Origin: Microbacterium sp. HD4P20
GTDB lineage: Bacteria > Actinomycetota > Actinomycetes > Actinomycetales > Microbacteriaceae
Reading direction: 5' to 3'
DNA length: 64,000 nt
Assembly: GCF_019449275.2 (NCBI RefSeq)
Contig: NZ_JAHZQZ020000017.1
Coordinates: forward strand, 1 to 64,000
Part shown: positions 1 through 64,000 of the stretch, in pieces
Layout: each line of letters opens with the position of its first letter
Numbering within the stretch: position 1 is the first letter of the stretch
Notes under the pieces: generated by a model
Database searches by the model: none
Told to the model about the DNA's origin: nothing
The model's input: only the letters and a program-made list of their open reading frames with translations
Position numbers and translations under genes: made by a program

Positions 1-63
1 AGCTGCCCCGGCACCGCCGCTTAACCCTGTGCAACAAAGGGGGCGGATGCGACGGCATCCGCC

Positions 64-69
64 TACTCT
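64..69 (+). promoter_or_regulatory. -10 hexamer of a leaderless gene
   Basis: TACTCT ends 6 nt before the ATG at 76, so transcription would start at or next to the start codon. No Shine-Dalgarno sequence lies upstream. The same arrangement recurs at 17 other genes in the window. Confidence 0.6.
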
Positions 70-75
70 CACCTC

Positions 76-1095
76 ATGAGCGACCTCAACCTGCCGATCC
101 TGGATCTGTCGCAGCTCGATCAGGGCCCTGACGCCGCCTCGCGCTTTCGCGACGAACTGCGCGCGGCCACCCACGACGTCGGATTCTTCTACCTCACCGG
201 CACGGGCGTCACTCCCGAGCTCGAGTCCCGCCTTCTCACGGCTGCCCGGGATTTCTTCGCGCTGCCCGAGGCGGACAAGCTCGCCATCGAGAACGTCAAG
301 AGCCCGCATTTTCGCGGCTACACCCGCATCGGCGGCGAGCGCACGCAGGGCAGGGTCGACTGGCGCGAGCAGATCGACATCGGGCCGGAGCGTGAAGCCG
401 TCCATGAGCCCGCAGCACCGGACTTCGCCCGACTGATCGGCCCCAACCTGTGGCCCGCGGCACAACCCGGACTGCGCGACGTCGTATCGGAGTGGCACGA
501 CCATCTGTCCCGCGTCGCCCGCAGGCTGCTGCGCGCGTGGGCGCTCTCGCTGGGCGCACCCGAGACGTACTTCGACGAGCACTTCGGCGAGCCGTCGACC
601 CTGATCAAGATCGTCCGCTATCCCGGCAAAGAGGATCCCACGCCCCAGCAAGGCGTCGGCGCTCACAAGGACTCCGGCGTTCTCACGCTGCTGTGGGTCG
701 AGCCCGGCAAGGGCGGCCTGCAGGTGGAGCGCGGCGGCGAGTGGGTCGACGCACCGCCGGTTCCCGGCGCGTTCGTCGTGAACATCGGCGAGCTGCTCGA
801 GTACGCCACGCAGGGTTATCTCATCGCGACGAAGCACCGTGTGATCTCACCCCGCTTTCCCGACGACCGCATCTCGGTGCCGTTCTTCTTCAATCCCGCA
901 CTCGACAAGCGACTGCCGCTCATCGAGCTGCCCGCCGACCTGGCTGCCCAGGCACGAGGGGTGACGCAGGACCCGACGAACCCGATCCACGCCCTGTACG
1001 GCGAGAACGCGCTCAAGTCGCGCCTGCGCGCGCACCCCGATGTGGCGGCGATCCACCACAGCGATCTCGTCGCCTCGCGAACCTCGGCATCCTGA
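76..1095 (+). CDS. Isopenicillin N synthase family 2-oxoglutarate/Fe(II) oxygenase
   Basis: A 339-aa cytoplasmic non-haem iron oxygenase. An N-terminal DIOX_N region (about residues 5-120) begins with a typical hydrophobic strand and is followed by the 2OG-Fe(II) double-stranded beta helix. Iron ligands are visible as His197 and Asp199 (HKD) and His254 (KHRV). Arg265 with Ser267 (RIS) is the usual 2-oxoglutarate anchor. Length matches the IPNS-like oxidoreductases common in actinobacteria and proteobacteria, where the substrate is generally unknown. There is no peptide-synthetase or beta-lactam gene nearby, so a role in antibiotic synthesis is unlikely. A leaderless promoter supports this start. 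The gene stands alone, with a hairpin after it. Confidence 0.88.
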   Translation: MSDLNLPILDLSQLDQGPDAASRFRDELRAATHDVGFFYLTGTGVTPELESRLLTAARDFFALPEADKLAIENVKSPHFRGYTRIGGERTQGRVDWREQIDIGPEREAVHEPAAPDFARLIGPNLWPAAQPGLRDVVSEWHDHLSRVARRLLRAWALSLGAPETYFDEHFGEPSTLIKIVRYPGKEDPTPQQGVGAHKDSGVLTLLWVEPGKGGLQVERGGEWVDAPPVPGAFVVNIGELLEYATQGYLIATKHRVISPRFPDDRISVPFFFNPALDKRLPLIELPADLAAQARGVTQDPTNPIHALYGENALKSRLRAHPDVAAIHHSDLVASRTSAS

Positions 1096-1102
1096 TCCCG
1101 AT

Positions 1103-1140
1103 CCCCCCTTTGCACGCTGCTCACGACCGATGCAAGGGGG
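1103..1140. terminator. Hairpin after the oxygenase gene
   Basis: A C-rich arm at 1103-1114 (cccccctttgca) pairs with tgcaaggggg at 1131-1140, apart from small bulges, around a 16-nt loop. It begins 8 nt after the stop codon, where a terminator is expected, but there is no clear T tract. Confidence 0.4.
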
Positions 1141-1163
1141 TGCGCGACCCGCGGCCAGCCCAA

Positions 1164-1169
1164 TACCGT
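1164..1169 (+). promoter_or_regulatory. -10 hexamer deciding the PfkB kinase start
   Basis: TACCGT lies 7 nt before ATG 1177. An upstream in-frame GTG at 1168 overlaps this hexamer and would leave no room for a promoter, so ATG 1177 is preferred. Confidence 0.6.
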
Positions 1170-1176
1170 GGCGGGT

Positions 1177-2184
1177 ATGAGCGACGTGACGATCTTCGCG
1201 CCGTCCCCGACGCTCACGGTGACGGTCGAGGAGCATGGCGGCGAGCCCGACATCCACGTGCACGCCGGCGGCCAGGGCGTCTGGCAGGCACGTATGCTGC
1301 TGCGACTAGGCGCGTCCGTGACGATGTGCTGCACCCTCACCGGCGAAGTGGGAGGGATGCTGCGCCACCTGCTGGAGGACGAGGGCATCGGGGTCGCCGG
1401 GCTGGAGCGCCCGGGAAGGGGCTCTGCCTATGTCCACGACCGTCGCGGCGGCCACCGCAGTGTCATCGCCGAGACGGAGGGCGAGCCGCTGGCCCGACAC
1501 GACCTCGATGAGCTGTACGGCCTGACATTGCGCGAAGGGCTGGAGTCGAAACTCACCATCCTGAGCGGTCCGGCGGGCGACGAGGCCCTGCCCTCCGACA
1601 CGTACCGGCGTCTGGCGGCGGATCTGCGCGAAGGGGGCGCCAAGGTCGTCGTCGACCTCGCCGGCGAGCGGCTCGCCGCCGCCGTGGACGGAGGGGTGGA
1701 CGTGCTCAAGGTGAGTGACGAGGAGCTCATCCGCGGCGGACTCGTCGAGAACGAGTCTGTCGCCGAGATCATGAAGGCCATGCGGACACTGCACCAGCGA
1801 GGGGCGGATGCGGTGATCGTGTCGCGCGCCACTGATCCGTTCCTGCTGCTGGACGCGCAGGGCTTCGCCGAAGTGACGCAGCCTCGCATGGCCGTCGCCG
1901 ACACGCGTGGTGCCGGAGACTCGCTCACGGCAGGGGTCGTCTCCGCGATGGCGCGCGGCGAGCGGCCGCGGGACGCCGTCATCACCGGCGCGGCCGCGGG
2001 GGCCCTGAATGTCACACGTCACGGACTGGGCACGGGCGACGCCGAGGCCATCTCGAAGCTGCGTGAGTCGGTGACGGTCCGGGAGATCATCGACGATTCC
2101 GCGGCGCACATCTCGCAGCCTGTCACCGGCCACGTGAGTCCCGACGGGCTCGCGGCCCTCGCCCGGCCGGAGGACGAACGGTGA
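1177..2184 (+). CDS. PfkB family carbohydrate kinase
   Basis: A ribokinase-fold sugar kinase of 335 aa. Early Gly residues (HAGGQGVWQA) form the sugar-binding GG motif. The second PfkB signature DTRGAGD near residue 242 carries the catalytic-base Asp (about residue 248) and the anion-hole glycines. The pattern is closest to 1-phosphofructokinase/tagatose-6-phosphate kinase-like members, but the substrate cannot be read from the sequence. The stop codon overlaps the GTG of surE by 4 nt, so the two are translationally coupled. A PfkB kinase followed by a nucleotide phosphatase is an unusual pair and may mean that the kinase acts on a nucleoside or a related phosphorylated metabolite. Confidence 0.85.
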   Translation: MSDVTIFAPSPTLTVTVEEHGGEPDIHVHAGGQGVWQARMLLRLGASVTMCCTLTGEVGGMLRHLLEDEGIGVAGLERPGRGSAYVHDRRGGHRSVIAETEGEPLARHDLDELYGLTLREGLESKLTILSGPAGDEALPSDTYRRLAADLREGGAKVVVDLAGERLAAAVDGGVDVLKVSDEELIRGGLVENESVAEIMKAMRTLHQRGADAVIVSRATDPFLLLDAQGFAEVTQPRMAVADTRGAGDSLTAGVVSAMARGERPRDAVITGAAAGALNVTRHGLGTGDAEAISKLRESVTVREIIDDSAAHISQPVTGHVSPDGLAALARPEDER

Positions 2185-2927
2185 CCCGCACGCTCATCAC
2201 GAACGACGACGGCATCGACGCACCGGGCCTGCATTCGCTGGCGCGCACCGCGCGGGACGCAGGGCTCGACGTGACCATTGCCGCGCCCGCGCGTCAGTCC
2301 AGCGGATCGAGCGCGTCGATCATCGCGGCGGAGGAGGACGGGCGCATCGCGATCGAGCGACGCGAGCTTCCCGAGCTCGACGGCGTACCCGCTTTCGCGG
2401 TACGCGGCGGGCCGGGCTTGATCGCGCTGATCGCCGCGCATGGCGCGTTCGGCGAGCCTGCCGAGTTGGTGCTGTCCGGTGTGAACCACGGCGCCAACGT
2501 GGGACGCGCCATCCTGCACTCCGGCACCGTCGGCGCCGCACTGACGGGCGGGCTCAACGGGGCGTGGGGCGCGGCGGTGTCGCTGGATGTCGGCATGAAC
2601 CCGACGGACTTCCACTGGGATGCCGCGGCCTCCGCCGTCATGGACCTGCTGCCGTTCCTGCTCGAGCGCCCCCGCGGGACGGTCATCAACGTCAACGTCC
2701 CGAACGCGGCCGCCAACCAGGGCGTGGTCGAGGCGGCACTGGCCCCCTTCGGAATCGTGCAGACGACGCTCTCGGAGCGCGGCGTCGGCCACATCCGGCT
2801 CGCGGTCGAGGACCTGCCGAGCACGCCCGAGCCGGGAAGCGACGCGGCGCTGCTCGCCGAGGGCTGGGTGACGCTGACGGGCATCGATCCGGTGTCGCAC
2901 GTGCCGCTGGGCTTCGCCACGCACTGA
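2181..2927 (+). CDS. surE: 5'/3'-nucleotidase SurE
   Basis: A 248-aa SurE phosphatase, expected to remove phosphate from nucleoside 5'- and 3'-monophosphates in a divalent-metal-dependent reaction. Metal ligands are visible: Asp9-Asp10 in the N-terminal TNDDGID motif, the Ser of the SSGSSAS loop near residue 40, and Asn102 in SGVNHGANVG. The fold is complete and of normal length. The GTG start overlaps the TGA of the PfkB gene (GTGA), so expression depends on the kinase gene. SurE proteins usually sit near pcm or rpoS in proteobacteria. The kinase partner here is a context I do not know from described systems. Confidence 0.92.
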   Translation: MTRTLITNDDGIDAPGLHSLARTARDAGLDVTIAAPARQSSGSSASIIAAEEDGRIAIERRELPELDGVPAFAVRGGPGLIALIAAHGAFGEPAELVLSGVNHGANVGRAILHSGTVGAALTGGLNGAWGAAVSLDVGMNPTDFHWDAAASAVMDLLPFLLERPRGTVINVNVPNAAANQGVVEAALAPFGIVQTTLSERGVGHIRLAVEDLPSTPEPGSDAALLAEGWVTLTGIDPVSHVPLGFATH

Positions 2928-2958
2928 CCCGATGAGCGCCGTGCTCGGCGACGGCAAC

Positions 2959-3045
2959 GTGCCAAAACACTGGTCGGTCACGCGACACGCCGGGGACACG
3001 GCATCCGTATCGGCGCGTCGTCGTCACTGACTGGTGTTTTGGCAC
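2959..3045 (-). repeat. Constant-core inverted repeat, copy 1
   Basis: Perfect 12-nt outer arms at 2959-2970 (gtgccaaaacac) and 3034-3045 enclose a core that matches the copy at 27231-27350 when read on the minus strand. The inner stem is formed by 3011-3020 with 2983-2992 (10 pairs, one G-U in the RNA), and the apical part carries CGGATGCCG (2999-3007). It lies between the convergent genes surE and rpsO. The outer arms have a different sequence from copy 2. It could be a structured RNA or a small palindromic mobile element. Confidence 0.75.
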
Positions 3046-3070
3046 CGAGATGAGGATGCCGACAACGATG

Positions 3071-3099
3071 AGAGCCGCCCCACACCGTGGGGCGGCTCT
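3071..3099. terminator. Terminator of rpsO
   Basis: A perfect 13-bp stem (3071-3083 with 3087-3099) with a 3-nt loop sits 42 nt beyond the rpsO stop codon. The T tract is weak, as is common in high-GC actinobacteria. Confidence 0.75.
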
Positions 3100-3141
3100 C
3101 CAAGAAAGTTTTGCGCGATTGAACGCTGGTCGCGATGTGCC

Positions 3142-3411
3142 TTAGCGGCGCAGTCCGAGACGTTCGATCAACGACCGGTAACGGCTGATGTCGATGTCCT
3201 GGAGGTAGCCGAGCAGACGACGGCGCTGACCGACGAGCAGGAACAGCCCACGACGCGAGTGGTGGTCGTGCTTGTGCTCCTTGAGGTGCTCGGTCAGGTC
3301 CTTGATGCGCTGCGTCAGCATCGCGACCTGCACCTCGGGGGATCCGGTGTCACCGGGGTGCGTCGCGTACTCTTCGATGATCGCCTTCTTGACTTCTGCT
3401 TCCAGTGCCAT
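3142..3411 (-). CDS. rpsO: 30S ribosomal protein S15
   Basis: An 89-aa S15, exactly the usual length. It binds the central domain of 16S rRNA (helices 20-22) early in assembly of the 30S platform. The family signature covering [17 protein letters not shown] is present near the centre, and the C terminus ends in the normal basic [13 protein letters not shown] segment. A GAAAGGGGA Shine-Dalgarno sequence lies upstream of the ATG. In many bacteria rpsO precedes pnp, but here it is monocistronic, with its own terminator and then an inverted-repeat element. The roughly 200 nt upstream contain no gene and should hold the promoter. Confidence 0.98.
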
Positions 3412-3609
3412 AAAGTGATCCCCTTTCTCGTCGTTGCGCGGTGCCCGACGCCTGATGCGTGAGCTCTCTTTATCCGCGGCCGATCTAACGGCAACCTCAA
3501 GAGTCTACCAGTCCGGAAGCGGCGAGCGTGAACCGTCGTCCGACGGCCAGGCACCGGCGGATTTCGGACGCGGCATCCCCTCCCGGTCAACTCAGCCGAG
3601 GGCCGGGCG

Positions 3610-3615
3610 TAGAGT
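3610..3615 (+). promoter_or_regulatory. -10 hexamer of leaderless EamA gene
   Basis: TAGAGT lies 6 nt before GTG 3622 and supports that codon as the start. Confidence 0.6.
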
Positions 3616-3621
3616 CACGGC

Positions 3622-4623
3622 GTGCCCACCACCGCCCTCACCACCAGCACGCCGGATGCTGTTCCGTCGCAGCTGTCCGTCGCGGTGCAGTTCATCCTCA
3701 CCGGACTGATCTGGGGGTCGAGCTTCCTCTTCATGAAGGTGGCGCTCGAGGGCATCTCGCCTGCGCAGGTCGCCTGGTCCCGACTGATCCTCGGGGGCCT
3801 CGCGCTGGGACTTTTCGTGACGTTGCGACGGGAGCGGCTCCCCCGCAGCGCGCGAATCTGGGGCCACATGACGGTGCTCGCGATCACGTTCTGCGTGGTG
3901 CCGTTCCTGCTGTTCTCGTGGGCCCAGCAGCACGTGACCTCGGGCCTTGCGAGCATCTACAACGCCACGACCCCGATCATGACCGCGATCATGGCCGCGC
4001 TGGTGCTGCGCGTCGAGAAGCTCAAGCGCCTGCAGGTCGCCGGCATCGGCCTGGGCATCCTGGGTGTCGTCGTGATCATCGGGCCCTGGCAGGGCCTGGA
4101 TCTCTCGCAGGGCCTCATCGCACAGCTGGCGATCCTCGGAGCGACCGCGTGCTACGGCTTCAGCCTCGCCTACATGCGACGATTCGTGTCGAACACCGGC
4201 ATGAGCGCCCTGATGTTCTCGTTCCTGAACATCGGTCTGGGAGCGGCGATCATGGTCGTGCTGACCCCGGTGCTGGTCCTGCAGCCGGTGCGTCTGAACC
4301 CGTGGATCGTCGTGAGCGTCGTGCTGCTCGGCTGCCTCGGCACCGGCGTCGCGTACATCTGGAACCAGAACACGGTGCGCGCCTGGGGTCCGACGCGCGC
4401 TTCGACCGTGACCTACATCACCCCGCTCGTCGGCGTCGTGCTCGGCGTCATGATCCTCGGCGAACAGCTCAGCTGGAACGAGCCGGCCGGCGCGCTCGTG
4501 GTCTTCCTCGGCATCCTGCTCGCACAGAACCGGCTGCGTCCCCGTCGCCGCCCGCGCAACGTCGAAGGGACGGATGAACCCGGAGCGGTGGCTCCGCATT
4601 CGTCCGTCCCTTCTGCCCGCTGA
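3622..4623 (+). CDS. EamA/DMT-superfamily transporter
   Basis: A 333-aa inner-membrane protein with about ten hydrophobic helices arranged as two EamA repeats (roughly residues 15-150 and 165-300). The first repeat opens with the LIWGSSFLFMKVAL motif typical of drug/metabolite exporters. Such proteins usually export amino acids or other small metabolites, and the substrate cannot be predicted here. The C terminus is a short basic and acidic cytoplasmic tail. The gene is leaderless by promoter spacing. It ends at 4623, and the convergent YceI gene ends at 4624, so there is no intergenic base between the two stops. Confidence 0.88.
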   Translation: MPTTALTTSTPDAVPSQLSVAVQFILTGLIWGSSFLFMKVALEGISPAQVAWSRLILGGLALGLFVTLRRERLPRSARIWGHMTVLAITFCVVPFLLFSWAQQHVTSGLASIYNATTPIMTAIMAALVLRVEKLKRLQVAGIGLGILGVVVIIGPWQGLDLSQGLIAQLAILGATACYGFSLAYMRRFVSNTGMSALMFSFLNIGLGAAIMVVLTPVLVLQPVRLNPWIVVSVVLLGCLGTGVAYIWNQNTVRAWGPTRASTVTYITPLVGVVLGVMILGEQLSWNEPAGALVVFLGILLAQNRLRPRRRPRNVEGTDEPGAVAPHSSVPSAR

Positions 4624-5190
4624 TCAGTCCTGCTGCAGCGCGCCCTGCAGGTCGAGCGTGATCGTGATGTCCTTGCCCACGAGCACGCCGCCGGTCTCGA
4701 GCGCCGCGTTCCACGTGAGGCCGAAGTCCTCTCGGTTGACCACGGCCTTCGCCGTCGCGCCGGCCTTGTAGTTGCCCCACGGGTCGACGCCGAAGCCGCC
4801 GAACTCGAAGTCGAACGTCACGGGCTTGGTGACGCCGCGGATGGTGAGGTCGCCGTCGACGAGGAAGTCGCCGTCCTGCACGCGCACGCCGGTCGAGCGG
4901 AACTCCATGGTCGGGTTGTTCTCGACGTCGAAGAAGTCGGCCGAGCGCAGGTGGTTGTCGCGCCCCTCGTCCTTCGTGTCGACCGAGGCGACGTCGACGC
5001 TCGCCTCGACCTTCGCCTCGAGCGGGTTCTCCGGCGCGATCAGGGTCGCGCTCTTGAGACCGAAGGTTCCGCGCACCTTCGAGATCATCATGTGGCGCAC
5101 GCTGAACGAGACCTCGCTGTGGGCGGGGTCGAGCACCCAGGTGCCCGTCTTGTAGCCGGGAACGTCGATCGTGGTGGCGGTGTCAGTCAT
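4624..5190 (-). CDS. YceI family protein
   Basis: A 188-aa YceI-domain protein, a lipocalin-like beta barrel that binds long hydrophobic (polyisoprenoid-type) ligands in characterised members. The family pattern is clear: WVLDPAHSEVSFSVRHMMISKVRG near the N terminus, the SADFFDVENNP turn, and LTIRGVTKPV in the middle. No signal peptide is present, as in many actinobacterial cytoplasmic YceI proteins. ATG 5190 is chosen because AAGGATG lies 6-7 nt before it. An ATG 6 nt upstream overlaps that ribosome-binding site. The gene lies downstream of the AraC regulator on the same strand, with 115 nt between them and no visible terminator. Confidence 0.9.
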   Translation of the reverse strand: MTDTATTIDVPGYKTGTWVLDPAHSEVSFSVRHMMISKVRGTFGLKSATLIAPENPLEAKVEASVDVASVDTKDEGRDNHLRSADFFDVENNPTMEFRSTGVRVQDGDFLVDGDLTIRGVTKPVTFDFEFGGFGVDPWGNYKAGATAKAVVNREDFGLTWNAALETGGVLVGKDITITLDLQGALQQD

Positions 5191-5305
5191 GCTCATCCTT
5201 CGTCTCGGGGCACGCGTCGCGGTGCGCGGCGCGCATGCCGGGTGCAACGCGAGCGTCTCCGGCATCTATTCCCATGAATGCAAATCCGAGAAATGGATGC
5301 CCGTA

Positions 5306-6256
5306 TCAGGCTGCTGCGGCGCGACGGACCCGCCCCGGGGTCTCGCCCGTGGTGCGCGAGAATGCACGGCTGAACGCCGCCTCCGAGCCGTACCCGTGCG
5401 CGGCAGCGACCGTCGCGACGCTCTCGCCGGCGGCGAGCATCGTGCGTGCCGCGCGCATTCGCGCCGCCACGACATAGGCCATCGGCGGCGTCCCCACCAT
5501 CGCCGTGAAACGGGCCGCGAAGGCAGAGCGCGACATCGCGGCGCGCCGGGCGAGCCCGGCGAGCGTCCACGCGCGCCCCGGTTCGCGCTGGATGGCAGCC
5601 AGGGGCGCACCGAGGAGCGGGTCTCGCAGGGCGGCGAGCCAGCCTGTCGCGGCGTCCGGCTCATCCGCGAGCCACGCCCGCACCGTCTCGACGACGAGCA
5701 CGTCGGCGAGGCGAGTCGCGACAGCTTCGCCGCCCGGGCGCGGATCGCGCAGCTCGCCGGCGAGCAGCGGGACGAGCGCTGCCATCACCGGATGGCGCGC
5801 CGAATCCACCCGGACGACCGCCGGCAGCACGGCGAGCATGTCGTTGACCGCCGGCGAATCGAAGGCGACGACGCCGCACAGCATGGCCAGCGGCGCCTCC
5901 TCGTCGGGGGAACCGAGCCGAAGCACCGAGAACGCGTCGCCCAGCAGCGTCTGCGGCAGCAGATCGGCGCGACCCAGCACCCGCGCGCCCGGTCGCGTAG
6001 CGACGCGATGACCGATCCCCCGCGGCACGAGGGCCAGCATGCCGGCGTCGAGCCGCTGGGGCTCTTCGCCGTCCACCTCGAGGAAGGCGGTGCCCCGCGC
6101 GACGATGTGGAAGCTCAGCGTGTCGGCGAACTCCGGCATCGACACGGCTGCCTCGCCCGCTGCCTCCGTCCACGAGTAGAAGGCTCCGCGCATCCGAAGC
6201 TGGTACAGCGCCTCGGTGAGCGGATCCTCTCGATCCCACGGCATGGGCGTCGCCAT
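5306..6256 (-). CDS. AraC family transcriptional regulator (cupin sensor domain)
   Basis: A 316-aa regulator. The N-terminal part (about residues 1-190) is a cupin_6-type ligand domain with the SFHIVARGTAFLEVDG and MLALVPRGIGH beta strands. The C-terminal 100 residues hold two helix-turn-helix motifs (TLAGLARRAAMSRSAFAARF and the second with VATVAAAHGYGSEAAFSRAF) and end in the standard GETPGRVRR. AAGGAG before ATG 6256 supports this start. It is transcribed divergently from the NAD(P)-binding oxidoreductase at 6364, the usual layout for a regulator and its target. The 107-nt shared spacer contains the palindrome-like CGATCGATC (about 6270), a possible operator. Confidence 0.9.
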   Translation of the reverse strand: MATPMPWDREDPLTEALYQLRMRGAFYSWTEAAGEAAVSMPEFADTLSFHIVARGTAFLEVDGEEPQRLDAGMLALVPRGIGHRVATRPGARVLGRADLLPQTLLGDAFSVLRLGSPDEEAPLAMLCGVVAFDSPAVNDMLAVLPAVVRVDSARHPVMAALVPLLAGELRDPRPGGEAVATRLADVLVVETVRAWLADEPDAATGWLAALRDPLLGAPLAAIQREPGRAWTLAGLARRAAMSRSAFAARFTAMVGTPPMAYVVAARMRAARTMLAAGESVATVAAAHGYGSEAAFSRAFSRTTGETPGRVRRAAAA

Positions 6257-6363
6257 CTTGCTCCTTGGACGATCGATCAAGAAATGCGTAACCCTGACGA
6301 TAGAACATCCAAGTCCGCGATGCCAGAGTCGGAGGCATCCCCTCCCCGACGAATGGAGAAACC

Positions 6364-7011
6364 ATGAACATCCTCGTGATCGGAGCGACCGGCGGCTCCG
6401 GCCGCGCCGTGTGCGACGCGCTGCTCGAACGCGGGCACCGCGTCACCGCGCTGGCGCGGCGAGCCTCGCGGCTCACGCCCCACGATCGTCTGGACCGCGT
6501 CGACGGCGATGCCACCGACCGCGCCGTCCTCGACCGCCTTCTCCCGGGCCACGACGCAGTGGTGGTGACGCTGGGCATCTCCGAGCCGGTGCTCCGCGTC
6601 CGGCTGCGCGGGGCACAGCGCACCCCCGACGATGTCCGTTCCCGGGGCACCGCCGAACTCATCCGCGCCGCCCGCACCGCCGGAATACGGCGCATCATCG
6701 TGCAGTCCTCCTACGGCGTCGGTCCGACGAGAGACCTGCTCGGCCTCTTCGACCGCGCCCTGTTCGCGCTCATGATCAAGCCGCAGATCTTCGACTCCGA
6801 GCTGCAGGAGAGCCTGCTGCGCGGATCAGAGCTCGACTGGACCATCGTCCAGCCGGTCCACCTCACCGACCACGATGCCGCCGAGCGCTTCACCTCGACC
6901 GATGGGCGCACCCGCAACCGCAAGGTCACGCGGCGCGCCGTCGCCGAGGTCCACGCCGACCTGGTCGAGCAGCACAGCCTGGTCGGCGAGACGGTGTCGG
7001 TGTCGGGCTGA
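6364..7011 (+). CDS. NAD(P)-binding oxidoreductase, atypical SDR (NmrA-like)
   Basis: A 215-aa Rossmann-fold protein. The N-terminal GATGGSGRAV motif at residues 7-16 is the dinucleotide-binding glycine loop, followed by the expected helix and the LARRAS segment. The central GIRRIIVQSSYGVG region matches NAD(P)H-binding/NmrA-like family members, which often lack a classic Tyr-Lys catalytic pair and act as redox sensors or quinone/flavin-type reductases. A GGAGAAACC Shine-Dalgarno sequence precedes the ATG. Its divergent AraC-type neighbour probably controls it. A long perfect palindromic terminator follows. Confidence 0.85.
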   Translation: MNILVIGATGGSGRAVCDALLERGHRVTALARRASRLTPHDRLDRVDGDATDRAVLDRLLPGHDAVVVTLGISEPVLRVRLRGAQRTPDDVRSRGTAELIRAARTAGIRRIIVQSSYGVGPTRDLLGLFDRALFALMIKPQIFDSELQESLLRGSELDWTIVQPVHLTDHDAAERFTSTDGRTRNRKVTRRAVAEVHADLVEQHSLVGETVSVSG

Positions 7012-7033
7012 TCCCGCGGATGCCACAAGACGG

Positions 7034-7070
7034 AAGGGACGGATGCCGTGACTCACGGCATCCGTCCCTT
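7034..7070. terminator. Bidirectional terminator
   Basis: 18-nt arms (7034-7051 and 7053-7070) form a near-perfect palindrome ending in CCCTT. It lies between the convergent oxidoreductase and FKBP genes and can serve both. Confidence 0.8.
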
Positions 7071-7086
7071 CGAGGTTTCGGTCGGG

Positions 7087-7455
7087 TCAGCCGACCGCGA
7101 TGAGGTCGATGATGAAGATCAGCGTCTTGCCGCCGAGGAAGTGGCCGCCGGCGGGACCGTACGCCAGGTGCGGCGGGATCACGAGCTCGCGGCGTCCGCC
7201 CTCCTTCATGCCGGGGATGCCGTCCTGCCAGCCCTGGATGAGACCGCGGAGCGGGAACTGGATGCTCTCGCCGCGATTCCACGACGAGTCGAATTCCTCG
7301 CCGGACTCGTACTCGACGCCCACGTAGTGGACGGTCACGGTGTCGCCGGGCTTCGCCTCGGCACCCTCGCCCACGATGATGTCGCGGACGACGAGGTCGG
7401 CGGGCGCCGGGCCCGCGGGTGCGTCGATCTCGGGCTTGGTGCGGTCGTCAGTCAT
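7087..7455 (-). CDS. FKBP-type peptidyl-prolyl cis-trans isomerase
   Basis: A 122-aa single-domain FKBP that speeds rotation of Xaa-Pro bonds. Diagnostic stretches are visible: VTVHYVGV, the FDSSW strand, the LIQGWQDGIPGMKEGGRRELVIPP region and the HLAYG loop, which together form the drug/proline pocket. No signal peptide, lipobox or transmembrane helix is seen, so it should be cytoplasmic. ATG 7455 (MTDDRTK) is preferred over the one at 7467, because a TTGGAT hexamer sits 6 nt before it and GGATGG could also act as a weak ribosome-binding site. It ends next to a strong bidirectional terminator. Confidence 0.93.
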   Translation of the reverse strand: MTDDRTKPEIDAPAGPAPADLVVRDIIVGEGAEAKPGDTVTVHYVGVEYESGEEFDSSWNRGESIQFPLRGLIQGWQDGIPGMKEGGRRELVIPPHLAYGPAGGHFLGGKTLIFIIDLIAVG

Positions 7456-7513
7456 GGGACCATCCAAGCACGCCTCGCGCCGCGTCGCTCGTACGAGCGG
7501 GATGCGACCACAA

Positions 7514-7566
7514 AACTCAGCGCTCGGTGCCGCGGCGATGCCTGCGTGTCAACCGAGCGCTGAGTT
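7514..7566 (+). repeat. Intergenic inverted repeat, possible reduced copy of the constant-core family
   Basis: Perfect 14-nt arms at 7514-7527 and 7553-7566 (aactcagcgctcgg and its complement) enclose a 25-nt loop. The loop contains GATGCC followed by GCGTGTC, reminiscent of the core of the elements at 2959-3045 and 27231-27350, but it lacks their inner stem. It lies between the PrsW stop and the FKBP start and could also be the PrsW terminator. Confidence 0.6.
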
Positions 7567-7609
7567 GGTCTGCAATCAGGATGCCGAGGCTCCACAGCGG
7601 TGTCAAGGC

Positions 7610-8836
7610 CTAGGGAGCGAACATCGCCGCCCGCGTCGCGGCGGTCCTGGCGAGCAGTTCGCGCTCTTCCGATGCAGCGTGCGCGTCACGGCCGGTGATC
7701 GCACGCTGCCGCGTCGCCGCGAGCGAGGTGGCGTCGGCGATGAACCCCTTCATGAGGGCGGTGCGGTCGCCGCGCAGCGTGCGCGCCCACGCCAGGGCCG
7801 TCCGGCGTCCGGCCGCTGTCGCGAGCATGTCGACCTCCTGCGGCGTGAACCAGCCGGCCACTGCGTACTCTCCCAGACGGCGACGCGTCAGGCGCGACTC
7901 CTCGCGGCGCAGCGCGATCACGCCGAGCAGGAAGCCCGCGAACAACGGAAGCTGCAGGGTCAGGTAGAGCGCGAAGAAGTCGCCGAACAGTGCAGACCCG
8001 TTCCACAGCGCGTGCAGCGCAATGGCACCGGCCAAGCCCAGCAGCCAGGGCCCCACTGCCTGCCCTGCCGACACACCGCGACGGGCCGCCAGCCCGAGCG
8101 CGAAGCCCGTCACAGCGGTGAACATCACGTGCGCGAAGGGAGACAGGATGCCGCGCACGAAGAACGTCGCAGAGGTCTCGGCCGCGCCCCCCTCGATGAA
8201 CGCCAGCGCGAAGTACTGGATGTTCTCGGTGAAGGCGAAGCCCGCGCCGATGAGCGCACCGTAGACGATGCCGTCCACCGGGCCGTCGAACGCCCGGCGG
8301 GATGTCGCGAAGATCAGGAAGACGCCGATCCCTTTCGCCACCTCCTCGACGATCGGAGCCTGGACGACGGCCGAGAACGCCTGTCGCAGCGGCGAGCCGT
8401 CCACGCCGATCGCGATCGTGACGAGCAGGTCGACGCCGAGCGCGATGCCCACCGCGGCGACGGCGCCCCACGCGACGGCGAGGACGAGGAGGCCGCGAGG
8501 TTCCGGCTCCCATCGATCCACCAGCCGCACGGCGAACAACACGCCCGCCAGCGGCAGAAGCGCCAGCAGCATGCCCACGAGGGATGCACCAGGGCCGATG
8601 GCGTTGAGGAAGTACCCCACGAGCGCGACGAGCACGAGCACCAGCAGCCCGACGATCCACACCGTCGCCGTGCGTCCGCGCTGCGGCGCGGCCACCGCGA
8701 CGGGGACGGGAGCGGGCGACGTCGCCGGCGGCGCGATCGCGGCAGGAGCGGCGTGACGCGGCTGCGACAGCGCCGACGCGAACTCGGGAGGGGTGAGCGA
8801 GGGCCGGGACGGCGCGGCGCCCTGATCGTGCATCAT
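7610..8836 (-). CDS. PrsW-family intramembrane metalloprotease
   Basis: A 408-aa multi-pass membrane protein of the CPBP-like PrsW family. The putative metal site is spread over the helices: IVEEVAKG (EExxK), GFAFTENIQYF (Glu with Asn), FAHVMFTA and ALHALWNG (two His). The N-terminal 55 residues are Pro/Ala-rich and cytoplasmic, and the roughly 100-residue C-terminal tail is soluble and basic. In Bacillus, PrsW cleaves an anti-sigma factor. Actinobacterial homologues are longer, and their targets are unknown. No sigma/anti-sigma pair is adjacent. The start is fixed by TAGGCT located 6 nt before ATG 8836. Confidence 0.88.
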   Translation of the reverse strand: MMHDQGAAPSRPSLTPPEFASALSQPRHAAPAAIAPPATSPAPVPVAVAAPQRGRTATVWIVGLLVLVLVALVGYFLNAIGPGASLVGMLLALLPLAGVLFAVRLVDRWEPEPRGLLVLAVAWGAVAAVGIALGVDLLVTIAIGVDGSPLRQAFSAVVQAPIVEEVAKGIGVFLIFATSRRAFDGPVDGIVYGALIGAGFAFTENIQYFALAFIEGGAAETSATFFVRGILSPFAHVMFTAVTGFALGLAARRGVSAGQAVGPWLLGLAGAIALHALWNGSALFGDFFALYLTLQLPLFAGFLLGVIALRREESRLTRRRLGEYAVAGWFTPQEVDMLATAAGRRTALAWARTLRGDRTALMKGFIADATSLAATRQRAITGRDAHAASEERELLARTAATRAAMFAP

Positions 8837-8842
8837 GCGCCC

Positions 8843-8848
8843 AGCCTA
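8843..8848 (-). promoter_or_regulatory. -10 hexamer of leaderless PrsW gene
   Basis: TAGGCT (minus strand) ends 6 nt before ATG 8836. It is divergent from the promoter at 8883-8888, so the two genes share a spacer of 58 nt. Confidence 0.6.
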
Positions 8849-8882
8849 GAACCGACGCGCCTCGGCGCCGGAAGCGGCCAGG

Positions 8883-8888
8883 TAGGTT
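8883..8888 (+). promoter_or_regulatory. -10 hexamer of leaderless FAH-family gene
   Basis: TAGGTT lies 6 nt before ATG 8895. The intervening GGAGGG looks like a ribosome-binding site but is too close to the start and would be non-transcribed if the gene is leaderless. Confidence 0.55.
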
Positions 8889-8894
8889 GGAGGG

Positions 8895-9758
8895 ATGCGC
8901 TTCGCCCACGTCGTCCCGCCCGGCTCGGACGCACCGCGGCTCGTCTTGGTCGATGGCGACGAGACGGTGTTCGTCGATGAATTGTTCGACGGCGCCCCCC
9001 GCGCGCTGGAGCAGCTCATCGACGGCGGCGACGAGCTGCTGGAGCGGGTGCGCGCGAGTGCGGCATCCGGGGTTCGGCATCCACTCGAGGGTCAGCGCTA
9101 CGCGTCGGCGGTGCTCTCGCCTCCCGTGATCCTGGCCATCGGACTCAACTACGCTGCCCACTCCAGCGAGCTGGGCCTGAAGACGGACTCGACACCGACG
9201 GTCTTCGTCCTGTGGCCGAACTCGCTGGCCGGGCACGACGACACCACCATCTGGCCCCGCTCCTTGAGCGAATCCGTCGACTATGAAGCCGAGCTCGGAG
9301 TGATCATCGGCACCCCGGCGAAGGATGTGGCGCCCGAAGCGGCGCTGGACCATGTGTGGGGCTACACCGTCGTCAACGACATCACGGCCCGCGACATCCA
9401 GTACTCGGAGGCACAGTGGTCGCGGTGCAAGTCGTTCGACGGCTTCACCCCGACAGGCCCGTTCGTGGTCACGGCCGACGAGGTGCCCGACCCGCAGGCC
9501 CTCCACATCTGGACGGTGCTGGACGGACGGACGATGCAGGATGCCACGACCGCCCAGATGGTGCGTCCGGTATCGACTCTGATCTCACACCTGTCGAAGT
9601 CGGCCACGCTGCTGCCGGGCACGCTCATCTCGACGGGAAGCCCCGGTGGCGCGGGATACTCCCGCGACCCGCAGGTGTTCCTGCGCGATCGGTCGACGGT
9701 CACCGTAGGCATCGACGGCATCGGGTCGCTCACGACCCACTGCCGGATCCTCGACTGA
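8895..9758 (+). CDS. Fumarylacetoacetate hydrolase family protein
   Basis: A 287-aa FAH-fold enzyme. The C-terminal domain (about residues 75-287) contains the family landmarks: ILAIGLNYAAHSSE, VFVLWPNSL, YEAELGVIIG (metal-binding Glu), YTVVNDITARDIQ and ISTGSPGGAG. Related enzymes hydrolyse or decarboxylate acylpyruvate-type compounds, for example in aromatic catabolism (HpcE-type) or as oxaloacetate decarboxylases. No catabolic cluster surrounds it, so the substrate stays open. The N-terminal 70 residues are a small strand-rich domain common in this subfamily. The gene is monocistronic and followed directly by a strong terminator. Confidence 0.9.
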   Translation: MRFAHVVPPGSDAPRLVLVDGDETVFVDELFDGAPRALEQLIDGGDELLERVRASAASGVRHPLEGQRYASAVLSPPVILAIGLNYAAHSSELGLKTDSTPTVFVLWPNSLAGHDDTTIWPRSLSESVDYEAELGVIIGTPAKDVAPEAALDHVWGYTVVNDITARDIQYSEAQWSRCKSFDGFTPTGPFVVTADEVPDPQALHIWTVLDGRTMQDATTAQMVRPVSTLISHLSKSATLLPGTLISTGSPGGAGYSRDPQVFLRDRSTVTVGIDGIGSLTTHCRILD

Positions 9759-9762
9759 GCGC

Positions 9763-9799
9763 GAAGAGGGCGGACCCGCGTAGCGGATCCGCCCTCTTC
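9763..9799. terminator. Bidirectional terminator
   Basis: 17-nt arms (9763-9779 and 9783-9799, one G-U) around the loop gta, running into CCCTCTTC. It lies between the convergent FAH and DUF4190 genes. Confidence 0.8.
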
Positions 9800-9818
9800 A
9801 GACGATGCGAGCCTCAGC

Positions 9819-10298
9819 TCACGGGCAGGTGATCTCGAGCCCCGACGTCGTCGTGTGCGTGCCCGAGCCGACCTGGGCGCAGAATTCGGCGATCTGCGCG
9901 GCCCCCGCTGCGGCGATGCCGACCAGGACCACCACGATGATGATCGTGATCACCAGGAAGACCGAGCCCAGGATGATCGCGGCGACGGCCCAGCCGTTCT
10001 TGTGCCCGGCCTTCCTGCTCTGGACGAGCGCGACGATGCCGAGGATGAGGCCGATGAGCGAGGCGAAGAACGACACGACGAAGGCGATGATGCCGAGCGT
10101 CTTTCCCGGGACGGGCTCGTTGGCCGGCGCGCCGTAGGCGGGCGGCGGTGCGGTGGGGTACGCGGTGCCGGCGTCGGGAGCCGATGCCGTCTCTGCTGCC
10201 GGCGGCGCCGGCGGTGCGGCGTCGTAGGCGGGCGGTGCCGGCGGCACGCTGCCCGATGCGGGAGGTGCAGGGTCTGCGGGGTTCTGCGGATCGGTCAT
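9819..10298 (-). CDS. DUF4190 domain-containing membrane protein
   Basis: A 159-aa protein with a roughly 65-residue Pro/Ala-rich N terminus, then a DUF4190 unit with two hydrophobic helices (KTLGIIAFVVSFFASLIGLI and the following GWAVAAIILG segment) and a short C-terminal tail carrying two Cys. Such proteins are common in actinobacteria and of unknown function. ATG 10298 is chosen because GAGGAAC lies before it and because the residues further upstream look non-coding. The two Cys near the C terminus (EFCAQVG and EITCP) could form a disulfide if they lie outside the membrane. Confidence 0.8.
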   Translation of the reverse strand: MTDPQNPADPAPPASGSVPPAPPAYDAAPPAPPAAETASAPDAGTAYPTAPPPAYGAPANEPVPGKTLGIIAFVVSFFASLIGLILGIVALVQSRKAGHKNGWAVAAIILGSVFLVITIIIVVVLVGIAAAGAAQIAEFCAQVGSGTHTTTSGLEITCP

Positions 10299-10435
10299 GA
10301 CGTTCCTCTCGATGGTGGGGTCTGAGCATGACGGTATCGGCAGCGGCGCCCTCGGGCAATCGCCCGCGCCGCGCTGCGGCACTCGCGCCCGACGTCGCAC
10401 GTGACCGGACGCTGTGGCCAGGCGAAGAGAATCGC

Positions 10436-11911
10436 CTACGAAGCGTCCGGATCGTCGCCAGGCTCGGTGAGAGGCGGGATCACCGGGATGGCTGCGGTGA
10501 TCGCCTCGAGCCCTGACAGACGCGCGGGCGAGAGCTGCTTGACGACGTCTTCACGCGACATCAGACCGGCCTCGACCACCAGATCGGCAACGCTTCGCTT
10601 GGTCAGCAGCGCGGTCTTGGCCAGCGCAGCAGCGGCGGCGTATCCGATGAACGGCGTGAGCGCTGTGATCACGCCGACACTGGTACCGACCATGGCACCG
10701 AGCCGCTCCCGGTTGGCCGTGATGCCCTCGACGCAGTTGACCCGCAGCGTGTGCATGCCGCGGCGCATCCAGGTGATCGACTGGAAGATGGAGTGCGCGA
10801 TCACCGGCTCGAACGCGTTCAGCTGCAGCTGGCCGCCCTCGACCGCCATGGTCACCGTCAGATCAGCGCCCGCGACCGCGAACGCCACCTGATTGACGAC
10901 CTCGGGGATCACCGGGTTCACCTTGCCGGGCATGATGCTGGATCCGGCCTGCCGCGCCGGCAGGTTGATCTCGCCGAACCCGGCCTGCGGACCACTGGAG
11001 AGCAGCCGGAGGTCGTTGCAGATCTTCGACAGCTTGATCGCGTTGCGCTTGAGCGAGGAGGAGAACGACATGAAAGCACCGGTGTCGCTCGTGGATTCCA
11101 CCAGGTCGGTGGCCAGGTCGAGGTCCAGTCCGCTGATCTCGCGAAGGTGCCGCAGCACCGACTGACCGTAGGCCGGGTGCGTCGTGATGCCGGTGCCGAT
11201 GGCTGTGGCGCCCATGTTGATCTCGTAGAGGAGATAGGCATTCTCCTTGAGCCTGCTGTGGTCCTCGCCCAGCGTCGTGGCGAACCCGTGGAACTCCTGG
11301 CCGAGCGTCATCGGCACGGCATCCTGCAGCTGCGTGCGCCCCACCTTCAGCACGTCGTGGAACTCCACCGCCTTGGCCAGGAACGCCTTGCGCAACTGAT
11401 CGAGCTCGTCCAGCAGGGTCAGCAGGTCCAGCCCCAGCCCCACCTTGATCGCCGTCGGGTAGACGTCGTTGGTCGACTGGCTGCGGTTGGTGTCGTCGAT
11501 CGGCGACAGGAACGCGTAGTCGCCCTTCTCTCGACCGGCCAGTTCGAGCGCGATGTTGGTGATCACCTCGTTCGCGTTCATGTTCGTCGAGGTGCCGGCC
11601 CCGCCCTGGATCACTCCGACCACGAACTGGTCGTGGTACTGACCCTCGATCACCAGCTGCGCGGCACGATCGATGAGATCGGCCTTCTCGGCGTCGAGGA
11701 CGCCGATCTCCTTGTTGGCACGCGCGGACGCCTGCTTGACCATCGCGAGGGCTTTGACCAGGTCCTTGTAGACCGAGATCGGCCGCTTCGAGATCGGGAA
11801 GTTCTCCAGCGCACGGGCGGTATGGATGCCCCAGTACGCCTCGGCGGGGATCTCGAGGGATCCCAAGGAGTCGGTCTCGGTGCGGGTTCGCATCATTGCG
11901 TCCAAAGCCAT
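10436..11911 (-). CDS. aspA: Aspartate ammonia-lyase
   Basis: A 491-aa member of the aspartase/fumarase superfamily that deaminates L-aspartate to fumarate and ammonia. The N-terminal ETDSLGSLEIPAEAYWGIHT is characteristic of aspartase rather than fumarase. The GGAGTSTNMNANEVI segment and the signature loop GSSIMPGKVNP (catalytic Ser) are intact. GAGGA before ATG 11911 supports the start. The open frame continues far upstream but without a plausible protein. It is slightly longer than E. coli AspA because of a short N-terminal extension and C-terminal tail. Neighbours give no metabolic context, and the gene appears monocistronic. Confidence 0.93.
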   Translation of the reverse strand: MALDAMMRTRTETDSLGSLEIPAEAYWGIHTARALENFPISKRPISVYKDLVKALAMVKQASARANKEIGVLDAEKADLIDRAAQLVIEGQYHDQFVVGVIQGGAGTSTNMNANEVITNIALELAGREKGDYAFLSPIDDTNRSQSTNDVYPTAIKVGLGLDLLTLLDELDQLRKAFLAKAVEFHDVLKVGRTQLQDAVPMTLGQEFHGFATTLGEDHSRLKENAYLLYEINMGATAIGTGITTHPAYGQSVLRHLREISGLDLDLATDLVESTSDTGAFMSFSSSLKRNAIKLSKICNDLRLLSSGPQAGFGEINLPARQAGSSIMPGKVNPVIPEVVNQVAFAVAGADLTVTMAVEGGQLQLNAFEPVIAHSIFQSITWMRRGMHTLRVNCVEGITANRERLGAMVGTSVGVITALTPFIGYAAAAALAKTALLTKRSVADLVVEAGLMSREDVVKQLSPARLSGLEAITAAIPVIPPLTEPGDDPDAS

Positions 11912-12045
11912 GTGTGCAGTCCTCGTGGGTCGATCACAGCGGTGTGCGGGGTGTCTCGAGCCTACTCGCGGCAGGAACGCGTGCCGCTGTCCACCTCGTA
12001 CAACTCCCCCGCACAGCCGTACAGCGCGGCGAGCGCCACCGGACG

Positions 12046-12957
12046 TCAGGAACGCTTGCGCGAGAACTCCTCGAGCCGCTGCTCCGGCGTCAGGCGCGAC
12101 ATCCGCTCGTACCATTCCGCCGAGAAGAAGTCGCCGGTGGGCGCGTCCACCACGGGTACGACGGCGTGCGTGATCGTGTCGTCGTACACGTGCACCAGAT
12201 GAAACGACTGCCCGGCGTCCATGCCGTTCACCTCGACCGACGGGCGGGCGAGGTTCATGGTGTAGCAGCTGGCGGCGGCGACGCTCACCGGCACCCCGGC
12301 GAACGTGCCACTCGTCGAGTAGTGCAGGTGGCCGGCGAGGATCGCGCGGACGTCGGTTCCGGCGATCGCCTCGGCGAAGCGGCCCTGATGCCGAAGCTCC
12401 AGGATGTCGAACAGTGGCACGTGCGACGGCAGCGGCGGATGGTGCAGCGCCAGGATCGTGCCCAGCGGGGCCGGCACCGCGAGGATCTCGCTCAGCCACG
12501 CCAGCTGCCGGGCATCGAGGTCGCCGTGATGCCAGCCGGGGACGGTGGAGTCGAGTGCGACCAGGCGCAGCCCGCCGAGATCCCATACTCCGGTCACCGG
12601 GTCCTGCGTCGGCTCGAGGTCGAGCAGACCGCGTCGCAGGGCGGGCCGTTCGTCATGGTTTCCCGCGATCCACACGACCGGCGCGCCGAGCCGCTCGGCG
12701 AACGGCTCCACGGCCGCCCGCAGCGCCGCATATGCCTCGGGCTCACCGAGGTCGGTCAGGTCGCCCGTGAAGACGACGGCGGCGGGTCGGATGCCGGTGG
12801 CCTCAGCAGCCACGAGGGTGCGCGCGAGATTGGCGGCGGTGTCGAAGCGCCCGCCCAGCGGTCGGTTGGCAGCGAGCAGATGCGTGTCACTGAGGTGCAG
12901 GAGCGTCCGCCTCGCCGGCGAGTACTGACCGAGTTGCACGGGTGCCGCGGGGGTCAT
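12046..12957 (-). CDS. Metallophosphoesterase, CpdA/Icc-like phosphodiesterase
   Basis: A 303-aa calcineurin-like phosphoesterase. The dimetal-site motifs appear in order: LSDTHL (residues about 22-27), FTGDLTDLG, IAGNHDERP and ILAGHLHYS. The arrangement and length resemble class III cyclic-nucleotide phosphodiesterases (CpdA, Rv0805), which hydrolyse 3',5'-cAMP as well as other phosphodiesters. The nucleotide specificity cannot be proven from sequence. No signal peptide is seen. A TAGGCT hexamer 6 nt from ATG 12957 indicates a leaderless mRNA. Confidence 0.88.
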   Translation of the reverse strand: MTPAAPVQLGQYSPARRTLLHLSDTHLLAANRPLGGRFDTAANLARTLVAAEATGIRPAAVVFTGDLTDLGEPEAYAALRAAVEPFAERLGAPVVWIAGNHDERPALRRGLLDLEPTQDPVTGVWDLGGLRLVALDSTVPGWHHGDLDARQLAWLSEILAVPAPLGTILALHHPPLPSHVPLFDILELRHQGRFAEAIAGTDVRAILAGHLHYSTSGTFAGVPVSVAAASCYTMNLARPSVEVNGMDAGQSFHLVHVYDDTITHAVVPVVDAPTGDFFSAEWYERMSRLTPEQRLEEFSRKRS

Positions 12958-12963
12958 GCGCTC

Positions 12964-12969
12964 AGCCTA
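12964..12969 (-). promoter_or_regulatory. -10 hexamer of leaderless phosphodiesterase gene
   Basis: TAGGCT on the minus strand, 6 nt before ATG 12957. Confidence 0.6.
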
Positions 12970-13026
12970 GGCGGTGGTGGCGACGCGGCGCCGGCGACGG
13001 CGGCCGGGTTGCGGCATCCGCCGCCC

Positions 13027-13359
13027 TCAGTGGTTCAGGACGATGAGGAGGATGCCGGCGAGCACTGCGGCGGCGCACACGCTGAACGAGCCGTACGCCC
13101 CGACGAGGGCCAGACGCTTCTGCCCCTCGGTGAGCGGATTGCGCTTGGCCGACTTCGCCGCGGCCTTCTCCGCCCGGCGCGCCTCTTTCTCGGAGATGAC
13201 CGTGATGGCGTCGGTGAACTCCGCCGGGGCGACCACGGGAGGGCGCCCCGCACGCACCAGCAGCCGAAGACCCAGCGCGTAGAAGCCGACCACGAGCACC
13301 GCCGCGATCAGCGCGGCAGCGAAGACCTCGACGAAAGCGATCCAGTCGATGGCGATCAT
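13027..13359 (-). CDS. Small membrane protein coupled to PitA
   Basis: A 110-aa protein I do not recognise. It has one hydrophobic helix near the N terminus (about residues 7-31), a central basic and acidic segment rich in Ala, Lys and Glu (about 58-75, EKEARRAEKAAAKSAKRN) and a second helix near the C terminus (about 85-107). Its ATG overlaps the pitA stop (ATGA), so it is translated with the phosphate transporter. It is not a DUF47 Pit-accessory protein, the usual Pit partner. The Ala/Lys-rich segment resembles the C-terminal tail of PitA itself, which suggests, as inference only, that the two proteins share a cytoplasmic interaction or localisation. Confidence 0.8.
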   Translation of the reverse strand: MIAIDWIAFVEVFAAALIAAVLVVGFYALGLRLLVRAGRPPVVAPAEFTDAITVISEKEARRAEKAAAKSAKRNPLTEGQKRLALVGAYGSFSVCAAAVLAGILLIVLNH

Positions 13360-14654
13360 CGCGCGCCTCCATCCTTCGACGACGACTTCTCGGCGGCCTT
13401 CGCGGCCTTGGCCGCCTTCTTCGCGGCTGATTGCTCCGCGGCACGGGTGCGGGCCTCCGCGCGGGCGACGGCTCGCTGCCGGGGCGTGGGCGGCGGGTTC
13501 CGCTTGACCTTGACCGCGCGTCCGGATTCGGCGACCTCGCTCATCGCGTTGCCGGCGGTGACCTGGTCGCGGCGGGAGCGCAGGTACAGGAAGAGGATGA
13601 TCGCGACGGCGAGCACCGCGTCGATCATGATGCCCCAGAAACCGAGCCACACGACCACGAGCGCGGCGAGCGCTCCCACACCGCCCGCGGCGGGAAGCGT
13701 AAGCACCCAGCCGATCATGATGCGGCCCGCGGTGCGCCAGCGCACGTGGGACCCGCGACGGCCGAGCCCCGAGCCGATCACCGAGCCGGAGGCGACCTGC
13801 GTGGTCGACAGCGCGAAGCCCAATGCACTCGAGGCCAGGATCGTCGCCGCAGTCGAACTCTCGGCGGCGAAGCCCTGCGCCGGCTTGACGTCGGTCAGCC
13901 CCTTGCCGAGCGTGCGGATGATGCGCCAGCCGCCCATGTAGGTGCCGAGTGCGATCGTGATGGCGCACGCGAAGATGACCCACGTCTGCGGGTCGGCCTG
14001 CTCCGGCGACTGCCACCCCACCGTGATGAGGGCGAGGGTGATGACGCCCATCGTCTTCTGGGCGTCGTTGGTGCCATGCGCCAGCGCCACCAGCGACGAG
14101 GTGAAGATCTGCCCCACCCGGAAGCCGTCGCGCCCGTCGGGCTTGTTGTCGTAGCGCCGGGTGAGCACGTACGCGAGCTTGGTGACCGCGAAGGCGATGA
14201 TTCCGGCGGTGACGGGAGCGATGAGGGCGGGGAGGATCACCTTGGACATGACGACGCCGAAGTCGATCGCCATGAAGCCGACCCCCACCAGGGTCGCACC
14301 GATGAGGCCGCCGAACAGCGCGTGCGACGACGACGAGGGAAGGCCGAGCAGCCAGGTGAGCATGTTCCACGTGATGGCGCCGATGAGGCCCGCGAAGATG
14401 ATCGCGGGGAAGACGGCTGCCGAGATCTGATCCTCCCGGATCATGCCGCCGGAGATCGTCTTGGCCACCTCGGTCGACAGGAACGCGCCGACGAGGTTCA
14501 GCACGGCTGCCAGCAGCACGGCGGTCTTCGGCTTGAGCGCCCCTGTCGCGATGGGCGTCGCCATCGCGTTCGCGGTGTCGTGGAAGCCGTTCGTGAAGTC
14601 GAAGAACAACGCCAGCACGATCACCAGCACGATGATGAGGGTTGCGGTTTCCAC
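13356..14654 (-). CDS. pitA: Inorganic phosphate transporter, Pit family
   Basis: A 432-aa low-affinity, cation-coupled phosphate transporter. Both halves of the inverted Pit repeat are visible: FDFTNGFHDTANAMATPIATG near residue 20 and SLVALAHGTNDAQKTMG near residue 200. Each holds the ND/HD motif essential in Pit/PiT carriers. About ten membrane helices are followed by a roughly 70-residue cytoplasmic tail ending in an Ala/Lys-rich stretch. GTG 14654 follows GGAAAG. A GTTCACC direct repeat at 14712-14733 suggests PhoP-type control. The overlapping downstream gene encodes a small membrane protein. Confidence 0.93.
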   Translation of the reverse strand: METATLIIVLVIVLALFFDFTNGFHDTANAMATPIATGALKPKTAVLLAAVLNLVGAFLSTEVAKTISGGMIREDQISAAVFPAIIFAGLIGAITWNMLTWLLGLPSSSSHALFGGLIGATLVGVGFMAIDFGVVMSKVILPALIAPVTAGIIAFAVTKLAYVLTRRYDNKPDGRDGFRVGQIFTSSLVALAHGTNDAQKTMGVITLALITVGWQSPEQADPQTWVIFACAITIALGTYMGGWRIIRTLGKGLTDVKPAQGFAAESSTAATILASSALGFALSTTQVASGSVIGSGLGRRGSHVRWRTAGRIMIGWVLTLPAAGGVGALAALVVVWLGFWGIMIDAVLAVAIILFLYLRSRRDQVTAGNAMSEVAESGRAVKVKRNPPPTPRQRAVARAEARTRAAEQSAAKKAAKAAKAAEKSSSKDGGAR

Positions 14655-14711
14655 CGGTCGCTTTCCGTGAGGGGATGTGGATGCCGACGAGATCGGCGCG
14701 ACGAACGAAGA

Positions 14712-14733
14712 GTTCACCAAGTGTTCAGGAACC
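14712..14733 (+). promoter_or_regulatory. PHO-box-like direct repeat upstream of pitA
   Basis: Two adjacent 11-nt units, gttcaccaagt and gttcaggaacc, match the GTTCACC-nnnn direct-repeat pattern bound by PhoP in Streptomyces. The box ends 57 nt before the pitA start. It is read on the strand opposite to pitA, and the divergent oxidoreductase gene begins 154 nt away on the other side. Confidence 0.55.
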
Positions 14734-14887
14734 GGCAACCGGCCAGACAGAATCTTACATCGGCGGCCGCGCGATACCACCTGACCGATGTGGCGGCGCG
14801 GATCGCCCTCGACTGCTCAATCCGCTGCCGCCGCCGCCCCGAACAAGCAGGGGACGCACGCGCGTCTGCGACGGAAGAGGGCGGCAC

Positions 14888-16486
14888 ATGCGAATGGGGA
14901 TCCGAAGGGCGCGCTTCTGGTTGCTCGCTGCCGGAGCGGGCGTCGTGTCGGCGGCGGTGCTGCTGGCCACCGCCGAACTCATGGCCCTTCTGGTTGCCCG
15001 CGACGCGAGTCCGCTGCTGGCGGTCGGCTCCTTCGTGATCGACATCGTGCCGCAGCCGCTGAAGGAGCTGGCGATCAGCACCTTCGGAGAGTACGACAAG
15101 ATCGCCCTGCTGGCAGGCCTCGGCCTGGCCGTCGTCGTCGCGTCGGCCATCGCGGGCGTCGTGGAGTTCGCGCGGCCGTTCTGGGGGGTCGCGCTCCTCA
15201 CCGTCGGTGCTGGCTTGGCGGCCGCCGCGATCCTGACGCGTGCGGGCGCGACGACCTTCGCCTTCCTGCCCCCGCTTGCCGGCGGTGCGGCCGGCGGCGT
15301 GATGCTCTGGCTGCTGGCGAGGCGGCTGCGCGCGTGGCGCGAGGCGGCCTCCGCCTTCGCGCGTGCGGACGACGACGCTGAGGCGGATCGCTCCGCCGCT
15401 GGCGAGGCGGCCACGGGGCCGAGTCGTCGAGCCTTCCTCACTCTCGCCCTCATATCGGCAGCGACGGCGGTCGTGGTCGGTGTCGGAGCGCGCGCGATCG
15501 CTGCCGTGACGAGCTCGATCGCCGGCATCCGCGATGCTCTTCGCCTGCCCGCGCCCCGATCGAAGGTCTCCGTCCCGGACGGTGCGGAGTTCGACGTGCC
15601 GGGTCTCTCACCGCTCATCACGCCGAACGCGGACTTCTACCGCGTCGACACCGCCCTGACCGTGCCCTCCATCGACCCGCAGGCGTGGCGACTTCGCATC
15701 GACGGCATGGTCGAGCAACCTCTCGAGCTCACGTTCCAGGAACTGCTGGACCTCGGGCTCGACGAATACGCGATCACCCTGACCTGCGTCTCGAACGAAG
15801 TCGGCGGAGGACTCGTGGGCAATGCGATCTGGTCGGGCGTACCGGTGCGTGATCTGCTGCGGCGTGCCCGGCCCGTCGGCGGTGCCGACATGGTGCTCTC
15901 ACGCAGCACCGACGGCTTCACGGCGAGCACACCGTTGGAGACGCTCACCGACGACGGGCGCGACGCGATCCTCGCCGTGACGATGAACGGGGAGCCGCTG
16001 CCCTTCGAGCACGGATTCCCGGTGCGTATGGTCGTTCCCGGTCTGTACGGCTACGTCTCGGCCACCAAGTGGCTCACGCAGCTCACCGTGACGACGTTCG
16101 AGAAGGACGAGGCGTACTGGACGCCTCGGGGGTACAGCGCGAAGGCGCCCATCAAGATGTCGTCGCGGATCGACACCCCGCGCGCGGGCACGCCGATCGA
16201 AGCCGGTGCCACGATGGTCGCCGGCATGGCCTGGGCACAGACCATAGGGATCGAGCGCGTCGAGGTGTCGATCGACGACGGTGACTGGCAGCAGGCTGAA
16301 CTGTCTGCTCCCCTCAACGCCGACACCTGGGTGCAGTGGCGGCTGCCGTGGGAGGCGCCCACGGGAACCCACTACGTCAGGGCGCGCGCGGTCGACAAGA
16401 ACGGCACCGTGCAGATCCAGGAGCGTGCCCCGATCGCTCCCGACGGCTCGACGGGCTGGCAGAGCCTGCTCATCACCGTGCGCTGA
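14888..16486 (+). CDS. Membrane-anchored molybdopterin-dependent oxidoreductase (sulfite oxidase family)
   Basis: A 532-aa protein. The N-terminal 200 residues hold about four membrane helices, then an SRRAFL Tat-like motif and a further hydrophobic segment. From about residue 225 the protein has the oxidoreductase molybdopterin-binding domain, with the conserved Cys300 in ITLTCVSNEVGGG as molybdenum ligand. A Mo-co dimerisation, Ig-like domain (about 420-532) follows. Sulfite-oxidase-family members of this shape act outside the membrane, perhaps as methionine-sulfoxide or sulfite reductases. The electron partner is not encoded nearby. ATG 14888 has GGAAGAGGG upstream. Confidence 0.88.
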   Translation: MRMGIRRARFWLLAAGAGVVSAAVLLATAELMALLVARDASPLLAVGSFVIDIVPQPLKELAISTFGEYDKIALLAGLGLAVVVASAIAGVVEFARPFWGVALLTVGAGLAAAAILTRAGATTFAFLPPLAGGAAGGVMLWLLARRLRAWREAASAFARADDDAEADRSAAGEAATGPSRRAFLTLALISAATAVVVGVGARAIAAVTSSIAGIRDALRLPAPRSKVSVPDGAEFDVPGLSPLITPNADFYRVDTALTVPSIDPQAWRLRIDGMVEQPLELTFQELLDLGLDEYAITLTCVSNEVGGGLVGNAIWSGVPVRDLLRRARPVGGADMVLSRSTDGFTASTPLETLTDDGRDAILAVTMNGEPLPFEHGFPVRMVVPGLYGYVSATKWLTQLTVTTFEKDEAYWTPRGYSAKAPIKMSSRIDTPRAGTPIEAGATMVAGMAWAQTIGIERVEVSIDDGDWQQAELSAPLNADTWVQWRLPWEAPTGTHYVRARAVDKNGTVQIQERAPIAPDGSTGWQSLLITVR

Positions 16487-16507
16487 GCCGGTGCCCGAGG
16501 CCTCGAC

Positions 16508-16513
16508 TAGCGT
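16508..16513 (+). promoter_or_regulatory. -10 hexamer of leaderless S9 peptidase gene
   Basis: TAGCGT lies 6 nt before GTG 16520, only 22 nt after the preceding stop codon, so the peptidase has its own promoter. Confidence 0.55.
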
Positions 16514-16519
16514 GGGGGT

Positions 16520-18655
16520 GTGACCGTCGACGACTCGCTTGCCACAGCATCCACCCTCCCTCCCGCACCGATCGCCGAGACCCGCCCGGCCGTCCGCTCC
16601 CACCACGGCGACGACGTGGAGGACCGCTACGAATGGCTGCGGGCCAAGGAGGACGCCGTCGTCATCGCCCACCTCGAGGCCGAGAACGCCTACACCGAGG
16701 AGCGCACGGCGCACCTCGCGGGGCTCCGCGAGCGCATCTTCGAAGAGATCAAGGGCCGCACCCTCGAGACCGACCTCTCGGTGCCGACCCGGCGCGGGCA
16801 ATGGTGGTACTACGGACGCACGGTGGAAGGCAAGCAGTACGGCATTCAGTGCCGTGCACCGCTTGCGTCGCCCGACGACTGGACGCCCCCCGAACTCGCT
16901 CCCGGAGCCGAGGTGCCCGGCGAGCAGATCCTCCTCGACGGCAACGTCGAGGCCGAAGGACACGAATTCTTCTCACTGGGCAGCTTCGAGGTGTCCAATG
17001 ACGGCACCCTGATGCTCTACGGCGTCGACGTGGCCGGCGACGAGCGCTACACGGTGCGCGTGCGCAACCTCGTCACCGGCGAGCAGCTGCCCGACGAGAT
17101 CCCCGAGACGTTCGCGGGCGCGACGTTCTCACCCGACGGCCGGTTCATCGTCTACACGACCGTCGACGACGCGTGGCGCCCTGACACCGTGTGGCTGCAC
17201 GAGCTGGGCACGCCGGTCGGCGAGGACGTGAAGCTCTTCCACGAGCCCGACGAGCGCTTCTGGGTCGGCGCGGGTTTCACGCGCAGCGATCGCTATCTCA
17301 TGATCGGGCTGGGCTCGTCGATCACGTCGGAGGAATGGCTGGTGGATGCCTCCGACCTCCGCTCCGAGCCGCGCGTGGTGTGGCCTCGCACCGAGGGCGT
17401 CGAGTACGAGAGCTCCCACGCCGTCATCGACGGCGAGGACGTGCTGTTCGTGCTGCACAACGACGGCGCCCTGGACTTCGAGCTCGTGCGGGTGGCGGCA
17501 TCCGCCCCCGCCGGCGAACGCACCGTCGTGATCCCCCACCGTGCCGGCGAACGGCTGCTCGGCGTCTCGACCTTCCGCGACTGGGGCGTGCTCGGCTACC
17601 GTCGCGGCGGGCTGGCCCGCCTCGGTCTGCTCGACTACGCCACCGGTGAGGTGAGCGAGATCGAGTTCGACGAGCCGCTGTACTCGGTGGGATCGGGCGG
17701 CAACCCCGAGTGGGCGCCCCCGCTGCTGCGCCTGGGCTACGGCTCGTTCGTCACTCCCGGCACCGTGTACGACCTCGATGTCGCCACGCGCGAGCTGCAT
17801 CTGCGCAAGCGCCAGCCCGTGCTCGGCGGCTACGAGCCCGGCGACTACGCGCAGTCCCGGGTGTGGGCCACCGCACACGACGGCACGCAGATCCCGATCT
17901 CGCTGGTCTACAAGCCGTCGTTCGGCGAGATCGGCAGCGCGCCGCGTCCCCTGCACCTGTACGGGTACGGGTCGTACGAGCATTCGATCGAGCCAGGCTT
18001 CTCGGTGGCCCGCTTGTCCGAGCTCGACCGCGGGGTCGTCTTCGCGGTCGCCCACGTGCGCGGCGGGGGCGAAATGGGGCGCCAGTGGTACGAGGAGGGC
18101 AAGCTCCTCCGCAAGCGCAACACCTTCACGGACTTCGTCGACAGCGCCCGGCACCTCGTCGACGCCGGCTACACCACGCCTTCGCAGCTGGTGGCAGAAG
18201 GCGGCTCGGCGGGCGGGCTCCTGATGGGAGCCGTTGCGAACCTCGCTCCCGAGCTGTTCGCGGGGGTGCTGGCCGACGTGCCGTTCGTCGACGCCCTCAC
18301 CACCATCCTCGACCCGTCGCTGCCGCTCACTGTCATCGAGTGGGACGAGTGGGGCGACCCGCTGCACAACGCCGACGTGTACGCGTACATGAAGTCGTAC
18401 TCGCCGTATGAGAACGTGCGGACGGATGCCACCTACCCCAAGATCCTCGCCGTGACCTCGCTCAACGACACCCGGGTGCTCTACGTCGAACCGGCGAAGT
18501 GGGTGGCACGGCTGCGCGAGGTCGGGGCCGACGCACTGCTCAAGTGCGAGATGGTGGCCGGCCACGGCGGCGTCAGCGGGCGCTACAACGCGTGGCGCGA
18601 GCGCGCGTTCGAGCTGGCGTGGCTGCTCGATACGCTCGGCGTCGCCGACGCCTGA
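16520..18655 (+). CDS. S9 family peptidase, oligopeptidase B type
   Basis: A 711-aa prolyl-oligopeptidase-family serine peptidase with no signal peptide, probably cytoplasmic. The N-terminal half (about residues 75-430) is the beta-propeller that gates access of short peptides. The C-terminal alpha/beta-hydrolase domain has the triad Ser563 (EGGSAGGLLMG), Asp650 (SLNDTRV) and His682 (AGHGG). The GGSAGG motif and RGGGEMGRQWYEEGK segment match oligopeptidase B (PtrB), which cleaves after basic residues. A preference for Arg/Lys is inferred from the family. The GTG start is fixed by the promoter hexamer upstream. Confidence 0.93.
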   Translation: MTVDDSLATASTLPPAPIAETRPAVRSHHGDDVEDRYEWLRAKEDAVVIAHLEAENAYTEERTAHLAGLRERIFEEIKGRTLETDLSVPTRRGQWWYYGRTVEGKQYGIQCRAPLASPDDWTPPELAPGAEVPGEQILLDGNVEAEGHEFFSLGSFEVSNDGTLMLYGVDVAGDERYTVRVRNLVTGEQLPDEIPETFAGATFSPDGRFIVYTTVDDAWRPDTVWLHELGTPVGEDVKLFHEPDERFWVGAGFTRSDRYLMIGLGSSITSEEWLVDASDLRSEPRVVWPRTEGVEYESSHAVIDGEDVLFVLHNDGALDFELVRVAASAPAGERTVVIPHRAGERLLGVSTFRDWGVLGYRRGGLARLGLLDYATGEVSEIEFDEPLYSVGSGGNPEWAPPLLRLGYGSFVTPGTVYDLDVATRELHLRKRQPVLGGYEPGDYAQSRVWATAHDGTQIPISLVYKPSFGEIGSAPRPLHLYGYGSYEHSIEPGFSVARLSELDRGVVFAVAHVRGGGEMGRQWYEEGKLLRKRNTFTDFVDSARHLVDAGYTTPSQLVAEGGSAGGLLMGAVANLAPELFAGVLADVPFVDALTTILDPSLPLTVIEWDEWGDPLHNADVYAYMKSYSPYENVRTDATYPKILAVTSLNDTRVLYVEPAKWVARLREVGADALLKCEMVAGHGGVSGRYNAWRERAFELAWLLDTLGVADA

Positions 18656-18813
18656 TCCCCACCCACGGCCGAGCGGCGGCTATCCAAGCGAAAGTGGGAC
18701 ACGCTTCGCGGAGCTGCGACTTCGGACCTCGGAGGGCTGCGTTTGAGCCTGACCTCGAGGATCGGGGCTTCCTCAGGCTTCGGGAAGCCGGGAATGTCGA
18801 TCTCGCCAGCGGG

Positions 18814-19740
18814 TCAGGCCTGACCGGGGCGCCAGCCCGCGCGGATCAGAGCGTCGCGAACTTTTGCAACGGCCGGGCACCCACCGTCGCGCATGTGGTG
18901 ATTCAGGATGCGAACGTGATCCCACCCCAGCGCGCGGATCAATTCCCAGCGGTCAGCATCTCGCGCGAACTGTTGCGGGTCCTCTGCGTGCACTCGCCCG
19001 TCATACTCGGGCGCGACGCGCCAACGCAGGTAGGCGAGGTCGGCCTCGGCCACAGCAGTCCCGCGATGGTCACGAAGAGTCCAGTTGATCTCGGGCTCGG
19101 GAAGACCTGCCCGCACCAGGAGCAGTCGAAGTCGAGTCTCTCGCGGCGAGCGCACCCGTCCCCGCACATGTGCGAGCGCTCTGCGCAGGAGCCCGCCTCG
19201 GAGGTCGCCCATCGCCTCGACCTCCCCGACAAGGTCTTCGACGGACGCCATCGGTGAGCGTCCTCGATCGGAGATCAGGAACTCGGCCGTCGCGATGAGA
19301 TCGTCGAGCGCCCACAACGCGCCCGCTTGCCGCCAGGCTCGCACGGGATGCTCGATCGGGAGCCCGTTCGCGAGGATCAGCGTGGCGGGCTCACGCTGCT
19401 GCAGCCGATGCCCGACGACGCCAGATGTTCGCGGTTCGTGAGCTGGGCGGTGGGCCGAAACGTGGACGGCCGGGCGATACGGCCACTCGGGCGTCGGCGC
19501 CCCGATGAGGCCGAACACGGTCTCGTGACTGAAGAACTGCCACGGCGCCAGGCGGGGCGCATAGCCGAGGCAGGCTTCGACAAGCGTCGAGTCGGGGACC
19601 CCGACCAGTGCACGAACACCATGAAAGGGTGGGCGGATGTCGCGGCGGGTGAGCCGAGACGGCGAAACCCCGAGGGCGACCGCCTGGGAGACACTGAACA
19701 GGGTCGAAAGTTCTGACGGTAGAGGCGAGTGGCGCGGCAT
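18814..19740 (-). CDS. AbiEi-like HTH protein with DUF559/PD-(D/E)XK-like C-terminal domain
   Basis: A 308-aa protein of a type frequent in actinobacterial genomes and often annotated as a type IV toxin-antitoxin AbiEi-family antitoxin or endonuclease-domain protein. Residues 1-60 form a winged-helix-like region (SVSQAVALGVSPSRLTRRDI). The C-terminal 130 residues show a restriction-like pattern: SPRETRLRLLLVRAGLPEPEIN, AVAEADLAYLRWRVAPEYDGRVH and QFARDADRWELIRALGW, giving a plausible E/D-E-x-D set. No AbiEii-type toxin or other partner is adjacent, so it is an orphan. The function is unknown. The 158 nt between the S9 peptidase and this gene hold nothing I can identify. Confidence 0.75.
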   Translation of the reverse strand: MPRHSPLPSELSTLFSVSQAVALGVSPSRLTRRDIRPPFHGVRALVGVPDSTLVEACLGYAPRLAPWQFFSHETVFGLIGAPTPEWPYRPAVHVSAHRPAHEPRTSGVVGHRLQQREPATLILANGLPIEHPVRAWRQAGALWALDDLIATAEFLISDRGRSPMASVEDLVGEVEAMGDLRGGLLRRALAHVRGRVRSPRETRLRLLLVRAGLPEPEINWTLRDHRGTAVAEADLAYLRWRVAPEYDGRVHAEDPQQFARDADRWELIRALGWDHVRILNHHMRDGGCPAVAKVRDALIRAGWRPGQA

Positions 19741-19840
19741 ATGCCCACTGTCGCTCGTTCGGCAGAGGCCTCAGGTCGTACGGCGGGGATCTGTGAACGC
19801 CCCATCCCAGCGGGCCATCTGGGGAGGAAGAGGGCACACC

Positions 19841-19863
19841 AACCGCCTGCGGGAGCGGCGGTT
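19841..19863 (-). terminator. Short hairpin after pfkA
   Basis: 7-nt arms aaccgcc (19841-19847) and ggcggtt (19857-19863) lie 9 nt beyond the pfkA stop. No T tract is present, so it is only a weak terminator candidate. Confidence 0.4.
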
Positions 19864-19871
19864 CCCGGGGC

Positions 19872-20900
19872 TCAGCCGAAGAGCGCGGCGGCCTCTTCGT
19901 AGCGGTAGAGGGGCACGGTGTTGAGCTCGCCGAGCGCCTCGGCGAAGGGCACCCGCACGATGTCGGTGCCGCGCATCGCGACCATCTGCCCCCACGCGCC
20001 GTCGACGACCGCGTCGGCCGCGTGCAGCCCCAGGCGGGTCGCGAGGACCCGGTCGAAGCCCGAGGGCGACCCCCCGCGCTGGATGTGGCCCAGTACCGTG
20101 GAGCGCGTCTCGATGCCGGTGATGCGCTCGATCTCGGGCGCGAGGACCTCGCTGATGCCACCGAGACGCGGGCGGTTGAAGGCGTCGAGGCCCTTGTCGC
20201 TGAAGGCCTCGTCCATGCCGGTCAGCGTGAAGCCCTCCGACACGACGACGAGCGGCGCGCGCCCCCGGTCGTGCGCCTTGGTGACCTGCGCGCAGATCTC
20301 GTCGATCGACATCGGCACCTCAGGGATGCAGATCGCGTGTGCGCCGGCGGCCATGCCCGCGTGCAGCGCGATCCAGCCGACGTGGCGGCCCATGACCTCG
20401 GCGACCATGCAGCGCTGGTGCGAGTCCCCGGTCGTGCGCAGGCGGTCCATCGCGTCGGTGGCGATGTTCACCGCGGTGTCGAAGCCGAACGAGTAGTCGG
20501 TGGCGCGCAGGTCGTTGTCGATCGTCTTGGGCACGCCGAGCACGTTGATGCCGTCGTTCGCGAGCCGATTCGCTGCCGCGAGAGTGCCCTCGCCGCCGAT
20601 GGCGATGATCCCGTCGAGGCGGTGGCCGTACATCGTCTTGGCGATGTTCTCGGCACCGCCGCGAGGACCGTCGTACGGGTTCGTGCGACTGGTGCCGAGG
20701 ATCGTCCCGCCGACCTTCGACAGGCCCTTGACCTCGTGGCGCGTCAGCGGAAAGAAATCGCCGTCCACGACGCCCCGCCAGCCGTCGCGGATGCCGACGA
20801 ACTCGAGGTCGTACGACGTCGTCCCCTTGAGCACGACGCCACGGATGACCGCGTTCAGCCCGGGGCAATCGCCGCCACTCGTCAGGATGCCGATCTTCAT
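19872..20900 (-). CDS. pfkA: 6-phosphofructokinase
   Basis: A 342-aa PfkA-type phosphofructokinase, the committed glycolytic step. The N-terminal LTSGGDCPGLNAVIRG loop, the phosphate-donor loop IAIGGEGTLAAANRL and the catalytic PKTIDNDL motif are intact. At the two positions that separate ATP from PPi enzymes, the protein has Gly (GGEG) and Lys (PKTIDND). This mixed Gly/Lys pair is known from ATP-dependent actinomycete enzymes, so ATP use is likely but not certain. A GAGGAAC ribosome-binding site precedes the ATG, with a 10-bp hairpin just upstream of it. Confidence 0.94.
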   Translation of the reverse strand: MKIGILTSGGDCPGLNAVIRGVVLKGTTSYDLEFVGIRDGWRGVVDGDFFPLTRHEVKGLSKVGGTILGTSRTNPYDGPRGGAENIAKTMYGHRLDGIIAIGGEGTLAAANRLANDGINVLGVPKTIDNDLRATDYSFGFDTAVNIATDAMDRLRTTGDSHQRCMVAEVMGRHVGWIALHAGMAAGAHAICIPEVPMSIDEICAQVTKAHDRGRAPLVVVSEGFTLTGMDEAFSDKGLDAFNRPRLGGISEVLAPEIERITGIETRSTVLGHIQRGGSPSGFDRVLATRLGLHAADAVVDGAWGQMVAMRGTDIVRVPFAEALGELNTVPLYRYEEAAALFG

Positions 20901-20916
20901 AGCTCAAGTTCCTCGC

Positions 20917-20956
20917 TGTCGGGTGAAGAGAGTCGGCGACGCTGCCTCACCCGACA
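20917..20956 (-). promoter_or_regulatory. Inverted repeat in the pfkA upstream region
   Basis: Perfect 10-nt arms tgtcgggtga (20917-20926) and tcacccgaca (20947-20956) around a 20-nt loop lie 17-56 nt before the pfkA start, immediately upstream of its ribosome-binding site. It could be a leader hairpin that influences translation or a spaced operator for a dimeric repressor. Confidence 0.5.
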
Positions 20957-20997
20957 TTAGTGCCGGATGCCGTGGCCTGCCACACGGCGGAAACGCC

Positions 20998-21033
20998 AGG
21001 AGGACGCGCGCCCGGACCGGCGCACGTCCTCCT
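20998..21033 (-). terminator. Terminator of the SNF2 helicase gene
   Basis: 9-nt arms aggaggacg (20998-21006) and cgtcctcct (21025-21033) with a GC-rich loop begin 16 nt beyond the helicase stop codon. Confidence 0.55.
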
Positions 21034-21049
21034 CGTGGTCTCGCAGTGG

Positions 21050-23200
21050 CTATGCCGTCCCGAGCGCCTGACGTGTCAGGTGCATCAGCGCCGACAGCTG
21101 CACGGAGTCGCTCGACTGCGGGTCAACGGCCTCGCCGTCGAGTGCCCGCTGCGCGAGCCCCTGCTTGGAGTCGATCAGCTCGGCGATCTTCGTGTCGATC
21201 GTGTGCGCGGCGATGATGCGCCACGCGGTGACCGGCTCGTCCTGACCGATGCGGTGCACCCGGTCGATCGCCTGCGTCTGCTCGGCCGCCGTCCACGACA
21301 ATTCGGCGAGCACGACGTTGGAGGATGCCTGCATGTTGACGCCGACACCGGCGGCGGTCAGCGAGCACACGGCGATCCCGACGTCGGGGTCGTTGTTGAA
21401 CGCGTCGATCGCCTCCTGGCGAGCTGTGGTGGTCTGGTCGCCGCGCAGCGACACCGTCTTCAGACCCGCCCCCGCGAAGTGCGCCTCCGCGGCGTCCATG
21501 ACGTCGATGTGCTTGGCGAAGAAGACCACCTTGCCGACCGAGCGCTGCAGCTGCGCTGCGTAGTCCGCAGCGAGCAGGGCCTTGGCCTGGCCGATCTTCC
21601 GCACCATCGTGAACACGTTCTCGGAACCGGTTCCCGCGGCCTTGGACTCTTCGAGCTCGTTCTGCGCGACGAGGCGCACGATGTCGGCATCCACTTCTCC
21701 CGGCGCCAGCCCACGATCGCCGCGAGCCTCGATGATGCGCCGGTAGCGAGCAGCGAGGCGCTCGCCGAGCTCGCGCTCGGCCTGCCGGATCGAGCGACCG
21801 AACTCGTCGTCGAGCTCGACGGGCAAGTCGGCGATCAGCTTGTCGGGCAGGTCGGCTGCGACATCCTTCTTCTTGCGGCGCACGATGCCCATCGAGATGA
21901 CGGCGTTGCGCGCTTCGGGATAGAACGCCTTGTCGGCTGGGGTGAGCCCCGTCTCGTCGAGCTTCTCCATGAGGGCGGGGCCGGGCTTCTCGCCCGTGGT
22001 CCAGCCCAGGAACCGCCAGATGGCGTCGAAGTCCTCGACGTCGTTGATGAGCGGGGTGCCGGTGAGGGCGAGCAGCAGCGGGTTGCTGACCTGTTCCCGG
22101 ATGCGGGTGGCCAGGGCCAGCACGTTCTGCGAGCGCTGCGACGTGAGGTTCTTGATGAAGTGGGCCTCGTCGACGACCATGCCCTTCAACCCGAGCGAGC
22201 TGAGCCAGGAAAGGTGTCGATCGAGGATCTCGTAGTTGACGATGAACACGTCGGCGAAGGCGTCGATGTTCTCGCCGTCCCCGTGGATCACGGTCGCCCG
22301 TCGCTGCGGTGTCCAGCGCTCGACCTCGCGAGCCCAGTTCATCTTGACGACGTTCGGTACGACGGCCAGCAGCGGGTAGGCGCCTGCGACGGATGCCGCC
22401 AGCACGGACTCCGCGGTCTTGCCCAGGCCCGGCTCGTCGGCGAGGAGGAACGATCGGTGACCGGTGCGCACCGCTTCGAGGAAGCGCGACTGGTGCGGCA
22501 TGACTTCCAAGCCCTTGGGCGACACATGGTCGAACTCGGGCACTTCCGGCAGGTCCATCGACGCCGCCCCGCCGCCGGCTCCGGTCTCGAAAGCCTTGTA
22601 CAGCGGGCCCATGAGCTCCCAGCTGTCCAGACGCCGGCGTGGAGTCTCTTTGGGGGCGCGGAGAGCCAGGTCCGGAGCGAGGAAGGGATTGGCGAGCTGG
22701 CGGGCCTCGACCTGCGGCGGCACGACCTGACGCTCGGCGAGGGCTGCGGGAACGACGGGCACGGAGACGGGCGCGAGGTCGGTGATGATGAGCTCGTCCG
22801 GCGGCAGTTCCGCACCGGACTCGAGCAGCCAATCACGGCGCATGCGCCGGGCGACCGGCGAGGCGGCCTGATCGACCTCGAGCAGCTGGATGAGCGAGGT
22901 GTCGCGCGCGGCGGTCTTCGCGAGGATCGTCGCCACGCCGTCGAGGCGCTTGAGCAGTTCGGCGCGCACGGCGTCGGTCAGCTCGGTGTCGGCCTTGACC
23001 CGGGCGCGCTCCTCGCGCACCAGGAAGGCGATGACCTGGAACTTGACACGGTTGGTCGGTCCGAGCTTGCCGCGCTGGGCCTTCGCCTCGACCTCGCGCA
23101 CCTTGCGCGCGAGGATCGGGATGATCGGAGCCTCGTCGTCGCGACGTGCGGACGAGGTCTTGCGGCGACGCTGCGCCGTCTGGGGTGCCGTGGTCGGCAT
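21050..23200 (-). CDS. SNF2/DEAH-box family helicase
   Basis: A 716-aa superfamily 2 ATPase of the Swi2/Snf2 group. An N-terminal region of about 260 residues is charged and Ala-rich with no known domain. The two RecA-like lobes follow. Lobe 1 has LADEPGLGKTAE (Walker A), VVDEAHFIKN (Walker B, DEAH) and LALTGTPLIND (motif III). Lobe 2 has VVFFAKHIDVMDAAE, the DVGIAVCSLTAAGVGVN segment (motif V) and QAIDRVHRIGQ (motif VI). These proteins translocate on duplex DNA. Bacterial members act with RNA polymerase (RapA-like), in repair or in defence, and which applies here is unclear. No methylase, nuclease or other defence gene is linked. AGGAGG precedes ATG 23200. Confidence 0.9.
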   Translation of the reverse strand: MPTTAPQTAQRRRKTSSARRDDEAPIIPILARKVREVEAKAQRGKLGPTNRVKFQVIAFLVREERARVKADTELTDAVRAELLKRLDGVATILAKTAARDTSLIQLLEVDQAASPVARRMRRDWLLESGAELPPDELIITDLAPVSVPVVPAALAERQVVPPQVEARQLANPFLAPDLALRAPKETPRRRLDSWELMGPLYKAFETGAGGGAASMDLPEVPEFDHVSPKGLEVMPHQSRFLEAVRTGHRSFLLADEPGLGKTAESVLAASVAGAYPLLAVVPNVVKMNWAREVERWTPQRRATVIHGDGENIDAFADVFIVNYEILDRHLSWLSSLGLKGMVVDEAHFIKNLTSQRSQNVLALATRIREQVSNPLLLALTGTPLINDVEDFDAIWRFLGWTTGEKPGPALMEKLDETGLTPADKAFYPEARNAVISMGIVRRKKKDVAADLPDKLIADLPVELDDEFGRSIRQAERELGERLAARYRRIIEARGDRGLAPGEVDADIVRLVAQNELEESKAAGTGSENVFTMVRKIGQAKALLAADYAAQLQRSVGKVVFFAKHIDVMDAAEAHFAGAGLKTVSLRGDQTTTARQEAIDAFNNDPDVGIAVCSLTAAGVGVNMQASSNVVLAELSWTAAEQTQAIDRVHRIGQDEPVTAWRIIAAHTIDTKIAELIDSKQGLAQRALDGEAVDPQSSDSVQLSALMHLTRQALGTA

Positions 23201-23436
23201 GCTCCTCCTGAGCGTGAGTGCCGGATCGGGGCCGGCGATGATCGGATGATGACACCGATGGTTGTGCGTGCTCCCGCGGGCGGCGCGCACGCCGTCACGA
23301 ACGCGGGATCGGGGTTGATCGTCGACGGCCGCGGGCACTCGCTTCTGCGAGCTGCGACGTCGTCAGCGGTCTTCCTTCGCCCATTCTAAGGGGAAACGGC
23401 CCGTATCCGGGGAAGGTGCAGCGAAGACAGCGCCTC

Positions 23437-24081
23437 TCAGCCCCAGAGGGTCGCGACGACATCCTCGGTGTAGCCCTCGGGCGAGAAGTTGATCCACGCC
23501 GTGGTGACGACCGCTCCCTCACCCAGGTAGTGCGTCTCGCCGCGCGTGTACTCCTGGTCGTCGAGAGTGATGCCGCGCTGTTCGATGCGGCAGATCGTGC
23601 CATCGCCGAGCGCCTCGCAGCCGAACCCGGCCGCCGGCAGAGCTGCCGCGATCGCGTCGGCCTGACCCGCGTCGACCACGGTGACGTTCGTCGCCAGTCC
23701 GAACTCACTCGGCTGGCCCCACGAGCAGCGGATCGTCGGCGCACCGCTGTGGATGATCTCAAGCAGATCGGCGCTCTCGGTCGAGAGCATCGTCACGCCC
23801 GGGTCGTTCAGCGGCGGGTTCGCGGCCTGCAGCTGCGCGAGCATGTCGGCGGAGTAGATCTCCTCGCACGACTCCGGCAGTGCGAAATCCGCGTCGGGAA
23901 GCTCGGTCTCGATCGGACTGAACGACGGGTCGGGCGTGGGAGCCTCGAGGGACGTCGTCGACGCCGGCGAAGGCGTCTGCCCCGGTTCCGGCTGACATCC
24001 GGTCGCCATCACCGACAGGGTCGCCACGGCTGCGAACATCAGTACGACCCGCCCCGCCGAACTCCGAGCATGGAACTGCAT
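23437..24081 (-). CDS. Putative secreted lipoprotein
   Basis: A 214-aa protein with a basic N terminus, a hydrophobic segment and a lipobox-like MATGC (Cys about residue 29), then a Pro/Thr/Ser-rich linker. This marks a lipoprotein anchored outside the membrane. The mature part has four further Cys (ESCEEIY, TIRCSWG, GFGCEAL, TICRIEQ), a pattern reminiscent of actinobacterial DUF3558-like surface lipoproteins with two disulfides. The function is unknown. GGAGGT precedes ATG 24081. Its promoter hexamer TAGGCT (24107-24112) has a tandem 20-bp repeat immediately upstream, which may be a regulator-binding site. Confidence 0.8.
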   Translation of the reverse strand: MQFHARSSAGRVVLMFAAVATLSVMATGCQPEPGQTPSPASTTSLEAPTPDPSFSPIETELPDADFALPESCEEIYSADMLAQLQAANPPLNDPGVTMLSTESADLLEIIHSGAPTIRCSWGQPSEFGLATNVTVVDAGQADAIAAALPAAGFGCEALGDGTICRIEQRGITLDDQEYTRGETHYLGEGAVVTTAWINFSPEGYTEDVVATLWG

Positions 24082-24106
24082 GTGACCTCCGGTCTCGCGT
24101 GATCCG

Positions 24107-24112
24107 AGCCTA
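24107..24112 (-). promoter_or_regulatory. -10 hexamer of the lipoprotein gene
   Basis: TAGGCT on the minus strand lies 25 nt before ATG 24081, leaving a short leader of about 19 nt with a GGAGGT ribosome-binding site. Confidence 0.5.
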
Positions 24113-24126
24113 CGTCGCCCAGGCAC

Positions 24127-24166
24127 GCCGCGCGACGAGACAAGCCGCCGCGCGACGAGACACGCC
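24127..24166. repeat. Tandem 20-bp direct repeat upstream of the lipoprotein promoter
   Basis: Two units of gccgcgcgacgagaca(a/c)gcc differ at one base (24127-24146 and 24147-24166). A partial third copy extends to the left. They cover the expected -35 position and the next two helical turns of the lipoprotein promoter. Confidence 0.7.
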
Positions 24167-24196
24167 GCGGCAGCCACGCGGGGGGCACCTGACGCC

Positions 24197-25096
24197 TCAA
24201 TCCGAGCCGGCGTACGCCCTCTGCCACTCGAAAAGAGTATGAGGGTCGTCGGTGACGATGCCGTCCACGCCGAGCGCGGTCACCGCGTCCCAATGCGCGT
24301 CATCGTTGAGTGTGTAGACGACGACGCGAGCATCGACCGCGTGCAGCTCATCGACGATCCCGGGGCGGGCGAGCACGGCTTTTCGACTGACCACCACGCC
24401 GCGCGCATCCGCTTCGGCCACCGCGCTGACGACGTCGGACGGCAGGTGCTTGAGGATCAGCAGGCGCGACACGACGTCGGACGCCGCGGCGGCCAGGGCG
24501 AGAGAGCGCGCGTCGAAGCTCGCGAGGGCCACCCGGTGCTCGAGATCCCTCGCAGCCACACCGGCCAGGGCGGCGTCGATGGATGCGGCATCCCACTCAC
24601 CCTTCAGCTCGACGATCGCCCGCCCGCCGGACGGCGCGAGCGCGTCGAGGAATTCCTCGAGGGTGGGCACCCGCGTTCCCGCATAGTCCGCGGAGAACCA
24701 CGACCCGGCATCCAGCTCACGCACCTCCGCGAGGGTCAGCTCGGCGACGCGGCCGTGGCCGTCCGTGGTGCGGTCCACCGTGGCGTCGTGCATGAGCACC
24801 GGATGCCCGTCGAGCGTGAGAGCCACATCGACCTCGACGTAGTCGAACCCGCTCGACAGCGCGGCCGCGATCGCGGGCAGCGTGTTCTCGGGAGCGTTCG
24901 CCGCGCCACCGCGGTGGCTGGCGATGAAGGCGGCGTCGCCGGGAGTGCGCGTGTCGCCCAGCAGTTCGCGCGCGCTGACGCGCGACGGCGCGGCCGCGAG
25001 CACGGCGATCACGAGACTCGCCGCCGCGAGCACGCAGACGACGAACAGGGCGTGGGTCCGGTCGCCGGGGCGTTCGGAAAGAGCGGAGTCGGGCAT
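24197..25096 (-). CDS. Membrane-anchored or secreted glycerophosphodiester phosphodiesterase
   Basis: A 299-aa GDPD (GlpQ/UgpQ fold), which hydrolyses glycerophosphodiesters to glycerol-3-phosphate and an alcohol. An N-terminal membrane segment (about residues 18-37) places the enzyme outside the membrane. Catalytic and metal-binding motifs are complete: SHRGGAANAPENTLPA (His, Arg, Glu), YVEVDVALTLDGHPVLMHD, and IVELKGE. GGAGG lies 9 nt before ATG 25096. It is downstream of coaBC on the same strand but appears to have its own promoter, TAGAGT (25149-25154), preceded by an 11-nt direct repeat. This suggests a phosphate-scavenging role under PhoP-like control. Confidence 0.92.
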   Translation of the reverse strand: MPDSALSERPGDRTHALFVVCVLAAASLVIAVLAAAPSRVSARELLGDTRTPGDAAFIASHRGGAANAPENTLPAIAAALSSGFDYVEVDVALTLDGHPVLMHDATVDRTTDGHGRVAELTLAEVRELDAGSWFSADYAGTRVPTLEEFLDALAPSGGRAIVELKGEWDAASIDAALAGVAARDLEHRVALASFDARSLALAAAASDVVSRLLILKHLPSDVVSAVAEADARGVVVSRKAVLARPGIVDELHAVDARVVVYTLNDDAHWDAVTALGVDGIVTDDPHTLFEWQRAYAGSD

Positions 25097-25117
25097 CGGG
25101 CATGTCCTCCGGGTGGT

Positions 25118-25143
25118 GCACCACGTCCTCGTCGACGTGGTGC
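25118..25143 (-). other. Perfect hairpin between coaBC and GDPD
   Basis: 10-nt arms gcaccacgtc (25118-25127) and gacgtggtgc (25134-25143) around a 6-nt loop. It may form the extreme 5' end of the GDPD mRNA, because the predicted start point from TAGAGT is near 25142. It could instead terminate coaBC. Confidence 0.55.
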
Positions 25144-25162
25144 CGACCACTCTACATGCGCC

Positions 25163-25184
25163 GTTACCGTTTCGTTACTCTTTC
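25163..25184 (+). promoter_or_regulatory. 11-nt direct repeat upstream of GDPD (possible PHO box)
   Basis: Units gttaccgtttc and gttactctttc are adjacent and in phase, and they occupy the -35 region relative to the TAGAGT hexamer. The units resemble but do not equal the GTTCACC-type units before pitA and phoX. They overlap the coaBC stop codon. Confidence 0.4.
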
Positions 25185-26398
25185 TGTCGGAGTCCGACGA
25201 TGGCGTCCCACAGGGCGTCCGCGACCTGCCGCTTGGTGCCCGTCGGCGCCGCCACGACCTCGCCCGCGCCGTCGAGGATCGTCAGCGCATTGTCGTCGGA
25301 CTCGAACCCCTTCGACCAGCCGACCTCGTTGACCGCGAGAAGGTCCGCCCCCTTGCGCGCCGCCTTGCGGCGTCCGCGCTCGAGCAGCGTCTCGCCGTCG
25401 CCGGGGGTCTCGGCCGCGAACCCGACGATCGTCTGCCCCTCGCGCCGCCGGCCGACCAGGCCCGCGAGCAGGTCGTCGTTCTCGACGAGATCGAGTGTGA
25501 TCCCGCCGTCCGGCGCCGTCTCCTTCGTACGCTTGCGCGGCGACACCTCAGCCACGCGATAGTCCGCCACGGCGGCCGCCATCACGACGACCTCCGCGGC
25601 CTCGGCGGCCCCGGCCAGCCGCTCCCCGAGTTCGACCGCAGTTCCTGCGCGCTCGACGGTGATGCCCGGACGAGTGGATGCGGCGGCGAGCACGCCATCG
25701 TCGACATGAGCGGCGATCAGCCGCACATCTGCACCCCGGTCGGCGGCGGCGAGCGCCACCGCGACGCCCTGCCTTCCGCTGGAACGGTTGCCGATGAAGC
25801 GCACCGGGTCGATCGGCTCGCGCGTGCCGCCCGCCGTCACGACCACCCGCAGACCTTCGAGGTCCCGCCGCGCGGCGCCGGCTGCGGACAGCGCAGCGTC
25901 GAAGATCGCCTCGGGCTCCGACATCCGTCCCGGTCCGCTGTCCCCGCCGGTCAGTTCGCCGTCGTCGGGACCGACCATGATCACGCCGCGCTCGCGAAGT
26001 GTCGCGATGTTGTGCACCGTCGCGGGGTGTCGCCACATCTCGGTGTGCATGGCCGGGGCGACGACGACCGGTGCCGTAGTGGCGAGTAGGGTCGTTCCGA
26101 GAAGGTCGTCCGCGAGTCCCGCGGTCATCCTCGCCAGGGTGTTCGCCGTCGCGGGCGCCACGATCACGAGATCGGCCGCCTGGCCGAGCGCGACGTGGCG
26201 TACGCGTGCGACGTCATCGTGGACGGAGGTGGTCACCGCGTGGCGACTGATCGCCTCCCACGTCGGGAGGCCGACGAACCGCAGGGCGTCGTCGGTCGGC
26301 ACGACATGGACCTCGTGGCCCTCCTTCACCAGGAGACGCACGAGCTGCACGGTCTTGTAGGCGGCGATCCCGCCCGTGACTCCGACAACGACGAACAT
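25175..26398 (-). CDS. coaBC: Bifunctional phosphopantothenoylcysteine decarboxylase/phosphopantothenate-cysteine ligase
   Basis: A 407-aa fusion for two consecutive steps of coenzyme A synthesis. The N-terminal CoaC flavoprotein (residues 1 to about 185) starts with VVVGVTGGIAAYK and has the active-site His in WEAISRHAV and the PAMHTEMW motif. The C-terminal CoaB part starts at LRVVVTAGGTREPIDPVRFIGNRSSG. In the CoaC clamp, the Cys of the E. coli type LACG motif is replaced (ELTGGDSGPGRM), as I recall for other actinobacterial enzymes. The ATG is directly preceded by CGGAGG without spacing, while CAAGAT lies 6 nt before it, so a leaderless mRNA is possible. Confidence 0.95.
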   Translation of the reverse strand: MFVVVGVTGGIAAYKTVQLVRLLVKEGHEVHVVPTDDALRFVGLPTWEAISRHAVTTSVHDDVARVRHVALGQAADLVIVAPATANTLARMTAGLADDLLGTTLLATTAPVVVAPAMHTEMWRHPATVHNIATLRERGVIMVGPDDGELTGGDSGPGRMSEPEAIFDAALSAAGAARRDLEGLRVVVTAGGTREPIDPVRFIGNRSSGRQGVAVALAAADRGADVRLIAAHVDDGVLAAASTRPGITVERAGTAVELGERLAGAAEAAEVVVMAAAVADYRVAEVSPRKRTKETAPDGGITLDLVENDDLLAGLVGRRREGQTIVGFAAETPGDGETLLERGRRKAARKGADLLAVNEVGWSKGFESDDNALTILDGAGEVVAAPTGTKRQVADALWDAIVGLRQKE

Positions 26399-26446
26399 CC
26401 TCCGATCTTGGCACGACCCCGGATCGCGACAGGCAGGAGCTCTCAT

Positions 26447-27166
26447 ATGTGCACGGTCGTCATCCGCGTCCCGGCGGCGGCAGACGAGCCCGTCCGCCTG
26501 CTGGCCATCCGCGACGAGGACCCCGCTCGGCCCTGGAACCCCTTCGGGCGCTGGTGGCCCGAGCCGCACGCGGGGATCATCGGCGTGCGGGACGCGCGTG
26601 CCGGCGGCGCGTGGCTCGCGGCGGATCCCGAGACGGGGCGACTCGCCGTACTGCTCAACCGCGCGGATGCCTCGACCCGCCCGGCGTCCGAGCTCGGATC
26701 CCGCGGCGGCATCGTGCTCGAGTCGGTCGCCGGCCGCTCCCCCCACGGCGAGCCCGCGACGCACGGGTTCAACCTCGTGGAGGTGGAGGGGCCGAGAGCG
26801 CGCGTTCTGACCTGGGACGGCGCCACCCTGCGCTCGGTCGATCTCACGCCGGGCACCCACATGATCGCGCACGACGACGTCGATGACCCTGCGACACCGC
26901 GGATCGCCGAGTGGCTGGACGACTTCCGCGCCGCCGAGCCCGCCGATGGCGAACGATGGTGGATGCCGTGGGTCGACGTGCTCGAGAGGTCGGCCGCATT
27001 GGGCAGCACCGATGACCGCGCGATCATCCGCGACAACCGCCCGCACGGCTACCCGACCCTGTCACTCCTCGCGTGCGTGGCGACGGTGTCGCCACACGAC
27101 ATCGACGTGCACTACGGCGAGCTGACCGAGCCCGGCCACTGGGGCGGTGGCCTCGAGCTCGCCTGA
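26447..27166 (+). CDS. NRDE (TANGO2-like) family protein
   Basis: A 239-aa member of the NRDE family. It begins MCTVV, so that Cys2 becomes the N-terminal residue after Met removal, as in Ntn-type hydrolases. The diagnostic NRDE motif is here IRDEDPARPW, with Ile-Arg in place of Asn-Arg, and is followed by the typical GG-WLA (GGAWLAADPETGRLAVLLNR) segment. Eukaryotic TANGO2 has been linked to haem and lipid handling, while bacterial functions are unknown. AGGAG lies 6-7 nt upstream of the ATG. It is divergent from coaBC, with 48 nt between the starts. Confidence 0.85.
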   Translation: MCTVVIRVPAAADEPVRLLAIRDEDPARPWNPFGRWWPEPHAGIIGVRDARAGGAWLAADPETGRLAVLLNRADASTRPASELGSRGGIVLESVAGRSPHGEPATHGFNLVEVEGPRARVLTWDGATLRSVDLTPGTHMIAHDDVDDPATPRIAEWLDDFRAAEPADGERWWMPWVDVLERSAALGSTDDRAIIRDNRPHGYPTLSLLACVATVSPHDIDVHYGELTEPGHWGGGLELA

Positions 27167-27230
27167 CCCGCCTCGCCACCGGCATCCCCATCCCCATTCC
27201 CGTCTTAATCCCCGGCTCCGGTCCTGGGTC

Positions 27231-27350
27231 GCCGGACACAGAATCGGATCCGTAGGAGCGGATGGTCGCCTCGACGCGCCGTCGCCGGATGCCGCAGCGC
27301 GGCGTGTCGCGTGCCCCGTCCGCACCAGCGGATCCGATTCTGTGTGCGGC
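27231..27350 (+). repeat. Constant-core inverted repeat, copy 2
   Basis: 22-nt arms (27231-27252 and 27329-27350, one mismatch) enclose a 76-nt interior. Inside, CGACGCGCCG (27272-27281) pairs with CGGCGTGTCG (27300-27309), and between them lies CGGATGCCG (27286-27294). All three blocks are identical in the element at 2959-3045, whereas the outer arms are unrelated in sequence. It lies between the NRDE gene and the promoter of the LysM-like gene. Confidence 0.8.
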
Positions 27351-27386
27351 GGGCGGAATCTCTGGCGTGGGCGAACCCGCACCCGG

Positions 27387-27392
27387 TACATT
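27387..27392 (+). promoter_or_regulatory. -10 hexamer of leaderless LysM-like gene
   Basis: TACATT lies 7 nt before ATG 27400 and 4 nt before the ATG at 27397. The spacing seen elsewhere favours 27400. Confidence 0.5.
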
Positions 27393-27399
27393 CGCGATG

Positions 27400-27870
27400 A
27401 TGAAACTCTCGGCCAAGGCCACCGTGGCGGGGTCAGCGCTCGTTGTCGGCGGCCTCGTCGCCCTCGCCGTTCCGGCCGTCGCGTCGGTCCACAGCGAACT
27501 GTCCTCCTGGGCGGTGTTCAGCCCCGAGCCAGAGCCGACCGCTTACGTGGGCCTCACTCCCGCGTCGGACCGCGAACCCACCGCGGAACCCATCAAGGAC
27601 CGCACCCACGGCGACTGCGAGCTGCTGTACTACCCGGACGGCGGGATCAGCCCGGCACTCGAGGCTCCTATCGACACCGGAGTGCGCGAGTTCGCCGCGG
27701 GCACCGTCGAGCTAGTCGACGGCATCCCGACGCTCTACACGGTCGCTGCTGGTGACGCGATGGCCGGGATTGGAACCCGGTTCTGCACCTTCTCGCCCGG
27801 CATCTTCTACTTCAACGACGTTCACCTGCAGGGCACGATCCAGCCCGGTGACGTGCTGCGTCTGCGCTAG
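27400..27870 (+). CDS. Secreted LysM-like protein
   Basis: A 156-aa protein with a clear signal peptide (basic KLSAK, hydrophobic stretch, VPAVAS cleavage region near residue 30). After a Pro/Glu-rich spacer, the C-terminal 50 residues read like a LysM module: LYTVAAGDAMAGIGTRFC, then YFNDVHLQGTIQPGDVLRLR. LysM modules bind peptidoglycan, so a cell-wall-associated role is likely. Two Cys (GDCELL and RFCTF) could form a disulfide. No catalytic domain is attached. The open frame extends upstream through the inverted-repeat element, but the promoter hexamer excludes those codons. A strong terminator follows. Confidence 0.8.
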   Translation: MKLSAKATVAGSALVVGGLVALAVPAVASVHSELSSWAVFSPEPEPTAYVGLTPASDREPTAEPIKDRTHGDCELLYYPDGGISPALEAPIDTGVREFAAGTVELVDGIPTLYTVAAGDAMAGIGTRFCTFSPGIFYFNDVHLQGTIQPGDVLRLR

Positions 27871-27885
27871 CCCCACCAAGCGTTG

Positions 27886-27919
27886 AAGGCCCCGCTTCCC
27901 ACCTGGGAGGCGGGGCCTT
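27886..27919. terminator. Terminator of the LysM-like gene
   Basis: 15-nt arms (27886-27900 and 27905-27919, one G-U) around a 4-nt loop, ending in CCTTCGCTG, 16 nt after the stop codon. Confidence 0.8.
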
Positions 27920-28073
27920 CGCTGTCCCCGCCTAGTCAGTCATCCCCGACCGGACCCAGTTCTGCACGCGCCAGACCACGTCGTAAAGGTTGAGCGGGGC
28001 GAACTTGCAGGCGTCTCACCGCTGGCCGAACCGGGCGGTCCAGGCGGGGATGCGACTGCAGCAGCGGTCAAGA

Positions 28074-28937
28074 TCAGACCAGACTCTTGGTGTGCCAGAT
28101 GGTCTTCGTCTCGGTGAAGGCGGCGATGCGCTGCAGGCTCGGAGCCGCGGCATCCGTCCCGTTCTCGGGAGGGAGCACCCGCGTCAGCGTCTCGGCGGCA
28201 GCGATCTGCAGATCGACCCAGTCGAGGTCGCCGGCGCCGACGAGATCGAGCGCGTGCACGTCGGGATGTGAGGCCAGCCACGGCGCGAGCTCCGCGGGCG
28301 AACCGGTCAGCATGTTGACGACACCGCCGGGCACGTCGGATGTCGCCAGCACCTCGGCGAGCGAGATCGCTGACAGCGGGTAGCGCTGCGCGGCCACGAC
28401 GACGACCGAGTTGCCCGTGACGAGCGCCGGCGCGATGGCCGAGACCAGGCCGAGGAGCGCGGTGTCCTGCGGCGCGATGACCCCCACCACACCGGTGGGC
28501 TCGGGCACCGAGATGTTGAAGTAGGGCCCCGCGACGGGGTTGCCGTTGCCGGCCACCTGCCCGAACTTGTCGCACCAGCCGGCGTACCAGACCCACCGAT
28601 CGATCGCCTCGTCCACCTCGGCAGTCGCAGCGGACGTCGACACCCCGGTCTGCTGCACGATCTCGTCGACGAACTGCGCGCGGCGACCCTCGAGCAGTTC
28701 GGCCACGCGGTACAGCACCTGACCGCGGTTGTACGCGGTGGCCCCCGACCAGCCCTTGACGGCGCCGCGAGCGGCCACGACGGCATCCCGCGCGTCCTTG
28801 CGGGAGGCCAGCGCCGCGTTCGCCAGGAACGCGCCCTTGTTGGAGACGACCTCGTACGTGCGGCCCGACTCGCTACGCGGGAAGGCGCCGCCGATGAAGA
28901 GCTTGTAGGTCTTCGGGACGCTGAGTCGCTTGCTCAT
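28074..28937 (-). CDS. Truncated aldehyde dehydrogenase family protein lacking the catalytic domain
   Basis: A 287-aa protein with the N-terminal NAD-binding half of an aldehyde dehydrogenase (YKLFIGGAFPRSESGRTYEV, GVVGVIAPQDTALLGLVSAIAPALVTGNS) but without the catalytic domain. The ELGGK Glu motif and the GQxC nucleophile are both absent, and after about residue 230 the sequence departs from the family. It overlaps the full-length ALDH gene by 4 nt (ATGA), so both are made together. It probably serves as a non-catalytic partner or allosteric subunit of the upstream ALDH. Because it is intact, coupled and not frameshifted, it does not look like a decaying gene. Confidence 0.85.
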   Translation of the reverse strand: MSKRLSVPKTYKLFIGGAFPRSESGRTYEVVSNKGAFLANAALASRKDARDAVVAARGAVKGWSGATAYNRGQVLYRVAELLEGRRAQFVDEIVQQTGVSTSAATAEVDEAIDRWVWYAGWCDKFGQVAGNGNPVAGPYFNISVPEPTGVVGVIAPQDTALLGLVSAIAPALVTGNSVVVVAAQRYPLSAISLAEVLATSDVPGGVVNMLTGSPAELAPWLASHPDVHALDLVGAGDLDWVDLQIAAAETLTRVLPPENGTDAAAPSLQRIAAFTETKTIWHTKSLV

Positions 28938-30376
28938 GCGCGCGCTCCCTTCAGGTAGGCGGCGAGTCCGTGGCGGCCGCCCTCGCGGCCGTACCCGGAT
29001 TCCTTGTAGCCGCCGAACGGCGACGACGGATCGAAGCGGTTGAAGGTGTTCGCCCACACCACGCCGGCGCGGAGCCGGTCGGCGACGGCGAGGATGCGTG
29101 ATCCCTTGTCTGTCCAGATGCCCGCGGAGAGGCCATAAGGCGTGTTGTTCGCCTTCTCGATGGCCTCGGCTGGCGTACGGAAGGTGAGCACCGACAGCAC
29201 CGGTCCGAAGATCTCGTCGCGCGCGATGCGGTGGCTCGCCTGCACGTTCGTGAAGATGGTCGGAGCGAACCAGAACCCGTTGTCGGGAATGACGCAGTCT
29301 GCGCTCCAGCGCTCTGCGCCCTCCTCCTCGCCGATGCGGCTGAGCTCGCGGATGCGCTCGAGCTGCTCGCGAGAGTTGATCGCACCGATGTCGGTGTTCT
29401 TATCGAGCGGATCCCCCAGGCGCAGCGTGGAGAGCCGCGTCTTCAGCCGGTCGACGACCTCGTCGTGGACCGACTCCTGCACGAGCAGGCGGCTGCCGGC
29501 GCAGCACACGTGGCCCTGGTTGAAGAAGATGCCGTTGACGATGCCCTCGATCGCCTGGTCGATCGGGGCGTCTTCGAACACGATGTTCGCGGCTTTGCCG
29601 CCGAGTTCGAGCGTGAGCTTCTTGTCGGTGCCGGCGACGGACTTCGCGATCTCGCGTCCGACGCCCGTGGAGCCCGTGAAGGCAACCTTGTCGACATCGG
29701 GATGCCGCACGATGGCCGCACCGGTCGGCCCGGCGCCGGTGACGATGTTGACGACGCCCGGCGGCAGGTCGGCCTGCTGCAGGATCTCGGCGAAGATGAG
29801 AGCCGACAGCGGAGTGGTCTCGGCGGGCTTGATGACGACGGTGTTTCCTGCGGCGAGCGCCGGCGCGATCTTCCACGCGAGCATGAGCAGCGGGAAGTTC
29901 CACGGGATCACCTGGCCGGCCACGCCCAGCGGCTTCGGGTCGGCCCCGAGGCCGGCGTAGTCGAGCTTGTCGGCCCAGCCTGCGTAATAGAAGAACCAGG
30001 CGGCGACCAGCGGCACGTCGACGTCGCGACTCTCCTTGATGGGCTTGCCGTTGTCGAGGCTCTCTGCCACGGCCAGTTCGCGGGCGCGCTCCTGCACGAG
30101 CCGGGCGATCCGGAACAGGTACTTGCCGCGGTCGCGACCGCTCATCTTCGACCAGGTCTTGTCGAACGCCCGGCGGGCGGCGCCGACGGCGGCATCGACA
30201 TCCGCGTCGCTCGCCGAGGCGATCGTGGCGATGTGCTTCTCGTCGGCGGGCGAGATGGTGGCGAACGATTCGCCCGACCCCGACCGGAAGTCGCCGTCGA
30301 TGAAGAGCCCGTACTCGGGCTTGAGTGAGAGGACGGCCCGGGACTCGGGCGCCGGTGCGTATTCGAGGAAACTCAT
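28934..30376 (-). CDS. Aldehyde dehydrogenase family protein
   Basis: A 480-aa NAD(P)-dependent aldehyde dehydrogenase of full length. The Rossmann segment has GVAGQVIPWNFPLLMLAWKIAPAL. FTGSTGVGREIA follows, then the general-base motif LELGGKAANIVFEDA and the nucleophile Cys in GHVCCAGSRLLVQ. It is the middle gene of the operon deoC, ALDH, truncated ALDH. Because DeoC releases acetaldehyde from deoxyribose-5-phosphate, oxidation of acetaldehyde to acetate is the likely role. This is inference from context. Confidence 0.92.
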   Translation of the reverse strand: MSFLEYAPAPESRAVLSLKPEYGLFIDGDFRSGSGESFATISPADEKHIATIASASDADVDAAVGAARRAFDKTWSKMSGRDRGKYLFRIARLVQERARELAVAESLDNGKPIKESRDVDVPLVAAWFFYYAGWADKLDYAGLGADPKPLGVAGQVIPWNFPLLMLAWKIAPALAAGNTVVIKPAETTPLSALIFAEILQQADLPPGVVNIVTGAGPTGAAIVRHPDVDKVAFTGSTGVGREIAKSVAGTDKKLTLELGGKAANIVFEDAPIDQAIEGIVNGIFFNQGHVCCAGSRLLVQESVHDEVVDRLKTRLSTLRLGDPLDKNTDIGAINSREQLERIRELSRIGEEEGAERWSADCVIPDNGFWFAPTIFTNVQASHRIARDEIFGPVLSVLTFRTPAEAIEKANNTPYGLSAGIWTDKGSRILAVADRLRAGVVWANTFNRFDPSSPFGGYKESGYGREGGRHGLAAYLKGARA

Positions 30377-30417
30377 GTGTGTCTTCCGAGATCGGGAATC
30401 AGTCGCCTGGCTGCGAC

Positions 30418-31425
30418 TCAGTCAATCGTCACGTAGTCGGCCCCGGAGTAGTGTCCGGTCTTCAGCTTCTGGCGCTGCAGCAGCACGTCGTTGAGAAGGC
30501 TGGATGCTCCGTACCGGAAGAGGTGGGGCTGCAGCCATTCCTCCCCCACGGTCTCAGCCACGGTCACGAGGTACTTGATCGCGTCCTTGGAGGTGCGGAT
30601 GCCGCCCGCGGGCTTGACGCCCACCTTCTCGCCCGTCGCACGATGCCAGTCGCGCACGACCTCGAGCATCAGCAGCGTCACCGGCAGCGTGGCCGCCGGC
30701 GACACTTTGCCGGTCGAAGTCTTGATGAAGTCCCCGCCGGCGAGGATCGCCAGCCACGACGCGCGCTTGACGTTGTCGTAGGTGTTCAGCTCGCCGGTTT
30801 CGAGGATCACCTTGAGCGACGCGTAGGTGCCGTCTTCGCGGCGGCACGCATGCTTGACGCGCGCGATCTGATCGAACACCAGGCCGTAGCGGCCCGAGAG
30901 GAACGCGCCGCGGTCGATCACCATGTCGATCTCATCAGCGCCGTGCGCGACCGCCTCCGCCGTGTCGGCGAGCTTGATGTCCAGTGACGCACGTCCGCTC
31001 GGGAACGCCGTGGCGACCGCGGCTACCGAGACGCCGCCCTCGTCCGGGTCGCCGTGGGCGCTGCCGAGGGCTGCCACGGCATGCGGCACCATGTCGCCGT
31101 AGACGCAGACGGCGGCGACCCGCGGACAGGTCGGGTCCGACGCATCCGGGTTCAGTGCCTTCGCGACGAGCGACCGGACTTTTCCGGGTGTGTCGGCCCC
31201 CTCGAGGGTCGTGAGGTCGATGAGCTCGATGATCTTGTCGAGCGCCCACGCCTTGGAGGTCGTCTTGATGGAGCGGGTGCCCAGGCCGGCTGCGCGCTGG
31301 TCGAGACCGACGGCATCGACGCCTGCCAATCCGTGCAGATAGCGCCGCAGCGTGGTGTCGTCGGGCTCGCCGCCGAGCAGCTCGACGGCCCGCTCGGGCA
31401 GCGTCTGCAGATCGGTCCGGCTCAT
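30418..31425 (-). CDS. deoC: Deoxyribose-phosphate aldolase
   Basis: A 335-aa DeoC of the long type. It splits 2-deoxy-D-ribose-5-phosphate into glyceraldehyde-3-phosphate and acetaldehyde. The Schiff-base Lys is Lys235 in FIKTSTGKVSP. The substrate-binding VKPAGGIRTSKDA segment and the LIDLTTLEGADTPGKV start of the barrel are also clear. An N-terminal extension of about 70 residues, including SRTDLQTLPERAVELLGG, distinguishes it from the 220-250-aa short form. Its stop is 41 nt from the next start, and it heads the three-gene deoxyribose/acetaldehyde operon. Confidence 0.94.
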   Translation of the reverse strand: MSRTDLQTLPERAVELLGGEPDDTTLRRYLHGLAGVDAVGLDQRAAGLGTRSIKTTSKAWALDKIIELIDLTTLEGADTPGKVRSLVAKALNPDASDPTCPRVAAVCVYGDMVPHAVAALGSAHGDPDEGGVSVAAVATAFPSGRASLDIKLADTAEAVAHGADEIDMVIDRGAFLSGRYGLVFDQIARVKHACRREDGTYASLKVILETGELNTYDNVKRASWLAILAGGDFIKTSTGKVSPAATLPVTLLMLEVVRDWHRATGEKVGVKPAGGIRTSKDAIKYLVTVAETVGEEWLQPHLFRYGASSLLNDVLLQRQKLKTGHYSGADYVTID

Positions 31426-31448
31426 TGTTCTCCCTCAGTCGTGTGGCT

Positions 31449-31475
31449 CGGGTGAGGGCGAGGACGCCTCACCCG
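31449..31475 (-). other. Hairpin overlapping the stop of the 126-aa membrane protein gene
   Basis: 9-nt arms cgggtgagg (31449-31457) and cctcacccg (31467-31475), with the stop codon of the upstream gene inside the stem. It may be an intrinsic terminator that isolates deoC from the gene before it, but no T tract is visible. Confidence 0.4.
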
Positions 31476-31849
31476 GTCTTGTTCGCCGGTGCGTGCTGCA
31501 CGGCGGTCGCCTTCGAATGCCGTAGCAGTACGATCACGCCGATCCCGACGACCACCGCGAACGCGATGCTCAAGGTGGTGAAGGCGAACCAGTTCTCGTC
31601 GAGCGCCAGCACGATGGCCGCCGCAAGGACTGCGATCGCCGCCGCCGCAAGCTTGGAGGCGGACTTCAAGCCTACCCCGGGGGTCAGCCGCCCGGCGGGC
31701 GCATCGCCCCTCGCGAGGATCAGGTCGGCGAACGCGTCGAGCGTCGCCAGCAGCGAGGCGGAATATGCGACAGCGCAGCCGAGCGCGCCCCACAGATTGA
31801 CGGGGTTCGCGGCCGCCGTGTCGGCGGCGAACAGCTCCAGCGGATTCAC
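31469..31849 (-). CDS. Small membrane protein of unknown function
   Basis: A 126-aa protein with three hydrophobic segments (about residues 17-45, 64-84 and 89-110) and a polar C-terminal tail. I recognise no family. The segment between the first two helices (ARGDAPAGRLTPGVGLKSASK) is polar and basic. The position between ribF (48 nt upstream on the same strand) and deoC (43 nt downstream) gives no functional hint. The start is the first ATG of the frame, and no strong ribosome-binding site was seen. Confidence 0.6.
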   Translation of the reverse strand: MNPLELFAADTAAANPVNLWGALGCAVAYSASLLATLDAFADLILARGDAPAGRLTPGVGLKSASKLAAAAIAVLAAAIVLALDENWFAFTTLSIAFAVVVGIGVIVLLRHSKATAVQHAPANKTG

Positions 31850-31897
31850 GCCTCGATCGTAGGCGCGACAGGGGCCGCCGGTCTATGGCACGGCGGT

Positions 31898-32869
31898 TCA
31901 GGACAGCTCGCGCCGCACTCGCGCGACGTCGTCGGTGATCTGCGCGATGAGAGGCTCCACGCCCTCGAACGCGACCATGCCGCGGATGCGCTCGACGAAC
32001 TCGACGTCGACGGTGTGGCCGTACAGGTCGAGGTCGGTTTCGTCCAGCACATAGGCCTCGACCTGCAGCACGTCGATGTCGTCGAACGTCGGGTTGGTGC
32101 CCACGCTGATCGCGGCGGGGTAGCGCACGCTGCTGCGCGGCTGCGCCGACCCGTCACCGCGCGCGCCCGCGTCGATCAGCCAGCCCGCGTACACGCCCTC
32201 TGCCGGGACGAAGCCCTCCAGGTCGGCAGCGAGATTCGCGGTGGGGAAGCCGAGGTCGCGCCCGCGCTTGAGGCCGTGGACGACTTCCCCCCGCACCGCG
32301 TGCGGGCGGCCGAGGAGCCTGGCGGCACCGGCCACGTCGCCCTCGGCCAGCAGGTCGCGCACCCATGTCGACGACACGCGGCGCCCCGCGTCGATCGCCC
32401 GGACATCGTCGATCACGTCGACCTCGAACCCGAACTGGGTGCCGAGCTCGCGCAGCAGCGCCGGGTCGCCCGCTCCCCCGCGCCCGAAGCGGAAATCGGC
32501 TCCGACGAGCACGATCCGCACACCGAGGGCTCCGACGAGCACATGCTCGACGAACTCGCGCGCGCCGAGGTCGGCCAGCGCGCGGTCGAACGTGAGCATG
32601 AGAGTCGCGTCGACGCCCGCATCAGCGAGCAGCTGAAGCTTCTGGTTCGCACCTACCAGACTGTCCGGGCAGATCTCGGGCCGCAGGAGGGCGAGCGGAT
32701 TGCGGTCGAACGTCACGGCCACCACGCGAGCGCCCGCGGCCTCGGCATCCACCCGGGCGCGGTCGATCACGGCGCGATGTCCCGAGTGCACACCGTCGAA
32801 CTTGCCGATCACGACCACCGAGGGGCCGAATCCGGCGGGGACGTCGCCCGGGGCGCGGAAGACGATCAC
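31898..32869 (-). CDS. ribF: Bifunctional riboflavin kinase/FAD synthetase
   Basis: A 323-aa RibF that makes FMN and then FAD. The N-terminal nucleotidyltransferase (residues 1 to about 185) has the VVVIGKFDGVHSGHRAV phosphate-binding motif. The C-terminal flavokinase domain has LGRPHAVRGEVVHG and GRDLGFPTANL, containing the PTAN motif that binds MgATP. The GTG start at 32869 overlaps the TGA of the upstream membrane protein gene (GTGA), so translation is coupled. Neither truB nor rpsO, the common ribF neighbours, is directly adjacent, although both occur in the window. Confidence 0.94.
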   Translation of the reverse strand: MIVFRAPGDVPAGFGPSVVVIGKFDGVHSGHRAVIDRARVDAEAAGARVVAVTFDRNPLALLRPEICPDSLVGANQKLQLLADAGVDATLMLTFDRALADLGAREFVEHVLVGALGVRIVLVGADFRFGRGGAGDPALLRELGTQFGFEVDVIDDVRAIDAGRRVSSTWVRDLLAEGDVAGAARLLGRPHAVRGEVVHGLKRGRDLGFPTANLAADLEGFVPAEGVYAGWLIDAGARGDGSAQPRSSVRYPAAISVGTNPTFDDIDVLQVEAYVLDETDLDLYGHTVDVEFVERIRGMVAFEGVEPLIAQITDDVARVRRELS

Positions 32870-33309
32870 GATCGGACCGCTGCAGGCTCGGTGGCGTGGA
32901 CGGATGCCGCGGGCCGGTGCGTCACCAGCCACCACAGGCCGAGGAACGGCAGCACCAGCGGCACGAACACGTACCCGCGCCCGAACCAGGACCACACCGA
33001 GTCGTGCGCGAAGAGCTCCGGAACGGCGAGACTGAGGGCGCCGACCACCAGCACACCGATGAGTTCGAAGACGATCGCCACCCACGCGACGAGGTACCAC
33101 CCGCGGCGGCCTGCGAACACGAGGGCCAGCGTCGCGACGATGTAGACGACCGCCGACACCGCCGAGAGCGTGTAGGCGAGCGGGGCCTCATCGAATCGCT
33201 GGACGATCTGGACGAAGGACCGGCCGGTGGCGGCGAGCGCCATGATCGCGTACACGATCACGAGCACACGGCCGATTCCGGTCATGCGAGGGCGGGGCGG
33301 CGTCGACAT
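32866..33309 (-). CDS. Four-helix membrane protein upstream of ribF
   Basis: A 147-aa protein with four hydrophobic helices (about residues 12-30, 45-66, 70-95 and 108-130) and a short basic C terminus. It resembles actinobacterial integral membrane proteins of unknown function that sit next to ribF. It overlaps ribF by 4 nt. GAGGGG lies before ATG 33309, and a TAAAAT hexamer lies 9 nt before it, giving an unusually short leader. Confidence 0.75.
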   Translation of the reverse strand: MSTPPRPRMTGIGRVLVIVYAIMALAATGRSFVQIVQRFDEAPLAYTLSAVSAVVYIVATLALVFAGRRGWYLVAWVAIVFELIGVLVVGALSLAVPELFAHDSVWSWFGRGYVFVPLVLPFLGLWWLVTHRPAASVHATEPAAVRS

Positions 33310-33318
33310 ATCCCCTCG

Positions 33319-33324
33319 ATTTTA
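33319..33324 (-). promoter_or_regulatory. -10 hexamer for the membrane protein/ribF unit
   Basis: TAAAAT on the minus strand, 9 nt before ATG 33309. It is the most AT-rich spot in this part of the window. Confidence 0.5.
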
Positions 33325-33337
33325 GTTCGGATGCCGC

Positions 33338-33380
33338 AGCGCCGGCGCCCGTCGACGGCAGCCAGACCGGCGCCGGTGCT
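33338..33380 (-). terminator. Terminator after the 122-aa membrane protein gene
   Basis: 12-nt arms agcgccggcgcc (33338-33349) and ggcgccggtgct (33369-33380, one G-U), starting at the stop codon. It separates the truB unit from the ribF unit. Confidence 0.55.
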
Positions 33381-33748
33381 CACGCGATCTGCACGGTCCA
33401 GATCACCTGCATGCGCCACACCATGACGGCGATCGACAGCGCCGCGATGCCCATGATGACAGTGCTCCAGCGGCTCCGCTCCAGCAGGGCCCAGGCGACG
33501 GCCCCGAGCGGCAGCAGCGCGGCCGATACGAGGTACACCCAGAACTCCAGAAGGCTCCCGGTGGGCGAATTGCCCACCAGCGGCGCGATGATCGCGACCA
33601 CGACCTGGCCGATGAGGAGCAGCTCGACGAGCGCGAGCGCGCCGACGGTCCAGTCGCTCGGTCGGCGCCCCGCGAGCCCGGCGATGACGCAGAACAGTCC
33701 GGCTGCGACGGCGACGAACAGCTGCGCGATCGTGAACCACAGGATCAT
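33380..33748 (-). CDS. Four-helix membrane protein downstream of truB
   Basis: A 122-aa hydrophobic protein with four predicted helices and almost no soluble part (ILWFTIAQLFVAVAAGLFCV, then WTVGALALVELLLIGQVVVA, LLEFWVYLVSAALLPLGAV and STVIMGIAALSIAVMVW). Its ATG overlaps the truB stop (ATGA). The family is unknown to me. Similar small membrane proteins follow truB in related actinobacteria, to my recollection. No catalytic motif is visible. Confidence 0.75.
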   Translation of the reverse strand: MILWFTIAQLFVAVAAGLFCVIAGLAGRRPSDWTVGALALVELLLIGQVVVAIIAPLVGNSPTGSLLEFWVYLVSAALLPLGAVAWALLERSRWSTVIMGIAALSIAVMVWRMQVIWTVQIA

Positions 33749-34644
33749 GCGGATGCCTCCTCTGGCATGTTCATCGCGCTCTTGATGTCGTCGCCCCGGC
33801 GCTCGACGATCCCGACGAGAGCGCCGTCGGGACCCACCGCCGCCACCGGGCTCGTCGAGAGCCGCACGCCCGCGCCGGTGAGCCGCTTGCCGTGCCGCAG
33901 ATCCCGCGCCTCGTCCGCCGTGACGTCGAAGCGGCCGAGGACGACCGCGGCCGCGGCCGCCGGCGTCAGCATCGCCGTGTCGGGGAAGGCGTCCAGCGCG
34001 CCCGCGTCGTCGACGGCGAAGGGTCCGATCCGGGTGCGGCGCAGCGCGGTGAGGTGCCCGCCGACGCCGAGGCCTGCCCCGAGGTCGCGCGCGAGCGAGC
34101 GGATATAGGTACCACTGGAGCAGTCCACCACGACGTCGAGGTCGACGAACCCATGCCCCGCCTCGAGCCCTGTACGCGAGGCGACGATGTCGAAGCGCGA
34201 GACCGTCACCTCGCGTGCCTTCAGCTGCACGTCCTCGCCGGCGCGGGCGAGGTCGTAGGCGCGGCGCCCGTCGACCTTGATCGCGGAGAAGGTGCTCGGC
34301 ACCTGCGAGATGCGGCCTGTGAGCGCCGTGATCCCCTCCGCGATGGCCACCGGCGTCAAGAGCGAGGCATCCGTCATCGACACCACTTCGCCGTCGGCGT
34401 CGTCGGTGTCGGTCGCGACGCCGAGCCGGATGGTGGCCTCATACGTCTTGTCGAGGCCGACGACGAAGGTCAGCAGCCGGGTGGCGCCCTCGACACCGAG
34501 CACGAGGAGGCCGGTCGCCATCGGATCGAGTGTGCCCGCATGCCCGATCTTGCGGGTGCCCAGCGCGCGTCGGGCGCGCGCGACGACGTCATGCGAGGTC
34601 ATGCCGCCGGGTTTGTCGACGAGCAGGATGCCGGGCGCGACCAT
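33745..34644 (-). CDS. truB: tRNA pseudouridine(55) synthase
   Basis: A 299-aa TruB that makes pseudouridine 55 in the T loop of tRNAs. The N-terminal GILLVDKPGGMTSHDVV segment and the catalytic Asp40 in GHAGTLDPMATGLL are intact. A C-terminal PUA-like region with GKRLTGAGVRLS follows. Its ATG overlaps the stop of the uridine-kinase-like gene by one base (TGATG), and its stop overlaps the next membrane protein gene, so three genes form a tightly packed operon. Confidence 0.95.
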   Translation of the reverse strand: MVAPGILLVDKPGGMTSHDVVARARRALGTRKIGHAGTLDPMATGLLVLGVEGATRLLTFVVGLDKTYEATIRLGVATDTDDADGEVVSMTDASLLTPVAIAEGITALTGRISQVPSTFSAIKVDGRRAYDLARAGEDVQLKAREVTVSRFDIVASRTGLEAGHGFVDLDVVVDCSSGTYIRSLARDLGAGLGVGGHLTALRRTRIGPFAVDDAGALDAFPDTAMLTPAAAAAVVLGRFDVTADEARDLRHGKRLTGAGVRLSTSPVAAVGPDGALVGIVERRGDDIKSAMNMPEEASA

Positions 34645-35330
34645 CAGCCCGCTCCCGTGAAGATACGGCGGGGCTGTGCGAGATCGGCGTTGTCGACGAT
34701 CGCAGATGCCGCTTCGGTGGGGCGCGCCTCGCGCAGGTAAATCTCCTGCCCTTGGCGATAGCGAGCGTTCGAGGCGGCGTCGGGGTCGGGGTCGCTGCCG
34801 TCGCGCAGCGCCATGCGGGCGTAGGCGACTCGCCACGGAACATCGAGCCACACCGACCAGTCCCACACCGTTCGCAGCTCGGGACGGTGAAGGAAGATGC
34901 CGTCGACCACGAGCACAGCATCGCGGGGCGCGGTGACCCACTGCGACTCGACCGGCGCGTCGCGCACCAGGTCGAACCCCGTCAGCTGAAACCCCGTGCC
35001 GGCCCCAGCCTGCGCGCCGTCGCGGAACGGATCAACGAGCACGCGGCGGAAGGTCGGGTAGTCGTACGAGTCGCGATAGAAACCCTCAGGGCTCATGCGT
35101 CCGCGCGCATATCTCTCGGCCCGGGGCCGGTGGAAGTCATCGATCGACGCGCGGAACACCGCCGCACCGGTCTCGGCGAAGGTTTCGGCGAAACCGTCGG
35201 CGAACGTCGTCTTGCCCGATCCGTCGACCCCGTCGACAGCGACGATCACGCGCCCTGCCGGGTAGTGCCGGAGCACGTCGTCCCGGAGGTCACGCCACAG
35301 GGTGGTCGCAGGCGTCACGGGAAGGCGCAT
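34644..35330 (-). CDS. Uridine kinase-like P-loop protein
   Basis: A 228-aa kinase of the Udk/phosphoribulokinase group. Walker A is VDGVDGSGKTTFAD (about residues 33-46). The FRASIDDFHRPRAERYARG segment matches the nucleoside-binding DxFY region, and VLVVDGIFLHRPEL is the Walker B-like strand. Related proteins phosphorylate uridine or cytidine, and actinobacterial members are often annotated simply as uridine kinase. The start at 35330 is set by TAGGCT 6 nt upstream. Its promoter is back to back with that of mutY. A kinase leading into truB looks like convenience of packing rather than a shared pathway. Confidence 0.85.
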   Translation of the reverse strand: MRLPVTPATTLWRDLRDDVLRHYPAGRVIVAVDGVDGSGKTTFADGFAETFAETGAAVFRASIDDFHRPRAERYARGRMSPEGFYRDSYDYPTFRRVLVDPFRDGAQAGAGTGFQLTGFDLVRDAPVESQWVTAPRDAVLVVDGIFLHRPELRTVWDWSVWLDVPWRVAYARMALRDGSDPDPDAASNARYRQGQEIYLREARPTEAASAIVDNADLAQPRRIFTGAG

Positions 35331-35336
35331 GACTCC

Positions 35337-35342
35337 AGCCTA
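35337..35342 (-). promoter_or_regulatory. -10 hexamer of the udk-like/truB operon
   Basis: TAGGCT (minus strand), 6 nt before ATG 35330. It is 11 nt away from the divergent mutY hexamer. Confidence 0.6.
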
Positions 35343-35353
35343 CGGCGGCGGCA

Positions 35354-35359
35354 TAGGCT
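35354..35359 (+). promoter_or_regulatory. -10 hexamer of leaderless mutY
   Basis: TAGGCT, 7 nt before ATG 35367. The -35 regions of this promoter and of the divergent one must overlap the opposite transcription unit. Confidence 0.6.
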
Positions 35360-35366
35360 CGATGGC

Positions 35367-36233
35367 ATGCCCGACCTCGCGACCCCGCTCGCCGCGTGGT
35401 ACCGCGAGAACGCACGAGATCTGCCGTGGCGTCGCCCCGGCTACGGGGCCTGGGGAATCCTCGTGAGCGAGTTCATGCTGCAGCAGACCCCCGTGAACCG
35501 CGTTGTCCCTCACCTGGAGAGCTGGCTCGAGCGCTGGCCCACGCCGGCGGCGCTGGCCGCGGATGCGCCGGCCGAGGCCGTGCGCCAGTGGGCGAACCTC
35601 GGCTATCCCCGACGGGCGCTCTGGCTGCACCGCGCGGCAGTCGAGATCCGCGATCGCCACGACGGCATTGTTCCTCGCGACGTGGGTGATCTGCTCGCAC
35701 TCACGGGCATCGGGGACTACACCGCGAGAGCGGTGGCGGTCTTCGCCTATGGCGACCGGCATCCCGTCGTCGACACCAACACCAGGCGCGTGCTGGCCCG
35801 CGCGCTCGGCGGCCGCTCCCAGCCCGGTCCACCCTCTCGCCGAGACCTCGCCGAGATGGAGGCGCAACTGCCCCGCGGCATCGAGAAGGCCGCGGTCGTG
35901 AACGCGGCGACGATGGAGCTCGGCGCCACCGTCTGCGTCGCACGCGTGCCGCGCTGCGATGCGTGCCCGATCGCCGACCGCTGCGCGTGGCGCGCCGCCG
36001 GCTACCCCGAGACCGGCGACCAGCGCCGCAGGCAGGCGCGCTACGAGGGCAGCGATCGGCAGGCGCGCGGCGCAGTCCTCAGAACCCTGAGGGATGCGGC
36101 GGCCCACGCGGTGCCGCTGACCGAGGTCGTGCCGGACTGGCCCGACTCTCACCAGCGCGACCGGGCGATCGACTCGCTGATCGCCGATGGACTGGCCGAG
36201 GCATCCGGCGGGATGCTCCGCCTGCCCTCATGA
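35367..36233 (+). CDS. mutY: A/G-specific adenine glycosylase
   Basis: A 288-aa HhH-GPD DNA glycosylase that removes adenine mispaired with 8-oxoguanine. The N-terminal LPWRRPGYGAWGILVSEFMLQQTPV carries the catalytic Glu35. The helix-hairpin-helix is LLALTGIGDYTARAV, with Asp136 in VVDTN. The [4Fe-4S] cysteines follow the C-x6-C-x2-C-x5-C pattern (CVARVPRCDACPIADRC). The C-terminal NUDIX-like 8-oxoG recognition domain is missing, and only about 75 residues follow the cluster. This short form is common in actinobacteria. Leaderless by promoter spacing. It is convergent with rbfA, with 14 nt between the stops. Confidence 0.92.
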   Translation: MPDLATPLAAWYRENARDLPWRRPGYGAWGILVSEFMLQQTPVNRVVPHLESWLERWPTPAALAADAPAEAVRQWANLGYPRRALWLHRAAVEIRDRHDGIVPRDVGDLLALTGIGDYTARAVAVFAYGDRHPVVDTNTRRVLARALGGRSQPGPPSRRDLAEMEAQLPRGIEKAAVVNAATMELGATVCVARVPRCDACPIADRCAWRAAGYPETGDQRRRQARYEGSDRQARGAVLRTLRDAAAHAVPLTEVVPDWPDSHQRDRAIDSLIADGLAEASGGMLRLPS

Positions 36234-36247
36234 CCGCACCGAAAGGG

Positions 36248-36718
36248 TCAGTCCTCTTCGGTGGTCTCTTCCGTGGTCTCTTCGCCGGTCTCGTCGTCGA
36301 TGTCGCGCGGCTTGAGGTACGGGTCGGCCTCGCCGGCATACGACGCGGCGGCCGCAATGCCCGCCACCGCGGCATCCCGCTCACGCGCCTCGCGCAGCAG
36401 ATCCGCGATGTGCCCGGCGGTGTCGGGCAGCGCGTCGGGGATGAACTCCAGCGACGGGGTCAGCCGGACATTGAGGTGCTTGCCCAGCTCCGAGCGCAGC
36501 ATCCCGGTCGCCGACTTCAACGCCTGCGCCGACGCTTCGCGCTCCTCGTCCGAGCCGAGCACTGTGTAGAACACCGATGCGTGCTGGAGGTCGCCGGTCA
36601 CCCGCACGTCCGTGATCGTCACGAATCCGAGGCGCGGATCCCGCAACCCCTTCTCGAGGCGCTCGGCGAGGACCACGCGGATCCGGTCGCTGAGACGGGC
36701 CTGACGTTCGCCTGCCAT
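36248..36718 (-). CDS. rbfA: 30S ribosome-binding factor A
   Basis: A 156-aa RbfA, a KH-fold factor needed for late 16S maturation and cold adaptation. It has the N-terminal RQARLSDRIRVVLAERLEKGLRDPRLGFVTITDV pattern and the ASVFYTVLG strand. It carries a longer acidic tail than E. coli RbfA (DDETGEETTEETTEED), a feature often seen in high-GC actinobacteria. It lies downstream of infB in the standard nusA-ylxR-infB-rbfA order, but separated from it by a palindrome at 36743-36801 that may attenuate read-through. Confidence 0.95.
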   Translation of the reverse strand: MAGERQARLSDRIRVVLAERLEKGLRDPRLGFVTITDVRVTGDLQHASVFYTVLGSDEEREASAQALKSATGMLRSELGKHLNVRLTPSLEFIPDALPDTAGHIADLLREARERDAAVAGIAAAASYAGEADPYLKPRDIDDETGEETTEETTEED

Positions 36719-36742
36719 GATTGCTCCTTGTTCCCGGCCGTC

Positions 36743-36801
36743 GAGCGAGGAACGAGACGAAACGCGCGGTGTGCACGCGTTTCGTCTCGCTTCGCTCGCT
36801 C
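36743..36801. repeat. Palindromic repeat between infB and rbfA
   Basis: A double stem: gagcgag (36743-36749) with ctcgctc (36795-36801), and cgagacgaaacgcg (36753-36766) with cgcgtttcgtctcg (36776-36789), loop cggtgtgca. It starts 15 nt after the infB stop codon. Closely similar palindromes are, to my knowledge, widespread between genes in Microbacterium, where they look like terminators or REP-like elements. Confidence 0.75.
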
Positions 36802-36815
36802 AACGACCGACTGGG

Positions 36816-39605
36816 TCAGCCTCGCGGCTTCTCGACCATCTCGGTGGTCTCGATCTCGTCGCCGACCTGGATGTCGTTGAACTTGCCGAGCCCGATACCG
36901 GCCTCGAAGTCGGTGCGCACCTCGGTGACGTCGTCCTTGAAGCGACGCAGCGACTCGATCGCCAGGCCGTCGGCCAGGACCACGCCGTCGCGGATGACGC
37001 GCGCCTTGGCGTTGCGCGTGATCGTGCCCGAACGGACGATGACACCGGCGATGTTCCCGAACTTCGAGGAGCGGAACACCTCGCGGATCTCTGCCACACC
37101 CGACTGGATCTCTTCGTACTCCGGCTTGAGCAGACCCTTGAGCGACTGTTCCACGTCGTCGATCGCGTTGTAGATGACCGAGTAGAACCGGACGTCCACT
37201 CCCTCGCGCGAGGCGCGCTCGCGCGCCTTCGTGTCGGGACGGACGTTGAACCCGATGACGATCGCGTTGTCGATCGTCGCGAGGTTGATGTCGGACTCGG
37301 TGATGGCACCGACGCCGCGGTGGATGATCCGCAACTGCACCGAGTCGTCGACCTCGATCTTGAGCAGCGACTCCTCCAGCGCCTCGACGGCACCCGAGAC
37401 GTCGCCCTTGATGATGAGGTTGAGCGACTCGACCTTGCCCTCTTCGAGAGCGCGCGTGAAGTCCTCGAGCGAGATGCGCTTGCGGGCCTTGGCCAGCTGG
37501 GCGTTGCGCTCGGCCGCTTCTCGCTTCTCGGCGATCTGGCGAGCGGTGCGGTCCTCTTCGGTCACGATGAACGTGTCGCCGGCGCGCGGCACCGAGTTCA
37601 GACCCTGCACCTGCACCGGGCGAGACGGGTAGGCCTCGTCGACCGGGTCGCCGTTCTCGTCGATCATGGCGCGCACGCGGCCGTAGGCCGTGCCCGCGAC
37701 GATCGCGTCGCCGACACGCAGGGTTCCCGACTGGATCAGGACGGTGGCAACCGAGCCGCGACCCTTGTCGAGCTTCGCCTCGATGGCGACACCGCGAGCG
37801 GCCTTGTTCGGGTTGGCCGTGAGGTCCAGTCCCGCGTCGGCGGTCAGCAGGACGGCGTCGAGAAGCTCCTGGATGCCGAGACCACGCAGTGCCGACACAT
37901 CCACGAACATGACGTCGCCGCCGTATTCCTCGGCGACCAGACCGTACTCGGTGAGCTGCTGTCGCACCTTCGCCGGGTTCGAGTCCGGCTTGTCGACCTT
38001 GTTCACCGCGACCACGATCGGCACGTTCGCCGCCTGGGCGTGGTTGAGCGCCTCGACCGTCTGCGGCATGATGCCGTCGTCGGCGGCGACCACGAGGATC
38101 GCGAGGTCGGTGACCTGCGCACCGCGGGCACGCATGGCGGTGAACGCCTCATGCCCGGGGGTGTCGATGAAGGTGATCGCGCGCTCGATCTCTTCATGCT
38201 CGGTCCACACCTGGTAGGCACCGATGTGCTGCGTGATGCCGCCGGCCTCGCCGGCGACCACGTTGGTCTGGCGGATCGCGTCCAGCAGGCGGGTCTTACC
38301 GTGGTCCACGTGACCCATGACGGTCACCACAGGAGGACGGATCTCGAGGTCTTCCTCGCTCTCCGCCTCCAGCTCGGCCTCGAGGTCGAGACCGAAGCCC
38401 TCGAGGAGCTCCTTGTCCTCGTCCTCGGGCGAGACCATCTGGATCTTGTAGCCGAGTTCTTCGCCGAGCACCTCGAAGGTGGCTTCGTCGAGCGACTCGG
38501 TCGCGGTCGCCATCTCACCCAGGTTGAACAGGATGGTCACGAGCGTGCCGGGCTGCACGTTGTAGCCGCGCAGCGCCTCGAGCTTGTCGGCGAAGTCGGA
38601 GATCGACGCGCCGCGGCGCAGGCGGATGATCTCGCCGTTGCCCTTGGAGACGTTGACGCCGCCGACGACCGGCGCCGACCGCATCTCGAATTCCTGCCGC
38701 TTCGCGCGACGCGACTTGCGCTGCTTCGACTTGCCGCCGCCCTTGCCGAAGGCACCCGCGGTGCCACCGCCGGGACCACGGCCACGGCCACCGCCGCCAC
38801 CGGGACGACCGGCGAAGCCGCCTGCGGGCGGACCACCGCCACCGGGACGCTGGAAGCCGCCGCCACCGCCACCGGCGCCGCCGGGACGGCCGGGACCGCC
38901 GGGACGCTGCTGGAACGGGGCACCGGGACGACCGCCGCCACCGGGGCGGCCTGCGCCGCCCTGACGCGGGGCGCCGGGACGAGGGGCGCCCGGGCGCGGA
39001 GCCTGCGGACGCGGGATGTTGCCGGGGGTGGGACGCTGGCCCATGCCCTGCGCCGACGCGAACGGGTTGTTGCCCGGCCGCGGGCCGGCGGGGCGCTGGC
39101 CCATGCCCTGCGAGGAGGCGAAGGGGTTGTTGCCCGGTCGCGGCGTGCCGCCGGGGCGGGGGGCCGCCGGGCCGGGAGCAGCGCCGCCGGGCTTCGGCTC
39201 GGCGGGAGCCGCCGGTGCCGCTGCGTCGGCGGGAGCCTGCGCGGCGGGCGCCTGCGCGGCAGGAGCCTGCGCGGCGGGGGCCGCCGGCGCTGCTTCGGGA
39301 GCAGGCGCGGGAGCAGCCGGAGCGGCAGGGGTCGGGGCCGCAGGCTTGGCGGCGGGTGCCGCAGGTCGGGACGGGCCCGGACGTGCGGCCGGCTTGGCCG
39401 CGGCAGCCGCGGGCTTGGCATCGGCGGCGGGCTTCGCTGCGCCATCCGCCTCGAGCGCGGCGCGCAGCTTGCGCGCCACGGGGGGTTCGATGGTGGACGA
39501 GGGGCTCTTGACGTATTCGCCCAGGGCCTTCAGCTTCTCGAGCGCGACCTTGCTGTCGACGCCGAGTTCGGAAGCGATCTCGTGCACGCGTGGTTTGGCA
39601 GCCAC
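36816..39605 (-). CDS. infB: Translation initiation factor IF-2
   Basis: A 929-aa IF-2, the GTPase that places initiator tRNA on the 30S subunit. The IF2_N module ([24 protein letters not shown]) is at the N terminus. A long, low-complexity Pro/Ala/Gly/Arg linker (about residues 50-300) follows, with a near-duplicate [13 protein letters not shown] unit. The G domain starts near residue 425 with [17 protein letters not shown] (G1), later DTPGHEAF (G3) and VNKVDKP (G4). Domains II-IV are complete. Both the Gly-rich linker and the length are typical of actinobacteria. It lies 91 nt downstream of ylxR. Confidence 0.97.
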
Positions 39606-39696
39606 AATTCTCCTGTCTGAGGTCTACCCAGACAGGGCAGACCATTAGTCGCGGACGGGTCTCATTTCGAGCCGTTCACTTTGTTTCCATAGCCGT

Positions 39697-39951
39697 TCAG
39701 CCTTTTGTTCGCTGTAGGTATTTCTCGATGGTCTGCGTGTCGAGCGGACCCGACGCACGCAATGCCCGAACGAAGGCGCGGCGCCGGATGGCGGACTCCA
39801 CGCACTCCTTCGTCTCGTGCACCCACGCGCCTCGTCCGGGCATCGACGCACGAGTGTCAGGAACGACAGCCGAATCGACGGCGACCACCCTCAGAAGGGC
39901 GGACCGGGGAGCACGCGTGCGGCATCCGACGCACGTTCGTACAGCTTCCAT
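39697..39951 (-). CDS. YlxR family RNA-binding protein
   Basis: An 84-aa YlxR protein (DUF448). The motif RTCVGCRTRAPRSALLRVV near the N terminus and the later GRGAWVH segment are diagnostic. The fold binds nucleic acid, and the gene lies between nusA and infB in most Gram-positive bacteria. YlxR has been proposed to modulate RNase P or transcription. It is 73 nt downstream of nusA. The start is the first ATG of the frame; no strong ribosome-binding site is seen. Confidence 0.9.
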   Translation of the reverse strand: MEAVRTCVGCRTRAPRSALLRVVAVDSAVVPDTRASMPGRGAWVHETKECVESAIRRRAFVRALRASGPLDTQTIEKYLQRTKG

Positions 39952-40024
39952 TCTACACGCCGGGGCTTACACCCCGGACCCCTCTCTCACACCTCGCGGG
40001 CCGGGCGCCGATCTCGAGCGGTCC

Positions 40025-41011
40025 TCAGGACTCGAGGATGCTGTCGGGCTGGATGTCGATCTTGGCGCCGGTGAGCTTGGCGGCCAGCCGGGCGTTCTGC
40101 CCCTCCTTGCCGATGGCCAGCGACAGCTGGTAATCGGGGACGAGCGCCCGCACCGCCTTGCTCGTGGCATCCAGGATGAAGCTCGAGGTCACTTTGGCCG
40201 GCGACAGCGCATTGGCGACGAACTTCGCCAGTTCGGGGTCGTAGTCGACGATGTCGATCTTCTCGCCGCCGAGCTCCTCGGTGACCGCGCGCACACGACG
40301 CCCGAGTTCGCCGATGCAGGCGCCCTTGGCGTTGATCGAAGGATCGTTCGCCTTCACCGCGATCTTGGTGCGGTGACCGGCCTCGCGGGCCAACGAGACG
40401 ATCTCGACGAGCCCGGCGGGGATCTCGGGGACCTCGAGCGCGAAGAGCTTGCGGACCAGGCCAGGGTGGGTCCGCGACACGGTGATGGCCGGCCCCTTTG
40501 CACCCTTGGAGACGCTCGTGACGTAGACGCGCAGCCGCGAGCCGTGCGCATAGTTCTCGCTCGGCACTTGCTCCTCCGGAGGCAGGATCGCCTCCACCGT
40601 GCCCAGGTCCACGTGAACCATTCGGGGGTTGGGGCCCTGCTGCACGATTCCGGCGACGATATCGCCCTCCTTGCCGCGGAACTCCCCCAGCACGGCGTCG
40701 TCGGCGATGTCTCGCAGCCGCTGGCTGATGACCTGCTTCGCGGCGAAGGCGGCGATACGCCCGAAGTCCTCGGGAGTGCTCTCCTCCTCGCCGATGACAG
40801 CCCCCTCTTCGTCGAGCACGGGGATGAAGACGGCGACATGGCCGGTCTTGCGGTCGAGCTCCGAGCGCGCACCCTCGGGGAGTTCGCCGGTCGGCGACGT
40901 GTGCTTGGCATACGCGGTCAGGATCGCCTGCTCGATGATGCGCACGAGCTCATCGAAGGGGATCTCCTTCTCGCGCTCGACGGTCCGAAGCAGTCCGAGA
41001 TCGATGTCCAC
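40025..41011 (-). CDS. nusA: Transcription termination/antitermination protein NusA
   Basis: A 328-aa NusA with the RNA-polymerase-binding N-terminal domain (residues 1-110), an S1 domain (about 112-180, starting EGDIVAGIVQQGPNP) and two KH domains (from about 185, VRKLFALEVPEIPAGLVEI). The acidic repeats found in proteobacterial NusA are absent, as usual for actinobacteria. GTG 41011 has GGAGG 5 nt upstream. In most related genomes rimP lies directly before nusA. Here it does not, and the preceding gene on the same strand is a lipase fusion. Confidence 0.95.
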   Translation of the reverse strand: MDIDLGLLRTVEREKEIPFDELVRIIEQAILTAYAKHTSPTGELPEGARSELDRKTGHVAVFIPVLDEEGAVIGEEESTPEDFGRIAAFAAKQVISQRLRDIADDAVLGEFRGKEGDIVAGIVQQGPNPRMVHVDLGTVEAILPPEEQVPSENYAHGSRLRVYVTSVSKGAKGPAITVSRTHPGLVRKLFALEVPEIPAGLVEIVSLAREAGHRTKIAVKANDPSINAKGACIGELGRRVRAVTEELGGEKIDIVDYDPELAKFVANALSPAKVTSSFILDATSKAVRALVPDYQLSLAIGKEGQNARLAAKLTGAKIDIQPDSILES

Positions 41012-41126
41012 AGTGGCCTCCGTATTCAGCTCTCACCGGCACGTCGACGCGCGCCGGAACCCTACAACGTTACCCGATGCCACGCTGCGCGAATCCGGTA
41101 CGCGCGCGTCGCCGGGCGCTCGTCGC

Positions 41127-43019
41127 TCACCGACCGCAGTCGTCGACGTGCGTGTCGGTGCGGGTCAGCCTCGCCTCGGTCCAGTTCACGAGGACCGGCA
41201 GGAAGCGCGATCCCGGCAGCAGCGTCCCGAGATGGTCGTATCCGCGGTATGCGAGCCGGCGGACCTGCTCACCCTGGGCGCACAGGCGGTCGACGAATTC
41301 CTCCTGCAGTCGCGGAGGGATCACTTCGTCCTCCGTCCCCCACACGACCAGGAGCGGGTGCTCCCACGGCCCGGTGGGCACGTTGTCGGCGAGCCGCCGG
41401 CCGAGCGCCCCGGCGGTGAGATCCCCCACGTAGAGCGGACGGTCCTCTGCCACCCCCAGCGCCGTGGCGACCGAGACCATCACTCCGGGCTCGGACGGGC
41501 AGCGCTGGGTCATCTCGCGCACGATCGCTTCGGCGCCGGGAGCGATGTATCTCGCGAGGTCGACGTCGTCATACGTGTCGGCGTAGGGCACCAGGACCCA
41601 CGAGATCAGGATCGACAGAAGCACACTGGCGTCGCCGTCGGTGAGCTCGTCCGCCAGCGCGAGCGGATCGGCCGCGGGTGCCAGCACCGCGGTGCCGAGC
41701 ATGTCGACCTGCGGCGCATAGTCCTCGGCGATCTGCGACATCCACAGCGCGGCGTGCCCGCCTTGCGAGTGGCCCCACGCCACCGTGCGCGCCGACAGCG
41801 TCACGTCATCCAACTCCCCCGCCGCCAGCACCGCATCCAACGAGGACCGCGCCTCCCCTCGGCCGATGAGGTACGGGAAGACACCTGGAGCACCCTGACC
41901 GGAGTAGTCCGACGCCACCACGATCCATCCGCGTCGGATCGCCTCGTCGAGCGCCGGGATGGCCCACTTCGTCGCGGAGGCGTCACGCAGACTCGGTGCG
42001 CAGCCCCTGGCCACTCCCGTCGTGCCGTGGTTCCACGCGATGACCGGGCGTGCGCCGGGTGGCCGCTCGTCCGGCACGATCACGAGCGCGCTGGCGACCG
42101 CCGGCTGGCCGACCGCGTCGCGCGTGGTGTAGAGGATGCGGTTGACGTGGGCGCCCGCCGGCTCCTGACCGGCGAACTCGCCCACCCGGATGAGCCGACC
42201 ATGCTCGTACGGCACCACCGGGGGCGGATCGTAGAAGGCGTCCACGACGGGGGCGCCGTCAGACAGCCACGAACTGGCCCACCAGCCGACCGCCGCGAGC
42301 GCCACCAGCAGCGCCGCGACCCCGTAGCGGCCCGCCGCCACCCACGCGCTGCGTGCGCGGGCACGAGGTGTCGGCTGGGCCGAGGCATCCATCGCGCCGT
42401 TCTTGTCCTCTTCACGTGACCCGACGTCCGCTGGGGCGGTCCCCCGGCCCGCGACGTAGGCACGCACCGCCCGCACCACCAGGGTCGCGCCGAAGACGAT
42501 GGTGCGCACCCCGAACACGATGGCGACGACCAGGACGGTGACATCGGGCCACGAGAAGGCGAGGATGCCGAAGACGACCTGAGCGCTTCCCCACGCAGTG
42601 GCGAGCACGCGCTGGCTGACGCGGCCCCGTGAGATCGCGTCGTACAGCGAGGCGAGGCCGCCGACGAGCAGCAGAACGGCGATCAGCTGTGGCAGCAGTT
42701 CGAGCGTGCGGCCAAGACCGACCAGGATGGCGAGGCCGAGCCCGATCCACAGCGCCCCGAACGTCACACGCGACCACAGGGCCGACTCGGGGGTCCCCAG
42801 CATTCTCGCGACGCCTGTGAACACGGCGCTGAGTCCGACGTAGATCGTCAGCAGGAACAGCGAGGTCAGGGGCCGCGTGACGATCAGCAGACCCACCAGC
42901 AGAGACAACGCACCGACGACTGCCAGAGCCGCCGGGGGTGCGCCACGAAGGAGCCGTGGCGCGATGCTCCAGCCGGCCACGCGGAGATGACGGGCTCCGC
43001 GGATCACCCGCACCATCAT
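41127..43019 (-). CDS. Fusion of DUF308 membrane domain and secretory-lipase-type hydrolase
   Basis: A 630-aa protein in two parts. Residues 1 to about 190 are six hydrophobic helices of the DUF308/HdeD type (LLVGLLIVTRPLTSLFLLTI, then LWIGLGLAILVGLGRTLELLP). After a charged linker and one more helix (about 233-255), an alpha/beta hydrolase follows (about 270-630) with the nucleophile elbow GHSQGG, Ser418. Late Asp (WGTEDEV) and His (YDHLG) complete a triad. The hydrolase part resembles actinobacterial secretory lipases of the LIP family. The topology should place it outside the membrane. The fusion is intact in frame, with one promoter region shared with the divergent phosphoesterase gene. 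Confidence 0.82.
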   Translation of the reverse strand: MMVRVIRGARHLRVAGWSIAPRLLRGAPPAALAVVGALSLLVGLLIVTRPLTSLFLLTIYVGLSAVFTGVARMLGTPESALWSRVTFGALWIGLGLAILVGLGRTLELLPQLIAVLLLVGGLASLYDAISRGRVSQRVLATAWGSAQVVFGILAFSWPDVTVLVVAIVFGVRTIVFGATLVVRAVRAYVAGRGTAPADVGSREEDKNGAMDASAQPTPRARARSAWVAAGRYGVAALLVALAAVGWWASSWLSDGAPVVDAFYDPPPVVPYEHGRLIRVGEFAGQEPAGAHVNRILYTTRDAVGQPAVASALVIVPDERPPGARPVIAWNHGTTGVARGCAPSLRDASATKWAIPALDEAIRRGWIVVASDYSGQGAPGVFPYLIGRGEARSSLDAVLAAGELDDVTLSARTVAWGHSQGGHAALWMSQIAEDYAPQVDMLGTAVLAPAADPLALADELTDGDASVLLSILISWVLVPYADTYDDVDLARYIAPGAEAIVREMTQRCPSEPGVMVSVATALGVAEDRPLYVGDLTAGALGRRLADNVPTGPWEHPLLVVWGTEDEVIPPRLQEEFVDRLCAQGEQVRRLAYRGYDHLGTLLPGSRFLPVLVNWTEARLTRTDTHVDDCGR

Positions 43020-43203
43020 AGATCGCCGGAGGTCGCCCCCGTCGGCTCAGCTGCTCCGGATCACGCTCCGGTTGGTCGGCTGTCCACCTGCCGATGCGCT
43101 GCGCGCAACCAATCCGTTACTCGACGCCGTCAGCCTCGCAAGAGAGCGTCTGCGCGATCCGACATCTCGCTGCGCTCTTCCTTCCCCGATGAATGGAGCA
43201 TTC

Positions 43204-45738
43204 GTGGTCTCGCCCACAACCCATCCGATGCGGCGCGTCGTGCGCCGCTGTCTCGCCCTCTGCGCGACCGCCGGTCTCGCCGCGGGAGTGTTCGCTGTCG
43301 CCCCGGCAACCGCTGCGGTCGCGGCCGAAGAGTCCGCGCCCGCCGAGGAACTCGCGTCGCGGTTCACTTTCGCGGTGCTGCCCGACACGCAGTTCTATTC
43401 GCGATACTCGTCCGACCAGTTCGTACCCCGCTACGGCACCGACCCCTTCTCGGTCCAGACCGACTGGCTCGCCGAACACGCCGAGGCCCTTCGCATCCCC
43501 TTCACGGCGCATCTGGGCGATGTCGTCGACCGTGCCGGCACCCAGCACGAATGGGAGGCGGCCGACCGCGCGATGAAGACGCTCGACGACGCCGGCCTGC
43601 CCTACTCGATCCTCCCGGGGAACCACGACGTGCTCGACAGCAGGAAGTGGGACACCGAGCTCGACGCCGCCGCTGAGCCGTTCAACCGCTGGTTCGGCAA
43701 AGCACGTGCCGCGATGCAGTCGACCTACGGTGGCAGCGACCCGACCGGCCTGAGCCAGTACCACATCTTCGAGGCGGAGGGACAGCAGTTCATGTCGCTC
43801 GCACTGTCGTGGCGACCGTCCGACGCGACGCTCGCCTGGGCGCAGAGCGTGCTCGACGCGCATCCGACCGTGCCGGTGATCCTGAGCAACCACGCCCTCA
43901 TCAGCGTCGGCGCCGACCAGACGACGCCGGTCGAGACAGGTGACAGCACCCGGATGTGGGATGAGCTCATCAAGGGCAACGACCAGATCTTCATGACGCT
44001 GAATGGCCATTTCCATGGCGCGACCCGGCAGGTGAAGATCAACGACTTCGGTCACCCGGTGCACCAGATCCTCATGGACTATCAGATGGCGTACGAGGGC
44101 GGCAACGGTTACCTGGGCCTGTTCGAGTTCGATCTCACGAACGACACCATCTCGCTCGAGACCGGTTCGCCCTGGGTGACTTTCAAGCCCCAAGACACAC
44201 TCACGAGCTACGATCAGCCGCTCCTGGACGGTCAGCACCAGCGTTTCACACTCGACTTCGACTTCAGCGAGCGCTTCCAGGGCTTCCACCCCGGATTCAC
44301 GGCGGGCACCCCCGATGAGCCGTCGCTGAGCGCGGCCGCGCGCTCGATCCTCCTCGACGGCTTCGAAGGCCCCGACCCGATCGCGACCGAGCCGCCCGGG
44401 AACGAGCTTGACTTCGTCCCGGCCGAAGGAACCCTGGCCCATTGGCGATTCAACGGCCACGACGGCGTCATCGACGGCGACACCGTGATCGAGGACATCG
44501 TCGGCGACAACGATCTGACCCGCGTCGACCCGGCGGAGACGAATGCCATCGGCGCCACGTGGGAAGACGTCACCATCGAGAGCGACAGCGTGCACGGGTT
44601 CTCCGCCGACGGGGCCGCGGCATGCTTCGACAACTCGTCGAGCACGCGCTTCAGTTACCTCACGACCGCCGCTGACGCGGCGATCAACGATGCCGACCTC
44701 ACGCACGGCTACACCATCGAGACCTTCGTCAAGATGGATGCCGACTGGGATGCCGCGACCAACGGATGGTCGAAAGCCATCACCCGTACCGGCAACCGTT
44801 CGTTGATGGGGGCGCCTCGTACCCAGTGGGATTGGACGGCTTCGCCGACCGCTCTGGGCATCTCGAATCTGCGCGAGTTCCAGTTCACGAGCCTGCCCGC
44901 CGACGCCACGCAAGGCGACCGGGTGAACTGGTCGGGCGAGATCATGGTCGACGCGTGGTCACACGTGGCAGTGGTCAACGACGCCGCCGCGGGGACGACG
45001 ACGATGTACGTCGACGGGGCTCCGGTTCTGCGGAATGCGACCAACGTCGTCGGCCAGGCAGGCATGGCGGACATGCCCTGGATCATCGGCGCGGATTGGG
45101 TCGATGACGCAGCCCGCAACGGCTGGCACGGCTGCGTGGGTGAAACGCGCATCGTCGATCGGCCGACCACGCCGGACGAATGGCTGACGCAGCGCGCGGA
45201 CCTCAGCGGCTTGACGGTCGCACAGGCGCCTGAGGGCGCCGTCGGCGTGGGCGAACCGGTGACCTTCGCCGGCACCGGCTTCCCCGGTGCCGAGGTCCGC
45301 TCGACCGCCGCGGATGCCCGCACGATGGTGACCGCCGACGGTACGTGGGAGCTCCAGATCGCCGAGGGCCTGGTTCGCGGTGAGAACTCGATCGAGCTCG
45401 TGCAAGCACTCGGAACGCGAGCCGGGACGCCGGTGACGGTCGAGTTCGAGGTGGAGCCGATGGCCGTGGCGGTCACAGCGTCCACCCGCATCCTGGCCGG
45501 CAAGCAGTACGTGTCGGTCGTCGCGACGAACCACGAGCCTTCCCCGGTCGACATCGTCATCGAGACCCCCTACGGCTCGAAGACCTTCCTCGCTGTGGGC
45601 CCGGGAAGGTCCGCGAACGTCTCGATGAACTCTCGTATGAGCTCGGTTCCCGCCGGCACGGCGAGCGTTGAGGTCACCGGTACCATCGCCGGCGAGACGG
45701 TCACCATGACGAAGCTGGCGGCCTATCCGGCCAGCTGA
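43204..45738 (+). CDS. Secreted metallophosphoesterase with LamG-like domain
   Basis: An 844-aa exported protein. A signal peptide (RRVVRRCLAL, hydrophobic core, ending near APATAAVAA at residue 40) is followed by a calcineurin-like phosphoesterase (about 50-330) with Asp61 in LPDTQ, HLGDVVD (Asp106), LPGNHD and LNGHFHG. A concanavalin/LamG-like jelly roll follows (about 410-640; TLAHWRFNGHDG, MYVDGAPV, CVGETRIVD). The C-terminal 190 residues look like Ig-type strands. The protein is probably a cell-surface phosphodiesterase or nuclease that binds a polysaccharide. GTG 43204 is chosen for the TGGAGC before it. ATG 43189 is the alternative. Confidence 0.85.
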   Translation: MVSPTTHPMRRVVRRCLALCATAGLAAGVFAVAPATAAVAAEESAPAEELASRFTFAVLPDTQFYSRYSSDQFVPRYGTDPFSVQTDWLAEHAEALRIPFTAHLGDVVDRAGTQHEWEAADRAMKTLDDAGLPYSILPGNHDVLDSRKWDTELDAAAEPFNRWFGKARAAMQSTYGGSDPTGLSQYHIFEAEGQQFMSLALSWRPSDATLAWAQSVLDAHPTVPVILSNHALISVGADQTTPVETGDSTRMWDELIKGNDQIFMTLNGHFHGATRQVKINDFGHPVHQILMDYQMAYEGGNGYLGLFEFDLTNDTISLETGSPWVTFKPQDTLTSYDQPLLDGQHQRFTLDFDFSERFQGFHPGFTAGTPDEPSLSAAARSILLDGFEGPDPIATEPPGNELDFVPAEGTLAHWRFNGHDGVIDGDTVIEDIVGDNDLTRVDPAETNAIGATWEDVTIESDSVHGFSADGAAACFDNSSSTRFSYLTTAADAAINDADLTHGYTIETFVKMDADWDAATNGWSKAITRTGNRSLMGAPRTQWDWTASPTALGISNLREFQFTSLPADATQGDRVNWSGEIMVDAWSHVAVVNDAAAGTTTMYVDGAPVLRNATNVVGQAGMADMPWIIGADWVDDAARNGWHGCVGETRIVDRPTTPDEWLTQRADLSGLTVAQAPEGAVGVGEPVTFAGTGFPGAEVRSTAADARTMVTADGTWELQIAEGLVRGENSIELVQALGTRAGTPVTVEFEVEPMAVAVTASTRILAGKQYVSVVATNHEPSPVDIVIETPYGSKTFLAVGPGRSANVSMNSRMSSVPAGTASVEVTGTIAGETVTMTKLAAYPAS

Positions 45739-45873
45739 TCAAGGGCCGGGGCCGCCTCATCATCTCGGTGGTTCGTGGAGCGCGACGGCTGGCCCCAAGC
45801 TCCAGGTCGACGCCGGGGTCGAGCCCGGCTCGTACGGCTGGGTCTTGACCCCCGTTGTTCGAGTAGCCATCCC

Positions 45874-45904
45874 CGTCGGGGACGGGAGCCTCCCGTCCCC
45901 GACG
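45874..45904. terminator. Perfect hairpin downstream of the phosphoesterase gene
   Basis: 14-nt arms cgtcggggacggga (45874-45887) and tcccgtccccgacg (45891-45904) with a 3-nt loop. It lies 135 nt after the stop codon and has no T tract. Confidence 0.55.
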
Positions 45905-46147
45905 TCCGCCCAGTGGCGCATGGCGTCCTGCGGAGGTCTTCTCGATGAAACTCCCCGTGCCCAGGTCGACATCTCGCCCTCCCACACCCGACGCCCAGCC
46001 AGCATCGACCGGGATGCCCGGCACGGGTCCGCACCCTCCCACCGTGCGGCGCAGAACCGACGGTCGTCACGACTGACGCCGCCTTGACTCGACAGCGTGG
46101 CGCGACGCGGAGAGCGACACGAACTACCGCGCCCACCGCTGCGCCGA

Positions 46148-46153
46148 CATACT
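46148..46153 (+). promoter_or_regulatory. -10 hexamer of leaderless AGCS gene
   Basis: CATACT lies 6 nt before ATG 46160. It deviates from TAnnnT in the first base but has the same position as the other leaderless promoters. Confidence 0.45.
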
Positions 46154-46159
46154 GGGCCG

Positions 46160-47662
46160 ATGGATGCTGTGAACGACTGGCTCTTGACGTGGGGCGACAG
46201 ACTCTGGACGTGGATGGTCCTGCCGGTCGTGGTGGGCCTCGGGATCTACTTCACCGTCAGGTCGGGAGTGGTGCAGTTCCGGCTCATCCCCGAGATGTTC
46301 CGCACCCTGACCGACAAGACTCCGCGCGGCGACGACGGTCGCCCGCAGTCGGTTTCGGCGTTCCAGGCGTTCACGATCTCGGCGGCCTCGCGCGTCGGCG
46401 TCGGCAACATCGCGGGCGTCGGAACCGCGATCGCGCTCGGCGGCCCGGGGGCGGTCTTCTGGATGTGGCTCATGGCGTTCGTGGGCGGCGCCTCGAGCTT
46501 CATCGAGTCGTCGCTGGCGCAGTTGTTCAAAGTGCGTGACAGCGACGGTTTCCGCGGTGGACCGGCCTATTACATGGAGCGGGGTCTGAAGGCTCGCTGG
46601 ATGGGCATCGTCTTCGCCGTGATCCTCATCGTGTGCTTTCCGTTCGCGTTCAGCTCACTGCAGGCCAACACGATCACAGCGACCGTCACCGCGAGCATGG
46701 GCGCCGAGTCCGCGGCGTGGCTGCCTTGGGTGATCGGCGTCGCGGTGGCGCTACTGACGGCGCTGGTCGTCTTCGGCGGTGTGCGCCGCATCGCCTCGGT
46801 GACGCAGATGCTCGTACCGCTGATGGCTCTGGCCTACCTCCTGTTGGGCCTCGTCGTGGTCGGTCTGCACATCGACCGGCTGCCGGCCGTGTTCGCCGAG
46901 ATCTTCACGCAGGCGTGGGGCTTCAACGAAGTCGTCGGTGCGGCCTTCGGCTACATCGTCCTGACCGGCGTGCGGCGCGGCATGTTCTCCAACGAGGCCG
47001 GCCTCGGTTCCGCCCCGAACGCGGGAGCCAGCGCTGCCGTCACGCACCCGGTCAAGCAGGGGCTCGTACAGACGCTCGGGGTGTACTTCGACACGTTCCT
47101 GGTGTGCTCCATCACCGCGTTCATCATCCTGGTGTCCGTCCCGGACCTGAGCACCGCGACGCGGGGCATCGGGCTGACGCAAGGGGCTCTGGTCGGAACG
47201 CTCGGCGAGTGGTCGAACATCGCGCTCAGCGTCATCATCTTCCTTCTCGCGTTCTCGTCCATCCTCGGCAACTACTACTACGGCGAATCGAACATCGAGT
47301 TCATCACTCCGCACCGCGGCGTGCTCGCCGGCTACCGGACGCTGGTGGTGATCGCAGTCCTCGCGGGCTCCGTCGTCGGCGCCGACCTGGTGTGGAGCTT
47401 CGCGGACGGCGTCATGGGACTCATGGCGCTCACGAACCTGATCGCGATCGGGCTGCTTTCGGGCATCGCGTTCCGCCTGCTCAAGGACTACACGTGGCAG
47501 CGGCGTGAGGGACGCGATCCGGTCTTCACACGGGATCGGATGCCCGATATCGACGGCATCGCCGTGTGGGAGGACGAGCTCTCGGTCACCGGGCCGATCG
47601 ATGTGGTCACCAGGCGGCGGCAGAGCCAGAAGCACCGGGACCACCTGCAGAGCGAACGCTGA
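46160..47662 (+). CDS. Alanine/glycine:cation symporter (AGCS family)
   Basis: A 500-aa sodium/proton-coupled amino acid symporter with about eleven membrane helices. The AGCS signature is visible as SRVGVGNIAGVGTAIALGGPGAVFWMW (about residues 78-104). The GVRRGMFSNEAGLGSAPNAGA segment is also highly characteristic. Alanine or glycine is the expected substrate. The C-terminal tail of about 50 residues is charged and cytoplasmic. The gene is monocistronic and leaderless by promoter spacing. The next gene follows after 48 nt with its own hexamer. Confidence 0.93.
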   Translation: MDAVNDWLLTWGDRLWTWMVLPVVVGLGIYFTVRSGVVQFRLIPEMFRTLTDKTPRGDDGRPQSVSAFQAFTISAASRVGVGNIAGVGTAIALGGPGAVFWMWLMAFVGGASSFIESSLAQLFKVRDSDGFRGGPAYYMERGLKARWMGIVFAVILIVCFPFAFSSLQANTITATVTASMGAESAAWLPWVIGVAVALLTALVVFGGVRRIASVTQMLVPLMALAYLLLGLVVVGLHIDRLPAVFAEIFTQAWGFNEVVGAAFGYIVLTGVRRGMFSNEAGLGSAPNAGASAAVTHPVKQGLVQTLGVYFDTFLVCSITAFIILVSVPDLSTATRGIGLTQGALVGTLGEWSNIALSVIIFLLAFSSILGNYYYGESNIEFITPHRGVLAGYRTLVVIAVLAGSVVGADLVWSFADGVMGLMALTNLIAIGLLSGIAFRLLKDYTWQRREGRDPVFTRDRMPDIDGIAVWEDELSVTGPIDVVTRRRQSQKHRDHLQSER

Positions 47663-47698
47663 GAAGCAAGCCCTCCCTCCACCCCTGGGCACGGTCTC

Positions 47699-47704
47699 TA
47701 TGCT
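47699..47704 (+). promoter_or_regulatory. -10 hexamer of leaderless DUF1206 gene
   Basis: TATGCT, 6 nt before ATG 47711. Confidence 0.6.
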
Positions 47705-47710
47705 GACCCC

Positions 47711-48517
47711 ATGGCACGCGCTGAGGTGAGGTCGGCAGCGCGCCGCGCCGAGGCCAACCCGATCTTCGAGGCTCTCGCTCGCGGCGGCTACGTCGCGGAC
47801 GGACTCGTCCACATCCTGATCGGCGTCTTCACGGTCGTGGTCGCCTTCGGAGGGGACGGCGAGACCGACCAGCCCGGCGCATTCCGCGCCATCGCCGGCG
47901 CGCCCCTGGGCTTCGTCGTCCTGTGGGTCGCCGCGATCGCGCTGACGGCCCTCGGCCTGTGGGAGATCCTCGAGGGCGTCCTGGTGCCCCGCGGCAGCCG
48001 TCCGCGCAAGTGGGGTGCGCGCATCACCGAGTGGGGCAAGGCGGCAGTCTTCCTCGCTCTCGCCGCCATCGCCGCGGCTGTCGCGATCGGCGCGCGTCCC
48101 GATCCGGACGAGAGCGTTCAGGACGCCAGTCGCGGGCTTCTCGATGTGCCGGGCGGCCCGTGGGTACTCGGGCTGATCGGCGCCGGCATCGGCGTGAGCG
48201 GCATCGTGTTCGGGATAGTCGGCATCCGTCGCAAGTTCCTCGAGGGCTTCGCGCTACCCGAGGGGCGCTCGGGCATCGTGGTGAACGGGCTCGCCGTCGT
48301 GGGGTACGTCGCGAAAGGCGTCGCCCTCGTCACCGTCGGAGTGCTCTTGGTCGTCGCATCGGTGAAGATCGATGCCGACGACACGGGCGCGCTCGACGCC
48401 GCACTCGACGGACTGACCGCGCTCTCGTATGGACCGGCGGTGTGCGCGGCGATCGGCCTCGGTCTGATGGCGTACGGAGTGTTCCTCGTGCTGTCGGCTC
48501 GATTCCGGCGCCTCTGA
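47711..48517 (+). CDS. DUF1206 domain-containing membrane protein
   Basis: A 268-aa integral membrane protein made of three copies of the DUF1206 unit, each with two helices (starting near GGYVADGLVHILIG at residue 26, near WGKAAVFLALA at 110 and near VGYVAKGVALVTVGVLL at 198). The duplicated Gly-Tyr-x-Ala motif near each first helix is diagnostic. Its function is not known, and these proteins are found throughout actinobacteria and cyanobacteria. The gene is followed by a GC-rich bidirectional terminator, so it is not co-transcribed with the convergent phoX. Confidence 0.88.
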   Translation: MARAEVRSAARRAEANPIFEALARGGYVADGLVHILIGVFTVVVAFGGDGETDQPGAFRAIAGAPLGFVVLWVAAIALTALGLWEILEGVLVPRGSRPRKWGARITEWGKAAVFLALAAIAAAVAIGARPDPDESVQDASRGLLDVPGGPWVLGLIGAGIGVSGIVFGIVGIRRKFLEGFALPEGRSGIVVNGLAVVGYVAKGVALVTVGVLLVVASVKIDADDTGALDAALDGLTALSYGPAVCAAIGLGLMAYGVFLVLSARFRRL

Positions 48518-48525
48518 GAATCACG

Positions 48526-48561
48526 GCGGCGCCTGCAACCCCGGAAGGTCGCAGGCGCCGC
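48526..48561. terminator. Bidirectional terminator
   Basis: 11-nt arms gcggcgcctgc (48526-48536) and gcaggcgccgc (48551-48561), between the convergent DUF1206 and phoX genes. Confidence 0.7.
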
Positions 48562-48577
48562 GGACGTGCCGGGTCGA

Positions 48578-50665
48578 TCAGGCGCGATACACCTGCACGA
48601 CCGAAGGGCGCGGAGCGTTGGGCACGGCGCCGGGCGCGGTCGAGCCGTAGTCGGGGAAGATCGAGGTCGGCGCGTCGAAGGTACCGTCTTCGCCGGGATG
48701 CTGCACCGCAACGAACACCAGACCTTCACGGTCGTGGATGACGGGCCCGCATGTCTCGGCGTCACGCGGGACGGCGAGGAACTGCTGCACATGACCGCGC
48801 TCGGGTCCCTCGAGCGGCACCTTGTAGAGCGCGTCGTTGTAGCCGATGGTGCTCGGCGCGCCGTCGGTCGAGATCCAGAGGTTGCCCTCCGAGTCGAACG
48901 CGACGTTGTCCGGGCACGAGATCGGCGAGACGAGCTCCGACGGGAACCCGGCGAAGTACGTGTTCGCGTTCGTGGCCGGGTCGCCGCAGAGGAGCAGGAT
49001 GCTCCAGCCGAAGGTCGTGCCCGACTGTCCAGCGGTTTCGGTGAGCTCGATGACGTGACCGTAGCGGTTGCCGGTCACGGGGTTCGCCTCGTCCAGCGGC
49101 GACGCGCTGCCGCGCTGCGAGTTGTTGGTCAGAGCGAGGTATACCTTGCCGGTCTTCGGGTTGGGTTCGACGTCCTCGGGGCGGTCCATCTTCGTCGCGC
49201 CGACGGCATCCGCCGCCAGACGGGTGTAGACGAGTACCTCTTCCGTGCTGAATCCCGGGACGACCGACGCGCCGTTCTGGGTCAGCGGGATCCACTGGCC
49301 GCTGCCGTCGAACTGGCCGTCGGCAGGCAGGGCGCCGGTGCCGGTGATCTCGGAAGCCGGGGAGTCGCCGGTGAACTTGGCCACGTAGAGGTCGCCCTCG
49401 GCGAGGAGGCGCATGTTCTTCTTGCGCGAGCCCGAGATCCTGTGCTTCGAGACGAACTTGTACAGGTAGTCGTTGCGCTCGTCGTCGCCCATGTACGCCA
49501 CCACGCGCTTGTCCTGGCCCACGATGACGTTCGCGCCCTCGTGCTTCATGCGGCCCATCGCGGTGTGCTTGCGCGGCGTCGACGTCGGGTCATCCGGGTC
49601 GATCTCGACGATGTAGCCGAACCGGTTCGGCTCGTTGACGAAGCCCGGGTCGTGAGCGTTGAACCGGGGGTCGTAGGTCTCCCAGCCCGTCGAGGTCGAG
49701 GTGGACGCGGACGACTGGTAGCGCTTCTGCCCAGGGGTGTCGGCGGCCCACGCGAAGTATCCGTTGAAGTTCTCTTCGCCCGAGAGGATGGTCCCCCACG
49801 GCGTGGTGCCGCCGGCGCAGTTGCCGAGCGTACCGCGCACCCAGCGCCCCTCCGGGTCGTCGGCGGTCTTCATCAGGTCGGTGCCTGCAGCGGGGCCGGT
49901 CAGCTCGAAGACCGTCTCGACGGTGATGCGCCGGTTGCGGCGACCGTCGACGACGTAGCGCCAGGGCTCGCCGGTCCGCCGCCGCTCCAACTCGACCACC
50001 GACAGGCCCTGTGCAGCCTTGTAGATCTCGCTGCGGCGGCGCAGCTCGGCGGGGTCGCTGGACGGCGGGAACATGATGCCCGGATTGACGTATTCGTGAT
50101 TGGTGACGAGGACGCCCCGCTTGCCGTTCGGGTCGGCGAGGATGTCGAGGTAGTCGCAGTTGTATCCGAACTGCAGACCCTGCGCCTGTGGTGACTGCGC
50201 CAGGATGTCGAACGTCGGCGCGCTCGAGAAGAGCGGGTCGCCCCAGCGGATGATGGGGCTCCAGGTGTAGCCGGCGGGCACGGTGAAGGCGTCCACCGTC
50301 CGTGCGACGGGGGCGATGGGCTCGAACGCCAGGCCCGCGGTGCCCGGTCGTGCGAACGCAGCGCCGGGGCCGCTCACGCCGGCCGCGGCGGGAGCCGACG
50401 TCGGCGCCGAGGTGCGGAACGCGCCGACCGCGATGGCGACAGCGCCCGCGGCACCGAGGCCCAGCAGCGCGCGGCGCGACAGCGCCGCCGACGCGACGTC
50501 GCGAAAGTGCGCGTTGGACGACGTGTTGCACTCGGGGCCGAGGCAGGCGTTGGCGCACTTGTACTGGCAGGTGACCGCTGACCGCTTGCCGCGGACGTGA
50601 TCGGCCATCGGCAGCGAGGTGCGCGGGCTCGGCTGCGAGGTGCGGGGGTTTTCGACGATGCTCAC
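48578..50665 (-). CDS. phoX: PhoX family alkaline phosphatase
   Basis: A 695-aa PhoX (DUF839) phosphatase, a Ca2+- and Fe-dependent enzyme exported by Tat. The N terminus first has a Cys-rich stretch (TCQYKCANACLGPECNTS, about residues 31-48). The Tat motif SRRALLGLGAAGAV follows near residue 62, so the twin-arginine signal is internal, as in other actinobacterial PhoX. The propeller segments FGYNCDYLDIL, NHEYVNPG, GTLGNCAGGTTPWGTILSGEENF and DRPEDVEPNPKTGKVYLALTNN are typical. GGGAGGG precedes GTG 50665. A PHO-box-like repeat lies at 50722-50743. Role: phosphate release from organic esters outside the cell. Confidence 0.94.
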   Translation of the reverse strand: MSIVENPRTSQPSPRTSLPMADHVRGKRSAVTCQYKCANACLGPECNTSSNAHFRDVASAALSRRALLGLGAAGAVAIAVGAFRTSAPTSAPAAAGVSGPGAAFARPGTAGLAFEPIAPVARTVDAFTVPAGYTWSPIIRWGDPLFSSAPTFDILAQSPQAQGLQFGYNCDYLDILADPNGKRGVLVTNHEYVNPGIMFPPSSDPAELRRRSEIYKAAQGLSVVELERRRTGEPWRYVVDGRRNRRITVETVFELTGPAAGTDLMKTADDPEGRWVRGTLGNCAGGTTPWGTILSGEENFNGYFAWAADTPGQKRYQSSASTSTSTGWETYDPRFNAHDPGFVNEPNRFGYIVEIDPDDPTSTPRKHTAMGRMKHEGANVIVGQDKRVVAYMGDDERNDYLYKFVSKHRISGSRKKNMRLLAEGDLYVAKFTGDSPASEITGTGALPADGQFDGSGQWIPLTQNGASVVPGFSTEEVLVYTRLAADAVGATKMDRPEDVEPNPKTGKVYLALTNNSQRGSASPLDEANPVTGNRYGHVIELTETAGQSGTTFGWSILLLCGDPATNANTYFAGFPSELVSPISCPDNVAFDSEGNLWISTDGAPSTIGYNDALYKVPLEGPERGHVQQFLAVPRDAETCGPVIHDREGLVFVAVQHPGEDGTFDAPTSIFPDYGSTAPGAVPNAPRPSVVQVYRA

Positions 50666-50721
50666 GGTGGACGCCCTCCCTGACGTTCGGATGGCCGTCA
50701 GGATCCTCGCGTCCGCGAACA

Positions 50722-50743
50722 CGCTCCGAAACGCCGGGTGAAC
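50722..50743 (-). promoter_or_regulatory. PHO-box-like direct repeat upstream of phoX
   Basis: On the minus strand two adjacent 11-nt units read gttcacccggc and gtttcggagcg. The first is a perfect GTTCACC core and the second a degenerate one. The box ends 56 nt before the phoX start, almost the same distance as at pitA. Confidence 0.5.
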
Positions 50744-50825
50744 GGAACGCGACGAGCCGATGAGAGCGCGCTCATGCGGCATCCACCCGCTCTCGCCATC
50801 GGCGAAGCGCGGTGCGGATGACGCG

Positions 50826-51884
50826 TCAGGCGGCGCGGGCCGGCCCCTTCGGGGCGGAGTCGAGGCTGTTGACGGCACGGATCAGGCGATGCAGCTCGCC
50901 GACGTGCACCTGGTTGAGACGCAGCACCAGGCGCGGCAGATCGACGCGGTCATCGTCATCCCGCTCGCGACGCAGGGCGCCGCGGCGCTGGATGCGTCCG
51001 GAGAGGATGAGGGGGCCGAACCGCTCGTTGAGGCTCTCGACCTCGGCGTCGGTGGGCTCGGCCCGTACGCGCAGCACCAGACGATCACCGACCCAGCGCA
51101 GCGAATCGTAGTTGCGCCAGAAGTCGGTGATCTCGCGCGCCGCCGCCTCCACCGAGTCGGTGACCAGGACGCGGTCGAAGTCGCCGGGCGAGATCACGCG
51201 GCCGGCCACGAGCTGCTCGTCGACGAAGCGCTGCAGGCCGCGCCAGAACATGCCGCCGGGCTCGTCCAGCAGCACGATCGGGGTGGGCTCGGCCTTGCCG
51301 GTCTGCTGCAGGGTGAGCAGTTCGAACAGCTCGTCCAGCGTGCCGAATCCGCCGGGCACGCACACGAAGCCGTGGGACTCCTTGACCAGCATCAGCTTGC
51401 GGGTGAAGAAGTACTTCATCGCCACGTTGCGCGCATTGGCGGCGATGACGGCGTTGGGCTTCTCCTCGAACGGCAGCCGGATCGACACACCGAGCGAGCG
51501 GTCAGGTCCTGCCCCTTCCGCCGCGGCCTGCATGATGCCCGGGCCGGCCCCCGTGACCACCATCCACCCGCTCTCGGCGAGCGCTCGGGCGACTTCGGCG
51601 GCGGCACGGTAGACGTGCTGCTCCGGGAGTGTGCGGGCGGAGCCGAAGATCGTGACCTTGGGCACGTCCTCGTACGGCGCGAAGAGGCGGAACGCCGCGC
51701 GCATCTCGGTGAGCGCGGCTGTCGTGATCTTCAGGTCGAGGCGGTTCGCCTCATCGAGCCCGAGGCCGACACCGGTCACCAGAATCCGGGCGACGAGGTC
51801 GATGTTCTCGGTGATGCCGGCGTCCGCGATCACGCGGCGCAGATCGTCGGTCACCTCGGAAGTCACTGCGGCATCGTCGTGCAT
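50826..51884 (-). CDS. LOG family protein (TIGR00730-type Rossmann fold)
   Basis: A 352-aa protein with a lysine-decarboxylase-like Rossmann fold. The nucleotide site is formed by VTGAGPGIMQAAAEGA (about residues 134-149) and the catalytic PGGFGTLDELFELLTL motif (about 217-232). LOG proteins release cytokinin bases from nucleotides (phosphoribohydrolase), and bacterial homologues probably hydrolyse AMP-like nucleotides. This one has longer N- and C-terminal extensions than the 180-aa LOG enzymes, matching the large actinobacterial subgroup. It is 58 nt from proS, on the same strand, with GGAGG before its ATG. Confidence 0.9.
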   Translation of the reverse strand: MHDDAAVTSEVTDDLRRVIADAGITENIDLVARILVTGVGLGLDEANRLDLKITTAALTEMRAAFRLFAPYEDVPKVTIFGSARTLPEQHVYRAAAEVARALAESGWMVVTGAGPGIMQAAAEGAGPDRSLGVSIRLPFEEKPNAVIAANARNVAMKYFFTRKLMLVKESHGFVCVPGGFGTLDELFELLTLQQTGKAEPTPIVLLDEPGGMFWRGLQRFVDEQLVAGRVISPGDFDRVLVTDSVEAAAREITDFWRNYDSLRWVGDRLVLRVRAEPTDAEVESLNERFGPLILSGRIQRRGALRRERDDDDRVDLPRLVLRLNQVHVGELHRLIRAVNSLDSAPKGPARAA

Positions 51885-51942
51885 GCCTCCAGCGTTGCAC
51901 GTCGACGCGCGGTGCGGGCTCGATCCCGGGCTGTGGGCGGCG

Positions 51943-53742
51943 TCAGCGCGCCGCGAGCCGCACAGCCACTTCCGCCACCGGAACGACCTCGCGGTCGCCG
52001 GTGCGGCGGTCCCACAGCTCCACCTGCCCGTCAGCCGCGCCGCGGCCGACGATCACGATCTGGGGCACGCCCACCAGCTCGGCATCGCCGAATTTCACGC
52101 CGGGCGAGACCTTCGGGCGGTCGTCATAGAGAACATCGAGACCGGATGCCTCGAGCTCGGCCGTCAGCTGCTCCGACACCTCGAACACGACGGGCTCGCG
52201 ACCGGTGGCCACCACGTGCACGTCGAACGGCGCCACCGACGCCGGCCAGATCAGGCCCTTCTCGTCGTTGTTCAGCTCGGCGATGATCGCGAGGATGCGG
52301 GTGACGCCGATCCCGTAGGAGCCCATCGTCACGGTGACGAGCTTGCCGTTCTCGTCGAGGACCTTCAGGCCCAGAGTCTCGGCGAAGAACCGCCCCAGCT
52401 GGAAGACGTGACCGATCTCCATGCCGCGCGCCAGCTCGACCGGGCCGGAGCCATCCGGCGCGGGGTCACCGGCTCGAACACTGGCCACCTCCACGAATCC
52501 GTCTGCGGTGAAGTCGCGCCCGGCCACCAGGGTGTGGACGTGCTTCTCGTCGATGTTGGCGCCGGTGACCCACGCGGTGCCGTCCACGACGCGCGGATCC
52601 AGCAGGTAGCGGATGCCGGTGGCCGACTCCTCACCGAGGATCGGCCCCGTCTCGGACCACGGCCCGATGTATCCCTTGACCAGCAGCGGGTGGCGTTCGA
52701 AGTCTGCCTCGGTGGCCTGCTCGACGACCGCCGGCGCGAAGGCGACCTCGACGCGCTTGTCGTCGATGTCGCGGTCGCCGGGGAGCCCGACGATGACAAG
52801 CTCCCGCGAACCGTCGAGGTGCGTCAGTGCGAGCACGACGTTCTTGAGGGTGTGGGCGGCCGTCCACTCGGCCACTCCGTCGGTCGAGGGGCCGGCGATG
52901 CCCGGCGCCGGGGCGTCCAGGTGGGCGTTCGCGTGGTCCACGAGCGTCTGAATCGTCGGGGTGTTCGGCGAGTCGAAGATGACCGGCGCACCGATCCCGT
53001 CGAACGGGATCGAAGCGGGCGCAGTGGTCGTGTACGCCTCGACGTTGGCGGCATACCCGCCGGCTGAGCGAACGAAGGTGTCCTCCCCGACCGGAGTCGG
53101 GTGCAGGAACTCCTCGGAACGAGCGCCGCCCATCAGTCCGTTGTCGGCCTGCACGATCACATACTCCAGGCCCAGCTTCTGGAAGATGCGCTCGTAGGCG
53201 TCGCGCTGGCGCTGGTAGGAGGCATCCAGCCCTTCGTCCGTGTAGTCGAACGAGTACGCGTCCTTCATCGTGAACTCGCGACCACGCAGCAGCCCGGCGC
53301 GAGGACGTGCCTCATCGCGGTACTTGTCCTGGATCTGGTAGATCGCCAGCGGCAGGTCCTTGTACGACGAGTACAGGTCCTTCACGAGGAGGGTGAACAT
53401 CTCCTCGTGCGTCGGCGCGAGCAGATAGTCGGCGCCCTTCCGGTCCTGCAGCCGGAAGATGCCGTCGCCGTAGGATTCCCACCGGCCCGACGCCTCGTAC
53501 GGCTCCCGCGGCAGCAGAGCGGGGAAGTGCACTTCGTAGGCGCCCGCGGCCGCCATCTCGTCGCGGATGACCTTCTCGATCCTCGCTTTGACTTTCAGCC
53601 CCAGCGGCAGCCACGCGAAGATGCCGGGCGCGTTGCGCCGGATGTAGCCGGCGCGCACGAGCAGCCGATGGCTCGTGACCTCCGCATCGGCGGGGTCTTC
53701 GCGAAGCGTGCGGAGGAAGAAGTGCGACAGACGGGTGACCAC
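51943..53742 (-). CDS. proS: Prolyl-tRNA synthetase
   Basis: A 599-aa class II aminoacyl-tRNA synthetase of the bacterial type. Motif 1 is near [24 protein letters not shown] (about residue 40-63). Motif 2 is around [45 protein letters not shown]. Motif 3 is at IGVTRILAI (about 483). An INS-type editing insertion lies between motifs 2 and 3, followed by the anticodon-binding domain ([17 protein letters not shown] to the end). GTG 53742 is chosen with TAGACT 8 nt upstream. The frame remains open much further, but with no coherent product. It is divergent from pcp. Confidence 0.96.
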
Positions 53743-53750
53743 GAGGGTCA

Positions 53751-53756
53751 AGTCTA
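53751..53756 (-). promoter_or_regulatory. -10 hexamer of proS
   Basis: TAGACT on the minus strand, 8 nt before GTG 53742, giving an almost leaderless transcript. Confidence 0.5.
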
Positions 53757-53829
53757 GGGCGGCCGGATGCCGCGGCCCGCCTCGGTCGGGTGATGCGGCT
53801 CGCATCGGGGCCGGCGTTCGCGGTCGGCC

Positions 53830-53835
53830 TAGGCT
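53830..53835 (+). promoter_or_regulatory. -10 hexamer of leaderless pcp
   Basis: TAGGCT, 6 nt before GTG 53842. Confidence 0.6.
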
Positions 53836-53841
53836 TGCGGG

Positions 53842-54477
53842 GTGACCACAGTGCTCCTCACCGGGTTCGAGCCGTTCGGCGGAGACCCGACCAATCCCTC
53901 GGGCGACGCCGTTCGCGAGATGTCGGCACGCTGGAGCGGTCCGGAGGACCTCGTGACCACCGTGCTGCCGGTCACGTTCGCGGGAGCCGCTGAGCGCCTG
54001 CGTGAGCTCGTCGCCGAACACCGCCCGGACGTCGTCATCGCGACCGGTCTCGCCGAGGGCCGCGCCGCCATCGGCGTCGAGCGGATCGCGGTGAACCTCA
54101 TCGACGCGCGCATTCCCGACAACGACGGTGTGCAGCCGGTCGACGTGCCCAGCATCGAGGGCGCCCCGACCGCGCGCTTCGCGACCCTGCCGGTGAAAGA
54201 GATCGCGCGTCGCCTCTCGGACGCGGGAATCCTTGCCGAGGTCTCGCACACCGCCGGCACCTTCGTCTGCAACCACGTGTTCTTCACGGCCCTCGAGGTG
54301 GCGGCATCCGATTCCCGCGCGGGATTCATCCATGTCCCCTGGTCTGCCGAGCACGCGCCGACGTCCGAGGTGGCGACGCTTCCGCTCGCCGACATCGTCC
54401 GTGCCCTCGAGATCGCGGTGCGCACGAGCCTCGACCTGACCGAGGATGCCTCTATCCCGACAGGCGCCCTCCACTGA
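53842..54477 (+). CDS. pcp: Pyroglutamyl-peptidase I
   Basis: A 211-aa C15 cysteine peptidase that removes N-terminal pyroglutamate from peptides. The N-terminal [15 protein letters not shown] motif shapes the pyroglutamyl pocket. The catalytic Glu is expected near residue 79. The nucleophile Cys is in [13 protein letters not shown] (about residue 143), and the catalytic His is in [13 protein letters not shown] (about 166). Length is normal, and no signal peptide is seen. It ends 17 nt from the convergent BenE-family gene. Confidence 0.94.
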
Positions 54478-54494
54478 CGTCCGGCGGGGCCGGG

Positions 54495-55682
54495 TCAGCG
54501 CGACCGACGGCCCACGTGCAGCACCTCGCGCACCACGAGGCCCGCGACCAGAGCCCAGAACGCGGCACTCACGCCGGCGATCGCGATGCCCGACGCTGCC
54601 ACGAGGAAGGTGACCACCGCGGGCAGGCGCTCCCCCGGGTCGTCGATGGCCTGCTGGACAGCACCCCCGAAGGCGCCGAACAGTGCGATGCCGGCGACGG
54701 CGGGGATGACAGCGTCCGGCGCCACCACGACGAGAGCCACGAGCGCGGCCGACAGGCCGCCGAGCACGATCCCGCTGGCGCCGGTAGACACGCCCGCGAC
54801 CCACCGACGCTTCGAGTCGGGGTCGGCGTCGGGCGCCGCGGCGAGCGCCGCACTGATCGCGGCGAGGTTGATGGCGTGGCCGCCTGCGGAAGCACCCAGC
54901 GCGGTGCCGAGGCCGGTGACCAGCATCGCCGGACGCCATGGCACCTCGTAGCCGAAGCTGCGCATGATCGCGACGCCCGGCACGTTCTGCGAGGCCATCG
55001 TGACCAGGAACAGCGGCAGCGCGAGCCCGACGACGGCGCCGAAGGTGAGCGTCGGCGCGGTGAAATCGAGTCGGGGCACGAAGACCGCGGGATCGATCAC
55101 CGCTCCGGTGGTCACGACGTGCACGCCGACGACGGCGGATGCCGCGACGAACGCCAGCGGCACGGCCCAGCGCGGCGCGAGCCGGACGAAGACCAGCCAC
55201 GTGAGAATCACCGGCACCACGCCCCACGGGTTTGCCACGATGCCCGTCACCGGAGCCAGGCACAGCGGCAGCAGAACCCCGGCCAGCATCGCCTGCGCGA
55301 TCGACGGAGGGATGCGCGCGATGAGGCGTCCGAGCTGCGGCCACAGCGCGGTCAGGAGGATCAGTCCCGACGTCACGAAGAAGGCGCCGACGGCCGCAGG
55401 CCAGCCGCCCTCGACAGCGCCCGTCGTCGCGAGCACGGCCGCCCCGGGGGTCGACCACGCCACCGTGATCGGCATCCGGTACCGCCACGCGAGCACGATG
55501 CCGGCCGTCCCCATCGTGAGGCAGAGCACCAGCAGCCCGCTCGCGGCCTGTGCGCTCGATGCGCCGACGGCGTCGAGGCCGGTGAGGACGACCGCGAACG
55601 AGCTCGTGACGCCGACCAGTGCGGTGACGATCCCGGCGACGATCGGGCGGGACAATGGTGCGCGGGTGTGCGTGTCGCTCAT
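54495..55682 (-). CDS. Benzoate/H+ symporter BenE family transporter
   Basis: A 395-aa membrane carrier with about twelve helices and the BenE signature regions: [31 protein letters not shown] (about residues 75-105) and the [20 protein letters not shown] motif (about 235-254). BenE imports benzoate with protons. No benzoate-degradation gene is present, and many family members act on other aromatic or purine-like compounds, so the substrate is open. ATG 55682 follows TACCGT at 10 nt. The divergent RNB gene starts 56 nt away. Confidence 0.9.
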
Positions 55683-55692
55683 GAGATTCCCG

Positions 55693-55698
55693 ACGGTA
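55693..55698 (-). promoter_or_regulatory. -10 hexamer of the BenE-family gene
   Basis: TACCGT on the minus strand, 10 nt before ATG 55682. The spacing is longer than at the other leaderless genes, so it is less certain. Confidence 0.4.
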
Positions 55699-55725
55699 GC
55701 GGATCGCGGCGTCGGCGCGCCTCGG

Positions 55726-55731
55726 TAGGGT
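55726..55731 (+). promoter_or_regulatory. -10 hexamer of leaderless RNB gene
   Basis: TAGGGT, 7 nt before ATG 55739. It is divergent from the BenE promoter. Confidence 0.55.
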
Positions 55732-55738
55732 CGGGGGC

Positions 55739-57163
55739 ATGACGCGTCGCACGGCACGACTGTCCCCCTCGGCGGCGCAGAGCGAGCTGGCAGCGGCCCT
55801 CGCGAACCTGCGTGCGGAGCTCGATGTCACAGAGGCGTTTCCCGCCGACGTCGAGGCCGAGGCACGCGAAGCTGCGGCCGAACCGCTCGGCGAACTGCCC
55901 GATCTGACGGACGTCGAGTTCTTCACCATCGATCCGGCCGGCTCGACCGATCTCGACCAGGCAATGCACTTGACGGCTACTGCGGCCGGGTTCACCGTGC
56001 GCTATGCGATCGCCGATGTGCCGTTCTTCGTCGCTCCCGGCGGTGCTCTTGATATCGAAGCCCGTCGGCGGGGGCAGACGCTGTACGCCGCCGACGGCCG
56101 CGTGCCCCTGCATCCGCCGGTCATATCGGAGGATGCCGGATCGCTGCTTCCCCACCGCACGAGGCGCGCCTTCGTGTGGCGGTTCGCGCTCGACGCCGAC
56201 GGGGCGCTGCGCGAGACGACACTCACCCGCGCGCTGATCCGGTCGCGGCAGCAGTGGACGTACGACGAAGCGCAGCGCGCGCTGGAGAATGGCGGCGCCC
56301 CCGAGGGACTGGCGCCGCTCCCCGACATCGGCCGGGCGCTCGTCGCTCAGGAGGCCGCGCGGGGAGGGGCGTCGCTGAACGCGCCCGACCAGGAGGTCGT
56401 GCTCACCGACGGCGGATACGACCTGGAACGACGGATGCCCCTGCCGGTCGAGGACTGGAACGCCCAGCTCTCACTGCTGACCGGCATGGCCGCCGCCCGC
56501 ATCATGCTCGACGCGGGCATCGGGATCCTCCGCACGATGCCACCGGCGCCGCCGGAGGCGGTGGCCGCCTTCCGCAGGCAGACCGAGCTCCTCGGCCTCC
56601 CGTGGGCCAAGAGCCTCGAGTATGGGGAATACCTCCGCAGCCTCGACCGCGGAGACCCCAGGGCGCTCGCCGTCCTGCAGGATGCGGCATCCCTCTTTCG
56701 CGGCGCGGGGTATGAAGCGTTCGACGGCGCCGCCCCGGAGCAGCGGATGCAGGCGGCGCTGGCCGCGCCGTATGCGCACGTGACCGCGCCGTTGAGGCGG
56801 CTGGTCGACCGCTGGGGGCTGGTGATCTGCGAGGCGATCTCGCGCGGAGCGGACGTGCCGGCGTGGGCGCGCGCCTCGCTCGGCTCGCTGCCACGCGCGA
56901 TGGCGTCCAGCTCCGGGCTCGCCGGCCGCCTCGAGTCGGGCACGATCGACCGGATCGAGGCGGCACTGCTCGCCGGGCGGATCGGCGACGAGTTCGACGC
57001 GGTCGTCCTCGCGCAGAGCACCGCGCACACCCGCATCCAGCTGACCGACCCGGCGGTGGAGGCATCCGTCGACGGCGTCTTCGGCGCGCCGGGCGAATCT
57101 GTCCGCGTGCGGCTGCTCGCCAGCGCCATCGCGACCGGCACGGTCTCGTTCGAGCCGGTGTAG
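55739..57163 (+). CDS. RNB domain-containing ribonuclease (RNase II/R family)
   Basis: A 474-aa protein consisting almost entirely of the RNB catalytic domain. The metal-binding Asp cluster is visible in [18 protein letters not shown] (about residues 60-77), and the later [13 protein letters not shown] segment (about 343-355) is the conserved C-terminal part of the active site. The cold-shock and S1 RNA-binding domains of classic RNase II/R are missing, and only a short region at each end remains. Such minimal RNB proteins are usual in actinobacteria. It should degrade single-stranded RNA 3' to 5'. Monocistronic, convergent with ispG. Confidence 0.9.
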
Positions 57164-57203
57164 TGAGGGGGCCGAAGGTCAGGCTTCGATGGACGCCACG
57201 GTC

Positions 57204-58355
57204 TCAGCTCGTGACGACCTGAGCCGTGCCGACGGGCGCCGCAGGACCCATCTCTTCGGCGATGCGGTTCGCCTCTTCGATGAGGGTCGCGACGATCTCG
57301 GCCTCGGGCACGGTCTTGATGACCTGGCCCTTCACGAAGATCTGGCCTTTGCCGTTGCCCGAGGCGACACCGAGATCGGCCTCTCGCGCTTCGCCCGGGC
57401 CGTTCACGACGCAGCCCATGACGGCCACCCGCAGCGGCACGGTCATGTCTTTCAGACCCTCGGTGACGTTGTCGGCCAGTGAGTACACGTCGACTTGCGC
57501 GCGACCGCACGACGGGCACGACACGATCTCGAGCTTGCGCTCGCGCAGGTTGAGCGACTGCAGGATCTGATGGCCGACCTTGACCTCTTCGGCGGGCGGC
57601 GCCGACAGCGAGACGCGGATGGTGTCGCCGATCCCTTCGCCGAGAAGGATGCCGAAGGCCGTGGCGCTCTTGATGGTTCCCTGGAACGCGGGTCCGGCCT
57701 CGGTCACTCCCAGGTGGAGCGGCCAGTCCCCCATCCCAGCCAGCAGGCGGTAGGCCTGCACCATGATGACGGGGTCGTTGTGCTTGACGGAGATCTTGAA
57801 GTCGTGGAAGTCGTGCTCTTCGAAGAGGCTCGCCTCCCACCGCGCGCTCTCGGCGAGCGCTTCGGGAGTCGCCTTGCCGTACTTCTGCAGCAGGCGCGGG
57901 TCGAGCGATCCCGCGTTCACACCGATGCGCAGCGATACGCCGGCCGCCTTGGCAGCCGCCGCGATCTCGCCCACCTGATCGTCGAACTTGCGGATGTTAC
58001 CCGGGTTCACCCGCACCGCGGCGCAGCCGGCGTCGATCGCCTGGAAGACGTACTTCGGCTGGAAGTGGATGTCGGCGATCACGGGGATCTGACTCTTCTT
58101 GGCGATGATGTGCAGCACATCGGCGTCGTCCTGCGACGGCACCGCGACGCGCACGATCTCACAACCCGACGCGGTGAGCTCGGCGATCTGCTGCAGCGTC
58201 GCGTTGATGTTCGTGGTCGGCGTGGTCGTCATCGACTGGACGCTGACGGGAGCATCTCCCCCGACGAGCACCTTGCCGACCTTGATCTGTCGGCTCTTGC
58301 GGCGGGGGGCGAGAGTTTCGGGGACCTTGGGCATCCCGAGATTCACGGCTGGCAC
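57204..58355 (-). CDS. ispG: 4-hydroxy-3-methylbut-2-en-1-yl diphosphate synthase (flavodoxin)
   Basis: A 383-aa GcpE/IspG of the MEP isoprenoid pathway, converting MEcPP to HMBPP with a [4Fe-4S] cluster. The TIM-barrel part begins [16 protein letters not shown] and [11 protein letters not shown]. The cluster Cys are in [11 protein letters not shown] and [19 protein letters not shown] 58355 is supported by TAGGCT 7 nt upstream and by the [13 protein letters not shown] start I recall from related Microbacteriaceae. In most actinobacteria dxr, the Rip1 protease gene and ispG form one cluster. Here ispG and Rip1 share a strand but are separated by two opposite-strand genes, and dxr is absent. 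Confidence 0.96.
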
Positions 58356-58362
58356 GTCCTCC

Positions 58363-58368
58363 AGCCTA
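58363..58368 (-). promoter_or_regulatory. -10 hexamer deciding the ispG start
   Basis: TAGGCT on the minus strand, 7 nt before GTG 58355. A GGAGG lies only 2 nt from that GTG, too close to act as a ribosome-binding site, so a leaderless mRNA explains the start better. Confidence 0.6.
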
Positions 58369-58441
58369 CGCGCGGTGCATGTGCACCGGCTGGCGGTGAG
58401 CTGATCGCATGCCGCGTCGCAGTCAGGCCGCGTGCGCGGTG

Positions 58442-58447
58442 TATCTT
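58442..58447 (+). promoter_or_regulatory. -10 hexamer of leaderless LtrA gene
   Basis: TATCTT, 6 nt before ATG 58454. An in-frame ATG at 58409 lies upstream of this hexamer and is therefore rejected. Confidence 0.55.
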
Positions 58448-58453
58448 CCCGGC

Positions 58454-59686
58454 ATGAGCCTGAGCCACCACCTGACACGCATGACGGGACGCGATCCGCA
58501 TCAGGCGCATCGCGCGGCGACCCCTCTCGAGCTGCTGTTCGACCTCGTTTTCGTGGTGGCGTTCAGCCAGATCGGAACTCAGACGGCGCACCTGCTGGAA
58601 CTCGGGCATGTCGCCAACGCGGTGATCGGCTTGGCGTTCACGACCTTCGCCGTCGCGTGGGCGTGGATCAACTACTCGTGGCTGGCATCGGGCTACGACA
58701 CCGACGACATCTTCTTCCGACTCGCGACGATGGTGGTGATGATCGGCGTCCTCGTGGTGGCCCTCGGCGTGCCGGACGTCTTCCACTCGATCGAGGCGGG
58801 CGCACACCTCGACAACACCGTGATGGTCGCCGGCTACGTGGTCATGCGTGTCGCGACGGTCGCGCTGTGGCTGCGGGCGGCCCGTCACGACCCGAAGCGG
58901 CGCAGCACCTGCATCGCCTACGCGGTGAACATATCGATCGCGCAGGTGGGGTGGATCGTCCTCATCTTCCTGAGCCTGCCGGTCGGCACGACACTCCTCT
59001 TCGCGGCGCTGCTGGCGCTGTTCGAGATGGCGGGCCCCATGTTCGCCGAGCTGCGCTTCGGGCGCACGCCGTGGCATGCCCACCACATCGCCGAGCGATA
59101 CGGACTGCTCGTCATCATCACGCTGGGAGAGGTCATCCTCGGCACGATCCTCACGATCTCCGCACTGGTCTCGGAGCAGGGGTGGACGCTCGAGACCGCG
59201 GTCATCGCCTTCAGCGGAGTGGCTCTGACGTTCGGGATGTGGTGGATGTACTTCGCGATTCCGTGGGGCGCGATCCTCGAGCACCACCGCGGCCGTGCGT
59301 GGTTGTGGGGATACCTCCAGATGGCCCTGTTCGGCTCCCTCGTCGCCGTCGGGGCCGGACTGCACGTGGCAGCGAACGTGATCGCTCACGAGGCGCATGT
59401 CGACGCCGTCTTCGCGGCAACCTCGATCGCCATCCCGGTGCTCGCGTTCGAGACCCTGCTGTTCGGGCTCTACGCGTTCATGGTGCAACAGCTCGATCCG
59501 TTCCATCTGTGGCTGTATCTCGGCGTCGTGCTGATGCTGGCCGCCGGGGTCGCGGCCGTCGCCCTCGGCGCATCGCTGGGACTCGGAATGATCCTCATCG
59601 CCTGCTCGCCGGCCGTCGTGGTGGTCGGGTACGAGACGGTCGGGTGGCGCCACGGCGCCGCGATGCTGGAACGCGTCACGCGCTGA
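58454..59686 (+). CDS. Low temperature requirement protein A (LtrA) family
   Basis: A 410-aa membrane protein with about eleven helices. The N-terminal [19 protein letters not shown] segment (about residues 23-41) and the [21 protein letters not shown] helix (about 212-232) are the LtrA hallmarks. LtrA was named for a Listeria mutant defective in growth at low temperature. The biochemical role is unknown, though transport is suspected. The gene lies between ispG (divergent) and the trp leader (same strand, 42 nt downstream), with its own promoter. Confidence 0.9.
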
Positions 59687-59716
59687 TCGCGGCTGAGCCG
59701 CGGCGTGGGCCTGTGG

Positions 59717-59722
59717 TAGGTT
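59717..59722 (+). promoter_or_regulatory. Promoter -10 of the trp leader
   Basis: TAGGTT, 6 nt before the ATG of the leader peptide at 59729, so the transcript should begin at the start codon of the peptide. Confidence 0.6.
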
Positions 59723-59728
59723 CGGCGC

Positions 59729-59764
59729 ATGTCCGCACACCTCACCTGGTGGCTCACCGCGTAG
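59729..59764 (+). CDS. trpL: trp operon leader peptide
   Basis: An 11-residue peptide, MSAHLTWWLTA, with two adjacent Trp codons (59747-59752) just ahead of an attenuator. When charged tRNA-Trp is scarce, the ribosome stalls at these codons and frees region 2 of the RNA. The codons and the downstream hairpins have exactly the layout of classical trp attenuators, as also described for Streptomyces and Corynebacterium. The peptide appears to be translated from a leaderless start. Confidence 0.85.
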   Translation: MSAHLTWWLTA

Positions 59765-59814
59765 GCGGTGGGTTTCGCGCGACTCCGACCGCCCCCGAGG
59801 GCGGTCTTCTTTTT
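59755..59814 (+). promoter_or_regulatory. trp attenuator
   Basis: Region 1 caccgc (59755-59760) pairs with region 2 gcggtg (59765-59770). Region 2 ggcggt (59764-59769) can instead pair with region 3 accgcc (59788-59793) as antiterminator. Region 3 accgccc (59788-59794) with region 4 gggcggt (59799-59805), followed by cttcttttt (59806-59814), is an intrinsic terminator. The mutually exclusive pairings explain Trp-dependent control of the gene at 59853. Confidence 0.88.
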
Positions 59815-59852
59815 CGTACGGGACACCGCCCCACGACGAAAGAACCACCGCC

Positions 59853-61856
59853 ATGACCGGGCTCACCCACCCTTCGCTCCGCGAGATCGCCGACAGCGGC
59901 ATCCCGTTCGCCCTCATCGCCCGCGACGGCGTCACCGTCGAGGTTCTCACCGGTGAGGTCGTCGACCTGGAGCTCCTCGCCGACATCCCCCTGACCGGCG
60001 CCGACGGGGCTCCGCGCGAAGTCCTCGCGCTCGTGCCGTTCCGCCAGGTGCGCGAGCGCGGGTTCGAGTGCCACGACGACGGCGCCCCGCTGCGCTGTCT
60101 CATCGTCGGCGAGCGCTTCGCGATCGATCGCGACGATGCGCTTGCCCAGCTGCCCACCACGCCCGTCCCGCTCCACGAGCCCGGCTTCGACATCCCCGAC
60201 GACGAATACGCCGACATCGTGCGACGGGTGATCTCGGACGAGATCGGCCGCGGCGAAGGCGCCAACTTCGTGATCCGCCGCGACTTCACCGCGGGAGTGA
60301 CGACGGATGCCGCGACCGCCGCCCTGACGTGGTTCCGCGCTCTGCTCGAGCACGAGCGCGGCGCGTACTGGACGTTCGCCGTCGTCACGCCCGGCCACGT
60401 CGCGGTCGGCGCCAGCCCCGAGGCGCACGTGAGCGCGCGGGGCGGCTCGCCCGCGGCCCCCGGCTATAGCACCGTGACCATGAACCCGATCTCGGGAACA
60501 TTCCGTCATCCCGCGGGCGGTGCGACCGCCGAGACGCTCTCGGAGTTCCTCGAGTCCACCAAGGAGACCGAGGAGCTCTTCATGGTGGTCGACGAAGAGC
60601 TCAAGATGATGAGCGCGGTGTGCTCGGACGGCGGCCGGATCACCGGTCCGCATCTGAAGGAGATGTCGCGGCTCACCCACACCGAGTACGTGCTGCGCGG
60701 ACGCAGTCGCCTGGACCCGCGCGAGATCCTGCGCGAGACGATGTTCGCCCCGACGGTGACGGGCTCGCCGATGCAGAACGCGTGCACGGTCATCACGCGG
60801 CACGAGAAGTCGCCGCGCGGGTACTACTCGGGCGTGGCCGCGCTGTTCACGCCGCGGCATCCGGATTCGCCTGCCGAGGGCGGCGAGCCCGACGGACCGA
60901 CGCACGACCTCGACGCGCCCATCCTCATCCGCACGGCGTATCTCGAGAACGGTCGCCTGCGGGTGCCGGTCGGCGCCACCCTCGTGCGTCACTCAGACCC
61001 CTACGGCGAGGTGGGCGAGACCCACGGCAAGGCGGCGGGCGTGCTGGGCGCGATCGGCGCCGTTCCCCGCGATGCCGCCGCCGAGCGGGCTGCCCAGGCC
61101 GCCGCCGTCGCGTCCGTCGTCGACACCGCTGCCGTCGACGAAGACGCGCCCGCCCCGCAACCGCGCCGCCTCGCCGACGACCCGGCGATCGCGGCGCTGC
61201 TCGCCTCTCGCAATGCGCGGCTCGCAGAGTTCTGGCTCAACCCGCAGGGATCGGGTGAGCCCGGGCCGTTCGCCGGCCGATCGGCGCTCGTCGTCGACGC
61301 CGAGGATCGTTTCACCACGATGCTCGCCCATCAGCTGCGGCATCTCGGTCTGGACGCCCGGATCGTGCCGTGGAGTCAGGTCACCGACGAGCAGGTCGAC
61401 GCCGCCGAGCTCCTCGTATGCGGCCCTGGTCCTGGCGACCCGCGCGACCCTGCGAGCGACCGCATGAAGCGCATGCGCGAACTCGTGCGGCGCCGGCGGG
61501 CCGCCGGCCGGCCACTGCTCGCGGTGTGCCTCAGCCACCAGATCCTCGCCCGCTCGTTGGGTCTGGGCCTGGCACCGCTCGCTGCGCCGCACCAGGGCCT
61601 GCAGAAGACGGTGGACGTGTTCGGCACGCCGGCATCCATCGGCTTCTACAACACCTTCACCGCGCGCGTCCCGGCCGAACAGGGGCGAGCCGGTGAGACC
61701 GAGATCGCCGCCGACCCCGAGACAGGCGACGTGTATGCGCTGCGGGGGCCGGGCTACGCCTCGGTGCAGGGCCACCTCGAGTCGATTCTGTCGCGCGACG
61801 GCATGACGACCCTCGAGCGCGTGGTCGCTCACGCCCTTGCCCCCGTTCGGACCTGA
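59853..61856 (+). CDS. trpE: Anthranilate synthase, fused component I and II (TrpE-TrpG)
   Basis: A 667-aa fusion that converts chorismate and glutamine to anthranilate. The N-terminal chorismate-binding part (about residues 1-440) shows TVTMNPISGTFRHP, ELFMVVDEELKMMSAVC and REILRETMFAPTVTGSPMQNA. The C-terminal glutamine amidotransferase (about 475-667) has Cys559 in AVCLSHQ and His641/Glu643 in GHLES. The Ser in CLSHQ is typical of this fused TrpEG/PhzE-like branch. The trp attenuator directly upstream favours tryptophan synthesis over phenazine-type ADIC synthesis. No other trp gene is near. Confidence 0.92.
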   Translation: MTGLTHPSLREIADSGIPFALIARDGVTVEVLTGEVVDLELLADIPLTGADGAPREVLALVPFRQVRERGFECHDDGAPLRCLIVGERFAIDRDDALAQLPTTPVPLHEPGFDIPDDEYADIVRRVISDEIGRGEGANFVIRRDFTAGVTTDAATAALTWFRALLEHERGAYWTFAVVTPGHVAVGASPEAHVSARGGSPAAPGYSTVTMNPISGTFRHPAGGATAETLSEFLESTKETEELFMVVDEELKMMSAVCSDGGRITGPHLKEMSRLTHTEYVLRGRSRLDPREILRETMFAPTVTGSPMQNACTVITRHEKSPRGYYSGVAALFTPRHPDSPAEGGEPDGPTHDLDAPILIRTAYLENGRLRVPVGATLVRHSDPYGEVGETHGKAAGVLGAIGAVPRDAAAERAAQAAAVASVVDTAAVDEDAPAPQPRRLADDPAIAALLASRNARLAEFWLNPQGSGEPGPFAGRSALVVDAEDRFTTMLAHQLRHLGLDARIVPWSQVTDEQVDAAELLVCGPGPGDPRDPASDRMKRMRELVRRRRAAGRPLLAVCLSHQILARSLGLGLAPLAAPHQGLQKTVDVFGTPASIGFYNTFTARVPAEQGRAGETEIAADPETGDVYALRGPGYASVQGHLESILSRDGMTTLERVVAHALAPVRT

Positions 61857-61870
61857 GCGAGGCATCCCGC

Positions 61871-63202
61871 TCAGAACAGCGAGATCGGGTTGAAGATATC
61901 GGCCAGGATCAGCACCGCTCCCATGCCGATGAGGGCGATCACCACGATGAACGTGAGCGGAACCAGCCTGGTGGCGTCGACGGGCTTCGGCGGGGGGCGG
62001 TGGAAGATCTTCGCCCATACCCGTTTGATGCCCTCCCACAATGCCACCGCGATGTGACCGCCGTCCAAGGGCAGCAGCGGGATCAGGTTGAAGACGAACA
62101 GCGCGATGTTCAACGACGCGAGGAGGGCGAGGAAGCCGGCGACCCGGTTGAGCACCGGCGAGTCCGCGGCGGCGACTTCGCCCGACAGGCGGCCGGCCCC
62201 GACCACGCTGAGCGGACCGTTGGGATCGCGCTCCTGTCCGGTCACCAGATCGACGCCGGTCTCCCAGACCTTGACCGGAAGCTGCCACAGGATGCCGGCG
62301 ACGGCGCCGACCTGGTCGACGGCCGCCTGCGCGCCGCCCCAGATCGGCTGACGCACGTACTCGACGGTCGGGCTGATGCCGACGAACCCGACTTCATCGG
62401 TGGTGGTCGTGCCATCCGGGGCCGTCACGGACGCTTCGGTGGTCGCCGGCTGCACCGTGAGTGTCCGCTCGGAGCCATCACGTTCGACCACGAGGGTGAG
62501 CGGATCCCCGGCGCCCTCCTGGATGACCGCGGACGCCTCGGCGAAGTCGTCCACCGGCTGCCCGTCGACCGAGAGGATCGTGTCGCCCGGCTCGATGCCC
62601 GCCGCAGCGGCAGGAGCGGCCGGATCCGACGCGGCGCACTCGGATGTCAAGGTCGCGGGCACGCACTCCGAGAGTGAGGCGACCGTGGTGGTGGCCGTCT
62701 GCACCCCGATTCCGGTGACCAGGATCGAGAACAGCACGATCGCGAAGAGGAAGTTCATGACCGGGCCGCCGAGCATCACGATCACGCGCTTGAACACGGG
62801 CAGCCGGTAGAACACCCGCCGGTCGTCGTCACCGTGGAGCGTCTCGTCGTTGGCCGCGCGTGCATCCTGCACCATCGTCGCGAAGAAGCCGCCGCCGGCT
62901 CGGCCCGGCCGCGCAGCGGTATCGGATCCGGATGCCGCAGCCTCTCGGGCCCGTTCCTCGGGCGACGGCGGGTACATGCCCGCCATCGAGATGTAGCCGC
63001 CGAGCGGAATGGCCTTCGCGCCGTACTCGGTCTCGCCGATGCGCCGCGACCAGAGGGTCGGGCCGAACCCGATCATGTACTGGCCGACACGCACCCCGAA
63101 CTTCTTGGCCGGCCACAGGTGGCCCAGTTCGTGCAGTGCGATCGACACGGCGAGGCCCACGACCATGAGCACGACGCCGATGACGAACGCAAGAGCTTCC
63201 AC
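61871..63202 (-). CDS. rip1: Site-2-type intramembrane zinc protease (M50, Rip1/RseP)
   Basis: A 443-aa membrane protease. The first helix carries the zinc motif HELGH (His24, Glu25, His28). A PDZ domain (about residues 185-290; AAGIEPGDTILSVDGQPVDDF) follows. The second metal-binding segment is NLIPLLPLDGGHIAVAL (about 358-374), with its Asp as ligand. Rip1-type enzymes cleave anti-sigma factors inside the membrane. GTG 63202 is chosen because TACCGT lies 6 nt before it; an upstream GTG at 63208 touches the hexamer. The neighbouring dxr of the usual dxr-rip-ispG cluster is missing. Confidence 0.94.
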   Translation of the reverse strand: MEALAFVIGVVLMVVGLAVSIALHELGHLWPAKKFGVRVGQYMIGFGPTLWSRRIGETEYGAKAIPLGGYISMAGMYPPSPEERAREAAASGSDTAARPGRAGGGFFATMVQDARAANDETLHGDDDRRVFYRLPVFKRVIVMLGGPVMNFLFAIVLFSILVTGIGVQTATTTVASLSECVPATLTSECAASDPAAPAAAAGIEPGDTILSVDGQPVDDFAEASAVIQEGAGDPLTLVVERDGSERTLTVQPATTEASVTAPDGTTTTDEVGFVGISPTVEYVRQPIWGGAQAAVDQVGAVAGILWQLPVKVWETGVDLVTGQERDPNGPLSVVGAGRLSGEVAAADSPVLNRVAGFLALLASLNIALFVFNLIPLLPLDGGHIAVALWEGIKRVWAKIFHRPPPKPVDATRLVPLTFIVVIALIGMGAVLILADIFNPISLF

Positions 63203-63208
63203 ACGCAC

Positions 63209-63214
63209 ACGGTA
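63209..63214 (-). promoter_or_regulatory. -10 hexamer deciding the Rip1 start
   Basis: TACCGT on the minus strand, 6 nt before GTG 63202. Confidence 0.55.
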
Positions 63215-63316
63215 CCCGCGTGCGGCTTTGAGTTGGGTGTGACCGCGGCCGCCGGCGAGCGGTTTGACGGAATCGAGCCCGTCAGCGCCTCACGTAAGCT
63301 CGAGCCAGGAGGAACC

Positions 63317-63892
63317 GTGAGCCCACGCCATGTGCGCGCCCTGCGCGGCACCGCCACGGCCGCCGTCGCAGCCGTCGTGGCCGCGACCGCGCACACACTG
63401 GCCGGTGGGGGCGCTCCTGCGCCGCTGCTGGTGGGCGCCGTCGCCATCCTCGGCGCACCGTTCGCCACCGCCCTGATCGGTCGCGCCCTGTCGATGTGGC
63501 GTGTCGCGAGCGCCGTGCTCGTGAGCCAGGTCCTGTTCCACGTGGCCTTCGCGTTCACTGCCGGCGCCGATCCCGCCGCGACCCCGGCCGCGCACGCGCA
63601 TCACCACGCCCTGACAGGCACCGCGACTGCCGTCCTCCCCGACGGCCCGATGACCACGGGTCACCTGCTCGCCGCGATCGCCACGATGCTCGCCCTCTAC
63701 GTCGGCGAACGGATGCTGCGTGCCCTGGGTCGTGGCATCCGTTCCCTCTTCTCGCGCGCCCGCGCGATCGCGCCCCGCCCCCCGGTCCCACGCCTCGTCT
63801 CGAGAGTCGCGCAACCCCTGCGTCGGCTGCGGATCGCCCTGTCGGGGCTGTCGCGACGAGGCCCGCCGTCGCTCGTCTTCGCGGTGCGCTGA
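63317..63892 (+). CDS. Membrane protein of unknown function with His-rich loop
   Basis: A 191-aa protein with three to four hydrophobic helices (about residues 10-28, 36-52, 58-82 and 112-133), a short His-rich loop (HAHHH, about 93-97) and a basic Arg/Pro-rich C-terminal tail of about 60 residues. AGGAGG lies 4-5 nt before GTG 63317. His-rich loops of this kind occur in proteins encoded near copper-handling genes of actinobacteria, but the relevant neighbours lie outside the window, so metal binding is only a guess. The gene is divergent from Rip1. Confidence 0.7.
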   Translation: MSPRHVRALRGTATAAVAAVVAATAHTLAGGGAPAPLLVGAVAILGAPFATALIGRALSMWRVASAVLVSQVLFHVAFAFTAGADPAATPAAHAHHHALTGTATAVLPDGPMTTGHLLAAIATMLALYVGERMLRALGRGIRSLFSRARAIAPRPPVPRLVSRVAQPLRRLRIALSGLSRRGPPSLVFAVR

Positions 63893-64000
63893 GCCCCGCA
63901 CGCCCCCGCCGGCCCGCCCTGTTCCCCGAACTCTTCGGACGCGGGCCGGAGTTTCCGCATCGCCGCGCAGTGAATCGTCCCTGCGCGCCAAGACGAAAGA

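Follow-up and report, generated by a model that had tools for sequence, protein, structure and literature searches.

The window analysed here, a stretch of 64,000 nucleotides from Microbacterium sp. HD4P20 (contig NZ_JAHZQZ020000017.1), contains two related palindromes, each standing alone between genes. The first, 87 bp long and called copy 1 below, lies between two convergent genes, one SurE-like and the other encoding ribosomal protein S15; the second (copy 2, 120 bp) lies between an ORF that ends at 27166 and an ORF that starts at about 27397. The features at the two places are as follows.

2181..2927, plus strand: SurE-like gene, left of copy 1 and convergent with rpsO, named from its translation
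2959..3045, minus strand: copy 1, solo palindrome with A-type arms (TGCCAAAACACCAGTC / GACCAGTGTTTTGGCA)
3034..3045, minus strand: 5' outer arm of copy 1, 12 bp, perfect with 2959-2970
2959..2970, minus strand: 3' outer arm of copy 1
3011..3020, minus strand: constant core block 1 of copy 1, CGACGCGCCG
2999..3007, minus strand: constant apical block of copy 1, CGGATGCCG
2979..2992, minus strand: constant core block 3 of copy 1, CGGCGTGTCGCGTG
3142..3411, minus strand: rpsO (ribosomal protein S15), right of copy 1, named from its translation
27231..27350, plus strand: copy 2, solo palindrome with B-type arms (ACACAGAATCGGATCCG type)
27236..27252, plus strand: 5' outer arm of copy 2, 17 bp perfect, 21/22 over 27231-27252
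27329..27345, plus strand: 3' outer arm of copy 2
27272..27281, plus strand: constant core block 1 of copy 2
27286..27294, plus strand: constant apical block of copy 2, CGGATGCCG
27300..27313, plus strand: constant core block 3 of copy 2

Read on the minus strand from 3045 to 2959, copy 1 has the layout GTGCCAAAACAC...CGACGCGCCG-ATA-CGGATGCCG-TGTCCC-CGGCGTGTCGCGTG...GTGTTTTGGCAC, and both copies can be described as a constant core of the pattern CGACACGCCG..CGGATGCCG..CGGCGTGTCG enclosed in subfamily-specific outer arms. An earlier sequence-only reading of the window had claimed three identical blocks in the two copies, with the first and third paired to each other and with unrelated outer stems of 12 bp in copy 1 and 22 bp in copy 2. 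The three blocks are indeed exact and in the same order; the combination occurs exactly twice in the genome, against no occurrence of its reversed control. Blocks 1 and 3 pair over 10 bp with one G.T in copy 1, and the same blocks are present in copy 2. The 12-bp stem of copy 1 is perfect (3034-3045 with 2959-2970), and the longer stem of copy 2 needs a small correction: its arms (27231-27252 and 27329-27350) pair at 21 of 22 positions, with one mismatch, and 17 of these pairs are uninterrupted (27236-27252 with 27329-27345). The 14-mer CGGCGTGTCGCGTG is found at exactly two places in the 4.03-Mb genome, which are the two copies, and taken alone it is unremarkable, because the reversed control pattern occurs three times. 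The unusual feature is the ordered combination of blocks, rather than the 14-mer. The hexamer GGATGC, which forms the centre of the apical block, is also the most over-represented hexamer of the window (137 occurrences, 95.3 expected; 109 within predicted genes and 28 outside).

A slightly shortened three-block core with similar spacing is found by exact match in six further Microbacterium genomes (7 of 366 with HD4P20 itself), M. hibisci, M. oleivorans, M. salsuginis and M. hominis being the named ones, and these exact-core copies fold as long hairpins, each with outer arms of its own. A covariance model built from eight copies (the core model) matches 252 of the 366 Microbacterium genomes at E <= 0.01, with at most 14 candidates scored per genome; this is an upper reading, because the model also matches coding sequence. 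It finds 15 places in the HD4P20 genome at E < 0.002, two of which (L087 and L089) look like chance matches inside genes, while a third (L078) overlaps the end of a called gene. Six of 85 inspected matches were flagged as lying inside called genes: L087, L089 and L092 are chance-like, and L109 (6957), L061 and L078 are strong elements overlapping a called gene. Solo palindromes favour gene ends: of 77 intergenic matches, related copies retained, 26 have convergent neighbours, 44 co-directional and 7 divergent ones, as placed by a home-made gene caller that did not call the gene preceding copy 2, which ends at 27166.

The outer arms fall into subfamilies, which include A (GCGAAAACACCAGTC), B (CAGAATCGGATCCG), GATGCAATGGATCC, GCACAACTTCGGAG and others. 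Within 35 A-type elements, picked by their left arm, differences between arms are compensated at several pairs, for example C-G 18 with G-C 15, and G-C 17 with A-T 15 (counts of sequences, not of events). Mismatches in these elements are G.T in 28 and A.C in 32 cases in the arms, and 15 and 31 in the core; since G.T does not exceed A.C, the arms covary as DNA pairs and RNA is not indicated. Rfam covariance models likewise gave no match in the window at gathering scores. Of the possibilities raised by the sequence-only reading, a structured RNA is not supported, and a palindrome family under selection, whose core is constant and whose private arms are compensated, is borne out by the many diverged copies that the covariance model finds across Microbacterium genomes, with arms that remain complementary.

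Two simple origins for the palindromes were considered and rejected. Insertion into pre-existing terminator stems is not favoured, given that complementarity outside the A-type elements is near chance (7 of 34 at >=8, 11% expected). Copy 1 has no DNA match in the plasmid or phage collections, and a plasmid or phage origin was accordingly set aside.

Several members of the family occur in clusters, and in seven such clusters the intervening gene or gene remnant belongs to one protein family. The sequence-only reading missed this partner because the gene lies outside the window. The protein combines an AbiEi_4 domain at its N-terminus with a DUF559 domain (PF04480) at its C-terminus; there is also a weak match to REase_MTES_1575 (PF18741) and, in one case, to Vsr. 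The DUF559 gathering score is exceeded by the nuclease half of all five proteins in one set and of four of six in another (L357 and L369 being the exceptions). A search with six proteins (alignment A3) at 1e-20 found members of the family, counting lower-scoring relatives, in 353 of the 366 Microbacterium genomes. Four distant matches to the nuclease protein (29-32% identity) were found on plasmids of other actinobacteria, and one pattern-based scan of viral contigs produced no relative.

We examined 110 of the first 114 listed gene loci in the genus, omitting G329 and G254, which are near contig ends, and also G293:C14 and G277:C1; weaker opposite-strand duplicates of core matches were dropped by hand from the flank counts. 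At >=24 bits, 137 core matches are no more than 450 bp from the gene, 10 are more distant and one falls inside the gene. At >=20 bits, a core palindrome is present on at least one side in 81 of the 110 loci and on both sides in 51, and 29 loci have no core match within 450 bp on either side. An element is found upstream of the gene in 68 loci and downstream in 64. Among 29 surE/rpsO control loci there is a single core match, the orthologue of copy 1. Among 34 scored pairs of flanking palindromes, the two members point the same way in 25 and in opposite directions in 9. Single linkage of neighbouring genes divides the 110 loci into eight syntenic groups (68, 16, 9, 7, 5, 3, 1 and 1 loci); with only eight groups, and 68 loci in one of them, the gene rarely moves and the loci are not independent of each other. 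Given these groups, the idea of a freely hopping cassette was dropped.

Of 133 flanking elements, 113 have outer arms that are complementary to each other; with swapped partners the share is 15%. In most cases the palindromes to the left and right of a gene have identical or closely similar arms, and groups of genes differ from each other in this respect; the score for left and right arms is 10.7 when both come from one locus (42 loci) and 4.8 when they come from different loci (71 loci). Comparison of arms with proteins was limited to the 113 arms with score >= 8, which come from 71 of the 110 loci. Similarity of arms correlates with similarity of the N-terminal part (0.38), the middle part (0.49) and the nuclease part (0.25) of the protein, each value at the floor of 300 permutations among loci that are related by descent. 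The partial rank correlation with arms is 0.44 for the middle AbiEi part given the nuclease and -0.06 for the nuclease given the middle part, and within the largest syntenic group (site 1, 43 loci with arms) the values are 0.52 and -0.05, with arm scores of 10.3 within and 4.6 between loci. Between species the arms change on the two sides in concert, also where the loci occupy one chromosomal site. As judged from these sequence correlations, over the whole locus set arm similarity goes with the AbiEi-like half more closely than with the nuclease half. A second syntenic group (12 loci; arm scores 9.2 within and 7.9 between) departs from this pattern: there the nuclease half tracks the arms better (partial correlation 0.60, against -0.02 for the AbiEi middle part).

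An AlphaFold model of the 275-residue HD4P20 protein, made with 46 of 109 usable proteins (alignment A4), has a mean pLDDT of 89. Its residues 10-170 superpose on the AbiEi antitoxin 6y8q (Z 8.2, rmsd 3.9, 154 aligned residues), and residues 175-274 on the catalytic domain of the homing endonuclease I-Bth0305I (3r3p; Z 9.9, rmsd 2.7, 96 aligned); the nuclease half also resembles the putative endonuclease 3hrl (Z 10.0) and Vsr (1vsr, Z 8.4). Foldseek gives E < 0.001 for two AbiEi-type entries only, the matches of the nuclease half being weak (0.01-0.03), and PADLOC AbiEi profiles match the N-terminal part weakly. Several acidic and histidine positions are invariant across the 46 sequences. On the strength of the model, the protein looks like an AbiEi-like DNA-binding half fused to a nuclease half of Vsr/EDxHD type. 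AbiEi antitoxins are described as binding inverted repeats in their own promoter (PMC7319586), I-Bth0305I as dimerizing on a target of nearly 60 bp (PMC3943268), and MTES_1575 has been termed a Vsr-family REase (PMC3710099).

Relatives of HD4P20 (G000) allow the fate of individual elements to be followed; these are the sister species M. salsuginis (G147) and two other Microbacterium genomes, G031 and G364. The sequence-only reading had regarded presence or absence between close strains as a sign of mobility, and palindromes do differ at corresponding sites of G000, G147 and G364. Copy 1 is present at the corresponding site of G147, the other 28 surE/rpsO control loci having no core-model match; the orthologous place of copy 2 in G147 is occupied as well (36.6 bits), and the core model finds nothing at the places in G364 that correspond to the two copies. 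One solo of G147 is absent from G000, and the order of neighbouring genes is the same.

At the site represented by locus L180 (G147:C3), G364 has no element, G000 has one solo A-type palindrome, G147 has the gene with three palindromes on one side and one on the other, and in G031 the gene is there with other arms. In G147 the A-type nuclease gene (L180:1501-2391) is interrupted by one in-frame stop near its middle; the G031 gene has none. The arms of G147 and G031 at this shared site are AAAACACCAGTC and AAAGTCACCTCGG, respectively, and their proteins are 70% identical in the N-terminal part, 63% in the middle and 89% in the nuclease; the difference reflects either a joint change of the two flanks and the DNA-binding half or the replacement of one cassette by another. 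The same region of G147 (L180:3401-3464, contig C3) also contains a palindromic repeat of a different, unrelated kind, CCGGTTCGTTCGTCACA...TGTGACGAACGAACCG, which has many matches in G000 and G147 and none within the window. At another site (L176, contig C19 of G000), an intact gene with B-type arms is found in G000, and G147 and G031 have 60 and 53 bp, respectively, between the matched flanks and no element. Loss at the latter site is likelier than gain in G000, because 68 loci share it, and the empty sites could be deletions.

DNA searches connect the solos of the window to these genes. The G000 gene locus matches 15 B-type places elsewhere in G000, copy 2 among them, and the G147 locus matches at least seven A-type places in G000, including copy 1. 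In G000 itself, no gene match among those listed is better than that of the C19 gene, at 67%. The genome also has four lower-scoring relatives of the gene (L378, L379, L380 and L381), none with A-type arms, and only L380 among them has a core match of >=20 bits (20.5 bits); L378 has a GC-rich palindrome (shared-arm score 10) and L379 has none (score 2). L380 (G000:C19) and L381 (C17) are each flanked left and right by clear private palindromes, with shared-arm scores of 16 and 12. Copy 2, then, has arms of the type that flanks the intact C19 gene of G000. For copy 1, neither G147 nor G000 offers an intact partner, because the G147 gene has a stop and no A-type gene was seen in G000; it is an orphan, and at the site of the matching gene G000 keeps a lone palindrome. 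Elsewhere, a tandem B-type pair in G000 (G000:C15:37911-38200) and a tandem A-type triple in G147 (G147:C4:608118-608540) occupy one intergenic place, which suggests that the place is a preferred one.

Pairs of private palindromes are also found beyond the genus. A generic hairpin z-score test gave no separation in other genera (27 gene loci had 8 hairpins close to the gene, and 28 control loci had 24 at any position); it was replaced by a test for a private arm common to both sides of the gene, chosen after some of the locus sequences had been inspected. By the latter test, an arm is shared in 74 of 107 Microbacterium loci, compared to 22% with swapped flanks, in 13 of 27 loci from other genera of Microbacteriaceae, compared to 7% swapped (29 loci were fetched, of which two belong to Microbacterium), and in none of 28 control loci. 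A core-model match near the gene is rare in these other genera; some loci (L329 and L319) keep the Microbacterium core, and others (L337 and L338) do not. A search of the class matched 30 of 266 genomes, 11 of them from the genus or family. Outside the family, 18 of 19 loci were used, L373 being omitted at a contig end, and seven of the 18 have shared arms, compared to 3% swapped, most clearly L369, L357 and L372. The pairs outside the genus are mostly without the core, so what the loci generally have in common is a pair of palindromes with a private arm, and the version with the constant core belongs mainly to Microbacterium.

The reading that we prefer, with a probability of about 0.6, is that the element at 2959-3045 is a solo member of a dispersed family of DNA palindromes that belongs with an AbiEi/Vsr-like nuclease gene located elsewhere in the genome or in its relatives. 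We infer that the nuclease binds, cuts and promotes copying of its palindromes. Judging from the sequence correlations and the model, the AbiEi-like half, probably dimeric, would bind the two private arms, with the nuclease half acting at the constant core; repair or replication across the cut would then lead to copying, conversion, or excision/deletion of palindromes. A mostly resident, inherited gene would in this way maintain a population of cognate palindromes, which spread and turn over, and the recognition sequence would drift along with the DNA-binding half. A solo would remain after recombination between flanking palindromes of like orientation, and this would explain the single G000 palindrome at the L180 site. 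The broader proposal, that Actinomycetes harbor a new class of system in which a largely resident AbiEi-Vsr nuclease maintains its own palindromes, reading their private arms with its DNA-binding half and, in Microbacterium, acting on the core with its nuclease half, while the recognition sequence keeps changing, has in our estimate an even chance of being right. No account of such a palindrome-nuclease system was found in the literature searched, most subscription journals being outside the search.

Part of the evidence could be read in terms of gene regulation, the AbiEi-nuclease being a transcription factor or autoregulator, the flanking palindromes its operators, the solos operators or decoys, and the nuclease activity irrelevant to spread. 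The promoter-binding habit of AbiEi antitoxins and the presence of an upstream element in 68 of 110 loci speak for this view, but downstream elements are nearly as frequent, solos prefer gene ends (26 convergent as against 7 divergent placements), and tandem arrays and a large constant core within the arms are unlike operators; we regard a regulon as unlikely. Still less probable is a conventional transposon, that is, a palindrome-gene-palindrome cassette moving as a unit. The gene does occur in eight syntenic groups, and at the C19 site it is present in G000 and missing from G147 and G031; however, with 68 of 110 loci at one site, missing genes are more likely to be losses. Besides, 34 A-type elements searched at lengths 2-9 have no target-site duplication (only length 3 exceeds expectation, 2 versus 1.15), and the flanks are same-oriented, complete palindromes, rather than simple terminal inverted repeats.

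It is very improbable that the palindromes built up near genes as bidirectional terminators of the ordinary kind or as hairpins that protect mRNA. They are strong hairpins, mostly between convergent or co-directional genes, their location chiefly at 3' ends of genes would suit terminators, and the bases of A-type arms are A-rich/T-rich and contain TTTT, but the B-type, GATGCAAT and GCACAACTT arms have no run of four T; a terminator needs neither a constant core, nor an arm common to both sides of a gene, nor a correlation of arm with protein, and there is no excess of G.T over A.C. An equally small probability attaches to a solitary defence or restriction module, whose nuclease would attack incoming DNA and be titrated or inhibited by the chromosomal palindromes. 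The likeness of the nuclease half to Vsr and restriction-type enzymes, together with the weak PADLOC matches, would fit such a module, which, however, leaves unexplained the paired private arms and the differences at both flanks.

Compared with known systems, the palindromes and nuclease most resemble REP sequences and RAYTs, in which the gene of a DNA-cutting enzyme is described as lying between two palindromes, with cognate copies dispersed in intergenic regions and coevolution of the two (PMC2817692). The common points are the palindrome-flanked nuclease gene (core on both sides in 51 of 110 loci), the dispersed cognates, and the tracking of protein by arm. However, the predicted enzyme is AbiEi-like and Vsr/EDxHD-like, not an IS200/IS605-type (HUH) tyrosine transposase; the copies beside the gene point the same way in most cases (25 of 34 pairs), whereas RAYTs have inverted REPs; and the window palindromes, at 87 and 120 bp, hold a constant core inside private arms. 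The palindrome-nuclease system is not a member of REP/RAYT: its logic appears similar, and its enzyme and flank orientation differ. With the EDxHD homing endonuclease I-Bth0305I the protein shares the predicted catalytic fold of residues 175-274, but its DNA-binding half is AbiEi-like, and its gene sits between two complete palindromes and splits no target site. With AbiE type IV toxin-antitoxin systems it shares the modelled AbiEi fold of the N-terminal and middle parts, but here this fold is fused to a nuclease, and the commonest neighbours, as read from neighbour clusters, look like ordinary chromosomal genes. The nuclease half matches DUF559 and, weakly, REase_MTES_1575, and the accessible portions of the literature searched do not link proteins of either family to palindromes. 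MITEs, too, are short non-coding palindromes in many copies, but they differ from the A-type elements, which have no target-site duplication.

If the preferred reading is true, DUF559 proteins, which are labelled 'unknown function' in Pfam and are found in most Microbacterium genomes, gain a partner and a candidate role, and the lifestyle of palindrome plus dedicated nuclease would have arisen around an enzyme that is not related to RAYT transposases. Specificity for DNA could also be compared with protein sequence across hundreds of genomes: because each nuclease has candidate sites flanking its gene, the probable recognition sequence can be read from the genome, and changes of specificity in AbiEi-type DNA-binding domains are therefore directly testable.

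The L176 site has some further repeats of its own. The nuclease cassette of G000 is bordered there by low-complexity tandem runs, with GACCC repeats on the left and CCGCACAGCGCA repeats on the right, and between the same flanks in G364 (L302, G364:C40) several copies of a short palindrome, TTGGCGAGTCGCCAA, are found where G000 has the nuclease gene.
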